64,000 nt of DNA, from NCBI GenBank assembly GCA_026225945.1, contig JAMJFZ010000239.1, positions 24,577,501 through 24,641,500 on the forward strand, in the 5' to 3' direction. Under the pieces are notes generated by a model. That model was not told the origin of the DNA. It saw nothing but the letters and a program-made list of their open reading frames with translations, and made no database searches. The position numbers and the translations under genes are program-made. Position 1 is the stretch's first letter. Each line of letters begins with the position of its first letter. Source of the stretch: Cricetomys ansorgei. Lineage: Eukaryota > Chordata > Mammalia > Rodentia > Nesomyidae. Below are positions 1-64,000 of the stretch, piece by piece.

Positions 1-639
1 TTTTATTAACTGTGAAATTGCTAAATTCATTTAGCATTTAAAATGTATTTTTTATATATTTTACAAATTATTCTTTAAGGATTCTCAGGTTACTTGAGAG
101 CAAAGATAATGTAATTTAAAATGTTTAATTTGTTGTTATGATATGTATGTGGTTTTTGTCTTTTTTTGCACAGCCTAGTTCTCCAGTACAACATTATGAA
201 GTTGTACCAACCAACATCATTTTTTGTATGTGAATTTGGAAAGACATGAAGTCTTTCAGTCCTATGTGTAATGATAATTACAACTTCTTTGTGAATACTC
301 TTTACAGATTGATAGACTCGCATTTATATTTTTTGTGGACATTTGCATTGTATTTTGTGAGATGATTTGTCATACATATGTGTGTGTATGTATAAATATA
401 CATATATATCACATACATGATACATATATGTCTGTGTGTATGTGTGTATAACTATTTGAATTATTGACTTGCAACAATTCATTTTATAGTGCCAAATAAT
501 TCTGTGGGAATACTTATATGAATCCTTCTTGGTAATGATGAATTATACTTAATACACAGTTGGTTTTAACTTGCATAATTTATATTAATAATACTGCTTT
601 TATGCCTGTATTCTTTATTTCCTCATACCCTTTGTCTAG
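1..639. other. AT-rich non-coding DNA with a short TATG/TG microsatellite
   Basis: No gene or family is recognised. An impure (TATG)n/(TG)n/(TA)n microsatellite lies at about 369-450. The open frames here are short and low in complexity. Confidence 0.6.
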
Positions 640-870
640 TTTTAAAGTAAGCATAGGACTGGTGACAGCATTAAATTCCTAGGTCTCACATGGAAAAAAG
701 AGAGAGACAAATTTGAGAAATTGTCCTGTGAACTCCACATGCATTCCATGGTATGTGACACACACACACACACACACACCAAAAATAAAGAAACATATAA
801 ATAAATATATCAGTAGATAAATAAGTAGATAAATAAATAAATAATTGCAACTTTAAAGATAGAAAAACCT
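640..870 (+). mobile_element. B3/B2-type SINE 3' fragment with A-rich tail
   Basis: A stretch resembling the 3' half of a B3/B2 SINE (it reads like 'ttgtcctctgacctccacatg', diverged) ends at about 755. It is followed by a (CA)n run at 759-778 and a long (AAAT)n-type tail to about 846. The 5' tRNA-like half is missing or too diverged to see. The family call rests on the conserved 3' wording and tail organisation. Confidence 0.55.
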
Positions 871-1084
871 AAAATTTATTTATCTCACAGTCTAAGTGAG
901 AATTCATTCTGTCTCATCCATTTTTATCAGAAAAATATATATGTAAAATTATGTTGAATTAAATCATTTCTTTAATTTTCTATTTAATTAATATATAATT
1001 ACACCATTTCTCTGCTTGCTAGTTTTCCTCCTACTTCTCCAATGTCTAATGCCCCCTACCTCCCAAATGCAAGGTCTTCTTTTC

Positions 1085-1180
1085 TTTAGCCATCATACTA
1101 TACATATACATATGAATATACATATGCACTTGCACATGCACACACACACACACACATATGCATATACATACATATATAAT
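1085..1180. repeat. (CA)n/(TATACA)n microsatellite
   Basis: Mixed alternating purine-pyrimidine tract: TATACA and CACA units with a pure CA core at about 1139-1156. It sits immediately 5' of the LTR-like repeat that starts near 1184. Confidence 0.8.
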
Positions 1181-1183
1181 TAT

Positions 1184-1556
1184 ACTGTCTTAGTCAGTAT
1201 TGTATTGCTGTATTGTATTGTAAGAGACAAGATGACCATGGCAATTCTTATAAAAGAAAGTATTTAATTGGGACTGGCTTACAATTTCAAGGGTTTAGTC
1301 CATTATTTTCATTTCAAAGAGCATGGTGACATACAGTCAATCCTGATGATGGAGAAGTAGCTGAGAGTTCTATAGCCAGATCAACATCCACTGGCAGCAG
1401 GAAGAGAGAGATGCTGGTCCAGGCTTGACCTTTTAAAAACCTCGAAGCCCACCTCCAACAACGTACTTCCTCCAACAAGTTCACACCTCCTAATCCTTTC
1501 AAATAGTGCCACTTCCTGGCCACTAAGAATTAAACCTATGATACTTTGGGGAAGAC
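1184..1556 (-). mobile_element. Rodent LTR-type interspersed repeat, minus strand
   Basis: This matches a common rodent repeat whose plus-strand reading starts with a 'tattgctgt..aagagac..gatgaccatggcaa' pattern and continues 'aattgggactggcttaca'. On the minus strand it carries an ATTAAA-like polyadenylation signal, as an LTR or retroelement end would. Related copies occur at 40240-40585, 44390-44800, 47075-47445 and 60900-61260, plus a fragment at 46005-46090. I am sure it is a rodent repeat but not of its Repbase name. Confidence 0.6.
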
Positions 1557-1990
1557 TAATTTTCTCTCTCCTCAGTAATTGTTAATTGCCTGTAGCTTTT
1601 CATCTATGGCTGGTACCCTGTGAGATTTTCTCCATCTACCATGGAATGTCAGCTGTGATTGGAATTATTAGGTCTTGTTTGGACCTCCCATGCTGTTGCA
1701 ATTTTGTAGTTGTACCATCTGTGACATAGCTGTAGAGGGCACACTCTCAAAGCGATCTTCCTGCTCTTAGAATCTTTCTATCCCTTTCTATGTAGATATT
1801 TCGACTGGGAGTGACACTTCAAGGTATGTTGTTCTCTGCATTTTGATTAGTTGTGGCTTTCTGTAATGGTCTACTCTAACTGCAAAAGGAAGCTTCTTTG
1901 ATGAGGAGTTAGAGCTGTATGTATCAGCCCGGAACACAGGCCATGTTTATCGGGTTGTGTGTGGAGGATGGGTATGGGATAAGGATTTGG
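1557..1990 (-). mobile_element. LINE-1 (Lx-like) 3' UTR fragment, minus strand
   Basis: Reads as reverse-complement rodent LINE-1 3' UTR. Recognisable blocks are the 'tgttctctgcattttga' block near 1831 and the adjoining 'ggctttctgtaatggtct' and 'gaagcttctttgatgagga' blocks. No ORF2 coding sequence remains. It is well diverged from young LINE-1, so it is an old insertion. Confidence 0.75.
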
Positions 1991-2820
1991 GAGTGATGTT
2001 GTGGTGACCAGAGGCTACTGGAAATGCTTTGGAATTTCTTTACATATCTTATAGAATTTTCATCAGTGAAATCATATGGACACAAAGCTTTACTTGTGAG
2101 ATGTCCTTTTTGTGGTTTGGGGGCTTAGAGTCAGAACTATGAACACCACTGAAATAAACCCTCACATTCTGCAGAAGTTCCTTTAAATAATCTGATTTTA
2201 TTAATGGATTATGGAATATGGAATTACCCATTTCTTTAAAAAAATATAATCTCAGTAATTTGCATATAATAAAAGATGTCATTACTTTAGTCTGTTATCT
2301 CATGCTGAGTTATGTTTCTGAGTACACTCTGATGACTGTAAGTAATTCAGTTCTGTTGTGGTGTTTTTCAGCATATTCTCAAATATTATAAAACTACATG
2401 TACTTCTGTGCAGTAATAAGCTGTTTATCTAGTAGCCTGAGCCACTGCCAGAAGGTCACCTTCCTTAGCTATTGGAACCAGCTTCTTAGAAGTGGACTCT
2501 GAAATGTAGAAAGCATGCTAATTTGGAGCACCAGTAATTTGTCTACTCAATGACCCTTGATTGGAGCAATTGTCTGTCTTTCTAATGTTGACTCTGCCCA
2601 CTGAGATATTTGTGGTAAAAACATTCCTATTGCATTAATGCTAATAGAGGAACTATATGGGGTCCTCCCTCAGTCTAAGTACCCTTGCAGGGAAGACCTT
2701 GCCTGGGGACTTGACTGACCATTAAAAGGCATCATATCAGTCAGCTGAATTTGGGGGTTGGTAGACTGTAATAGTTCTATTCATTATGCATTAAGGCCTG
2801 TGTAATGATGGGTAGTGCTT
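1991..2820. other. Unrecognised non-coding sequence
   Basis: No repeat family, coding exon or RNA gene was recognised. Base composition resembles the flanks. Confidence 0.5.
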
Positions 2821-3404
2821 CCTTTCAATAAAACACCTAGACACCAGGTGCTAGGGGTTGGAGCCGGGAGAAGCAGGTCAGAGCCAAGGAGGACTGAGGA
2901 CAGTTAGTCAGCCATGTGAAGTGAGACCCTCTGCCTTAGCTGTCCAGATTTTCCATCTCAAAAAGTTGTCTTGGCTCGTTATTGAAACCCGTCAGAGATA
3001 TTACTAATAATAATTTCGTAATACGATTCCCTTTGATTCAATCTTGGCTGTTCCTATCACCATGAGCTTGCCTAGATCTGTGACTGACTGAATTCTGACT
3101 CTGTATCTATGCTCTGAAGTTACAATTGGAGTCAATTGTAACTGTCACTTTTTTTCTGGTAACTGAACTATGCCTCCTTGTTCTTTTGCTCAGGATGTAA
3201 CTACTTGTACCTGAAAGCTAGTTCTCTTGTCCCAACTGCTACTGAGACAGATTATTGATTCAAGCTTTTTAAACCCCCTAACTCTAAAAGGTTAGAAAAG
3301 AAAGGAGAGAAAGAAAGAAATCTTTACAGCCCCTTCTGAATGTGTTTATCTGTCTAAACCTGGAGAATTGAACTAACTACTAACATCTTTTATCTTATTA
3401 ACTG
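2821..3404. other. Unrecognised, possibly old retroelement sequence with an 11-bp hairpin
   Basis: This stretch is less AT-rich than its surroundings and has an AATAAA at about 2827. A perfect hairpin has arms at 3118-3128 and 3133-3143 with a 4-nt loop. A decayed LTR is possible, but no family is recognised and no LTR ends could be placed. Confidence 0.3.
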
Positions 3405-3600
3405 TCATCCAGCATGCTTTCCCATCAACTGTCCCTTGTCTCAGCCTGGTGGCTACCTTCCTTCCAGCAACTGTCCTCTGTCTCACTAACTCTCCCCTGT
3501 CTGAGCCTTCCCAGCAACTGTCTTCTATCTCAGCCTGGTGGCTACCTTCCCATCCACCATCCCCTGCCACAAACTACCTCTTTTTGAGCCTTCCCTTATT
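3405..3600. repeat. Degenerate minisatellite, about 44-45 bp period
   Basis: About four units are built from a 'caactgtc..tgtctcagcctggtggctaccttcc' theme. An identical 21-bp block starts at 3441 and again at 3530, which is 89 bp or two units. The intervening unit is diverged ('ctcactaactctcccctgtctgagcc'). The pyrimidine-rich strand is the plus strand. A 65-codon minus-strand frame here is only a by-product of the repeat. Confidence 0.75.
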
Positions 3601-3734
3601 TTCCTAACAGGACCATCATCCTGTACATAGACCTTTACTATCTTTTATGTCATGTCACATGAGCAATATTGAACAATACGTTAGAAAAGGTTACTTTGAT
3701 TGCTTTTTTGTAGTGACAATCATATTTCCTCATT

Positions 3735-4035
3735 TTTTCATGCATGTGTAAATGTGTGTGTGGGCGGGTGTTTATGCGTATGTGTATGTGGCATATGTGT
3801 ATGTGTGTATATAGGCACAGAAGCCCAAGGAGGATGTAGGGTGTCCTATCCTGTCTCACACTGCCTTATTTCTTTAAGGCAGGGTCTCTCACTGACCATG
3901 GAGCATGGCTTTCATTCTACAAGTCCAGTGTTCCTCCTGACTGTGCTTACCACAGTGCTGTGATTAGAGATGCTGATCCTGCTTTGCCCCAAGTTTTATT
4001 AGGACACTGATGATTTGAACTCAGGGCTTCAGGGT
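3735..4035 (-). mobile_element. B4/RSINE-type SINE, minus strand
   Basis: Starts with a TG-rich tail (3745-3811), continues through the B1-like middle ('aaggcagggtctctcactgacc' near 3877, plus a diverged 'cagtgctgtgattaga' block) and ends with the ID-like part ('gatttgaactcagggcttc'). That order is a B4/RSINE element read in reverse. Confidence 0.75.
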
Positions 4036-5106
4036 TTCTCAATCTTTCTTACCCCCCTGAAACATATCTATACTCTTTTTGTTTTTTCTTGATTATTATT
4101 CATTGTAACTACCCCAATCAACACTGGTTGTTAATCTATTTGTCCATATTTCAGTAGAGCACATATGGTCAGTCAGGCTTAAGATTCCACTTCAATGTAG
4201 ATGTTTTTATGCTCTCCTGGTACAGCAATAGGAGCTGAGGAATGGATTTGCAGGAAAAGAAATATACCAGTGGCATCTTTCACATGTCCACATATTCATT
4301 TCTGTGACTACAGGAAAAAAACATCACATTATGCTCACAAGTTAAATATGTGTGTCTCATGCTATTAGACAGCAGCCTAGGCTTACTGGGTATGTGCTAG
4401 CTGTTACAATAACTATATCTCAATAGCAGTGTCTCCTTATTATAAATGGGGCTTCTGGTAAGAAGCAATGTTCTGTGATATATGATATAGATCAATTTTT
4501 CAATAGTTCTGTGATTTTTTCAAAGGAATTATGGCAGACAATGCAAGTTGAATCCATCCTAAGAATAAATATCAATTTTAAGCTTATAAAATATTATTTT
4601 CTATGTGATATCAGACAATAAAAACATAGTTAAATGTCATTACCCAGACATAGGGTTGCCTTTTTAGGATTTCCATTGGCTTCAGGAATAAAGGGCAAGG
4701 TTAGAAAACTATTCAGACAGTAGGTGTCATATAACAGTTCCCTCCATGGCAAGTATCATTTACACAGATGATTTTGTGCAACTCCTACCTGTATACCGTA
4801 TGCTTATGGCATCAATAGTGCCTTATGGGAAGACACAAGATGAACCTAATTTACCAGTGCAGTTCTTATCCAGTGACTCAAAGACTCACGTCCTTCACAG
4901 TAAGGAATCAATAACTAATAAAATATTCAAACATAATATTGATATTGAAAACAACTTGAAAGGAGTATTTGATAGACACTTGAGATATTACAGGATAATG
5001 GGTTTGATGATATTTCACGGTATTTCAAGAAATATCCCACAGATTTTCATTTAAGAAGCCTTGGGTAGATGAATTGATAATAGTCTGGTGATTTGATATC
5101 ATGTCA
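4036..5106. other. Unrecognised sequence containing a 102-codon open frame
   Basis: No repeat is recognised. An ATG-initiated frame of 102 codons runs on the plus strand at 4746-5054. Its product has no motif, signal peptide or family I recognise, and I see no flanking promoter, splice signals or poly(A) signal that would support a gene. I treat the frame as chance or a relic. Confidence 0.45.
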
Positions 5107-5205
5107 TCAAAATGAATTTTCTGGGCTGTGGATATAACTCTGTGGTAGAGCCCTTGAATAATAACCACAAAGCCTCGGATTTGATATTCCACAGTGAAAA
5201 AATAA
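5107..5205 (+). mobile_element. ID-type (tRNA-like) SINE fragment
   Basis: Reads 'gggctgtggatataactctgtggtagagcc' (diverged) followed by the ID 3' part and an A-rich tail. The A-box-like 'tggatataactctgtggta' and weak B-box region mark a tRNA-derived SINE. It is not a functional tRNA: the acceptor stem and anticodon arm do not fold properly. Confidence 0.7.
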
Positions 5206-6759
5206 GAGAATAAACATAACTAATATATTGAGAATAAGGCAAAAATAAAAGAATAGGCATAAATATCTTTAATGGATGAGTAAAAATAATTTTGGGGGGC
5301 CTGGGACTTATGTTTATTTCTTTCTTATTGTAGACTGTGGATAGTTGTCCACAAATTCTGATAATTATGTGTAACCCACTATCCTCAGAGCAACCCAGAA
5401 CTCAGCATCCTCTCACATAGGATTGTACTGGATATTACAGTGTTTATTGCTTCTTGTAGTTTTTATTGTCTTAATAATAATTAAAAATATATTAAAAATT
5501 TAAGAATTAAAGAATTCCTTCTGCCTGCTCAGAGCTCATGGCTCTATTCTAAGTAAGAAGTCCTCCTCATGGGTGTCACCTTCAATATTTATCTCAAAAG
5601 TTTAAAAGTTGAAACTAAAATATTTATTTCATAAATACATATTTTATTTTGTAGCAATTTTAGATGTACAAAAATTTGAGAAGAGAGTGGCTGAGTGTTC
5701 ATATTTCCCACGGTAATTTTATTTTCTTTCATTTCTATTTAATGTTTTTCAAAGCTGAGGAATTAATATTGATACATTATTATAAACCGAAGTCCATACT
5801 TGATAAGGTTTCCCTGGGTTTTACCCAGTATTATATTATCCTCCAATTGCCTTCGAGATATCAGATTGTATTAAGCTGTCATGTAGCTTCAGCATCCTCT
5901 TGGCAGCAAGAGTTATTAAAGAACTTTCCATGAGTATTGGCACTAATCAAAGTAGTTATCACTATAATTATTAAGGGATATTCTTTCATCCCCTTCAGTG
6001 AATATAATTAATGAATGAGCTAATGAATTATCCCTCTCTAACTTCCATGTGAACAAAGTCTGAACTTGTGATTTAATCAACCAACAAAGAAAAAATGTAA
6101 ACCATTTCCCATTCATCAACCTAGCACAATCTACTGGAATTCATTTATGGAAACCCAGAAAGATCTCAACTTTAAGTTCTTTGATACTATATTTATCATT
6201 CATAAAATTAATTCTCACCATCTACTACCTAGAGTTTTGTTAATATAGATTTGACCTTACATAATCAAAAAATTTTCCTGAGATTTACTTTATATAGTCT
6301 ACAGAGTGCTCTAGGGATCTGAAATGGTGATGAGGGCTTATTGAGGTGAGACCTAAGGAAAATTGATATTTTCTTGATGATGGAACAATGACATTAGTCA
6401 AGTTTAGTAAGGGCAGCCAAATCACTATGTGTATTTTAGAATAAGTACTTGCATGGAAACAGGACTTTTCACTCTGTTTAAAAGCTGGATCAGTAAACAC
6501 AAATAGAAATAAAGGATGAAAAGTTGTTCACCCACCAGCCCTCTGGTTACCCTGGTGATTCAGCAAAGAATTCTGGGTGATAAGAAATGGATTTGTCTCA
6601 GGAGTTGCTTTGGGGCATCAGCACATCAGAGAAACTGGGAAACTGGGAAACTGGATATGGAATATTTGATGTTGAGAACAAAATTTCACCCTGTTATAAT
6701 TTCCTTACCTAAAAGACTAAAGATTTTTAATACACAATGAAGACAAACTAGAAACTGCT

Positions 6760-6761
<2 letters not shown>
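5206..6761. other. AT-rich unrecognised sequence
   Basis: No gene or repeat family is recognised. Frames at 5664-5933, 6285-6500 and 6516-6740 are short, unlike any protein I know, and lack supporting signals. Confidence 0.5.

Positions 6762-6799
<38 letters not shown>
6762..6799. repeat. (T)38 homopolymer
   Basis: An uninterrupted run of 38 T on the plus strand. It may be the A-tail of a minus-strand retroinsertion, although no recognisable element body lies downstream. Confidence 0.95.
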
Positions 6800-6802
<3 letters not shown>

Positions 6803-6825
6803 ACTGTAATTTATCACCTCAATCC

Positions 6826-6849
6826 AAAATGTCCTTCTGAGGACATTTT
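6826..6849. repeat. Perfect 10-bp inverted repeat
   Basis: Arms at 6826-6835 and 6840-6849 with a 4-nt loop (tctg), 26 nt after the long T tract. The stem is too short to be a microRNA precursor. Confidence 0.8.
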
Positions 6850-7440
6850 AATCACACCACTTAGAATTTTTTTCTTATTACCAGTTCTAATGTGGAGACA
6901 TGTTGTAAAATACCTTTGTAGACCATTTGATATTATTAGACCAGAATACTTGTGTGTAGGCATTTATATGGGACAAGTATATGGGACAGGGAAGAGCCAA
7001 AGTTAAGACAATGGCAGTTTCAATGTTTAGTGAACGTGGCCTCTTTTTCCAAGGAAGTAGAGGCAACAGCTCTATTCATCCTATAGCTGAACAAGAGACA
7101 GAACAAGTACATGAATCTTTGATGTAATAACTACAGATTTCATTTTAAAGAAAATAAGAGATAGTTTACTCTGGAACCATTGAGAGTGACAGTGATCTGG
7201 AAACACAGATTTAGATTACCTCAAATTTCATGTTCTAACGTGGAAGCAGCTTCACAGAGTATTTATAGTTTTATGGAAAAAAAAGAATGTCTTACGTCAA
7301 GACAACTTAAAAGAAAAAATCATTGTTGGGTATACTAGAGTAGCAGATACATTGAGATGGAGAATCTTTTTTCCTTAGGCCCATGAAGTTATTTGATGAC
7401 ATTTTCATCTCTTGGATTGGTTGAAATTAGTGTTCTGCTA

Positions 7441-7541
7441 AGTTAACAGCTTCTAAGAGGTCTTATTTATTATCATTAGAAGTTAGTTCTGAGTTAAGAG
7501 CTTCTAAGATTTCTTTTATTTATTATCATGAAGTATTAGTT
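7441..7541. repeat. Two-copy local tandem duplication, about 51 bp
   Basis: 'agttaa.agcttctaaga' starts at 7441 and recurs from about 7492. Both copies then carry 'tatttattatcat' and an 'agttagt'-like end. The copies differ by several substitutions and small indels, so the duplication is not recent. Confidence 0.75.
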
Positions 7542-7549
7542 AGGATACA

Positions 7550-9850
7550 GAGTGGGGCAAGGAATGACTGGTACAGAAGTCTAAAACTAGCTCAAGATAA
7601 AGTAATTACTCTCTGAACCTACAAAATTCCAATCTCTCACAGCTCTAAATTCGAATCAGTTTATCAGTCTCTTGAGACACAGACTCCTTCCAGGAGTTTT
7701 TGTTTATAGACACAGCTTCTTCTAAGGAATTTTGTTCATACTACTACATCACTGATCCACTTGTAGAGGAGAGGCCCATATGACCAACCACTGTCCACTG
7801 GAAACGTAAATTTTAGAAGAATCAAAAATGCTGTGACTCTGGCAAAAGGATTTTGGGACTACTTCCCCCTACCTTAAAGAGGCTGACAAAAGGTCAGAGT
7901 ATCACAAACTCTGGAGAAGCTGAACTTCTCTCCTTAATGATGTTCATCTCTGTGAGCTCTCCGGCAACACAAATGGGAGATAATGTAACACTATTTGGAT
8001 GCCCATTGTTTCCTGGCTCATTCTAATTTGAATCTGGTAATTTATGAATTGTAAGTAAACAACCCACTTTTTTATTAATATTCTGGTGCCAGGATGTACA
8101 TGAAAACCCCATGAACCACAAAAAGCTGTGTCTCCTAGCCTCCATGCACCAAACCTCAGGGTTTATTTAGGTTGTTTTGTGACTGAATATCCTACATTTG
8201 TGGATCCCTTTCTCTAATGTTACTGCATTCTCACACTCTTGAAGTCAACCAGAAGACAAAAACTGTCTCAGATATCAATGAGTCTGTTAGGCTATACTCT
8301 CACTGTATAGAAGAAAAAAAAAAAACTTTTATGCTCAAGATTTAAGCATGAATAAAATGTGCTGAGCCTTCTGTGCAACAGAACCCCCTTGGGGGAATTG
8401 AATGAAGCTCCAGGCTGAAATGATATGTCTGTAGACCTTCCACACTGTGGGGATGCAGCAAAATAAATATCTACTCTGGAACTGGACCCACACCACAACT
8501 TATACTAGTAATATAAATCAAGTAGGTATTTAGCAAAGGAGGTATCCGTATATCAGTTAATTTCCTCACATTTTCAGTTAAAAATACCTTGCCACAGATG
8601 GTAGGAAAATGATTGTATTTATTCTGAGGAGTTGCTAAATTATATTAGCCAATCATAGACTTAGCCAATATTGTCCAAGAGCTATCTAATTTAAATTATG
8701 ATCAAATGATGGAAGCTTCCAGATCCAATAAAGATTCTTTCTTGGATAAAGCAATAACTGCACACACTTTAAAAATTTTAGTATGGATTTATTGCTATAT
8801 GCTACATTACTGGCAGAGGGTCTGTGCTTAGCTTGGTCCTATATTGCAGTCATCATGGCAGTACAGAGCTAAGTACCCCAGTACATGTGGGTTAGGCCTG
8901 ACTTCAATTATCAGAAGCCTCTCCATCTTATCCTGCACCATGATGGGCTCAGACTCAGGCTCCATAACCCTATTTTTATTCTGTTTGTATTTTCTAAGTA
9001 ATTTTCTATATTTTATTTTTCAAAAATTGAAGCCATATACTACTGTTTTAATAAAGTTTAGAGGTTTTTTTCTTCATTTTAGTTAACTGGGTTTATTTTG
9101 AGTTCAGTGAAGTTTATTAAATGTCACAAGTTGAATGATGTTCACTTATTTTAACTGGTGAAAAAAGTTACCTTCCAAAAGATAGTTGTCATCAGACTTT
9201 TTGCAAATAGATAATCAGAAGGAGAATGGTTCAGTGGAGCTATTAATGAAGAGCTACAAGCACTCCAGAATGTGTAGCTAGCATTACCTCTCTTTGATAT
9301 GTATTATATGAAATATCGATTTTGGATAATGTTTATGGTTCTTCTAAGTTGCAATAGTTGATAGATTTTATACAGACAATGCCGTGATCTTTTTAGCAGG
9401 ATTTGCATTATTATAACTAACGCAAGCAAAAATATCTTAGAACTTTTTACAGAATCTGTGAAAGAATGACACACAGTATATTTAATTGGAAGATAAGTCA
9501 AAGGTTCTATTTTCAAATTTCTTGCCCATTAAGAAAAGGTACTGGCTGATATTTTTTTTAACTGTATAAGATTCTAAGTCTTAGAATCTAAGGCAATGAA
9601 TCATTTTAATTAAACTAAATTGTTATAACATTAAGAAAACTGAAAAATGTATAACATGCATATCAAAGTGTACATATGCCATTTCTTAGGACAGATCCAT
9701 CTATACCCCTATCATATAGGTAATATTCTGTTTGAAATAGGAACTCACTGATTTTCAAAGAGCAATAGGCCAAGAAAACATTTGGCACTTGTTTCAGTGT
9801 GGTCCATTTCCTCTTCAGATCACTTCATGTTCATGCCTGCTCTGCTGAAT
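7550..9850. other. Unrecognised non-coding sequence
   Basis: No known element or exon is recognised. A short A tract at about 8313-8325 and a 9-bp hairpin at 9569-9589 (agattctaa, gtc loop, ttagaatct) are the only local features. Confidence 0.45.
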
Positions 9851-9854
9851 ATCA

Positions 9855-10075
9855 CTGACACCTGCTTGCTATGGTTTGCCAGAATGTACCACAGACTGAC
9901 TGGCACTTGCTAACTGTATGTCACAGAATATACCATCAACTGACTGATTTCTGTTGGCCGTAGATTTACAATGTCTGGTTAAATGACTAACCATGTTGGC
10001 TGCATCTTCCTGGAGGCAGTATTATTATTGACACCTACTAGCTGTAGTTTTCTAGTTAGCATCAATCAGCTTCTT
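9855..10075. repeat. Very degenerate tandem array, about 44-45 bp period
   Basis: Units starting at 9855 ('ctgacacctgcttgctatgg'), 9900 ('ctggcacttgctaactgtat') and 9944 ('ctgatttctgttggccgtag') align with each other. A further unit fits near 10028 ('ttgacacctactagctgtag'). Spacing is about 44-45 bp. This is an old, decayed minisatellite or a multiply duplicated short segment. Confidence 0.55.
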
Positions 10076-13000
10076 ACTGGACTCAGCTCAGGTATGACAT
10101 AGTGGTCTATCTTTCCATATTTTCTTAAATATGAGTCTGAAAGAGAGATGATAACAGAGTTTCATTTTTAATACTGTGAAGACTTTTTACACAACCATCA
10201 CTGCCTTAACATTTACCTATAGGAGGTTGAGCATGCTTCTGATACCCTGGCTTGACAAAAAGACCACACTGAACTTTGTGTCCAATATTACACAGAAATA
10301 ACATGCAAAATAGGAAACATATTACTATGTCTGTCACTCATAAATTCAAAAGTAGAGAGCTTGGTACATTTTGCAGTATCCTGTTCTTGTTAAACAGAGA
10401 TGCAAACATTTTTTGAAGGGCAAGCAGGCCGTAATGCCAGGTGTCATTCAGAGACATTTGGAAAAACATCTGAAAGAGATCTGATTTACTGGAATTAAAA
10501 AAAAAACAAACAAAAACAGATCCTTTCTCTGTTGGGAAGGCTGTAACTGCATCTCAGGAATGTGGAAAGATTCATGAAGTTAGTTGAAGGTGCTGTTACT
10601 TACAAACTCAGGTGCAAGCTTATCACAATACCAGCCATCAACACTTGGTTGTTTTCTACTTACCACCTGTTCCTTCTAAAGCTGGTCTTTAGGTCTCAAA
10701 ACATTAACTGATAAAAGGAGGGGTGATAAAATTAGAACATAAACTATCTGGAGCTTTCTGCTAAAGTTTAGTATCTGGAAGAGTTTCCCCTGAACTCTTT
10801 AGAACCACAGCCAGCCTCAGTAACAAAGGAGGTGAGTGTTGGGTGTGGAAGGTAACAAGACGGGGAGCAGTTAGCATTGTAGGAGAGATTTCTCTTTTTT
10901 TGTTATATATATGTTTGTTTATAGAATAACTTAAAAATTGTTTCAAAAGGAACCTTGGGGACAAATGTATTAGAGTTTTAGAGGGTGGAATGCAGGCAAA
11001 CTGCAAGTCCTGATTTCTGCATGAAGGAGGGTAATGGAAAATATCAAGCTAACACTTTGGTTAAGGTCCAAGAAAGGAGTCAAATTGACCAATGTGGGTA
11101 TGCTGTCAGCTGCATGAGAATATCAGAGAAAACATTGAAAAAACCTTGAAGTTCCAGAGCAAGCATGCTTAGGAATTGGGCTGGTATCCAAAAATGTATG
11201 AATGGAAAATATAAAATTCTGCTAGAACTCACAAATGCAGACAAGTCTCAACAGTTAGTATCAAAAAACTGCATCTACAAAGGGGCTCCTGGGAATAATA
11301 AGTACATTATCTCATTAAGGAGATAATTATTTATTTCATCTCCTTAGTATTTCTTCATGTATATTAGCTTTCCCTGAGAAGTAGTTTCCCAGTAAGGTAA
11401 TTGACAGGTACAACTGAATGAACTCTTAAGGAAGAAACAATATTAAGAAATGTTTGATTCTACCCAGTCCAAGAAGTCCAAATGTTTTGTTCTATTCTAT
11501 TTTTAGTGGATTTCAAGAAATCCCTCAAAACTCCATTTTTTATATGGTATTTTAAATCTTGAGGGGCAAAAATGATAATTTGTTTTCTACTGTTTTGAGA
11601 GAAACTGTAAATCAAGACTAAAAGGAAGGTGACTACTGCCAATGGCCCCCAAGCTTCCTAATAATCTTTCTAGCTACCCAACAAGATTGCCTTCTTAAGC
11701 TGGATCATGAAACTATTTAATGACAAATAAAATTGATCAGAAAATTTGAACCCTGAAAAAGATACATCACAGAGAAAGTTTGAAATGTAGTGATCAGAAA
11801 CGATATTCGATATTTGCCTTCATAATCTGAGGACCCTTTATTTCACCGGTCACCAGAAAGCATAGACTATAAAATATTTATGTTATCCTCTTCTAATTTA
11901 TTTCTAAAGGAAATTGTCCCTTTGTCTTTCTCAAAGATTCTGGAAGCCTTTAGCATCTTTTCTTTATTACAAGTGTTACAAGTTGCTACTGAAGTGTTAG
12001 AATCATAGATTTGGGCACAATATTTCTCCTATTTTGTCTTTAATTATACTGTTCTAAATATACTTGCTATATCTATTTATTTTATTTCATCTGCTGTCTA
12101 ATTTCTGCAAATCAAATACCTTTTACTTTACTAACTTCCTAGAAAATGGGGTTATTTATAAATTTTCTTTATTTTTCTAGTAATAGACATTGTTTATATT
12201 TTTCTTGTTATTATGGGCCTTATTAATTGTCCTGTGGAGTATTTTTTCTTTAAATTTGAAAAATAAGTATATGATATTATTATTTTTTGATGTTTCTCCT
12301 TAATGAAGAAACTTTAGTGGACATAATCATTCTATAAAACATAAGGTAGAAATAGCTTAACGATCCCATATCTGTCCTGGTTATCGTGCATGCGTTTAAT
12401 TTCCAAGTCTTAATAGGAATGGAATATGATTTTTGTGTTTAGTTGTCTGCAGGAGGTAACAAAAAATACAACTAATAAAGAGAATGGAATTAATAGAGCC
12501 ATTATCTTGCAAAGTCAGACTCTAGCATTCTTTCTAAACGACTGGGGTTCCACAACCTGTGAGACCTTTGATGGAAGATTGCCTATGCGAAGGTGGTGAG
12601 CTCCTAAGGGAAGGTTGGGTAGGGCTGGCAGGAAGGTTTATTGAAGTTATATTTTAAACCATGCGGGAATCTCAGAGAAAGAGAGGGAGAAATTTTTATG
12701 GTTATTGCTCTGCTCCCATTTCTTCTGCTGCTTTTCATTATTTCCAGAGCCTTCTCAGGTGCAAGGGTTTAATGACCACTCTGGCATTCCCAATTTGAGT
12801 CCACATGGCAGAATCTCCACGCATCCAAAAAGGGTCTAATAGCTGTGTGTTGGGCATGATATGCCCTGCAGAATTCACACATATGGTAATATATATCTTC
12901 TATATTTCCTGGTTTTTACGTATGATACAATTTTATCTGAAGTGCAGTATCTTGACAGTATTATTTCTTCCTTCAACTCATTTTAATAAATATCAAAGGT

Positions 13001-14369
13001 AAGTTTACAAAATAATCATTTTAATTAATAACTATATTGTCATCTAGATATTAAAATGTATTTTAGACATCAACTTTTCTAAAGCTGATCATGTTTCTTA
13101 TTTTATTATTTTGACATTTTTTTACATTTGAATATAGAATATAGCTTCTGGAGGAACATCCATAAGTTAAGTTTTATAGTTTATAATTTTCCATTAGAAG
13201 AGTTCAGAGACTGGGCTGATAGATTATATTGAAAATGTATCTAAAAGCTCAGATGGCATCTAAATAATATTTTATATAATTTCTCATTCTGTACATATGT
13301 ATAATGTATTACAATTATATGCAACAATAGCCTCTTTTTCCCCCTCTGTACCTCAGCTATTTCCTAAATAGTTTTCCTTCTACTTCAGAGGCTCTCCTCT
13401 TGTAATTGTACCATTAGATTTACTAAGCTTCATTACGATTGACATTTGAGCATGAGTAAGGGTTATATTCTGAAAGATAGTCAACTTTCATGTGGCTACA
13501 ACACTGAAGACAATGACACACCCTGCCTCAATAATCATTAATGCTACTAATTATCTGCCCAGGAAAGGTTTGGCCTCTTGAGTACCTAGAATGTTGGATG
13601 GCTTAATCTTGTGCAAGGACATAGACTAACTTCTTTTTGCTCTTTCATCAAAGCCCCTGAGAAAGCTGTGGATAAACTTGAGTCTCAGCAGTGATTGCAA
13701 TAGAAAAATCATAACTGAATGGGTTTGGTGCACACCACTTCCCTCCTCCCTTCATCTCTCCCATTCCCTATAAACTAGCAAAGAAAATTTTCATATGTGT
13801 TAGCAAATTCATTAAATATATTTCCATCTATGTTCTTCTAACACCCTTTATATATGAACTTTAAAAGTCACATAAAATATAATATGTAGGTTTTTTTATA
13901 ACTAGAATTTATGTTTTGTTATAGAAATTAGAATACCTTAGGGATTTGGAAAGGATAAAGTGGACTAATTCAGACAGGCAGGCTAAAAAGTGTATGTGTG
14001 GGTAAGCAGAATATGTTACATGCATGTATGAAATTGTTAAAGAGAAAAATTATTAATAAAGGGAAATTAAGTTGCTTCAATGTGGGTGATGGTGCAGCTC
14101 AGGTTTAAAAAAACATAGTTAGAAAGCACTTACTTAAAGGAGAGTGGAACAGAAGACTTCTCAAATGCTCTTCATTTTCTATGATATTTCAAATTCCAAG
14201 TGTTATGCTTTTCATTCTGATAGAAATGGAACTGGTATCAGATAATGCAAATTGCGGCTTGCCCTCAACTTTTGAAAAATTAAGTCCAATTATGCTAACA
14301 TTTTGATCAATTAAATTTATTTAAATTTTTATTTTCAGGTAGAATTTTCCGAATGGTCTATTGCTGTTT
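10076..14369. other. Long AT-rich stretch without recognised genes
   Basis: No exon or RNA gene is recognised. 13290-13420 may be decayed LINE-1 3' UTR in reverse (T-rich, then 'cctctttttccccctctgtacc'), but this is weak. 12530-12790 is less AT-rich and unassigned. The open frames are short and unlike known proteins. Confidence 0.45.
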
Positions 14370-14590
14370 AAAATGTTAGTACTGGTGCCACAGAGATGTC
14401 TCAGTGGCATAGAGCACTTGTGGCAGAGGACCTGTATTTAAGTAGCCAGCATTTACACAGTGAGTCAACATCTTCTGAACTTGGTGGACACCAGGAACAC
14501 ACATGGTACACAAACACACAAGCAGGGAAAACATTCTTATGCCCAAAATAAAATAAAATAAATAAATCTTTAAAAATCTAAAACATTAGT
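14370..14590 (+). mobile_element. B2 SINE, full-length and diverged, with imperfect target-site duplication
   Basis: The tRNA-derived head begins near 14384 ('ggtgccacagagatgtctca', then 'gagcacttgtggcagagga'). The B2 body follows ('aacttggtggacaccaggaa') and ends in an (AAATAA)n tail near 14545-14575. Flanks read aaaatgttagt at 14370-14380 and aaaacattagt at 14580-14590, a 9/11 match consistent with a decayed target-site duplication. Confidence 0.85.
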
Positions 14591-16195
14591 GCTTCAGGAT
14601 TTATCTATATCAAATAAATGTAATTACTCTTTAAATATTAGGCACATTAATAAATCATGTAGAATAATTTTATTTGAATCAAATATACTGTAGGTGACAA
14701 ATCATGTTTTTAAATTCTGTTTCCTAATGCACATAGTTAAATGAAAACAATGTTACTAATCGAGAATAATTTATAGTCTTACACATGAAAGTAGAGATAT
14801 GGTCATTAATAGTTTGCATTTGGTATACAATTCTGCTTCTCAAGTTACATTCGGCATAGCTTCATGTCTATTTGAATACACACAAATACAGCCCTATATG
14901 CTTCTGAGGAATTTCCAAAGAGTAATATAATAGGACAAATTTAACATTATGCTAGTGAGTCAAACCAATTCATTACATCATGTCCTTTAAAATTTTTGTT
15001 AAGTCAGTTATTTTCCATCTATCTGAACTTTCTGTAAGATTTGTGGGCAAAATTGTAATTCAAAGACAAGCATAGGAAATGGAAAATTTCAGCTGCATAC
15101 AAACTCTTCTTCACACACATTTATTTCACTTGACATAATCATTTCACATGAACATGTAGTCTTAATATTCTATAAACAATATTTATTGGAAATTTTCAAC
15201 TAAGGTAAACAAAATTTATTCTGTGAGTCCATTATTGTTTGAAGGCCATTAGCTTCCTGTAATTTGTGAAGTCTGGTCTTCCTAGCTTCATTTTATGAGC
15301 TACTAAGCATGCCAAGCTAGTGATTTACAGCCTTGCATCAAGTGCCACATGCAATCAAGAAGAAAGACATTCATTCCTCCACAGATGATACTATGACAAT
15401 TTCTAGGCAATCATAATATAAATAAACACAATAACTTACATTTATATACTCTCTAGTATAACTTAGAAGAGTTAAGCGATGATGTGAGCTTTACTGACTT
15501 CTTAGACTGTTTAGTTAAGATAAAGGGAGAATGGAAATCATTTGTTCATATAGACACATTTCATATACTAACATACTTTTTCAAGAAAATCATAACATAC
15601 TTTTCCAATAACAAGATCATAATACAAAATAATGTTTCTCATTATTTGTGAAATATTTCTACCATATTTCTGTTTATTTTATATTTAATTGAATTTACAT
15701 ATGTTAGAACCTACCATAACATTCAGTACTAGAGGCATTTAAGACAACCAATCTGTATGTACCTAAGTTTCAGATATAATGATTTTTCAGTAATAAATCA
15801 CAGAGAATTTACATTTCTCAGTAATGGTTACAAAATCTAGTGTTCTGATATACCATGTTATAACTTACATATCACATTGCATATTTAATGCAAGATCACA
15901 TATATTTAGATATAAACTCAAAAGGAAAAAAGAAAAAGTACTAATAATAGATATCAAGACATTAGTTTCATTAATGAATGTGTTATGATATTATAATACT
16001 GTTAGACGATTAATACAATAGACCAAATTAGAAACTTTAGAAATTGAACCATGAGTATGCGATCAAATGATTTTCAACTAGCATATGAGGATTTAAAATA
16101 ATAATCTTTCAGGAATATTGTTATGATAATTGTCCATACCTTTATGCTAAAACATATTCCTTGTCCCAATCCATATAAAAAAAATATTACAGTGA
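14591..16195. other. AT-rich unrecognised sequence
   Basis: No gene or repeat family recognised. It is strongly A+T-rich with few CpG. Confidence 0.5.
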
Positions 16196-16199
16196 ATTA

Positions 16200-16385
16200 T
16201 TCATCCCTTTTACTTTTTGTTACTTATTTGACAATTCCATTAATGTACATAATATATTGTTGTTATTCTTTTGCCCTCATGCTCTCCTATTCCCCTCCCC
16301 ACCCTGCCCTCCACAGTATCCATCTCTTCCTTTCTACCTGTCCCTTTCCAAGTTTCATGACTTGACATTTGGTTTTGTTGTGTGA
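16200..16385 (-). mobile_element. LINE-1 3' UTR fragment, minus strand
   Basis: 'ttgacaattccattaatgta' is followed by a pyrimidine-rich tract ('ctctcctattcccctcccca' to 'cccttccaagtttcatgac') and 'tttgttgtgtgac'. This resembles the reverse complement of rodent LINE-1 3' UTR with its polypurine tract. Confidence 0.6.
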
Positions 16386-17865
16386 CACACATGTGAGGGA
16401 ATAGCCCTGTGTGAGAGCTAAGGTCTAACCTGTGTGGAATGGATGGAATGTAGACACATCTTTAATCCAGTATTCAGAAAACAGTGGTTGCAAACACCTT
16501 TAATCCCAGGATCCAAAAGGTGGTAGTGATCCATGCCTTTAATCCCTGGGGGAGGGGGGGGCAGGGAGAGGAAACTGACAGAGGAAGCAGAACTCAGAAG
16601 AAGTCAGTGTCACACAGGAAGTGATTTCTGAGATGAGTCAGAGTGAATGGCAGACAAAGTGACTATTCAGAGAAAGTATTAGCAGAATAAGGATATGTCC
16701 ACCTCTCAGAAGAAATGGTAGACTCTCAGCTAAATAAAGAGAGCTACATAGGAGTCATTGAATTCAGTAATAAGTATTGGGCTTTCCTAGAGCTAAGAGA
16801 GAGTTGAAGTGTGCTCTGAGCCCCAGAATTCTCACCCTGAGAGGAGAAGGTGTTAAACTGCTCCCCTCTCTTACTCTGACAAATCCCAGTCAACTCTTAT
16901 GCTGCCTGCCTTCACAGCAAGAAGCTGTCTCTTCAAAGGTATGCAGCTTGGTTAATGTTTACCTGACAACGGAGGCTGGAAGGCGTGCCTAGGCTGGGTC
17001 TTTCTTCTACCATATAACCTTATAGGGTCTCCTCTTCTTGTCCCTGTGAGACTTCTGTCTATGCAAAATGGGCGCTCCCAGGACTTTGGCCCCAGTCAAT
17101 GATGATATTGGTCTGGCTATTAGCCTACCACATGGAAATGGGGCTGTCCCCTATGCACTGATTCAAACAATAAACCTTCCCTCAACTCTATAAATGTAAC
17201 CACCTTTGCTTTAATAAACTGAGCTGTTCCACTGACAACCATGTATGTGTGCGGCAGCTCTCAGCCTCCAACTGAAGACTGACCTGGTTCCCTGACCCAC
17301 CACGACCTCTTCCCTGGAACTCAGTCAGCAGCCTATAGCTCAGCTACTTCCTTGTGAGGAGAGTAGAGGGAGGAATCCCTCAAAGACAAAATCAGTTGAG
17401 AAACAGGCTGAAGAGTTACTTGAAAAGGAATTAATAGAGTTAGTTACAGAGGAGTTACAGAAGCTGAGGCTGGAGTGAGTTATGGATCATTGAGTTGAAG
17501 CAGTAAGTTACAGAGGCATGATGGGCACAGAGACACAGCAGAACTCTGCAGAAGAATCTCAGAACAGAGAACTAGTTGATCTGGAAGAGTAGGGGTTCAG
17601 AAGGAGCTAATTATAGTGGCTCAGTCAGCAGTAGGTCTCAGAAGGCCAAGGTTGAAGTCTTCTAGGTCCAGGCTAGCACTTTAAATGTTCTAGATTGACA
17701 GAAGACTGAAACCTTCCAGTTTAAGGATTAAGACTAGATTGTAAAGAGGACAAAATGCTCTTGGGCTCTAGCTCCAGGCTAAGAACAGTAATTAATTAAG
17801 CAAAAGAATAAAACTTGTCTTCTGCCCTGAATCAGCAGCTGCATCTGGTGAATTCACTTCTATGT
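16386..17865 (+). mobile_element. Long-R LTR-like element, copy 1 (interrupted)
   Basis: Related to the units at 53640-54435 and 54480-55590. Shared blocks include 'tgagagctaaggtct', 'tctgagatgagtcagagt', 'gactctcagct..aaagagag' and 'gaagctgaggc.ggagt'. It ends with an AATAAA at about 17806. Without the nested insertion it would be about 0.85 kb. AGAG/CAGAG-rich, stop-dense, non-coding. The organisation (late AATAAA, no ORF) suggests a solo LTR of an endogenous retrovirus with an unusually long R, but I could not name the family. Confidence 0.6.
16772..17388 (+). mobile_element. Nested LTR-like insertion splitting copy 1
   Basis: Homology to the copy at 53640-54435 stops near 16772 and resumes near 17388 ('aatcagttgagaaacaggct'), so about 615 bp is inserted. 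The insert is more GC-rich, with a TATA-like 'ctataaatgtaacc' at about 17190 followed closely by 'ttaataaactgag', the promoter/poly(A) spacing of a retroviral LTR. Precise ends and target duplication are unresolved. A solo LTR is the best reading; 16777-16992 is only a chance open frame. Confidence 0.55.
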
Positions 17866-18059
17866 CTATACACATATAATTTAATCATGGTCATTTTTGT
17901 TTTCATTGGACTGAAAGTGTATAATGAAGCCTGGAGTGGCTCTAACGGTATTGATGTTGATGACCCCACCCCATTCTCTCCTGAATCTATCCATAAGAAA
18001 TAGTTTACTAGTGAAAGAGAGGATCCCCTTTGTCCCTCCTCCAGCCTTAATTGGTTGTT

Positions 18060-19140
18060 AATGGACCCAATCTCATTTAGCATATTTCAGGGTTCCTTAA
18101 GGTTAATGTATATATGAGAATTTCACTTAATTCTATGATGCAACGATAATCCATGGAGTATGTGAGCTTAATTTTGCCACCCATCTTCTGACAAACATTT
18201 CAATTACTTCTACATTTTGCTATTATGAGTGACTGAGTGATGCTGACACGTTCATTTGAATGCACGTATCTGCTAGAATTTGATGTATTAAACCCTCTAG
18301 TAAACATTTTGTTTTTCTGTGTCATTTTTGTGTTGTGTTTCATTTCTTTCTTTGTCTTTTTGAAAAATTTAAAAACTCTCCATGGTATCTGAAGCATTTG
18401 ACATTTATATCAAGGAGGTGTGAGAATCTCTACTCATTATTACCTGTTAGAGGAGAGAGAGAGAAGAGAAAAAGGTCATACTACATGTGAAATGATATAT
18501 TCTTGTGGACATGATTTGTGTTTTTCTGATTATGAAGCACAGTCATTTCTTATGGGCTTATTAGCCTTTTTTCTACCTTATTGAATGAGTCCTTTGCATT
18601 TTTTAATTTTGTTTTTTTTTTTTTTTTTCATTTGTTGTATTGAGTCATGGGAGTTCTTTATACAAAATTTTCAAATTTTATGAAGTCAAATTTATCTTAC
18701 TTTTGTTGACTGGCTTTTGGTTTCATATCTGAGAAATCATTGCTAAGTTCAAGTTCTTGAATATTTTTTCCTGCTTGCTTAGAGTTTTAAGCTGTTACCT
18801 CTTAAATTTGTGTTTTGATTAATTTTTCCTTATTTGTCTGTGGTATAAGATCAAGATACAGTTTATTATTCACATTTGAATATCCAGTATTGTCAGTAAC
18901 AACTAATAAAAATAATGCACATTTTCCTATAGGAAATTTTAAGCCTTGCTGAACATCAGTTGGTTATATTTTAAGTGTGCATATCTGAATGTTTGAATAG
19001 CTGCTGATGGTCATTTATTTTCCACATAGAAGTCATCATTGCTCTGTAGTAAATTTTATGTTATACAGCAAGATGCATTACATTTGTTCCTTTTTAAGAT
19101 TGTTTTGGCTAATAAATATGCTTTAAATTTCATATAACAT
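18060..19140 (-). mobile_element. Old LINE-1 3' region, minus strand
   Basis: Reads as reverse-complement mammalian LINE-1 (L1M-like) 3' sequence. Recognisable blocks are 'attttgctattatgagtga' (18214), 'gggagttctttatacaaa' (18650), 'tttggtttcatatctgaga' (18716), 'ttaatttttccttatttgtc' (18819) and 'tttaagattgttttggcta' (19093). Heavily mutated, with no usable reading frame. It predates the Lx-like pieces. Confidence 0.7.
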
Positions 19141-19362
19141 TTAGTATGGGCATTTTCAAACCTACAAATATCATTCAGATTTTGGACATTTCTTTCTTTG
19201 ATTTTTCTCATTTGTTTCCATGTCTCTGTCCTGAATACCTATATTCAAATACCATTACTTTCCTTAATTTTTGCTTTGCTTTCTTTTACAATTTTCTTTT
19301 TCCCCCTGTGGATATTTTGTGGTATTTAAAAAAATTTTTTAGATTTTTCAGTTATATCTTCA

Positions 19363-19400
19363 AATGTGTGTGTGTGTGTGTGTGTGTGTCTGTGTGTGTG
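19363..19400. repeat. (TG)n microsatellite
   Basis: About 38 bp of TG repeat with one TC interruption. Confidence 0.9.
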
Positions 19401-20319
19401 ACTATCAATCCCACTGATTGCTTTGTTATACACCATCCACCTCTGCAGTATCAGCTTTTACCTGTTTCAAAATGTCATAAAATTCCAGAGTAATCCTTAT
19501 CATGATGGTTTTTAAGAGATTCTTATTTCCCTCCCACATATCTGAGGATTTTTCCATTTGTCTTCTCTTCTTGACTTTTAACCTTTTTCTGTGGTCAGCA
19601 CTGATGACACTTTGTTTCTTATTTTATGTCTTAAGGTATGTTGTACCTTGGAGTATGTAGTGTTCACACTTTAGAATAAAGTGCAACATTTTGCCATAAG
19701 ATAGTATGTTGAATATTTATCTCAGGAATGAATGTCTGGATATTATTAATGTCCTCTAATTTTCTAATATTTAAATTAGTTTTTGATAGGCTTTATCCTT
19801 TTTTCAGCATGTATTTTTGCTTTCACAAAGTGTGGTTTAGTTCTTAAATGCTCCCAAAGTCTCATATAAATAATAACATGAATGCCAACCTGTACTGCTT
19901 TTGGGAGTTGGTAGAAGTTTTAGAAGGTAAGACCCAGTACAGAGAAATTATGTCACTGGGTATGTGTTCATGAGACATGTTATCGGAAGCCCAAGTCCCT
20001 CTTCTGCCTCTTTCCTGGCCTCTAGCCATCTTGAGATGAACAGATTTACACTGAGATTCCCTCTGCCAGGAGAGTCATGCTTGAAATAGGCTCATAAATA
20101 ATGTACAAAACAACCATTGACTGAAACCCTAAGTAATAATTTACCTGTTCTCCTTACAAATTTATTTTCTCAGGCATTAGTCACAACAGTGAAGAGCTTT
20201 CTAATAATCAGTTGTTATTATGGAACTATTTTTTATTTCACTTCCATCAATTCATGTATTTGAATCTCATGTCAGATATACATGTCAAGAATACAATTCC
20301 TAAGATCTAATTTTTCTTT

Positions 20320-20445
20320 TGAAGTTTTTATTAACTTTTGAGACAAGGTGTGGGTATGTAGTTCAAGCTCAGGCTGTCTTGAAAGTTAGGATCCTCTTTC
20401 TCCCTTTCCTGGATTACAAGCCTTATTCTAGAGATTCCTGGCTTC
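20320..20445 (-). mobile_element. Ancient B1/PB1-like SINE, minus strand
   Basis: 'gagacaaggtgtgggtatgtagttcaagctcaggctg' and 'ggattacaag' (each diverged) are in the order expected for a reverse B1/proto-B1. Highly mutated. Confidence 0.5.
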
Positions 20446-23400
20446 CCTCAAGACAGTTCTTGTGGGTGCTTCCCGTTTAATATTTCCCCCAGGCCAATTA
20501 GACCTTTCCACCCTCCCCCTTTTTTGAAATTACTCTTAAGTAGGACATACCCATGTGTTCTGGCCTGCAAGCTTCCTGAAGTTAAATGTCTGCAATCTTC
20601 TTTAGAATCTTCTGTGTGTAATGTGTGTTTTTTTTTTTTGCTGCCTTGACAATTGATTTCTTTTTGTCTTAGGCTCTCACCCATGTGATTGTAGTTTGTC
20701 TTAATGAAGATCTCTTTGAGTTTCTCATCTGATATAGTTTTGAGTTTCTTCGATGAAGAATTTTATGAATTTCAAGGAATTTGTGAAACTTCTGTCCATC
20801 ACATATTTAAATACATTCTTCCCTTTCTTAGCCCCCTCACATCATATTTGGTGGTTGCTCTTGCTGAGTTGGGTTTTGTTCATTTTTCTGCATTATTTGC
20901 TTTTCTCTGTTCTTCATGCACCCAGTAGCTTTAACTACTTCACCTCCCCTCAGCTTTGCTAATTCTGTCATCTGTCAGCATCTACTGTTGCTACAGGATG
21001 TGGACTGCAGGATTTTGAACCTAAGCCATTGTACTCTGAAGTTCTAGCATGTCTGATGTCTATCTGTTTCCATTAATTTGTTTTTCTTGAATTCTCATTT
21101 GTCAGCTTAGTGTTCTGTTTTCCTTTGGCTGTTTTTACCTTGTTGACTTGGTTCACAGTGTATTTAAGACAGCCAATATAAAGCACTTTAACATTGATGT
21201 TTATATTTTTGCTTCTTTGAATGGATGTTTTCAAAATTATTCTTTGACAGTTATTTATATTATCTTGTTTCTTTGTATACATGTTGACATTTTGTGGGGA
21301 AGTGAAATGTTAAGCATAACAAATAAACTAGATTATTGTCATAAGGGACTTATTTTCTTTCTCATCTACAGAGATTTGTGTGCACCTGTTAGTGTTGAGT
21401 TACAAAAACTACTTTGCCATTTTATGTTAAGTGGGTTAATTTGATAGTTATTCTTCCAGCTGAAAGGCTGTTATGGGGGAGGGTGAACTAAGGCTTAGTA
21501 TTTACCTACTGGGCCATTTTCCAAAATAGGTCATTCCTAAACTTATATTTTAATATGCTTTAAAATCAAGTCCTTAGTTGTAGTAACATATTCTACAAAG
21601 TTGCCAGTATAAAATATTGCCCTGAAATATATTATGATTGTATGACATGTATTTACGGCAAAATAAATAATCATATTAAGAACTATAGCTCATACTTATT
21701 TTCCAGATTATGTTCATGTGGTATTTTACATGAGTACTATTACTCAAATTTCATAGATTATAAAAATGCATTTAAAGAATTGAGGATTCTCATGCATACA
21801 TAGATAAACAAAGACGCAAAAGCACTCTAATAATTTATGTTATTTCCTGAAATTATTTTAGTGAAAGCTGAGTTAATTACACAAACTGTCAACATAAAAT
21901 GTGCAAAACATAGTCTTTGTAAAATTTCAAAACATTATTTTATTTTTAGTTGCCATTGTTGTTTATATAAATAAATAAATATTTTTGGAGCATTTTATAT
22001 AAAAAGCATAGGAAGAAAGTATACTTTAACTTTTTGTTTTATTTTTTCACTGACTCATGTGTTTTTAAAACTGGAAAGACAATTCAGTACATTCATATTT
22101 TTTAAGAAGAAGTTCCAAATTTTTTATTTGAGTCATATAAAATATTAATAATTTAGAAATAAGTTATTCATCTAAAAATTGTTCTACTTCTGTTTCTTTT
22201 CTGAAGCCAGTATCATATTATATTGAAGTCAGTCTCTCCTCTATAAATAGTACCATGGGGCAGAGTTAATGGCTTGGTCAGTCTTCTGAACTCTAAGAGA
22301 ATTAAAAATAGCTAAAATCCCACAAGACATACCTAAATCATGTTACTAAACGTCCTTCTGTTCATAACTGAAATATCATTTACTTTATAGAACACCATGG
22401 GAGAATTGTTTGTTTTATCCCATATTTTCATTTGCGACATAGCTTTCTTACAAATTTAATTAAGAAAGATTTGTGAGTATACCAAGAGAAAAGACCACTG
22501 GAATTATGCTTGAGTATAAGAAGAAATATATATGAAATATATAGTGACAAAAAATAGTCAGATTAATGAATTCTTAGAAAAACTAATACTAAAAGTATGG
22601 CCAGTCGCAGTCAATTTGATATAACACGTTATTAAATAATCTAGTATTAATTAGTAGTAAAGAAATTAAAGAAATAAGCGTTTTCTTTAGAAATAGTTCT
22701 ATGAATATTTTTGTTAATTTTTAAGGAAAAGGTATGTATAACTTGATGTCAAATAAATGTGATAGTACAGTATCCTTTTTAAATGCTAATTTATTTAAGC
22801 CTGTTGATGAAAGTGATTAAAATAGTATATAATTATGCATTCTGATTTACATAAAAATTATTATTTTAAACATCAGAGTCAGATACATATTGGAACAGAA
22901 AAAGTAATACAATATTAACCACTACTGATGCTATATAGGTTAATGCTTATTTTCAGTATTTTATCAATATGGAAAACTCATAATCTGGATATCCATCATT
23001 GAAAAATGAATGTATACCTTTTCGTATTCCAAGGGGTATTGTCACACTATCTACTGGTATTGCACAGATTTGTCAATTTCTTTAATTAGACCTCCAGGAA
23101 TGGCTTAAATTTCTTATTAGATTTTAAAGTATATTCTCATTTAACTCCATAATATAATGCTTGTCTATAATATTTGAAGGGAAAATAGCACACAAAGCCA
23201 TTTTACTCCTCTGGAAGAGACCAAGACACACAGAGAGGTGTGAACTGTAAAGTAATGCCTAGGTCAGTTCTATTGATCTCAGTTAAGAAAATGAATAGGA
23301 ATATTGTGCTATTATGAGATTTACTAGTGTCCTGAAAGCTAGAGAGGTGTTCATTGTTTTTGCATATTCACATACTTCATTTTAAACATATAAAAACAAC

Positions 23401-23680
23401 TTATCAATCTCTAGCGTATGTCCCATTCGCATATAGTTCATGATTCCTTCATGATATTAATGCATAGAGATTTAACAAATTATTTTAAGATATGCATAGC
23501 TGCAGTTTAGTATCATGGGTTGGCATAATATAAAATAATTTGTTTAATCTCTGTTTTTAACTTTGTGAAGCTGTGAAACAGTGGATACATCACATCATCC
23601 AAAATATATTTCTATTATAAAGTATGTCTATATGAGTACAGACTTGTGTGTTTATATAATAAAAATATGAAATGTCTGTC
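20446..23680. other. AT-rich sequence without recognised features
   Basis: No exon, RNA gene or repeat family is recognised over about 3.2 kb. Open frames are at most 98 codons, in T-rich sequence, with hydrophobic low-complexity products and no supporting signals. Confidence 0.5.
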
Positions 23681-23689
23681 TGAGTGTAC

Positions 23690-23992
23690 GCATGGGATTA
23701 AGATTGCAGATGGGAGTTTTGGTTTCATTCAGAACCATTCCTGAAGGATTATGTTTTAAATGTTTCTTCCCCAGCTTGAGTGCCACTTTGAAGACTCTGA
23801 ACCTTTTGGAGGTGAAGACTGCGGAAAAAGTCACTCAGAATCACTTGTGTCACTCAAGATTGGCTCTACCCACCTTCTGTTTCACTGCATGAGTGGAGGC
23901 CCTGAAACTTGCTTCCATGTCCATGAGCTCTACCACGCCTGTGTGCGGACAGACTGCTGCTCTCTGAAATAACAGAGCAAAATAAACAAAGA
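23690..23992 (+). mobile_element. Probable MaLR/LTR-type repeat, plus strand
   Basis: 'cctgaaacttgcttccatg' and 'ctgctgctctctgaaataac' are followed by an 'aaaataaac' poly(A) signal near 23981, as in a MaLR LTR. Three overlapping short frames here reflect its relatively GC-rich sequence. Subfamily not assigned. Confidence 0.45.
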
Positions 23993-23994
23993 CA

Positions 23995-24065
23995 GTGAGT
24001 GAACAGGATGGGGGCAGGGGGAACATGATCAATATACATTGTATGAAATAAATAAATAAAAACAT
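23995..24065 (+). mobile_element. LINE-1 3' tail, plus strand
   Basis: 'gatgggggcagggggaacat' then 'gatcaatatacattgtatga' and an (AAAT)n end, the characteristic 3' terminus of rodent LINE-1. Only about 70 bp remain; a B1 follows within a few bases. Confidence 0.7.
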
Positions 24066-24071
24066 CTAGTT

Positions 24072-24213
24072 GTGCTGGGCAGTGGTGGCACAGACCTTTA
24101 ATTCCAATGATCAGGAACAGACTCAGCCAGGTAAATCTCTATGAGTTCAAGGCCAGCCTGGTCTACAGAGTGAGTTCCAGGACAGCCAGAGTTAAAACGG
24201 AAACCCTGTCTAG

Positions 24214-24245
<32 letters not shown>

Positions 24246-24275
24246 GCAAAAAAACAAACAAACAAACAAAAAACA
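24072..24275 (+). mobile_element. B1 SINE, full-length, plus strand
   Basis: 'gctgggcagtggtggcaca' starts at 24074 and carries the Pol III A-box region. 'gagttcaaggccagcctgg' follows with the B-box-like region, then 'tctacagagtgagttccagg' and a long A-rich (AAAAC)n tail to about 24275. The body is 7SL-derived and mildly diverged. Confidence 0.93.
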
Positions 24276-24354
24276 CTTATATGATTTCAAATGGTCACCC
24301 TTGAAAACATTCTTATAAGTAACATTATGAAGCCTGAGCAGGCTGTTTTTAGAA

Positions 24355-24373
24355 ATACGTGTATATATGTGTA

Positions 24374-24417
<44 letters not shown>

Positions 24418-24460
24418 CATATATATATATACACACACATATGTATATATGCACTCATAT
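24355..24460. repeat. (TA)n/(TG)n microsatellite
   Basis: TGTA/TA tract with a pure (TA)n core at about 24379-24412 and a flanking ACAC/ATAT part. A low-complexity open frame on the minus strand is an artefact of the repeat. Confidence 0.9.
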
Positions 24461-24477
24461 ATAACTATTATAATTAA

Positions 24478-24600
24478 TAAAAGAAGCAGGCCATGAATTT
24501 GAAAGAGAGCAAGGAGGGGTAAATGGGAGGCTCAAAGGGAGGAAAGGGAACGGTAAAATAATATCATTCAATTATAATCTAAAAAATTAGAAGAAGTAAT
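24478..24600 (+). mobile_element. LINE-1 (Lx-like) 3' end, plus strand
   Basis: 'ggccatgaatttgaaagaga' then 'gcaaggaggggtaaatggga' and 'gagggaaagg'-type text form the terminal part of rodent LINE-1 3' UTR. It ends near 'tataatctaaaaaatta'. Confidence 0.8.
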
Positions 24601-24629
24601 ATTAGTTAGTTATATTTAATTTGGATGTA

Positions 24630-24830
24630 TGAATGTTTTGCCTTTGTATGATATGTAGCAAATAGATACCTGATGCACACAGAGATCAAAAGAGGGGTTT
24701 AGGATCCCTGGAAACTAGAGTTACAGATGATTGAGAGCTATAATATGGGGACTGAAAAATCAAATATGGGTCCTCTACAAGAGCAACAAGTGCTTTAAGC
24801 ACTGAGCCATTTTTCCAAACCTCCAGATAA
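24630..24830 (-). mobile_element. B3-type SINE, minus strand
   Basis: The order of blocks ('gatgcacacagagatcaaaa', 'ctctacaagagcaacaagtg', 'agcactgagccatttttcca') is a reverse B3/B2 SINE ending at its tRNA-like head. Confidence 0.8.
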
Positions 24831-25339
24831 CATTCTTGTTTCTCCATTTTATTGAATTTGACAGATCACAGCTTTATATATTCAATAATAATCTTTAAAT
24901 GAAATGCTGTTATAGCTGTTGGTTTTTCAATGTCAATCTTATCAAGTAGCTCCCTAAATTAAGCAGTTGCTTTTGGTAATAAAGTTCATATTTTCTGGAC
25001 TGGATGTTTTGTACATGTGTGCTTCTTCAGATGTTCAACGTCAACTTCTCTTTTTTTCCTTTTCTTTTGTCTGTTCTGAATATACCTACTGTGCTCTTTG
25101 AGAAGCAGATTTCAGTATTATATTCTGAATTAGACTTCAGTTTGTTTGGCTTGAAGTAATATAATTATCCAAATTTAAGAAACAGGGATACATAAAACAT
25201 GCATAGTATTAAGAAACAGTTTAACAGTCCACACTTCTTCAAGTGATTCTGAGGATATTTCATCTATTTCTGTTGTGAAACACAAGTTTTGGATATTCTT
25301 GAATATTTAATAACTGCTTTTAAAATCATTTATTATTTT

Positions 25340-25530
25340 TAATTATGGGATTGAACAAGATTTGCACATGTAAGTGCAAGTGTTGATAGAGTCCAGAAGA
25401 AGACTTCAGATGTCCTGCAGAAGTTATGTGCAGTTATAAGCTGAAATATGTTTTGGGAACCAAACTTAGGTCTCTTCCAAGAGCAGAATGGGTGTTGAAT
25501 CAGCAAACCACCTCTCCACCTCCTTTAAAA
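25340..25530 (-). mobile_element. B3-type SINE, minus strand
   Basis: 'agagtccagaagaagacttc', 'gggaaccaaacttaggtctc' and 'accacctctccacctcc' are in reverse B3 order. Older than the copy at 24.7 kb. Confidence 0.7.
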
Positions 25531-27730
25531 AGTTCATTAAGTAAACTCTACCTCTAAATTTTGGTCTGTTCCTGTATAAGAGAAGAACTTGTTTGTGGCA
25601 TCAATTACCATGGACAGAGCATCTCCCAAGGCAGGTATATTTCATTGGCCATGCTATAGCTGTTGTTTGTAGTGTTACTAACTAGGTCCCACAATTCTCA
25701 ACCTCCAGAGAAAACGAGTCTGCAGGTAAAACATGACAAGCATGACATATGTCATGAAGTGAGTCATTGTAGAATTTTCTGTGCATGTCTGTCCCTAAGA
25801 TGAAGACTAGGCAAAGGGACAGCTAGGAGCTTCTCACTGCAGTAGAGGACAGTAATAAACTATGAGCAAATGTCAGAAAAAGAACACATGGGAGAAACCT
25901 AATGTATTCTATGTTTACAGTGTTGAAAGAAAAAATAGTCAGTGTTCACTGAATTTCCTTTTAAACTTTGTAATAAAGTAATACACACACACACACAAAC
26001 AAACATATAATACACATATTATTGTAGTTGCAGATATTTAATTAATTTTAAATGAATAAAATTAATACCTAAAACACTTAAGCCCAACTACAAATAAATA
26101 TGCTATACATTTCTCTGTTCATTTCTTCTTCATTAATAGTTCTCAAATGTCATGTTTGTGTTTCATTTTAGTAAGCTGTATTAATCACTTTTTAAATCAA
26201 AGCAATTATCTTATGTAGTTGCCTATAGTTCTTCATATTTTGTGCTGATTTACATGATAACACTTCATTTTACAATATTTATCACAATACACCTAGAAAA
26301 GGGAAGTAATATTGATTTTATATACCTTAATGCCAGAAATCTCAATAATTTACTGATCTATTATTTCTAATAACAGTTTAAGAGGTTCTTTTGGATTTGA
26401 CACAGTCAAAATCAATTCATCTGTGATTAACATCACAAATTTCCTGCTTTTTCAATATTTGCCATTTTCAAAACCAGCCATTAGTGCATAGAAAGTTAAA
26501 CAGAATTTAAATTTGAGCACTCAATTGAAGCAAATCTTGGTGGACACAATTTTGCTTTTGTTCCTGGAAATTAAGCTGCTTTGGAAGACACCAAGCTAAT
26601 GGATCAAATTTCACATTAGCTCATTTTTATGCCTAGCAGGCTCACACTATCTTTTGGCTACAGGTTCTGGACAGTTTTATTTTGGGGCTGCTTGGTCTAC
26701 TCATAACTTCTCCTCTGACTACTTAAACTTGCCCCAGGATGTGCCTGGGACCCAAGAAGAAGCATATATATGACAATGAAAAAGTATAATGTACTAAATA
26801 CTTAGCCCTCACGTTTGCAAAACATCGTTTTCACTACATTGTATTGGATGTCGTAAACTTAAAAATCTCACCAATTTAGACAGAGGTACAATGACCCATG
26901 CCTAGAGTGAGTTTAAATTTCTCCAAGACCAAGGAAATTGAGATACTATTTCAGACATCTTGAAAAACTACAATTGTCCTGTTGTAGTATGTTGACTAAC
27001 ATCTCTGAAATAAAAGTTCCCTAGTTAGGTACACTTTTTTTTATTCTAATTCAAAAGAAACACTTAATATTTCCCCTTCAAGTATGTTACCCTATCCTGG
27101 GACTTTTGATAGTATTCTTGCAGTTTTAGAAATTTTTTGTCACTAAATTTTTACCATTACAAAGGAAAAATTTGTGCCTCTAGGAGATTGGACTCATTTT
27201 AATGTTGTTTATAAACTTGGGGTATAAGCCTGTGGTTTAGATTCTAATTCTTTGTTACAACATTGTGTTTAGATTTTGGTATCAAGTCTATCAAGTCTAA
27301 ACCCTAACCTGGACTCTCATTTTCTTCTATTTTCTGTAAAATGGTCTTTGTACAAATGATGAAACATCTTCACTACTTAGTAAACAGGCTAAATAATCAT
27401 TCAAGTAGAAATGGATGGTAAAATTTTGTTTTTGTCTATATTAAATAAATTTAGGAAGTGTAATATGCTTCAACTTTCAACTTCCGTTCTCTCTTATATC
27501 AATTTTCTTTTTCAAATATAGACATATTAATTATATCCTTCTTTCAATATTGACATCTTTTTATCTTCCATAGAGTTTTTAATATGAGTTATATGAGCTC
27601 ACACTTTGTTTCTTGATCTTTGTCCTTAAGTCTTTATATTTTTTGGATATTACTGAACCTTTTCATTGGTCCTCTATTATATTTCTGTTCATTACCCTCT
27701 GATTTTTTTAATGTTTCATATATTTATTTT
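25531..27730. other. Unrecognised sequence with a CA microsatellite and a 16-bp palindrome
   Basis: catgacatatgtcatg at 25741-25756 is a perfect palindrome. A short (CA)n lies at about 25983-25997. No exon or repeat family was recognised in the remainder. Confidence 0.5.
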
Positions 27731-27734
27731 TGTA

Positions 27735-27910
27735 GGTGGTGAGCATGCTACAGTGTGCATTTGCAGAGATCACAGGACAACTTTCAGCAGCTTGATTTTC
27801 CCCTGTACTATGCTGGTTCTGAGGGTCAAACTAGGATTATCAGGTTTGGCACCAAAAATCTTCCTCACTAGTCTTCTTGGGACTTTGCCTCTTTTCCACA
27901 ATGGTGAGTG
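27735..27910 (-). mobile_element. B3-type SINE, minus strand, old
   Basis: 'cagagatcacaggacaactt', 'ctggttctgagggtcaaact' and 'atcaggtttggcaccaa' follow B3 order in reverse. The 86-codon plus-strand frame across it is not a gene. Confidence 0.65.
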
Positions 27911-28496
27911 TAACTTATTGCTGTAGTATTCCTTGTACCTCTCTCATTTTCCTTTGTCATATACCACCAGACAAGATTTCCATGTGGATTCAAAATACTT
28001 TATCTTCCTCTGAAGAAATAATTATTTTCTTTTATGGAATACTACTCTTTTATTGCAGTACAACATGCTGATTTGTTGTATTTTTTTTAATTAAGAATAT
28101 AGTCACAAAACTACATATTGCTCAATAGTGCAATATTATTCCAGAGAAAGTCTATATAACTATGTTCTCAAAATTATATTGTCTGAAGTACTAAAATTAC
28201 CTAATTTTAAAATTACCCTAAAATTAATATCGATTAATTATAAAATATTAAAATTAATATTAGTACCTAGCAGAGTGGCATTTTCTCTAAATCCAGCAAC
28301 ACTTAGAAGGCAGAAACTAAATGATCAAGAATTGAAGGCCAACTGTATACACATAATTAAACAAACAAAGAAAAACACTCAAGAAAAAAAACCATAAGTG
28401 AAAAACAAACAAGATAATTTAATATTGCCATACTACTGCTAACTCAGTTTCACAGTAAACATTTCTTCAGTTTTTTTTTAAAATTTTCTTTTAAGC

Positions 28497-28518
28497 TTTT
28501 TTTTTTTTTTTTTTTTTT
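28497..28518. repeat. (T)22 homopolymer
   Basis: Run of T, preceded by another T-rich stretch at 28470-28496. Confidence 0.9.
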
Positions 28519-28640
28519 GAAATTAGCTTCTCCCAGGGATGAGCCCTTTTATTTGCTTCAATATTAAGCTGTCATCCCTGAAGCCATGTACACACAAACA
28601 ACAAAAACATATTTGGAAGGTTGAATTTACAATGTTGTTC

Positions 28641-28711
<71 letters not shown>
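28641..28711. repeat. (TG)n microsatellite, about 70 bp
   Basis: ATATAT leader followed by about 31 TG units with one TTTG interruption at about 28685. Alternating purine-pyrimidine sequence able to adopt Z-DNA. Confidence 0.95.
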
Positions 28712-28724
28712 CTTGAAGATACTG

Positions 28725-28860
28725 ATTTGAGAGTCCAGTTCTTGGGAAGGGTTGGAAGCAGGGTACCTGAGAAAGAATGGAGAGAAGAAAAGGAATGATA
28801 TAATTCTGTTTTAATTAAAAATGTATTGAAATCTTATTTTAAAAATCAAAATCAAAATAT
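28725..28860 (+). mobile_element. LINE-1 3' tail fragment, plus strand
   Basis: 'gggaagggttggaagcaggg' and 'gaaaaggaatgatataattc' match the degenerate purine-rich end of rodent LINE-1 3' UTR, followed by A-rich sequence. Confidence 0.5.
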
Positions 28861-28869
28861 TTATTGTTT

Positions 28870-29065
28870 TATGTATATGGCTGTTTTTCATGCATGCATG
28901 CCTGTGCACTGTGTACACGCACTGCCTGCATAGGACACAAGAGTATATCTAATCTGGCTTTGCAGACATTTGTAAGTCACCATGTGGGTGCTAGAAACTG
29001 AACCATGGTACTCTGGGAGAGCAGCCAATCCTCTTAACCGCTGAATCATTTCTTCAATCCCAATT
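28870..29065 (-). mobile_element. B3-type SINE, minus strand
   Basis: 'catgcatgcatgcctgtgca' followed by 'agtcaccatgtgggtgctag', 'gagagcagccaatcctctta' and 'accgctgaatcatttcttca'. Near-complete reverse B3 with its tRNA-like head at the right end. Confidence 0.88.
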
Positions 29066-30385
29066 TCTGTTTTTACACTATTGTTTTGTGTTTCATAACC
29101 TAACCTAAGCCAGTACAACATAATCAATTCTTACATCTTTTTCATTTTCCTTTTGAGTACACAAGGGACAGCTATTCCTCGTTCATCAGTATTTCTAATT
29201 ATGATATTTCAATTACAGGCATGCCACACAGAATTCTTACTCTCTTTTTCTATTCTGGTATCTTTAAAGCTGTTGTAAATGCTATTCTTCTTCCATCTGA
29301 TAAGATTCTTCTCTTGAATGATCTTTATATCTCCATAATCTATATTTAGCTAGAAAATATTTACATGATGCTTGTTGGATGCGTATGCGATATTTGAGGT
29401 GGAAGATTTGTGTGAAACAACTTGTCTGTCATTTCCAAAGTGGGAATCTAACATTCTGACAAGTAATCAAAACAGAAATGGGAGATTTTCCAGAGCCATC
29501 TTTCTTTTCATTCTTAAAGTACTGAGCTGTTAATCAGTTATTATATATTACTCTAATCTCTACAGATTTAAGTCTATACTGTTTGGTTAAATAATAGTAT
29601 CTAAAAATAAAACTACTAATGTTTGAGTTGCTTCAGTCTACATGAAATTCATCCAGACTGTCTATATTTTAGCTTCTGACTAAGCTGAAATATAATATCC
29701 TCTTCTGATACATTGATTGTTTATGATTGTTTGTTTAGCACATTTGGTAACATCTCCCGATATCCCATGCATTAGACATACCTCAATTAGGGGACTGTGG
29801 ATTTCAGAAGAAAACATAAATAATTAGTAATTATTAGATAATTATGTGCAATATAAGAATAGTGCAATATGCTCAAAATTTAGATCAATAATGAGACTAG
29901 AAGCTTGCCAGTTTTCCTGGCTTCTGTCCAGGAGTAAAGTCTATCTCTCTCCCATCTGGAGCATTTAGCAAAGTGTACCTCAGCAGTTGATAAATATGGC
30001 AAGGGAAGAAGAGAAAATGGAACAAAATCATAAAGTAAGAGAAGCAAATGTCAAACTGACAAGATTTTATGTAACAAAACATCCAGAGAGGAAAGCTGTC
30101 TTGTCTTACTAAATCTTTCACTGTAACATACATCTTTCTGGAATGTGCACTGCCAAGCTAGAACAGAAGGAAAACCAACACCAACTGCACAATGCAATTG
30201 AATCACTCAGTGAACTGACTTCTTTCATATCCAGAAAGTATGATAAGTGTGATAATAAAAGTTCAATCATAGCTGCTCAGTCTCTGGGAGAGCAGGAACT
30301 CCCTATGAAGTAGCTTAATAAAGGTGAATTAAGAGTCACGTATCCTTTTCAAACTAGAAATACATTATTTCTGTTTTTAATTTAA
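29066..30385. other. Unrecognised non-coding sequence
   Basis: No family or exon recognised. 30140-30340 is less repetitive, unique-looking sequence, but nothing identifies a function. Confidence 0.5.
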
Positions 30386-30389
30386 TTTA

Positions 30390-31030
30390 TTTTATTTTAA
30401 ATGTGTTTTTAATTGAAATAAAATTATATCACTTTCCCCTTCCTTATTTTTCTCATGCTACTCACAATAACCACAGATTAACAAAAACTCCAATACTAAC
30501 CAGGAGAAATATCCTTTATAAATGTTGGTCAGGGTAGTTCAAGTGACTCCCAAAACCATATAGATTATTGATTTATCCCTTGGTTACCTCTCATGATTTG
30601 AATGTGCATCAAGTTGCTGGAGATGCCAGATGTGAACATTTAGCATACAACTCAGACTGTTGTTGATGATTCAAGCTAGGTGTGATTTAAAGTCTTCTTC
30701 CTTTTGGTCTAGCCTCCATGATACAAGAAACTACTATACAGTCCTTCAAAGCTGCATCACCTAGGAATCATCACAATGGCCAGCATGACAAGATAACCAT
30801 CCATAAAGGTCTAATAAGTGTTACTCATATGTTGGTGACAACTAACAGCTCTCTAAATGGATTTAGGGGACCACTCAATGGGAAGGAAATGGTGTCTGGT
30901 ACTGGAAACCTAGCTAGCCTCCCAGAGCTCCTGATGTCCTGGACCTTTGAAAAGAATCGTTTACCATCACTGGCCGGATTAGCATAATCCCTCACTAAAT
31001 TTCTAGGTCTTAAAAAAGTGTAGCCTGATA
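30390..31030. mobile_element. Probable LINE-1-related rodent repeat
   Basis: 30392-30460 ('gaaataaaattatatcactt') resembles the common LINE-1 3' UTR start in reverse. 30700-31015 ('gaaactactatacagt', 'ctctctaaatggatttaggg', 'tggtactggaaacctagcta', 'attagcataatccctcacta') resembles a diverged rodent repeat I associate with LINE-1 3' UTR in the plus orientation. The two parts may be separate insertions. The 89-codon frame at 30718-30987 lies wholly in it. Confidence 0.45.
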
Positions 31031-32995
31031 GTATAGGTCATATGATGCAAAAGCCATATAAGTAAACAATTCTAAAGGTTAAAGAATGAACATTATTTAA
31101 AATGTCTTAAAGTACAACCGACTTATCATATCCAATCAGTAAATTCAAATTACAAATGAACCACCCAGGTAAAATTTAGTGACATCAAATTTGGCTATGT
31201 TTCCTGGAAAATCACAGTCTTTAAAATCTAGTGTTTCAATTATTTATTCCTCATATCTGTCAGAAAACTAGCCTAAACGTTTGGTAGATATCTAGCCATA
31301 TTGTTTCATCACTAATTCTTTTGAATGCTTTTAATTCACAGATATTACTTTAAGATAAATGACTCATTCTCACAGTATACTGTAATGGAAAAATAAATTG
31401 TCTATATATTTACATTGTAGGAGTCATTTAGCATATTTTGATATTATTTTTTTTCAAAGCAGTATGAATCAGTGAATGAATTCCCAGAAATGTCTTTGTC
31501 TTTAGAACTTATTAACAAATCATATTTTTTTAATATTAAAGAACAGGTCCTAGTGATATAAACTATACAGTACATATCTGTAAAAACTCAAAGGTTCTGC
31601 TAATTACTCTTAAAAAATGCAGGATTACTTAGGTATTTTTCATAAATAAAAAAAGTGAAAAAGTCCTTTGGCTTTTATTAAGAATAATACAATTACTTAA
31701 GAATCATTTGTGGATGATTTTTGTAGGAAGACTATCTTTTGGTGCCAGCCATAAGACTCCTTTTATGAAGGTAGGCTCTTCACTAGTCTCACACAGTGGT
31801 CTGTTGTCAAATCTCCCTGTCATTTGAATGACTTAAGCAAATGAACAGGAAAACAAATGCTGGGTTTGAGAAAGAAAAAAAATAAAATAAAGTCACAATG
31901 ATCTTACAACTGCTCAAACTTTCAATTCATAAGATTGGCAGTTTCCTTTCAAATGAATTCTCCATTGTTTAATGTCAACCAGAAGAGGAAGCAACAAGTA
32001 AAAGAATAATAGAAATAAACATAAGTGGAGAAATGTATTTGTACACTGTTACAAACAACATATTTAGTATCTATTTTCACTGTTTGGGTAGTTGGTAATA
32101 AATTAAACCCAAGTGAATGTGGAGTATTTACTTAATGAACTATTTTTGTAGATGAGACTAGCAAGCATACCAAAACAGAATTTAAAGATTAGGATTCCAG
32201 TTATATAATATTTATAATTCCTAATACTGCCTGCTGTGGGAAGTTTATTACGATTATGATTACTGTTGTTGTTATAAGAGGAAGCATTCATTATTAACAT
32301 TATTATTCACCATACATGATATTGCATGGGAGAGACTCATTCCTATGTACTCTTATATCTCCTTTAGATTAAAACTCAAATGTGTCAAACTAGTGCATTG
32401 CTATGTCCAAAATGCAAAAGAGAAAAATTCATAGGACAGATGGTTTCATTTTGCTAATAATTTCAAAGTTTTCAATCATGTTACTAAGAAAAGCTGTTCA
32501 CTTCATGGTGGACAGGAAGCATAAAGAACATTATAGTAAGGAGTAAGAGCAATGTGTAGTTCTGTCTTCCTAGTGACCTGATTTTCTAAATAGGTTATAC
32601 CTCACACCCTTGACTAGTTCCTGATAATATTGCCTGTTATCAATCCACCCATGAATCCATATTTCTGTTATATCAGAGTTCTCAGCCCAGCACTTCCCAA
32701 AATCCCATCAACTGCCAACTAAGACCATAGTACATGGTGCTATGGGGAACATTTCATTAAACCACAATGCCAGCCCTTTTATTGCTTTGATTTTATAAAA
32801 TATTCTTTGTATTGGTAAGCATGTGTCTCATCCCTACTTTTACCACTCATGTAAAATGTAATGTTATCATCAAGTGCATGCTAAAGTCACACCTACTGTT
32901 AAATGCCATTGTCATTATTTTCTTTCTCCCTGAAAGACATTGAGATTGTCAGATGTTGATCCCACTTCTAGAACTTAATCTTTATTTTTTTCATT
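31031..32995. other. AT-rich unrecognised sequence
   Basis: No gene or repeat family was identified over about 2 kb. Confidence 0.5.
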
Positions 32996-32999
32996 TTGT

Positions 33000-33240
33000 T
33001 TTTAATAAATTATTTGAACATTTTATGTAATGGATCTTGATTATATCAATCCCCAATCTCCTCATACAACTCCCTAGCATACACCAATTAACTCCATGTT
33101 CTTTCTTTGTTGTGTAGACAACTTACTGAGTCCACATAATGGTGCCTGCATATTGGATATGAAACTGTCTCCCAGGGCATGGGCAACCTATCACAGGCCA
33201 CACCTATAAAAGAAAAATAGTGACATTACCCTAGCAAGTA
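33000..33240 (-). mobile_element. LINE-1 3' UTR fragment, minus strand
   Basis: 'gggcatgggcaacctatcac' followed by 'aggccacacctataaaag' is a LINE-1 3' UTR block in reverse. It is preceded by the T-rich and 'caatccccaatctcctcata' part. Confidence 0.65.
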
Positions 33241-36200
33241 TTAGCAGGATTGCTTTTCAGTTAGGGGTGGGCTCTTCAAGGTAAAACTTTAACTAAGTTG
33301 TTCTTGTGCAGGCTATCCTTTAACTTACTAGAAGGAGACTCTCTGGAGACTTGACTTTGATTCTTGAATGGTTCTCTTTCCTTTCCCAGCCAAGCTGAAC
33401 TCAGCAGTGAGCAAAGAACATTTCATTCTAATTCTACCTGTATTTAACTACAAAAAGCATGCATATACTAACTCCTAACACATGTTGTTGAATCCATGAT
33501 GTGACATGAAATCTCAAACAGTAAGAGCTCGTTTCTGTATATGAATATTAGAAGATATTTTGTTTTTCAAATTAAGAACATGAGAAAAATTCCATAAAGT
33601 GAGTGTACATAAATCACTCTAGTCTGAAGGAGTTTGTCCGTCTATAACTAAAACCTAACAACTTCATTAACCATACAAAATTAAATGACTGTAAGGCTAG
33701 CTAACATAGTGCTTCCCCACAGTTAAATTAATATGGTTGTTTGAAATTAACACAATATTACTTAACAAACCTGGCAATCAACTGTTATTATTGAGCTCAC
33801 AGGTGTTAGGTCTCTGCCACTTAATAAGGGACAATTATATATATATATTACCATAAATATATGGTAATACATTTTATAAAATAAGTCTCGATGGAATTTC
33901 ATGATGTTATATTAAAAACAAAAGCTTTGTCTAAATAGATTATACAAGAGGTCATATGATTTTAATGGAAAGGAAGAAAAAAGAGAGACAAAAGGAAAGT
34001 AAACTTTGAAGAAGGAGATCAATATCATTGACGTTTACCTCTCCTATAAATATGACAATATAGTGAGTAACCAAAGTAACACTCACTAACATGTGATACT
34101 GCAATACACAAAGCAATTTGTAAATAATAGTCTTAATTAACTTGTTTATTTAAAATTGCAAATTATTCTCAGAGGAAAAGAGTTATAAATGCATTTCGGA
34201 GGAGTAAACATCATGATTAAAGGACTCAAAAATGTCTGGCACTGAAAAGAATGCATCAAAATATGGGGAATGACTGGTAACAAATAAGAGAAAGTAAAGT
34301 CAGAAAAACACAATTTAGAACTTGAATGTCACGTAAGACATTTGAACTGGATGACTTCTTAGTAAAATCTTCAAAGTAATATAAGCCAACAGAGTGTGCA
34401 GAACAAATATATCTTTTAGAAATAGAAAAGCTTCAGCAAGGCATGGGTCAAGCTGAGTAGTGTGGACAGAGATATTGGAAAAAGAAGAGACGAGAAATAG
34501 AGAAAGTCATGGAAAGTAGCTTAGCAATGACACTTTTTCTTGTCTTGGAAATATGAAGATGGATAAGAAGCCCATGTTAGAGAGATGGATATAAACAGAA
34601 ATGCTTCTAAAATTATAAAAATGTGAGTAATGTTTCATACCTCTGAGTGTGACTGGTTTGAACACATTAATAATAAACTCAAAGTCACCCATAATGTGTT
34701 AGTGTTGCATTAGGAAAAACATTAAAGCACTTCTCCTTTATGTAATTTAACCAGAAGCAAGCCCAGTTTGGAATTCTTTGCTTTGTCTTCGAGCAACTTC
34801 TGTCATCCCTGTCTGTCTGAATAAGTCTGAATCTGTGTCTATCTAAAGGCTCATTTGTGAATCTGTCTCTGGATGTCTGTCACAAACAAAGGGCTTTGCT
34901 CCCCGTTCCATTAAACAGCACATAATGGACCACATGAGAAAGGAATGAGGGATAGTTTACAGGAATCTTTAACAGATTTTTACAAGGGATTAAGTCAATG
35001 ACTACAACTGACACCAGCAGACCCAGATAACAAAGAAACAAACACGCTTTAACAATGTCTGAACAATGCTACTTTCAACATTATGATAAATTTTCATTTT
35101 ATGGGGGCACTTTCAGCCTATTTTCTGTTTCCACCAAATGATTATCTTAACACACATGCTTTTCTTTGGGTCAGAGGCATGGAAGAGTACATGATTTAAG
35201 ATTGCAGCTATGCATCAGCTTATGATGCAAACGTTGATTACAAGGGAAATCTAAGACAAATAAATTTGGTGGTTACATTGTTCTTCTAAAGGTAGGTTAA
35301 ACACACAGGCTGAGTACACAGTAGGGCACTTAAGTCTTCAGACTTAAGAGACCTTAAGGTATGTTATTAACTTTGGCTGTGAGGTCCAACAATAGTTCAA
35401 GTGTCTTAAAATGTAAGGAGTATTTTCATAGTGTTGTTTTGCCACATCTAAGTCTGCAGTATGGGAGAGTTAAATATAATAAGCAGAAGAGATAATACTA
35501 GTGAGAGATTAATTCCAGAGAAAGAGACTTGCCAGGGTAGTAAGGGTAGAAGACAATGAACACATCACAGAAAACACAGCAGGAGAAATTTCCTAAGAAA
35601 GAATCCAGTGTCTAAGCAGGAAGCTGCTCACTGCTGGACCAACTGCTGGTGTTTGAAAACATGGGAACACCAATTCACCTGGGAAGAAAATGAAATGAGG
35701 AGTTGATTCATTCACAGAAAACTAAGGAAACAAATGTTCAATTTTAAGTACCTTTAAAATATGCAAACATTTTTTCTAATAGAAAAAAGAAAATAGGAAA
35801 TATATATGGAGAATATTTCAAGCATGGCATCAAAAATCAAAATTGGAAAAAAACACTATAAAGGTAGGTGTACTGTCTTTTATTAGGCTAAACATATGAT
35901 CAGAGAACACACAATGCTCAATAATACTCTTCTGAATTAAATAGAATTTACCAGTAAACAGTTTGGAGATGAAGTTTTAACTTTTGCCACCATCTATGTG
36001 GAGCCTTGATTTATTTTACATTTCTATGAAGGAAATGCATGCTGCACTAATTTCTTGAGGAATGAGATGGAGATGTGTAATGTACCAGTGGGTATGATAT
36101 GTAAATGCCACTCACGGATCACAAAATCCACTGTCATACAGGTCCTGTGATTAGACTTCAGGCCTCACAGATCACCAGATGTATTTGATCATTTAATGAA

Positions 36201-36565
36201 TCTGATAATAGATGTTTAAAAATATCACTACTTTATTTCTCTGCTTGACAACTTACTTAAAAGTATAGCCTAGGGGGCAAAATTCAGAATTAGAGCATTT
36301 CAAATACAAAAGCAAAGTAGACAGAGATATATTACAACTGATGATTTATTTCATATAACATGAATAGTCTTTTATATCAAACCTGGTAATTTATGCAAAT
36401 TACAATACTTAAAATTAATTTTATATTTATTTATATTTTTTTCTATTCGCTTTTTATATCTTTTACATTTTAGAAACATTTTAAGGACTTTATTTTTCAA
36501 TGATTTTTTTCATAAATTCCTTGAGAATTTCATACAATGTATTTGTTGTGTACCAATTTTCTCCA
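33241..36565. other. Unrecognised sequence with small hairpins
   Basis: Perfect inverted repeats occur at 33846-33869 (10-bp arms, 4-nt loop) and 35329-35348 (9-bp arms, 2-nt loop). No exon or repeat family was recognised. The sequence is mostly AT-rich. Confidence 0.5.
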
Positions 36566-36569
36566 TGAT

Positions 36570-37505
36570 TATTACATTCTGTCCTGTAGGTAAGCTCCTT
36601 AAAACAGAAAGTAAAGAACTTGAAACAGCTACAGAAGTCCCAGAAACTGGCCAAAGTCTCCAGGTCCCTTTCTCCCAAGGGTAAACAATGACAATGGCTC
36701 AGACCATCTGCCTGGAAGAAGAAGCAGAAACAATCCAAGCTGCCTGAAAGAGGTTTATTTTAGATCAACTGAATCACTTGGCAAGGGCAGTCTCCAATCT
36801 GCTGAGCTGCTATAGGTTGTGCCCTGTGTTCCAGGTTCCCAGCTTTTATGAGCTGTTACCCATACTGTACTGGGTTTTGGTGATACAGCTGTCTTTGAGT
36901 CATTTCTGCTTCTATAAGTAACCTCTCACCTAATATTCCCATAAGTAATCTCAGGAAACTCATTGATTCACAAAGTTGGACTTTAGTGGTGAGAAGACTC
37001 AATCAAGAAGCTTCTCGGCTCCCTTGTCCTTGAAAGAGAACAAAGAGTAGAATGTCAGCTAAAAAGCTAAACTTAATTCCAACTCCTCATAGTCTCTCCC
37101 CTACCCTCAGGAGCATCTAGTCCAGTAGTGCTACTCCCCCCGTTCCTGAGAACAGGCTTATCAGAAACTTCCCAACCTCTCTGTGCACATTCTTAGTTAT
37201 AGTTTTCCTGCCTCCTCACCCCTGCCTTGTGGTCACCACACCCAGTCAATACCTACCAATCATTTTAGAAGTCAACCTCCTGGGGCCAATCCTGAAAAGC
37301 CAAGAGATGTAAGTCCCTGCTTGCCTTAGTTTCCTACACAAACTCAACTCCTCCTGTGAGTAAGGCTACCACCTCACCTGCTGTGTTTGGCCTGGGCTCA
37401 GCCTGGCTGAATTAAAGTCTGAGTCTGAATTAAAGAGACCCTGTGTGTTTTGCATCAGATTGGACTCCTTGGTGGTTATGGGATCTGAACGTGGGCATAA
37501 CAGTG
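36570..37505 (+). mobile_element. Probable endogenous retrovirus LTR, plus strand
   Basis: A GC-richer block of about 0.9 kb. The 3' end looks like a retroviral R-U5: duplicated 'gaattaaag' near 37409-37434, then 'ttggactccttggtggttat' and a terminal 'gggcataaca'. LTRs normally end in CA. The 5' boundary is approximate. No gag, pol or env sequence is seen on either side, so it would be a solo LTR. Family unassigned. Confidence 0.55.
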
Positions 37506-37639
37506 GTACCCATATTTTGGTCTATAATGGGCTCCCTATCTCAATGAGTAGACGGCTGTGTGTTGTGTCTCCAGAGGAAAAGTCTTGTCCTTTAACAATG
37601 TTTTGTTATTTCTCTCTCTTTCCTGACTTCCTCTGAATC

Positions 37640-38480
37640 ATCCTGTACCTCCCCCTATCCACCGAACTGTTGTCCCCACCACCCTCCTCTTCTTCTTCTC
37701 TTTCTCTGATCTCCCTCTCCCTAGCCATCTCCCTTTCTCCCTCCCCTTCCTCTCTCACATCCTCTCCCTCTCTCAAACCCATCAAGTTCTAATTGTGTAG
37801 GCTGACTATTCCAGAGATAGGGTCTGCCCTGGGATGTGGTTCATACATTAGGAATCACACTATTAAAGCAAACAGATTTTCTCTCTCCCAGAAGGACTCA
37901 AATGCCAATACTGCCTCAGCCAGAGGGGAGAATTTGTACTTACTTCACCTTATCCATGGCATTTTGTCTGGCTTGAGCTTGTAAAGGATTTATGTCTGCT
38001 GTCATATGCCTATCAGTCCTACTGCGTGTCTAAAGAAATGCTGTTTCCTGAGAGCCACTCTCTGTCTCTGACTGTTTTAATCTTTCCACCTCCTCTTCAT
38101 AGATCTCAGAGCCCTGAAGGCAGACGTGTACCAATTTATGAATAAGAACTCATCCTCTAGATTTTGTATTGTCTGCAGGGTTGGATTTCTGTGGGAGATG
38201 TTTGATTGCTTATAATCTGCACCTGAGGAGTTCTGAAAGAATAAAACACTTGAGCAGAGACGATTAGGATGCCACTTTCAATTGAGTATGGTGCTGGCCA
38301 GGATGATGGTTCCCTCTGCTGAGTCTATGAAAATGCCTCCTTGTCTTTCTTGGTGAGCCAACCCAGCAACATTATTTAAGTACGGTGTGGTTCTGGTAAT
38401 TGGCGTCACCTGTAAGAAATTCCTCGGATGAGGGTTGAGTGTAGCACTGAACTATGGGTACGGCAATAAGTCACTGGGAG
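37640..38480 (-). mobile_element. LINE-1 (Lx-like) 3' UTR, minus strand, interrupted
   Basis: Begins with the complementary polypurine tract (pyrimidine-rich at about 37664-37778). It continues through 'gggtctgccctgggatgtgg', 'ttgtctggcttgagcttgta', 'atcagtcctactgcgtgtct' and 'cctcctcttcatagatctca', then, after an interruption, 'gatgagggttgagtgtagca' and 'ggtacggcaataagtca'. This is the collinear reverse complement of the rodent LINE-1 3' UTR. Confidence 0.8.
38150..38425. mobile_element. Unknown insert inside the inverted LINE-1
   Basis: LINE-1 similarity is lost from about 38150 and resumes at 38427. The intervening 275 bp contain 'gaaagaataaaacac' and do not match any LINE-1 part I know. 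A solo LTR or other retroelement fragment is likely; ends are unresolved. Confidence 0.4.
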
Positions 38481-38700
38481 TGTGCATGTGTATGAGTGTG
38501 TGTGTGGGTGTGTGTGATGTGTGTGTGCTTGTGATGTGTGTGTATGTGTGTGGGTGTGGGTGTGCGTGTGTGTATGTTTGGGAAAGTGAATACTTGTATC
38601 ATGGAGGCCAGAAGAGGGCACCAGATCTCACTGGAGCTTCAGTTCCAGGCAATCACGAGCAAGTTGACCCACATGGGTACTTGGAATTGAATTTGGTTTA
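38470..38700 (-). mobile_element. B3-type SINE with expanded TG tail, minus strand
   Basis: A TG/TGTGGG-rich microsatellite (38480-38577) leads into 'catggaggccagaagagggc', 'ccacatgggtacttggaatt' and 'gaatttggttt'. This is a reverse B3 lacking its tRNA-like head. Confidence 0.75.
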
Positions 38701-40093
38701 TCTATAAGAAAAGCATTTACTTGATTCTAATTTTTTTCTAGTAAATATGAACGTTAGCCATATTGACTTACTTTCTAAGTATATAAAAGGCTTTGTGAGC
38801 TTTTCAGGGAAAAATAACTGGGATATTTTACCCAGTCTTTCTGGGATCGTAGAAATATAAACGTCCTTCATAACTGAGTCTTAAAATATGTTTTATCATG
38901 ACAAGTAATTGTTTTTCAGTTGTGGCCTATTTTTCTGAAACCGTGTACTTTCAAGGTAGCTTATCTTAGGAAAACATCACTTAATGAAGAGATGATTAAA
39001 TTAATCGTAAATAAAATAACGTGTTTCTCAAATACTCATAGTATACTAGAGTTACGTAACTTTTAGAAAGCAAGGAAAGCATTAATTTATAGATTTTTTT
39101 TTCATACTGTTTTAGGGAAATCTGTAAATAATTAAATAGCAGTTCCCAGGCTGACAGTATACCCAAAACATTGACAAATAGATGAATCACATATTTTTCT
39201 TTATCGTCTGTCAAATTAGAATCACTTTTAAGACGTGAACTGAAGCTCTTGTTTTTCCCTTCAGCGAGGGGCTCATCTACACTCAGTGCTCCTCATACTG
39301 CAGACCCAGAGAGACTACCATGCCATTTTTCACAGGAAGCACAAAGCTCCTTCTAGACCTGCACATATCAGCCTGCATGGCTACAGATTCCCCATGGGTC
39401 TTATTTTCCACATTGTTTCATTATCTCAAACTAACTTAGCAGCTGTGATTTGTATTTAATATATCTGGCCAATAAGTGCCGTCTACATAGGAGATAAAAA
39501 AACACACTGAGCAATCAATTAGTGGTTATCTGCTACATATTTCTGCCTCAGTCACCATCCCAAGAGTGTGACTAAATTTGTGGGAAAATTGTCAGAAGAT
39601 AGGAAGTGCTGATAATCAGATTAAAAAAAAAATAACAATGCCCAATTTGTACTTCTCATTTGCAGGCCTAACTTTTTTCTAAAATTAGGAGTACTTATGC
39701 AGAAAAGAGGTTGGGGATATGGTAGAAGAGTCACATCTCACAGAATGACAGTTGATGGTTTCTAATTTTATTCCTTATAAAATGAATCTGCATAATGTTT
39801 TCTGAAAGCATACTCTTGCATGTTGTTTCTACTCTTTCAGGCTCATTGCCTTAGCCATATTCTTGTAACTTCAATGGCCAGATGATGGCAAAGGAGAAGG
39901 GAGTCTTTAGGAAAATGTACACACTGTCTAGTTCTCTCAGATGTCTGTGTGTTGCTGGGGTATTCGGTGTCCTTTAGTCAACCTTAGTGGTAGTCTTGAG
40001 ATAGGATAGGACTTTATGCTTAGGAATTTGGGGAGTGAGGATTTGTATTAGGTATTTTTAAAATTAAAAGTTCTAGAGATCAGGCTTAAGAGC

Positions 40094-40095
<2 letters not shown>
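38701..40095. other. Unrecognised sequence with one exon-like segment
   Basis: No repeat is recognised. At 39245-39264 a strong polypyrimidine tract with AG is followed by 64 open codons to a TAA at 39457-39459. This is noted only as a candidate; there is no supporting homology. Confidence 0.35.

Positions 40096-40139
<44 letters not shown>
40096..40139. repeat. (CA)22 microsatellite
   Basis: Pure CA dinucleotide run of about 44 bp. Confidence 0.97.
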
Positions 40140-40141
<2 letters not shown>

Positions 40142-40239
40142 TAGGGTATATATTCACATACATTCTTGATGACTCCCAGTTTTTCTCTCTAAAGGCTAGC
40201 ATCCTTGCAGTGCCCTGTTAGCCATCCTCACTTTTGGGA

Positions 40240-40585
40240 TAAATATCTGACATAAACAACTTAAAAAAGAAGATGATTTATTTTGCTCAGGCTTTCAGAA
40301 ATTCCAGTCAATGTCTGCTGGCTCCATTGTTTCTGGGCCACCAGTAGGGCAGAACTCCATTATGAAAAGGCCTAGCAGAGCAGAGATACTCACCAGGTGA
40401 CTGGCCAGAAAGCAAAGAAAACAAGGAACTTGCTTAGCACATTCTCTCCCTCCTATGGGTGGCCAGGAGCCAGAGACCTATGATCAAAGTCGCCCTTCCC
40501 CTCCATCCTGAGGGCTCTAACTGAGGATGTCAAAGGTACAGTGGCATTATCAGATTCAGTGATGTGTATTAGCTCAGACAGCCAA
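40240..40585 (-). mobile_element. Rodent LTR-type repeat, minus strand
   Basis: Same family as the copy at 1184-1556. Note 'gatgatttattttgctcagg' (AATAAA on the minus strand), 'ccattatgaaaaggcctagc' and 'acaaggaacttgcttagcac'. Strongly diverged. Confidence 0.5.
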
Positions 40586-41652
40586 TGCATCTGCTGATAT
40601 CCTTGTACTTATGTCAGAAGAGAATGAACGAATGAAAGAAAATCATCTTGACGTGTCTATTTTAGGAATTTCACTGAATACCAGAAAGATGCTGTTCTTC
40701 CATTTAATTTTGCCAGGTACAAGGCATATCGAAGAAGAAGCATACTTTAAAGGTCTCAGTACACGCTTTGAGTGTAACAGCTATTTGTTTGTCAGCACAG
40801 TGAAGACATAAAACTGAGGTATGAAAAGAAATAGAATGGATGAATCTTATTCATGTCATTTTTGAGTTGATTTTACACACACAGTATGCTCTCTACAAAC
40901 CAAAATGCAGTTTCAGAACTTGATGCGAAATATATAATTGCTGCATCAAAATTAAAAAGTATAAATTTGAACTTGTAAAACTAAACTTTACTGTGAGGTA
41001 TGCATTTTATATAAATTCATATCACTTTAGAATTCATCTATACAGGCAGTATCCTAGAGTATGAAAATATAATAGAAACATAATTTTTCATACCAGTTAG
41101 CTGATGTGATGGTACTATAAAGAATTATTTTATTTCCTTAATTATTAGACAATATTATTGAGATTCACATGAATTTTGAAAGTGAACATAATATGACAAA
41201 GCCAAATAATTTTTATTTTTACCACACAATAGTTATTGATAGATATGCATGCTATATTTAATTCCAGCTAGTTTGGAAAGAGATAATGTGACCTACTCTG
41301 AGGTGATTATAGAGTTATATTTTGTGAATTTCATAAGCAAATGCAAAATCATTCTCTTGGACTTTTTGCTTCTACTGAGATGGTCTCCTTCATATAAAGT
41401 CATTGGTCATTGTAAAAAGCCAAGGTTAAGAAATTTTAATAAGTAGATTCTTTCATAACAATCAAGTCAGTTTCAATGCTGAACATTCTAGAGTAAGGAA
41501 AACATCTGACTTGCTTTGTAATGAGAGACCTCCAGATAATTTGACAAAGAATTATCTGTTTAAATCTGTGACTGCTAACAAATGGTCCCTTTAAATTCAT
41601 CATTATTCTATGATTACACCATAGGGGTGTTAAGAAGGAATTAAGTAATATC
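40586..41652. other. AT-rich unrecognised sequence
   Basis: No repeat or exon recognised. This is the host sequence into which the Fgf4 fragment was inserted. Its low CpG content contrasts with the insert. Confidence 0.5.
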
Positions 41653-41673
41653 ATTTTAAAGACCTGAAATTTC
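41653..41673. repeat. Left copy of 21-bp direct repeat (target-site duplication)
   Basis: Begins 'attttaaagacctgaaat' and is identical over 21 nt to 41925-41945. It includes a TTTTAA motif of the kind LINE-1 endonuclease prefers. Confidence 0.93.
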
Positions 41674-41924
41674 CTAAGCCCGGGACAGCCTTGACACCCT
41701 GTGTCCTCTCTCCCAGCCTTCTTCACCGACGAGTGTAAATTCAAAAAGATACTTCTGCCCAACAACTACAATGCCTACGAATCCTACGCGTACCCGGGCA
41801 TGTTCATGGCCCTCAGTAAGAACGGGCGGACCAAGAAGGGGAACCCAGTGTCGCCTACCATGAAGGTAACCCACTTCCTTCCTAGACTGTGACCTCCGGA
41901 GCCCTGCCTCAGCCTCAGAAGCAT

Positions 41925-41945
41925 ATTTTAAAGACCTGAAATTTC
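41925..41945. repeat. Right copy of 21-bp direct repeat (target-site duplication)
   Basis: Identical over 21 nt to 41653-41673. Flanking bases differ ('gcat' before, 'gtagg' after), so the match is confined to the duplication. Confidence 0.93.
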
Positions 41946-42065
41946 GTAGGAACGATGATGGGCAGACAAAAGACAAACTGTGACTGGATTTCGCTGTGGG
42001 ACCAATCCGGTGTCATGCTCTCTCTGAAAGGCAGTTACAGTCATTTCATTTCAAGCCTTGATTCT

Positions 42066-42107
42066 TTCTACAAAGTAGAAAGGTGGTTTTCTACAAAGTA
42101 GAAAGGT
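42066..42107. repeat. Two-copy 23-bp tandem repeat with internal dyad
   Basis: 'ttctacaaagtagaaaggt' occurs at 42066-42084 and 42089-42107. Each copy contains the hairpin ttctac-aaa-gtagaa. Identity is complete over 19 bp, so the duplication is recent or conserved. Confidence 0.9.
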
Positions 42108-42204
42108 ATAGGGTGTTTTTCAGACATAGATAGATTATGATTTGATTTCTTGTAACAAAAGCAGAAGCAAGAGGTAGAAGATGAGAATACATAACATCCC
42201 CTCT

Positions 42205-42425
42205 AAAGTTCTCAATGTGGCAACACAGGCTCAGCCACTTCAGGAGCTGAAGCAGAAAGCCGCAACTTTACAGACAGCCTGGGCTGCACAGTGAGATTCA
42301 TGATATTCAGGTAAACTTAGACTGATCTTGACTTAAAACACAAATTAAAAAGAAGGCTCGCCATTCAGTTCAATGGTGGAACACTTGCCTATTGTACAAT
42401 AAGCCCTATGTTCAATATAGTAATA
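42205..42425 (+). mobile_element. B4-type composite SINE (B1-like plus ID-like), plus strand
   Basis: A B1-like left part ('ccacttcaggagctgaagca', 'agcctgggctgcacagtgag') is followed by an ID-like part from about 42354 ('gctcgccattcagttcaatg', 'gtggaacacttgcctattgt'). This is the fusion order of B4/ID_B1 elements. Strongly diverged. Confidence 0.65.
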
Positions 42426-44317
42426 TATTATTATATGTCAGTTGACGAAAGAAATTTTTTGTATAGTGTATAAATTTCAGCCATGATTTTGTTTGTCATT
42501 ATTGTTGTTATATTTGTTAAAACTGGCAATTAAATTCACTAAAATTATTTAACTAAAGAATAGTAAAGCACAAAAGTATCAGCTTTATCAATAACAGAGT
42601 TTACTGAAATGTTTATCACACTGGCAATCTACAAGTGCTAGGGAAGCAACATGGGAATATGTTGTATTCTCATGTCCACAATGTAGCGTTCCATAGTTCA
42701 CCAAGAGATGCAGTCCTGGATATGCAGAACTGATACTGATTGTGACGTGACTATTGTGGATTTACAAGTATTAAGATTCCGCTGATTCTTTCATATGTAT
42801 ATGATATATGTGCATATGTCTATGTCTATGTATACAATTTTATTTTTCCATATTTTCCATGGAGACATGCCTACAAAGGATGAGAGCAACTAATACGGGT
42901 CTCAGTATGCTTCTCACTTGGTCCTCAGAATACTAAAACAATTTACCAATTCATCAGTGTGTGTAGCCCAAAGAGTGTACCCTGAAAAATGCTGACGCCT
43001 TTAACAGGTTAGGGAAACTCACAGCACTAGCACTGAGTCTCAGTTCTAAATTTTTATTTTTTTCCACTTTGATGCTAGTACTCAATTTAAAACTTTAATG
43101 CAATAGTGCATGTGTAACCGAACTATTAAGTCATATGTAATGTCATGTTTGTGTTAAATCATTAGATTACTATTTGTGTTGGATGCCATAGCAAATTTGA
43201 GTCATGTATTTGCTTTTTGTTTTAATTTACTTTCTTACTATTTTTGAGGAACATTGTAGCATCCATTTAAGGATTCTTGCATTGCTATTGATAGAGATTC
43301 TGCAGCAGCCCTGTTTTGAAAAATCAACACATTTCCCTCTTGTTCTTGGTGCCATGGAGAGAAACAGTTCTTTTAAGGGATTAATGTCTTACTATATTCC
43401 ATTCTGTTGTGTTTGAACTATGTGCAAATACACTTTGCCTAGAAGGTTTTCTGAGGATTCAGAGGGTTTTAAGACAGTGAATTAAATGACTTATTAGTTA
43501 GAGGAGGCTCATACAGGTGTTGCTACAATTCTCATTTATTCTCACTTCTCATTTATCCAAAAAATAGAATAGTCTCACTTAGAACAGTGATGGTAGTTAA
43601 CCCAGCCCAACAGAAGCATCCTGCCTGTGTAAAAAGAATAAAAATAAAAAATAAACCTCAATATACCCATGTAGTGTCATGATGGTAGCATTATGTTTGT
43701 TTTCTTTTTAACTTTTGGCTTCTGAAATATACAATAATCTAATTAAGCTTACAATATTTTTTCTTTAATCCAGTGACTAGAATGGGCATTCTCTTTTCCA
43801 GTGGTTTGCTATTTGCTATCTTAATTATTTACTACTTATGTAGGCGGAATAAGCAAGCCAGAAATTAACATCTATCCTCAAGTGAGAGGTCTGAAAATTA
43901 ATTAGAGCCCTTTCATAAAACAATAAAGTAATTCTGGTCTTTTTGTCAATATGCAGACTTTGATGACATAAAAACGAATCCCTTTCCATCTCTTTTAGAG
44001 AGAGCTACAGTCCCGGTTTGTTTGTTTCAGTCGATAGGATCTCCTGATATTCGTGATAAATTGGCCAATTACACTCTCCAATCTCAAGGGAAAAATTAGG
44101 CAAAACTTATGTTTTATCTGATTCTGAATCTGATGATTTGTATTAGGAAACAGGCAACAGTCTATGTTCAACCAGTAGGCTGCAAGCAGCATGCTTTTAA
44201 TGGATTTTAGGGTTGATGAAACACAATAAAAAAAATAAGCCAGGAAAACAATGTCTGAATTATGGGATTAACTTGTTCAGTTTAAACCTTGATGAATCCT
44301 AAGTTGTCGCCTTCCTT
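42426..44317. other. Unrecognised AT-rich sequence
   Basis: No exon, RNA gene or repeat family recognised. Confidence 0.5.
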
Positions 44318-44339
44318 CCCCCCCCCCCCCCCCCCCCCC
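44318..44339. repeat. (C)22 homopolymer
   Basis: Uninterrupted C run, unusual in an AT-rich region. The exact length is liable to sequencing error. Confidence 0.9.
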
Positions 44340-44389
44340 AGTAATTGTGACTTTCAGTTCAGGTTTATTACAAGAATTACATTTGTTCC

Positions 44390-44800
44390 AATTTACTTTC
44401 TGCTGCTGTGGTAAAATACTCTGACCAAAAGCTACTTAGGGTGGAAAGGATTTATTTCAGCTGTCTGAAATTCCACTCTATCCTAGAGGAAAGCCAAGGC
44501 AGGAACTCAAACCAAATAGAAAGAAAAACAAAATCAAAAACAAAAACAAAAACCAGAAGTAGAAACTATAGATCAAAGCTGCTTCCTGGCATATTCCTGC
44601 TGACTTGCTCAATTAGTTACCTTACGCAGCTCAGGCCCACCTGTTTAGGAATGAAATCCCCCAACAGTGGGGTGAGGTGTTCCCACATCAATTAGCAATT
44701 ATGAAAAAGCCTCACACACATGGAACCAGACACTGATATAGGCAAATTCTTCAACTGAAGTTCCCTTTTCTCAGGTATGTCAAGTTGATGGCTGAAGCTG
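44390..44800 (-). mobile_element. Rodent LTR-type repeat, minus strand
   Basis: 'tttctgctgctgtggtaaaa' starts near 44397, then 'ctgaccaaaagctacttagg' and 'aaggatttatttcagct' (AATAAA on the minus strand), the 'ccacatcaattagcaattat' block and a terminal 'gtatgtcaagttgatggctg'. Near full-length member of a very common rodent family. An (AAAAC)n expansion lies at 44520-44555. Confidence 0.72.
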
Positions 44801-46000
44801 ACTGCATTTCACTCTTTCCTAATTATCGATGTTCCACATGTCAGGTTAGGTAAAATATTTTCATCACCACTAAAACTTGATTGAGCATGCATGCCTTGTC
44901 TGGTGGTAGGCAGGAATGCAGTGCCACATTCCTGGTTTTAACCCTTAACCTGGATCTGGAATTAATTGAAGCTCTGGAAAAAGATTGATCTGGTAATTTG
45001 GTGATCTTGTATACATAAATTATACTAAAGTAGAACACCTGTGCTAAAATTGTCAATGCAGTATTTCAAAATCTTCCAATACTCAACCTGTGCAAAAACT
45101 TCTCTAGGGTAAGAAACAATATACTTATTTTACAGTATAGGCAATTGAAGATTATATAAAATTCCTCCAATGAATTTATGAAATAATAAGTGAAATATTG
45201 GATATTTCTGTATTTTATTGAAGTAAGAGTCTCTCCCATTGCTGTTCCTGGACCACAGCCTTAAGCATCCTCTGACACTTGTCAGGCTTATCAGTTCATG
45301 GTAATTAGATATGCAAATTCCCACACTTTAACAACCCTTAGGGGTGCTAACCCACATTAAAATTTAAAACTGTTCCAAGGTATGGAATGTACTTTTTTTT
45401 TAGGTGATTCTACATGGCTGACCTCTGGCAAGTCTTTGAAATGTACATTTATTTTAAAAGATTAGCAGTAATTGAAACTATTATTCTTAGCAAATAATAA
45501 GTTAGTCCTCATATACTATCTAAATAAATGTATTAACAGATTAACAAAATTTGAAAGTTTAAGAAATTGGCTGTAAAGAGACCAATATGCACAGACATGT
45601 ACTTTTCTGTACAAACCTAGAAACAGAAACAATATCAAAACATATCATTGATAAATAAATACAACTGCTAATTAGTTTTGGAACAACAACACACATATGT
45701 GGATGACATCCTCAAAATTCTGCATTTAAAGTTAGGAAAATATATTGAAAAATATTTTTAAAAAGTTAAAGAATTTGTTTGAAATGAAGAGTCCATGAAT
45801 AAGAAAGTATTACCATAGGAATGTCATTCTCCCCAAATCATGCTACACAATTAATGTCATTCTCATAAATTTCATCTAGAATCACTATGACTAGACGAGT
45901 TTATTTTAAATTGTACTCGTTTCTAGAGAGCAAACATTACTAGAATTAGTCTAAAATATGCCTCGATGTATTATGAATCTATAATAAATATATCTTAGAT
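44801..46000. other. Unrecognised sequence
   Basis: No gene or repeat family recognised. Confidence 0.5.
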
Positions 46001-46004
46001 GCTA

Positions 46005-46090
46005 TTCTTATCATGGTGACAAAATCCTTTATCAAAAGCAACTTAAGGTAAAGGTTTCTTTTAGCTCACAGTAGATGTTGATCTTTTCCT
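46005..46090 (-). mobile_element. Fragment of the same LTR-type repeat, minus strand
   Basis: 'caaaagcaacttaaggtaaa' and 'ggtttcttttagctcacagt' correspond to the 5' part of the element at 44390-44800. Confidence 0.5.
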
Positions 46091-46394
46091 ATTTTGTACT
46101 TAATAAATGCCACATATAGAAATATATATTGCTTGGGTGAAATACTGATGATTGGTTGTTCAAACACTTTATATGATCACAATGTGCTGTTTGAAGGGTT
46201 TCAAGGTAATAGAGCAAATGGATTACTATCATTCTTAGTCTCAGTATTGGTATTAGTATTAGTAATGGTCCTGAGAAAAGAAACAGAAGCTCAAACCTGC
46301 ATATCTATCGTGTTCCTGCACTTATGTTTTGCATGTACACTGTACATACATTTATGTTTTGAGTGTATCTGCTAAATTATGATCTGTATGTTTA

Positions 46395-46590
46395 ATTAAT
46401 TTTTTTATTTTTAATTTTTTGTTTTATTTTAATTTGCTTGTTATTTTTGAAACAGAGTTTCTCTGTTGTATCTCTGGTTGTCCTGGAAGTCACTCTATAG
46501 ACCAGGCTGGCCTCGAACTCACAGAGATATGCCTGTCTCTGCCTCCCAAGTGCTGGGATTAAAGGCATGTGCCACCACCACTCATCCTAA
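46395..46590 (-). mobile_element. B1 SINE, minus strand
   Basis: A T-rich tail (46396-46450) leads into 'gaaacagagtttctctgttg', 'agaccaggctggcctcgaac', 'tctgcctcccaagtgctggg' and 'attaaaggcatgtgccacca'. Complete reverse B1 with few changes, so one of the younger SINEs here. The 63-codon frame across it is not a gene. Confidence 0.95.
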
Positions 46591-47070
46591 TTTACTTTTT
46601 AAATATAAAGCATCTGAAGTGAAATCCTGTCAATATAGTATTACCATATTTATTTGAAACATCACATCTCACACAATTTTATGTTATAATATTCTATAAT
46701 CTTAGCTGTATTATCAGCTAGCTTTAAAGTTCTCCCATTTTAAGTTATTCCTTGAGGAATATTGTAAACTGCCTGGAAAAAGCGGACCCAAGTGTTTGAC
46801 CCAAGTATTTGTGCTCAAGAGTTCATGTTTAACCATAATACAAAATTTTAGGACCCTAACCTCCAATGACTGAGCAATGCGATACTCGTGCTAAGATCTT
46901 TATTATACGAGATTACTAAACCTCTACTGCCTTTTAGTGATTTTAGATAAAAACTTCAGTATTTGCACAGGAATCCTTTGTATAAAAATGAAGCCTAGAT
47001 TTTTAGCATCCAGAGAAAATTTTCTAGAAGGAAATCTTTCTTCATTGTACTCCCGATTAATGCTTCTGGC
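46591..47070. other. Unrecognised sequence
   Basis: No family or exon recognised. Confidence 0.5.
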
Positions 47071-47074
47071 TTGC

Positions 47075-47445
47075 TTCTTTGTTGCTGATATGAAACACTA
47101 ACCAAAAGCAACTTGCCGGCGGATAGTGTTTATTTGATTTATAGGTTACAGTCTGTTAACCAGGGAAGCCTGGGTAGAAATGCCAGTCAGAGACATAGAG
47201 GCAGGAACTGAAGCAGAGGACATGGAGAAAAACTGCATAATAGCTTGTTCAGCTATTAGTTGCACTATTCAGTACAGGCCCACCTGTGGTACCACCTACT
47301 GTGGAACAGGCCCGCCTATATCAATAAGGAATTAAGAAAATGGCTTCACACACAAGGTCATTGGCCAATCTGATGGAAGTGGAAGTTTCCTTTTCCCAAG
47401 TACCTATAGATTTTGATCAATTTGACCGTTGAAAATAACTATGAC
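47075..47445 (-). mobile_element. Rodent LTR-type repeat, minus strand, near full-length
   Basis: Same family as 44390-44800: 'actaaccaaaagcaacttgc', 'gtgtttatttgatttatagg' (AATAAA on the minus strand), 'gaggcaggaactgaagcaga', 'caggcccgcctatatcaata', 'ggccaatctgatggaagtgg' and a final 'gatcaatttgaccgttg'. Confidence 0.75.
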
Positions 47446-49195
47446 ATCTATATGAATACAAATAATGAGTGATCTTTTTGAATGTTTCACCTTTTTATTT
47501 TTTAGTCTCCTTGTGGAATTAACAAAGAACTGTGTTTTAGTGAACATTACCAGGAGCAAGAGGCTACTTTCCACATTAGATTACATGCTTGTAGTTCTAG
47601 TTAGTATAAGGATGTCTTGAGAAATACATAGTAAAGCTTTATTTCATTTAGGGAGTTATTGAAACGTCACATGATGTGACAAGCAGGAGTGATAAACTTA
47701 CTGCAGCACATAATAATGTTCCATCTGCCCACAGCAACACCTTCGTTACCTGACCTTTCCCTAGACACGGGAGCTCGCTCACTTCCTAACAGTTTTACTG
47801 TTCTACCCTAGATACATTTTTCATGAGCAATTATTAACAGCTTCATTTCTAACAACAGTACCATGAGCACCACAGCCTTTTTGCATTCATTTGTAGGGGA
47901 ATTTACACATGTGTGGCTTAATGACTTTGCAAGGCATACTGAACTTTATTTTTGAAAGATGTGATTAGAATTTACTCCTTTAATTTTCCAGTGCTCTTGT
48001 TTCTACCTGCGTAGGTTAGTAAGCCTCTTATCCCGTTTTATGTTGTGCATTATAAATCTGTGCACACTAAATTAGTTTTCAAACTGAATTTAGAAATCGC
48101 CCAATTGATAAGCATGGTAAATTAATGCACAATGAAGCAGCTTGTCTTCTACAATGCTGATTGTTTACTGATGCTCTTCTCTGCCATTCTTTGCACATAT
48201 AAACAGTGTTCGTTTATTCATCCATCACTCTAACTGCTGAAACACTACAGGGTAAGTGCTGTATGTCATTTCTGCACTGTGTGTCAGAATTTTCTTGGTT
48301 TCAGAATTGTTATCTTCTTTTTTTACCCTATTTTTCCCCCTAAAGCAAATGTAATGCACTCCCTGAAATGCCAGTTGGAAAACTAATTATCTCTAAAGCA
48401 AATACAGCTGTAGCTAAAGTAGTATTACCTTGATAAGTAGTGTGTCTGCATCTGGCCTGGAGGAGTGTACCTAGAGACAATAACCAAGCGTAATATTTCC
48501 ACGTCTAGTTTGTCATCTGAGACTTCAGATAGTGAAGTGCGCTGTAGGGAAGCCATGCAGCAGCTCATTTGGAAGAAAGGACAGAGACCCTGATGTCATG
48601 CTTTGGCCAACAGATCTGGCTGCTCCTGTTTTAGGTTATATATATAAAGGAGATTTCAAATATTTATGTTTTTATACAATTTCAAAGGAGTTTAAGTGTG
48701 AATTTCCCTAAAGACTGATTGTTATATTCTATATTTTAATGAATTTTTAAAGATATAAGTTAATAATGTATACACTTATATGATGTTCTTTTCTTTAGCA
48801 TCTACTATGTGAGAAGCATTGTGTAAAATACTGTTGTCAACAGTGAAGAGACAACTTGTTGCTTCTCTAGAGTTTTCACGGCAGATGGAAAAGAGGGTCA
48901 TTGTACAAAGATCTGAAAAGACTGTTGGAGTTTTGAAGAGGATGGAAAGATCTAACGGGTAATACTGTGCCTGCTAAAGCACCCAAGGGAGTTAGAAACC
49001 AAATCAAGGAGTCATACACATGAAATGCAGTCAATGGGAAGTCTGAACTGGGTGAGAACATTGCTGATGAGTGACAGAACCAAATTCTGCTGGATAGTAT
49101 TAGTCCTTCTGAAAACATTGACTATAAATGAAGTTAGAAAACAGTGAGAGGATTTAGCTGAAAAGTCTGTATATTTGATTTTGAATTAAGTGTCA
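47446..49195. other. Unique-looking sequence, possibly containing a conserved non-coding element
   Basis: Free of recognisable repeats for about 1.7 kb. 47990-48260 and 48320-48440 contain homeodomain-type ATTA/TAAT motifs in non-repetitive context. No coding frame of note. Conservation cannot be judged from one sequence. Confidence 0.35.
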
Positions 49196-49199
49196 ACAA

Positions 49200-49560
49200 A
49201 AATTCTATACTGTGGCGGCCTAATTAACAGAATACTGATTTGGTAAGTGATAGACCGTTTAGGAGGTGAGGTCTACACTGATCCAATAGGTCACTGGATA
49301 TCATGTCCTGCAGGTCAAGTTGTTAGAAAACCCTGACACTAGGCCTGTCTAGCTCTCTGACTTCCTTTCTAGCACATGAGTCCCTTCCCTAACTTTCCAT
49401 GATAAGATTCTGCCGAGGAGGAGCCTATGCAAGAGCCTGGACCAAGCAGGTTGGCTATTCAACCTTAAAACTGAGCTAAGTAAACCTTTTTCCTTATGAA
49501 GTTGTCATCTGTCTCAGATGTTTCACCGCAATGACCAAGAACAGACTAATAAAAAGAATA
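49200..49560 (+). mobile_element. MaLR-type LTR, plus strand
   Basis: Block order matches MST/MLT1/ORR1-like LTRs: 'ttaggaggtgaggtct', 'caataggtcactgga', 'ctctgacttcctttctagca', 'aaactgagctaagtaaacct' (poly(A) region), 'ttgtcatctgtctcagatgt' and 'ttcaccgcaatgaccaagaa'. Confidence 0.7.
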
Positions 49561-49564
49561 GTGT

Positions 49565-49841
49565 GACCTAAATGACATCATGCAAGATCATTCCGGGCAC
49601 TCTTCAGAGATTATTTTGAAGCTAGACTACAAAGAAGGGGGCAGTTTCTTGAGGACAGAGTATGGTCTCTCTTTGTTTGATGTTCACGGGTACAATCCAA
49701 AACATGACTGCATTAGAATATCACTCTCACTGGAGGAGAGAAGAGAAAGTCTCAAGAGTATGCAGTAAGTGAATTCTTCCACTGCCTTATGCAATACATT
49801 TGAAACATGAAGTAGATTATATAGTGGGACTGTGTTACAGG
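49565..49841. other. Unrecognised segment with an exon-like 62-codon frame
   Basis: An open frame at 49580-49768 ends just past a 'gca|gtaagt' donor-like sequence (about 49764). A weak acceptor-like 'ctcttcag' lies near 49607. The product matches nothing I know. Candidate only. Confidence 0.25.
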
Positions 49842-49864
49842 AAAAAAAAAAAAAAAAAAAAAAA
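49842..49864. repeat. (A)23 homopolymer
   Basis: Uninterrupted A run without a recognisable retroelement body on its 5' side. Confidence 0.93.
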
Positions 49865-50596
49865 GCTAGTACCTCAGGAAACACAGGTAAGGACCAGATT
49901 TGTATCACAAAACCCTGAGTGCAGTTTCAAATGCTTCTCAAAAGTCAATATTGCTTCCTGTTAAAACTCTTATACTCTTGTTATTTTAGCAAGTTTATCA
50001 GAGTTTAATAAGAGACTAAGCCTAAACATAGAAGTGGAAAGAGCAATGAGGTTTATTTATTTTATTACACAATTAATAGCTTCTCAGTTACTCATATATA
50101 AATTCTAATGTAATTTCAGAACAAGAATTTCACTAAGCTCATTTAAATGCACAATGTTTATAGCATCAGTTTTCTAAAACATAATTGTGAGTGCATGTAG
50201 AATTGCACTAGTAAAATTTGTAAATGTATTATATGCCAGTAGGAAATGTTGTCCTAGGTTTTAAATTAAAAAGCTTCAGAGTGTTGAAATCATTGATTAG
50301 ATTCACAAAACAAAATTATTTCAGGTAATTGTGTTAATTAATTTCTCAGAAAAATTGATACCCCAAGTTACCCCATTTTTGTACACTGTCCAGACTGTCC
50401 TCAGGCAGCATGGCTGTTCTGACACTCTGGAGTCATTCAATGGTAACTCTACTTTCACAGCAGAGAACAGTGCAGCCACAGTTACTGCTGGGACACTTTG
50501 GTGTCTGCAGGAATGTTTTGGGCAGAAGGGATCCAGGATGGCCATGCCATCTGTTTTGAATGGGTTTATTAAATACACAGAGAGCAGGAAAATAAT

Positions 50597-50649
50597 AACA
50601 ACAAGCAGACAGACAGGCAGGCAGGCAGACAGACAGACAGACAGACACA
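50597..50649. repeat. (CAGA)n/(CAGG)n microsatellite
   Basis: Tetranucleotide array with a central CAGG block flanked by CAGA units. It gives overlapping low-complexity frames on both strands (50321-50708), which I do not regard as genes. Confidence 0.92.
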
Positions 50650-50740
50650 CTTTGCAGCCTAAACTGACTGAGAAGACCCTGGCTAGAGAAAACAAAACAA
50701 GCCCTTAACAGTCAGCTCATGTTTCTAATTGACAACATAG

Positions 50741-50818
50741 GTCCCAGAGAGTATCACGGTCAAGAAGAGCATCTCCAAAACGATTGAAGGGTCAATTGTA
50801 TTTGCCATTTCTATACAA
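50741..50818 (+). other. Possible small exon (78 nt), unsupported
   Basis: Acceptor-like 'tttctaattgacaacatag' is followed by 78 nt open in one frame (26 codons, begins VPESITVKKSISK) and a good donor 'caa|gtaagt' at 50819. Length divisible by three would be frame-neutral. No family is recognised and the acceptor tract is weak. Could equally be chance. Confidence 0.25.
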
Positions 50819-50974
50819 GTAAGTGATTGTGACAATACAATTAATTTGAAATGCATTTTATGTAAAATACAATGTGTACTAGTTCATAGTATAATTATAT
50901 ACAGATGGAAGGATATTCTAATACTTGTGAAATCACTAGGGTGCCGATATGGATATTCCATATTTTGCCCTCTT

Positions 50975-51045
50975 AAGTATTGAACCAAGGGCCTTGTCCA
51001 TGCAGAGCAAGTGACCTAATGCCGAGCCATACAGCAAATCATTAA
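50975..51045 (-). mobile_element. ID-type SINE, minus strand
   Basis: 'attgaaccaagggccttgtc' and 'catgcagagcaagtgaccta' then 'atgccgagccata' are the reverse of an ID element (tRNA-like body). Confidence 0.65.
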
Positions 51046-52205
51046 GATCCTAAGCTTACTATTCACAGTGCATGGCAACAGTAACAGCTGTGTTTTTCCA
51101 ATTTTATTAATGATTCCTATTTTACTGCCTATTCCGACAGACATCACTGCCAAAATGACAATATAGACATTTGAAAACATCTTTGTATCATAATAGACAC
51201 CGTATTAAAAGAAAAAATATTCATAAACTATCATCTAAATATAGCATTTATCCTAGTGTGCAAAATAATATTTTTCAGACTGTAGCTTCACTAACATTTA
51301 ACAGTATATGGATTCAAGACATATGTTGAACATATTAAGACATATTTAAATATGTATAACTTTATTTAAAAACACAATTAACTTTGAATGAAAAATTAAG
51401 TGATAAAACCTCAATCAATGACAAATTATGATGACTATCAAATCTGTGACTTCAAAGGAGATTGAACTGTATGTCAAATGGTGTCATAAGGAATCTATCT
51501 GATATGGTGAATTAATTTGATTACTATTTATTAACATGGTTCCTAAGCAGAATAAGTACTGTTTCTTTAAGCAATATCTATTTATTTTACTAACTACATC
51601 ATTACTCAAACTTAATAGTTATTTATTTACATTTCCATTAAGCATACACACACCCTCTTCTATGTGTATCCAGAAATGGTGATTTCTGAGATTGTCTAAG
51701 GATTGCTGTGGAACTTAAGCCAAATAGAAAATGTTAATTTGTTATTTATAACAATATTTTATATTGCTATAGCAATTATTTTAAGGCTCTCAAAATAGTA
51801 AGAAATATGGTTTAATATCAATGTGGACATTATCAATTGTAGCAATGATTATTTTCATGAGTACATGTTTATAATTTTTAATCAAATAAATATCTTGTTG
51901 AAATTAAATTTTAACTGAGAAACAATTGATTACAAATGATATCCAGTAATGATGCATATATAAATGTAAATATAAATTAATTCAAAATAATAAAATTTTA
52001 ACAATTAGTTTTGCAAACTGTTTTAGCATAGTTTCCTTCTGTGGTTGGACTTTAGGTTTATTATTTATGGTGAACTTCAAAAGTCTTTTGACAAAGTGTA
52101 TTTTTATAACTAGAAATATCAAGTTGCTTGGAATAGTATGGGTATGATAAAGAAATAAAGGCTTTAAGAGCTTAAGTATAAATTTTTTTGTCTCCAAACT
52201 GTATA
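51046..52205. other. Strongly AT-rich unrecognised sequence
   Basis: No gene or repeat family recognised. Confidence 0.5.
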
Positions 52206-52209
52206 TTAT

Positions 52210-53290
52210 CCATAAGAATTCTAGGAAGATGGTAGAGTAGGAAGCATAAGAAACCTGTTTCCTAGGACAATATTTAGGCTGGCAGAAATTGTCTGATGTA
52301 ACAATTTTGGCCTTCTAAATCCATGGAAGAAGTGTTAGCCTCCAAGGAAAGACTTATAGTCATTTTCAGCTGTTAGTACAGTAGAGGATACCTATGCTGT
52401 AACTCAGAGCCCCATGGGATGAAACTGCCTGTTTTCTGGAGCAGCTGATAGAGCCTCTGTGAAGAGTAGGGATCCACTCTTTCTGAGGGAAAGCATCCAT
52501 GCTCTGATTAGCAATAACTACCTCTGATCAGCATAGTGCAGACAAAGGGATGTGGGTGCTGTTTTTCTGCAGAAATCAATTCTGGTATATAAAAAGGCCA
52601 ATACTTAACTTTTTCTCTCCCCTTTGATTTTTGTCTTTTCCCCTTTTGAGGACTAGTGATTAAAGACTAAGGCACTTGAAAATGTTCAAATATGAAAGAA
52701 AAGTATCTTTAAAAGAATCATACTAATTTCAAGTGACTTTAAAAAAAGCTAAGAGTAAATGTACCATATAACTCAGGTATAACACTCCATGTCATATGCC
52801 CAAAGGATTCAGCATCCTATCCTAGGGATACTTGATCAGCCATATTCCTTGCTACACCATTCAAAACAGAAAATAGAGACAAATTAAATGTCCTTCAAGT
52901 GATTGAATGAGCAATGTGGTTCATGCACATTATGTAATAATATTCAGCTGTAAAAAACAATTAAATCATGGAATATGCAACTAATAGATGGAATTAGAAA
53001 TTGCTGTGTTGAATGTGGTAACCAGTTCCAGAAAGATAAACTTCATGGTCCCTATCATTTATGGTTCCAATTTTAAAATAGCCAGAAGAATACAATCTGG
53101 AGTGGGTGGGTAGGGATACTAGAGAAGAGTATAGCAGGTATCAAGTAATATGAGGGGGGAATGGGAATGGGAAAATGGGAAGCTTTTAACTGGTAAAGGG
53201 GAAAGGGGCCAATATAAAAGGAGGGGAAATAAAAATAATGATGCTTGCAAAAAACTCCATAAGGAATCACATAATTTTTTATTTACCTAA
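52210..53290 (+). mobile_element. LINE-1 remnant: ORF2 3' end and 3' UTR, plus strand
   Basis: 52740-53075 aligns in wording with the end of LINE-1 ORF2: 'tgccc.aaaggattca', 'caaattaaatgtccttcaag', 'tattcagctgtaaaaaacaa', 'tagatggaattagaaattgc', 'ccagttccagaaagataaac'. Numerous stops and indels; no function. 53090-53235 is a G-rich 3' UTR. 52210-52260 ('ggaagatggtagagtaggaa') resembles a LINE-1 5' UTR start, which would make this an internally deleted copy, but the middle is unassigned. Confidence 0.65.
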
Positions 53291-53332
53291 AATTATGTAT
53301 AAGTGTGATATTAATGTGTTTGTGTATGTGGT

Positions 53333-53362
53333 GTATGTGTGTGTGTGTGTCTGTCTGTGTGC
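53333..53362. repeat. Short (TG)n microsatellite
   Basis: TG run with TC/CTG interruptions, next to the 3' end of the LINE-1 remnant. Confidence 0.75.
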
Positions 53363-53639
53363 GTAGAGTTGTGCTATGTGGGCTAACAAGGACTTCTATG
53401 AGAGTCATCCATTAGTAGACTAGCAAAAATACAGTAATAGTCATGAAAACCCCCGTTTTGCATTGCTCCTTAGGATATTCTATAAGACTCCCCAATATAG
53501 TATAGGCTAGTTTTCTCAACTTTAGTTGCCTCCCAGAGCTTAAAGGTAAATCCCAATTCCTAAAGACACCATGAACTTCACACACAGGATTCAGAGGATC
53601 CAAGCTGGGTCTGGCCTGAAAGCCTCTTTCTTGTATAGT

Positions 53640-54435
53640 GGAATTGTCCTGTGTGAAAGCTAAGGTCTACATTCCAGGAGCTACAAACATTCAGAAGCCT
53701 TTGTGAAACTAAAGGAGTGGTGGTCCATATCTTTAATCCCTAGAAGAAAACAGTGGAAGCAAACACAGGAAGCAGAACTCAGAGGTCAGTGTCACACAGG
53801 ACTTGACATCTGAGATGAGTCAGAGTTGCTAATGGTGCACAAAGTGACTAATCAGAGGAAGGGTTAGCAGAGTAAGGACATGCCTAACTCTCACAAGAAA
53901 AGGCAGGCTCTCAGCTCAGTTAAAGAGAGTTACTTAGGAGTTAGAGCAGTGAGTTGAAGCAGTCCATCAGATGGCAGTTGAGAAGCAGACTGAAGAGTCA
54001 TTTGAGGAGCAGTTAACACAGTTGAAGAGTCAGTTATAGAGGAGTCACAGAAGCTGAGGCAGGAGTAAGTTACAGAAGAATTAATAAAGTCAGTTGCAGC
54101 ACTGGAAGGAAGGATGGAGCAGTGAGAGCTCAGAGAGAGATACAGAAACACAGAAGAGTTTAGTAAATGAGGTCCAGAATAGAGAGTGAGTTGAACCAGA
54201 AGAGTCAGAGTTTGGAAGGAGCTAGTCAGAGTGGCTCATTCAATAGTAGTTCTCAGAAGGCTAAGACTAAAGCCTACTAGGTCCAGGCTAGCAGTTTAAA
54301 TGTATGAAGGCTGAAGCCTTCCAGTTGAAGAATTAAGCCTAGATAGGAAAGACACTGAAACTCTCTAAGGTTCCAGGCTAGAACCAGTGATTTAATTAAG
54401 CAAAGAATAAAAGCCCTATGTATGGAACCAAGAGC
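53640..54435 (+). mobile_element. Long-R LTR-like element, copy 2
   Basis: Shares blocks with copy 1 (16386-17865): 'gtgtgaaagctaaggtct', 'tgaca.ctgagatgagtcag', 'ggctctcagctca', 'gaagctgaggcaggagtaag', 'actaggtccaggctagca'-type text near 54278, and 'gcaaagaataaaagccc' near 54402. It is uninterrupted, so it shows the pre-insertion structure of copy 1. No coding capacity. Confidence 0.65.
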
Positions 54436-54479
54436 TACATCTAACTATACTTTGATTACTAACTTTTTATAGTAGCAGA

Positions 54480-55590
54480 AAGTATATGTCAGCTGTTATG
54501 CCAGGTAAATAACACATAATCTTATAAATCTGGGCTGTTTATGGGCCGCACAATAACCAACAAGATAAGAAATCCCTGCATGTGCAACACTGACATCATA
54601 GCTGACAGTAAAGAACAGTGAACTAATTGGATTTAAGGAGATTAATAGAGGTGGGGGGGTGGATCTTGTACTAGAAACCTTAGTCAGCTACCAAAAGGTT
54701 AGTAAGTTATATCTCAGGATATAAAAGGAAGCAGTCAGTTCATAAGCAGGTCATAGTTCTCAGTTCAGAGTTCACAGTTAGTTCAGAGTTAAGATGGAGA
54801 CTGAGAGAATGGAAGGAGATTGAGACAGAATGTGCTAGTTAACTGAGAATCAGAAGGTCAGAGGCAAAGTGAAGGACAGAGTAAGTACACATGTTTAATC
54901 CCAAGTCTGAAAGTGAATCAGAGAGAAGAATTGGCAGAGTGATACCTGAGATGAATCAGAGTGAAGAACAGGCAAAATGATTAATCAGAACAAGAGTTAG
55001 CAAGCAGAGTGAGTCAGACTGAGAACATGCCCAACTTCTCACATAGAAACAGGCTCTCAGCTCAGAGAGTCAGGCAGTCAATTATAAAATCAGTCAGATA
55101 AGACACAAATGCAGTTCAGCAGAAGGACTCAATGAGTTTGGGAGAGTCAGTTAACAGCGAGAGTAAGTTTGAAGCAGAGCAGAGACAGTTCAGTCAAAGA
55201 AGTTGTAGGAGTCAGCTAGAGAGTAAGCTGGAGTTCAGTCAAAAATAGTTGGCTCTGAAGGTCACTTTGAACCAGTCTTCTTGGAGAAGAGTTAGAGCTA
55301 GAAAAGCAACAGTGAGTGAATTTAATCAGCCAAGTAGAAGAGTCAGTTGAGTTCATTTATAACTCTGAGTTCAGAAGGAGCTAGTCAGAGTGAGTCAGTC
55401 AGCAGTCTCAGAGGCTGAATTGATCATGGTTTAGGTTTGCAGATCAGATTATATGGAGGCTGAAGCCTTGTAGGTCTAGGATTAATATTACAATATTGTA
55501 TGAAGGCTGAAACCCTCTAGGGCTATGGATTGTATTATCAAAGAATAAACTGTCCTCTGCCATGAGCCCATGATAATAATAAATAAAAAC
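54480..55590 (+). mobile_element. Long-R LTR-like element, copy 3, with U3/TATA
   Basis: Begins near 'tgtcagctgttatgccaggt' and carries a TATA box ('ggatataaaaggaag', about 54718). It then has the CAGAG-rich body homologous to copies 1 and 2 ('ctgagatgaatcagagtgaa', 'caggctctcagctcagagag', 'gaaggagctagtcagagtga') and ends with 'aagaataaactgtcctctgc' at about 55540. TATA-to-AATAAA distance is about 0.8 kb, long for an R region. Interpreted as a solo LTR of a rodent endogenous retrovirus. Confidence 0.62.
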
Positions 55591-56865
55591 ACCCACATCA
55601 ATGCACATAGTGTGTTATCTCTATGTTGAGTTATCAAGTTGTAGTTTGTATAGAAGTTTCTCAGAAGGTAATAGCATCAAAAAATAAATAAGTAAATAAG
55701 TAAATAAATACATAATAAAGACAAACACTATTTGGAATGAATAATGAACTTGTTTTAATTAATAAATGTGCTTGAATTTATTTCCCCAGATTAGTCAAAT
55801 TGTATGATTTTATTTCACGTTAATTCCACTGGTTTACTGATTAATTTGCGATTAATAAGCACAGCATGTTTCTAATATATTGATGACATTACAACTTTGG
55901 AACATTTTCTTTGGCTTTATGTGAAATATGACATTTGTAGCACTCAAATGAAATAGAGCCGTTATTTTGAACTCTGTATGAAACACAAAATGTGAACACT
56001 TTTTTTCTATAGCCTGGGACTATTAATAGAAGAGAAAAAGCCATTAATTTATTTGCTGAGAAGCACAGTTATCTTAACATTCCAAACTAAATAAATGAAT
56101 AGTTCAAGAGAATGTTCTGTTCTTGATGAGAGGAGTATTTTCTTCCTTTAAAAATGACCTTCTACCTAATGGAAAATAAACAAACAAACAAACAAACAAA
56201 CATTTCTTTCCATTTTCTGTTTTCACACCTTTTCTTATGAGGTTTTTGTCAGTTGCTCCCCTGATGACCTTGGGGACTTTGCCCACCTATGACAAAGTCT
56301 CCAATACTACATAAAATGACAGATAAAAACATAGATTTGAGCTAATTCCATTTTATTCTATGATTATCATTTTATCTAATTAAGGATTGGCATGATTTTC
56401 CTTTTAGTAGTGAAGTAGGAAGGAACCCCTGACCTTGTGATTAAATTGAACTTCAATTTCAGTTTTCTGGGTAACTGTGTGTGTGTAGTTCTTAACTGAA
56501 ATGTGACAGTTTGTAGGACTGCAGACTTAATCTGTAGGGACTCATTTGATTCTAACTATAAGTAGTATCAGAATAGAATAAAAATATTGGACATGCAGTT
56601 TCTGCTGCAGAATTATATGAGTGTTCAAGATGGTTCCAAGTATGAATCATACCAAGCTATACATAGGAATCAGGAGCTTCAAGTAAAAAACAAGTAGATT
56701 AACAAACAAACATCAGAACTGTATAACCATCTCTCTTGGAAAAAGCTCATTTCTCTTTAGGGTTCTTCTGGTGTGTTCCCAGAAAGAGAAAACAACTAAC
56801 ATTCATATTGACAGAAGGAATGAAGATGGTAAATTTCAGGCTTTCATATATATATAATGTACAGT
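55591..56865. other. AT-rich sequence with homeodomain-like motifs
   Basis: 55730-55960 has repeated ATTA/TTAAT motifs in unique-looking sequence ('ttgttttaattaataaatgt', 'ctgattaatttgcgattaat'). An (AAAC)n run lies at 56177-56200. No exon recognised. Confidence 0.4.
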
Positions 56866-56869
56866 TGGG

Positions 56870-58620
56870 TTAGTGTTTGCTTTTCTTCTTTGGAAGCCCT
56901 TAGACCTAGAGTGGTGTCCATCCTGCAATGGTAGCAAAAGCCCTTTAGTAAATGATAACCAAGCTACAATCCATAGACCAGGAGAGGTTAGATACAGAGG
57001 TAGGGACTAGGTAGGAGACATGGATCTCCCATGGAGGGATCAATAGAATTGATTTTATGGGTGTACAGAAGTGGCTAGAGTGAGGGTAGGGATGAAACAG
57101 GAGGATCAGGTGGAGCAGGGCAGGAAAACAAGGAGAAAGGCACTGGGATTGAGGGTTATTTGAGGAGTATGGAAATTTAGCATAGTGAAAAACTTCTTAA
57201 AATATATGAAGGTGATCCTAATGAAATCTCCAAATAAAGGGGGAGGCAGGGTCCCAACTGGTTACATCTCTTGTAACCAAAGGAAGCTCCCACTACATGG
57301 ATCGTTTGCATATGTTTGGTTGTTGTTGTTGGACAAAGGGTTCCCAGGGAAATCCCCAAATAACCCAGGCTGTTGTCAAAGGATAGGTAACTGTCCACAA
57401 ACTCACAGCAAGGCCTAATTTCTGAAGGTTACATCCACACAACTCTTTGAACATGGACAGGTAGAGTTGATGCCTACATAAACCGTCCACCCCATGTTCT
57501 AGAATCTTTAGCATGGGAAGGTATCTGTAGGTTACCAGAAAAGAAATGTAAACATCAACCCAGCCAAAAAGGCTTAGATCTACTATGATATTCTGTCTAC
57601 AAAACAGACTAGGATAATGTTGTCACAAAGCTTGTGGGAGTGACCAACCAATATCTGATTTAAGACCCACTCCATGAGATGGAGCCCTAAATTTGCTTGG
57701 GTGACCAAAACTCTGAGACTAGATAACCCATGAATCTTTGATAAAACCAAATACTGTTATAATAAAAGAATGCAGAAATAAAATGACTACTAATGACATT
57801 CTGTAATACTCATAAATCAGTGCCTTGCTAAGACAGCACCAGAGAAAATTCCTCCTACAGTAGATGGGAACAAATGCAGAGACCCGCAGTCAGATGATAT
57901 ACCGAGAGTGAGCCTAGGAGCACTCAGCCATTAACTGATTTTCTCCATCAAATTCCCTCCCTATAGGCTCAGGGAATCCTACTGAAGAGGAAGCAGAAAC
58001 AGTGTAAGAGCTAGAACAGATTGAGGACACAAAGAAGACATGACCCTTTCAATCAACAGGGTCAACACATTTATGAACTCACAGAGACTATAGCAGCAAG
58101 CACAAGGCCTCATTGGTCTACACCAAATGGGATCCTGGAGCTGAAAGTGTTTCAAGCACAATGACATCTTTTGAGGTTCCCTGTTTCATGGATATCTTTT
58201 TTAATTTTATCATATATATACAAATATATGATAACTACACATATATATGATACATATATATGATATATATAATAAAATTTAAAAAGATATATATGATTAT
58301 ATTAACACATATATGATATATGTATACATGTATATGTATGTATATATATATTTGCTGTTTTCCCTTCAGGTCCTTTGTATATATAGTTGGGATTTTTCTG
58401 TGTTTTTATGGGATTCCTGAGTATGCAAATGAATGTGCATCAGCATCTATATATGTTTCTTGTGCCTTGCCTTCCGTATGTTTCTAACGTTTGTTTTCTA
58501 ATGACAGACAGAAATGGAATTTATTTGGATGGGAGTGAGAAATTGAGAGGAGTAGATAGAGAGGAAACTAATTGGGATACATTATATGTAAAAATGTGAC
58601 AAACACCTATTTTCAATAAA
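56870..58620 (+). mobile_element. LINE-1 (Lx-like) 3' UTR, about 1.7 kb, plus strand
   Basis: Extended collinear match to the rodent LINE-1 3' UTR: 'ggacaaagggttcccaggga' (57332), 'ccccaaataacccaggctgt', 'ttgtgggagtgaccaaccaa', 'tgacattctgtaatactcat', 'gggaacaaatgcagagaccc', 'atgaactcacagagactata', then after a TA-rich expansion 'ttttatgggattcctgagta' and 'cacctattttcaataaatat' at the end. The 5' side is truncated before any ORF2. The longest LINE-1 piece here; old by divergence. Confidence 0.88.
58208..58372. repeat. (TA)n/(TATG)n expansion inside the LINE-1 3' UTR
   Basis: About 165 bp of nearly pure A/T with ATAT, TATATG and ACAT units interrupting the LINE-1 consensus order. Able to form cruciforms. 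Confidence 0.85.
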
Positions 58621-58690
58621 TATTTATGTATATGTACAAATACATATATATATATATATATACACACACACATATGTATGTACATATATT
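58621..58690. repeat. TA/CA microsatellite at the LINE-1 3' end
   Basis: ATATAT core followed by ACACAC, probably grown from the LINE-1 A-rich tail. Confidence 0.8.
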
Positions 58691-60420
58691 TGGTCAACAA
58701 AGTTAATCATTTTATAAATGTCTTAACTTATTAGGATGTTAGAGCTTTCTGTTGACAGATCTGAGACTTCAGTGAAGGAAAAATAACATTGTCAACCCCC
58801 CAGAAGACCTGGATTACTAAATACTGCACACATAAAAGCATAAGAGGGATTTTATCATGTCAAAACTATTACCAGAAAAATATCAAAGTAAGCCACAAAA
58901 GCTTCACTGTTATTATTTCTTTGCTGGGACATGAAAATTAAATAGGAAATAAATTAATTAGGTGTTTCTCAAAAGACTATACATCACTCTCACCCAATAG
59001 TTATTTGTACCTTTAAAACTAATTTATTTGGTCCATTCTGTACAATTTATATGCAGTTAATTGTCTTTGAAATCATTCATAATTCAATTGACTATTCAAC
59101 AAATAAGTGTTCAGGTAATTAACAACTCTCATATAACTTCATTGCCTTTATTAACATTAATATGGCGGAGATGGTTTTCCCAGCTTTCTCCATCCAGTCC
59201 TTCAAGCTGAATAATGCTGAAACAATAGTAGAGAATTGTAACTCTCAATAAAAAGGAATATATTAACACTGATTCTCTACAATTCCCCTCTGTTGAAATT
59301 CTGTGACTAACATGAAAGCCTTGGTGTAGAAGATCTATTTTGCCTTGTGGTGTTAGTCAATTCTGTTACTGTAAGTAGTACTTCAGCTCACTGCCTTGGA
59401 GATTCTCATAATGGTAAGTGGACCGCACCTTGCAGACAGGTGTGCAGAAGCCCTTCATAGCAGTCCTGCACAGTGGCTCACAGCTACCCTCTTCATGGAA
59501 GAATAAGCAAGAGAATGTGGGATGTGGATCGCCTCCCTCTGTTGCCTTCAGAGGCGCTCTTCCCAGGATCTACTCACTTCCCTGCTGCCTCTTAAATATC
59601 TTTAAATTCCCACCAGTACACTACCATTAAAAAAGAAAAAAAAGAAAAAAAAGTCTTTCAAAACACCCATCAGGGATGGACTTCAGGTACTAAGGATAGC
59701 CTGAGAACAAAAGTATCACATTTACAATTATTATCTGTCTTTCCATTCTGTCTACATTTCCCAATGAAAGGGATCTCAGGTTAGTGGATTTGGGTAGCTC
59801 TTTGCTATCACCAATACAGAAATGGAGCTATATGTCATTCAGACAGTGGATGACCCCAAGTCTTTAGGACCCACAGCAATGCACTGTTGTTTTCATTTAT
59901 TCATTAAATCAACTGGACTTAGTGCCATCCAAAGTGTACTTGACCATTGGCCAAAAAAAAAAAAAAAAAAAAAGAGTTAGCAATGTGCATAGTATTATAG
60001 TATTTTAGAGACAATTTGTTCAAAAGTTTTACATGTAGATTTATAAATGATTCATTAGATGTAAGTTTATTAGTTTATTAAAAAAAAAAGAATGACATTA
60101 CTACAATACTGAAGGTTATTTTCATCTTTTGTTTCTAGGCTTACATGTACATTTACTATAAGAAAGGAGTATAAATAAAATTAAATGCAGTGGACATCAG
60201 CTTTATTTGAGAACTGAAAACCCAATGAGTATTTAATGTGGCTCCTTTTAAGTCTTCCAGTTGTATTTGTTTGTTTGATTTATTTTCTGTAAGTTCTCAC
60301 AGGAATTCTCTCCCCACTACAGCGAGTTCTTCAGTAACATTAGTTGTGTTTCCTTTTAATACTAGATATCCTTTACAACGTTTAAAATTAATATGTCCAC
60401 CTATAACCCAGTTCATTTTA
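58691..60420. other. Unrecognised sequence
   Basis: No exon or repeat family recognised. 59400-59610 is the GC-richer part and has a 70-codon frame without recognisable product. A-rich (AAAAAAAG)n-like repeats at 59629-59652 and an (A)21 run at 59953-59973 may be tails of unidentified retroelements. Confidence 0.45.
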
Positions 60421-60424
60421 GTAT

Positions 60425-60782
60425 TGTTTAAAAAAATTGTGTGTATGTGTGGGTGGGAGTGGTTTATGTGTATGACATATAGGATCACACACATATATGT
60501 GTGGAGTACACACAACATGCAAGTGGAGATGAGAGTAGACTATCAGGTTTAATGTATTTCTTTCTATCTTATTCCTTTGAGGTAGTTCTGTCAAGGAACT
60601 TTTAGGTAGGCTGGCCACTAATAAAACCAAAAAAATCATGTTTCTCATTCACACACCCCTGAGTAAAAGGGTGTTCATGTGGCCATACCTGGCTTTTTAC
60701 ATTATTTCTGTAGATTTGAACTCAGATCCTCATACTTGCATAGTAAGTACTCTTACTCACTAAGCCATCTCTGTGGCCCCAT
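60425..60782 (-). mobile_element. B4/RSINE-type SINE, minus strand
   Basis: A TG/CA-rich tail (60438-60520) is followed by a degraded B1-like middle ('ttccttttgaggtagttctg'-like) and a clear ID-like end: 'gatttgaactcagatcctca', 'cttgcatagtaagtactctt', 'actcactaagccatctctgt'. Confidence 0.78.
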
Positions 60783-60899
60783 GGCCCACTTCTGTTAGGC
60801 CTAATTAATGCCTTTCTCTTCAGATACATACCAAGAATTCTGAAATTATGTTTCTTTGATCTTTGAAAGAGGACATGATAGTTGATTTCACCTTGCAGT

Positions 60900-61258
60900 A
60901 ACTTCTTATTTTTTTCTTATAAAAGAAAGCATTTCATTGGGGCTTACTTACAATTTTGGAGGTTTATTCCATTATTGTCATGGCAGAAAGCATGGTGGCA
61001 GGCAGGACATGTTTCTGGAGAAATACCTAAGAGTTCTATGGATATCTTGATATGTAGGCAGCAGGAAGAGAGAGCCCTTGGGCCTGCCTTGTGCTATTTT
61101 TAGCTTCAAAACCCACCCCTAATGACAAGCTTTCTTCAATAGGCCACACCTACTCCAACAAAGTCATGCTTCCTAATCTTTCTCAAATGGTACCACTCCT
61201 TGATAAGTAAGCATTAAAAAAAATAAGCCTATGTGGGCCATTTTTCATTCAAACCTCT
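60900..61258 (-). mobile_element. Rodent LTR-type repeat, minus strand
   Basis: Same family as 1184-1556: 'tataaaagaaagcatttcat', 'tggggcttacttacaatttt', 'ccattattgtcatggcagaa', 'gcatggtggcaggcaggaca', 'aataggccacacctactcca', ending 'cattcaaacctct'. Confidence 0.7.
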
Positions 61259-61440
61259 ACAGAAGTTATGTCAGTTTCTACACCTCAATGCTAGGACGCC
61301 ATCTGGCTTGAACCTGTGCAGACTTTGTGCATGCTGCCACAGTCTTTCTGAGTTTGTATATTCATCAGTCCTGTTGAGTCTGGAAGAAACTGTTTCCTGG
61401 CATCATCTACCTTCTTGATGCCTCGTTGAGGAAAAAGCAG
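61258..61440 (-). mobile_element. LINE-1 (Lx-like) 3' UTR fragment, minus strand
   Basis: 'catctggcttgaacctgtgc', 'gactttgtgcatgctgccac', 'catcagtcctgttgagtctg' and 'gaagaaactgtttcctggca' are the reverse complement of a LINE-1 3' UTR block. The same block occurs at 37970-38080. Confidence 0.8.
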
Positions 61441-61683
61441 AAAGGCATTTTATTTTATTTTTTCTACTTTGTTATCATGAGCAGCAGTGACACACATTCT
61501 CTAAATATCAGTATACAGATTTGCTTATCTGTGCTCAAAAGTGTCAATCTACATTACGGATTAATATCCAAACCCTTCAATTCTTTACAAGAATTCTGAC
61601 AAAATATGCCTTATAGTGTGATTTTGTATTTCTCTTCTGCTTCCTTAACTGGAAAATCACAAACTATTGCATTTCTTTCTTTC

Positions 61684-61708
61684 TTTTTTTTTTTTTTTTT
61701 TTTTTTTT
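61684..61708. repeat. (T)25 homopolymer
   Basis: T run preceded by TTTC units. No recognisable minus-strand SINE follows on the right. Confidence 0.9.
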
Positions 61709-62104
61709 GCACATTTTGAAAATAGGTTATGCTGCTCTTCAAACTGCTGTGGACACTTAAAGATAAGTGAGATGTCTTAAGGCCAAAAGTGTGTGCTTAC
61801 GAAAATGCTGAGATCAAGGAATAAGGTAGCTTTCTAAATGATGGAATTTGAATTTCCTGAGTCAGTCTGAATTTAAAGGTAGATTATTCCTCAGTTTATT
61901 TCATTGATCATTTTTCTCCCTTCAATTAAGTAACTCAATTAGGAAATTGAATACAGTAACCATTCATATATTTAATATTTCATGTGTGTTATTTTGCATG
62001 TGATTTGTTTATAAAACATCAACATGAGGAAAAGTTTATATATTTACTTTTAAAAAATGATATAGCAAGAATTATTAGCAAATTAATTCTACCTATTCAT
62101 TGTG

Positions 62105-62585
62105 TTATAGCTTGAATCTGAACAGTCTAAATAAAGTCATTTGTTAAAGTACTGGCTTTATGCTTATAAGATTGGAAGAGTGGCTGTAAGGTGATGGGAT
62201 CATAAGTGCTCTGTTTCATTAGGTGGTTAATCCATTATAGGGAAAATGATGGCATTCTTAAAAATTGATGAATATGAGGTGTAATCTAGTGGGAGAAACT
62301 TGCTAACTGGCCATGTGCCCTGAATAGTGAGTGATATGTCCCCCAGACTGTTTCTTTCTACCTCTGTCTACCTATTTTATAGACTGAGCAGATATATCCA
62401 ATCACGCACTCTCTGCAATGCTATTCTGAATTGCCGCAAGCCCCAAAAGGAGGCCAGCAAGGACTGATACCTTGTAAATTCACAAAGAAGCCAAACCAAT
62501 CGAAACAGTTCAATGTATTTATTTTAAGGGATTATTTTTCATCAACTATGTTGTCACAATGATGAAAAGCTGATGAAAACATGAT
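62105..62585 (+). mobile_element. MaLR-type LTR (MST/MLT1-like), plus strand
   Basis: Near-complete order: 'gttatagcttgaatctgaac', 'gtgatgggatcataagtgct', 'gtggttaatccattataggg', 'gatggcattcttaaaa', 'tgtgccctgaatagtgagtg', 'tttctttctacctctgtcta', 'caaagaagccaaaccaat' and a terminal 'tgttgtcacaatgatgaaaagctga' (diverged). It predates the rodent radiation by family age. Confidence 0.8.
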
Positions 62586-62594
62586 GGTTAATTA

Positions 62595-62690
62595 AACCAG
62601 TGCCTGGGTTAGAGGTCAGTCAGTAGAGTGTCTACACAGCATTCACAAAGCCCTGTGTTCGATTCCAGAGCTACGTAAAGCAAGTTGTTA
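62595..62690 (+). mobile_element. ID-like tRNA-derived SINE fragment, plus strand
   Basis: 'tgggttagaggtcagtcagt' then 'agagtgtctacacagcattc' and 'gccctgtgttcgattccaga'. The GTTCGATTCC block is a good Pol III B-box, but the cloverleaf is not complete, so this is a SINE rather than a tRNA gene. Confidence 0.65.
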
Positions 62691-63036
62691 AGCTTGTTCT
62701 ATATAAGACTTTTCTCAAAAAAAAAAGAGGGAAAGAGAGATTATTAAAAAAAAAAACACAAATAACAAGGAAAAACACTGGTTATTAGGATTTACCATCA
62801 TCCAATAATTCCATCAATGCATTTTCCAGAGTCTCAGCCTAGTTTTTCAGATAAAAATTAATAGTATATATTAACACCCCTGTTCATAAGTATGTAATTC
62901 TCTAGATAGCAAATGAAAGTTCCACAAAACTTATACCCTAGTGTAGAACAGGTCACAAAAAGGATGAGTCCCATAATGGGCAGTCTAAATATATTTACAC
63001 ATGAACAACACTAAATGGACTTAGTAGGACATACAC

Positions 63037-63070
63037 ACACACACTTATGCATATATGCATAAGTGTGTGT
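63037..63070. repeat. Perfect 34-bp palindrome
   Basis: ACACACACTTATGCATA followed directly by its reverse complement TATGCATAAGTGTGTGT. It joins a CA tract to a TG tract through a shared AT core. Confidence 0.95.
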
Positions 63071-63084
63071 CTGTATGTGTGTAG

Positions 63085-63185
63085 AGGCAATGAATTGAAA
63101 GTGAGCCTGGAGCCCCTGGGAGAAGTTGGAGGGGATAGGAAATGATGTTCAATACACACAGTACACATACATAAAGTTTTAAGAA
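63085..63185 (+). mobile_element. LINE-1 3' tail fragment, plus strand
   Basis: 'ggcaatgaattgaaagtgag' followed by 'gggagaagttggaggggata' and 'ggaaatgatgttcaatac' resembles the LINE-1 3' terminus. Confidence 0.55.
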
Positions 63186-63399
63186 TAAATTACAAAACTA
63201 TAAGGTACTTCCAAATACAAATTAAAGAACAATTAGAAACATGGGCTTTACTAGAGCTAAATAGTGAGAAAAGTTTATAAATCAACATTTTAAAAATATC
63301 TATGTATATTTGCTGACTATATAAAAATGTAAATAGAGTATCTACTCCTGTTTTTAAAGTCGATCGTAGTTACATTCTGCTCACTATGTATAATGTTCA

Positions 63400-63727
63400 C
63401 TGCATGCATATGATCTCAGAGATGGTCACATGGTATCGGACGACCAAGTGAGGGCTTTTCTCTGGGGAAGACCTTCTCTTCCACTCTCAGCATCAGTTAG
63501 CTACCTGTGGCATTATGTCCTTCTTTGTCTAGGGCTGAGGCCTCCTGGGCTTTCCCCTTTATGAGTTAGCATATTTATTGGTTTCTTTCTTGTTCAGGTC
63601 ATTTTTAGGCAGCCATGTTGATGAGACTTAATTGGCATAGCATTTCTAACATTTCAAATGACAGAATTTCACAGCACACTTCCTGTTCCTCTGGGTCTTA
63701 CAATCTTTCTAAGTCCTCTGCTGATAC
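63400..63727 (-). mobile_element. LINE-1 (Lx-like) 3' UTR, minus-oriented segment
   Basis: 'ggaagaccttctcttccact', 'tgtctagggctgaggcctcc', 'tgggctttcccctttatgag', 'tttaggcagccatgttgatg', 'cctctgggtcttacaatctt' are the reverse complement of a LINE-1 3' UTR. It abuts a plus-oriented LINE-1 end. Confidence 0.8.
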
Positions 63728-63850
63728 ATACAAATAAATGAAAAGGGGCCATTGAGTTTGAGAGTGAGCAAGGGTTGCATGGAAGGGGTTGGTGGGAAGG
63801 AAATGATATAATTATAACGTCAAGAAATAGAAGTTTATTATATAAAATGT
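63728..63850 (+). mobile_element. LINE-1 3' end, plus-oriented segment
   Basis: 'aaaggggccattgagtttga', 'gagtgagcaagggttgcatg', 'gaaggggttggtgggaagga' and 'atgatataattata' form the terminal LINE-1 3' UTR. With the inverted part just upstream, this is the head-to-head layout expected of an inverted LINE-1 insertion. Confidence 0.7.
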
Positions 63851-64000
63851 AGATAAGCAAAAGAATAGGCAACTCAAATAACTATGAGTTTTACAATGAA
63901 TACTTTAAAATAGATATGTTTAATATATATTAAGAACACTGTAACATCAAAATTTTTCTGTTTATTAACAAATAAAAATTAGAAGGCAGTTAACACATGA

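Follow-up and report, generated by a model that had tools for sequence, protein, structure and literature searches.

Tailless retropseudogenes were reportedly described by Schmitz et al. in 2004. In the compilation of Noll et al. (2015; PMC5322556), which comprises 2,402 human tailless retropseudogenes with a target-site duplication, the sources include tRNAs, snRNAs, 5S, 7SK, mRNAs and other RNAs. Nuclear RNAs are well represented among these sources, with unprocessed tRNAs mentioned by name, and the authors infer internal priming as the way in which the tailless copies arose (PMC5322556). The copies were selected with duplications of 8–35 nt, the stagger in target-primed reverse transcription is given as 8–30 nt, and the consensus of the target is TT/WAAAAWW (PMC5322556). 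A further mark of the class is complementarity between the target and the last 2–18 nt of the RNA (PMC5322556). The 5′ end is nearly complete in the restricted set of 2,402, as a consequence of a filter that the same authors lifted for rRNA and histone copies and for L1. For L1, a looser screen returned 5,593 copies truncated at both ends, against 708 full-length copies and 90 in which truncation affected the 3′ end alone (PMC5322556).

A human survey of templated sequence insertion polymorphisms (TSIPs) distinguishes two classes (Onozawa and Aplan, 2016; PMC5110952). Class 1 combines a duplication of at least 5 bp with a poly(A) tract and a polyadenylation signal, and its insertion site is typically TTTT/A. 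Class 2 is defined there by the absence of a duplication together with microdeletion, microhomology or extra bases. Some TSIPs are known to have been templated by introns (PMC5110952). With respect to LINE-1-dependent insertion sites, a preference for TT/AAAA is reported to be visible in all insertion types with duplications of at least 10 bp, and short duplications are described as rare among mRNA retrocopies made in trans (PMC2912911).

Layout and identity of the insert

Within the window, the whole 64-kb stretch of DNA that was analyzed, we identified a 251-bp insert (41674–41924, plus strand) that carries an apparently unspliced 3′ end of Fgf4. Repeat comparison places it between two copies of the 21-bp direct repeat ATTTTAAAGACCTGAAATTTC, to which no strand is assigned: a 5′ copy at 41653–41673 and a 3′ copy at 41925–41945, which together form an apparent target-site duplication. 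Both copies start with ATTTTAAAG. The last bases of the insert are CAGAAGCAT, and the 3′ copy follows directly. The two copies agree at 21 of 21 positions, which bears out the original prediction that identical 21-bp direct repeats bracket a 251-bp insert. No further exact copy of ATTTTAAAGACCTGAAATTTC is present in the 64-kb window on either strand. Exact direct repeats of at least 18 bp that lie 100–1000 bp apart occur three times in the window, the other two consisting of (CA)n, and none of 100 first-order Markov windows contained a 21-bp repeat at this spacing. The insert also stands out by its base composition, with a GC fraction of 0.55 vs. 0.30 and 0.36 in the kilobases on either side.

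An ungapped alignment of the repeat can be extended to 24 bp, in which one position pairs a C with a G (41653–41676 and 41925–41948), so the original duplication may have measured 24 bp and acquired one substitution later. The insert would then be 248 bp in length. A perfect 20-bp direct repeat, TTTCTACAAAGTAGAAAGGT, is found at 42065–42107, about 120 bp downstream of the insert. Its copies are spaced by 23 bp and it looks like a local tandem duplication.

The first 43 bp of the insert (41674–41716, plus strand) consist of a pyrimidine-rich tract leading into CCCAG. The acceptor-like AG ends at 41716 and the apparent exon begins at 41717. Protein comparison identifies the segment from 41717 to 41892 (plus strand) as the last coding exon of Fgf4, comprising two bases, 57 codons (41719–41889) and a TGA stop codon (41890–41892). 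It is followed by 32 bp (41893–41924, plus strand) that end without an A tail. Based on position, we infer that the two noncoding ends correspond to Fgf4 intron 2, as the 43 bp directly precede the FGF4 frame, and to the Fgf4 3′ UTR. A division into 43 bp of intron-like sequence, 57 FGF4 codons with a stop and 32 bp of 3′ flank had been proposed; the coordinates agree with these lengths, and matches to FGF4 confirm the frame.

A tblastn comparison of mouse hst/kFGF (P0010) with the window aligned residues 146–202 to positions 41719–41889, with 94.7% identity over 57 amino acids (E 2.4e-33). The three other rows of this search had E-values of 1.1 or worse, and no further parts of FGF4 were found in the window. 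The PDB, Pfam and ten-protein comparisons were carried out with 41719–41888, which leaves out the last leucine. Among 32 PDB sequences at E ≤ 0.001, the best match is human FGF4 (1ijt_A, E 3.5e-30), and the FGF family of Pfam (PF00167) matches with E 9.3e-16. Ten FGF4 proteins (nine from rodents and one human chain), chosen among 120 listed, show 84–96% identity to the copy over 56 residues. Over the full 57 residues, the copy shares 55 with each of Rattus rattus, Rattus norvegicus, Grammomys and Phodopus, and 54 with mouse P0010. Published reverse primers for mouse and rat Fgf4 match exactly inside the insert (3 of 3), and none of their three forward partners is present in the window. According to its predicted translation, the insert encodes the last 57 residues of FGF4 and the stop codon.

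State of the copy and its surroundings

No A tail is present between the 3′ end of the insert and the 3′ repeat, and neither AATAAA nor ATTAAA occurs anywhere in the insert. Together with the lack of any other FGF4 part in the window, this agrees with the original prediction, which had noted the absence of a poly(A) tract and of an upstream exon. RNA structure was considered as a clue to the position of the 3′ end and was dropped, as the insert does not fold better than shuffled sequences (z 0.96; 171 of 200 shuffles equally or more stable).

Two residues of the copy differ from all ten FGF4 proteins at sites that are constant among these ten (E to K and R to P). The splice junction appears altered as well. 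For this comparison we used open reading frames that contain exon 3 only (P0001–P0003, P0005, P0007, and P0008; six of the nine matches), leaving out P0004 and P0006, which read in from the preceding exon; P0009 is also outside this set. In all six, Q and a complete codon precede the residues that the alignment places opposite F-F of the copy (H-F and T-F in two of the six), and the Q probably represents the intronic CAG. In the copy, only two bases separate the AG from TTCTTC, so one base seems to have been lost after the acceptor. With this apparent loss included, at least three changes have accumulated in approximately 176 exon bases, vs. none in the 21-bp repeat.

In view of the two replacements and the apparent loss of one base, a pseudogene fragment is the most likely identity of the copy. 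A functional FGF4 or a usable exon was considered and appears unlikely, given that the replacements affect sites constant in all ten proteins and that one base of phase seems to be missing at the acceptor. Judged from its sequence, the copy is likely to be without evident function and to be decaying as a pseudogene fragment.

Searches beyond the insert returned little. The window contains no Rfam match at the gathering threshold. It does contain two B1-like SINEs, at 46438–46578 (141 bp, 86.5% identity) and at 24074–24223 (153 bp, 77.8% identity), both compared with a B1 consensus. These SINEs suggest rodent DNA and, taken with the murid-like residues of the FGF4 copy, a murid or a close relative as the host. 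A stop-to-stop frame of 135 codons at 50301–50708 probably exists by chance; close to its end, it contains what resembles an (AGAC)n-type repeat. A search for relatives in viral contigs gave none, as none of 11 pattern matches was confirmed. A partial match of 21 residues in a Flagellimonas contig was taken as chance and was not used. Six short strings from the noncoding ends had no match in literature text.

Origin of the insert

We interpret the insert as a tailless retropseudogene, formed by LINE-1-type insertion of an internally primed, 5′-truncated and unspliced Fgf4 RNA, and assign this reading a probability of roughly 60%. The clean 21-bp duplication suggests that the target was cut with a stagger and that both strands were then filled in, as occurs in LINE-1 target-primed reverse transcription, and its length falls within the 8–30 nt stagger of that process as well as within the 8–35 nt required of tailless retropseudogenes. 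As short duplications are rare in mRNA retrocopies made in trans, the duplication lends additional support to this reading. So does the lack of both a tail and a polyadenylation signal, as tailless retropseudogenes share these two traits, and an unspliced template fits with the good representation of nuclear RNAs among their sources. Truncation at both ends, as in this insert, is common among L1 copies in the looser screen (PMC5322556). The insert carries only the 3′ end of FGF4 and therefore does not have the nearly complete 5′ end of the restricted human set; as the filter was lifted by its own authors, we regard it as a screening rule and not as a definition.

The original prediction held that a standard LINE-1 product would be spliced and tailed. 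This is too narrow a view, since a tailless class is known (PMC5322556), and the combination of unspliced and untailed looks odd only next to classical processed pseudogenes. One of the two origins it offered instead, in which reverse transcription of unspliced Fgf4 RNA starts from an internal priming site and yields a copy without a tail, fits best and corresponds to a named, published class; the other, templated break repair, is less favored, as class 2 TSIPs are described without target-site duplication (PMC5110952). Against the retropseudogene reading stands the consideration that genomic DNA would give rise to the same insert as the putative RNA intermediate.

Fgf4 is expressed in germ-line and early embryonic cells, and LINE-1 can be active in them. 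In a cell of this kind, LINE-1 ORF2p would nick the target, reverse transcription of a nuclear Fgf4 pre-mRNA would be primed within its 3′ UTR, and copying would stop inside intron 2. A second nick approximately 21 nt away, followed by fill-in, would then generate the duplication.

The endonuclease site is the atypical element of such a scenario. At the repeat edge, a sense insertion would have used TC/ATTT (2 of 6 positions in agreement with TT/AAAA) and an antisense insertion AC/GAAA (3 of 6). Both are at background level, as at least three of six positions match at 32% of the flanking positions. Considering that the TT/AAAA preference is seen with duplications of at least 10 bp (PMC2912911), the missing edge motif is unusual here. 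A better site is found within the left repeat at a distance of 5 nt from the edge; it agrees with the motif at five of six positions when read in the sense orientation (TT/AAAG) and at all six in the antisense orientation (TT/AAAA). Within 5 nt of an edge and on either strand, however, at least five of six positions match at 763 of 1920 flank placements, and a perfect match is found at 108 of 1920 placements in the flanks and at 3587 of 63520 across the window (approximately 5.6%). At these frequencies, the internal site is a hint at most, and the 5-of-6 match near the edge was dropped as support for LINE-1.

The missing edge motif also favors the templated patching of a staggered double-strand break. 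Here, nicks about 21 bp apart would leave overhangs that are filled in, and a 251-bp Fgf4 segment, derived from pre-mRNA or genomic DNA, would be joined without the LINE-1 endonuclease. The lack of a tail or polyadenylation signal and the retention of the apparent intron are consistent with this, as is the length of 251 bp, which lies within the 73–414 bp of experimental templated insertions that are enriched for transcribed sequences (PMC5110952). The perfect duplication argues against it, as the class of TSIPs attributed to break repair (class 2) is reported without target-site duplication (PMC5110952). A patch with a filled-in stagger is conceivable, and as the explanation for this locus we consider it possible, if rather unlikely. 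A bolder reading is an intermediate class of templated insertions, in which a fragment of nuclear pre-mRNA patches a widely staggered germ-line break, leaving a long duplication without a tail or LINE-1 edge site and relocating an exon with the splice acceptor still attached; the existence of such a class seems doubtful to us.

The same motif data bear on the orientation of a LINE-1 insertion. If the inserted RNA had been an antisense transcript spanning the 3′ end of Fgf4, with priming at the left side of the insert, the right edge would agree slightly better with the consensus (AC/GAAA, 3/6 vs. 2/6 for sense), and the TT/AAAA located 5 nt inside the left repeat has the antisense orientation. 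Yet both points are within background, the perfect site sits at the wrong end to prime an antisense copy, and no poly(T) is present at 41674; we know of no antisense Fgf4 RNA, and regard this origin as highly improbable. A DNA source, in the form of a segmental duplication or a transposed genomic fragment next to a 21-bp repeat of other origin, would account for the unspliced content. It does not agree with the drop in GC from 0.55 to 0.30 and 0.36 in the kilobases next to the insert, with the failure to find the rest of FGF4 in the window, or with a unique edge repeat of a kind not expected by chance (0/100 Markov windows), and is therefore very unlikely. Lastly, the locus has been seen in one sequence only, as would be the case for an artefact of assembly or cloning. 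Such a join is not expected to produce a perfect 21-bp duplication and should be equal to the parent, but two residues of the copy deviate at sites where all 10 FGF4 proteins agree, so we give an artefact hardly any credence.

Comparison with described systems

In the literature on Fgf4 and on the mechanism, no prior description of the fragment was found among titles and abstract openings, a search that provides weak evidence of absence. If the tailless retropseudogene reading is right, the locus is a clean single example of LINE-1-type machinery acting on an unspliced developmental transcript and relocating an exon along with the acceptor that belongs to it. Intron-retaining protein-coding RNA would then join the sources of tailless copies, and the insert would show how fragments of an exon with its acceptor could seed exon shuffling. 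A class of templated patches, if real, would provide exon shuffling with a ready-made mechanism. The insert itself is solitary, decayed and without signs of use, and is most likely a fossil by-product rather than a functional gene.

Gene retrocopies are exemplified by the FGF4 retrogenes of dogs. Like these and other processed pseudogenes, the insert is a transcript copy, as we read it, that lies elsewhere in the genome and has a target-site duplication. Processed pseudogenes have had their introns removed and carry poly(A), whereas the insert retains an apparent intron end, is untailed and measures only 251 bp. Retention of introns along with a target-site duplication is described for gene copies mobilized by Penelope in a bdelloid rotifer (PMC3846280). 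Those copies are framed by Penelope terminal repeats and occur in another host, while here the Fgf4-like 251 bp lie directly between the 21-bp repeats.

With TSIPs, the insert shares a short segment templated from a distant locus and a seemingly random place of insertion (PMC5110952). It has the duplication of class 1 but no tail, signal or edge motif, and its 21-bp duplication sets it apart from class 2, so that it formally fits neither class as defined in that survey (PMC5110952).

The closest resemblance is to the tailless retropseudogenes (PMC5322556), a truncated, RNA-derived class that has no A tail, bears duplications of the same size range and includes mRNAs and nuclear RNAs among its sources. 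The insert differs from the restricted published set in its 5′ truncation and in that the TT/WAAAAWW consensus is not found at its edge (PMC5322556). It differs further in its source, which looks like an intron-retaining protein-coding pre-mRNA; the main text of PMC5322556 uses neither the word "unspliced" nor the word "pre-mRNA". We thus regard the insert as a further case of a known genomic by-product, to which the intron-retaining protein-coding source would add a modest extension.
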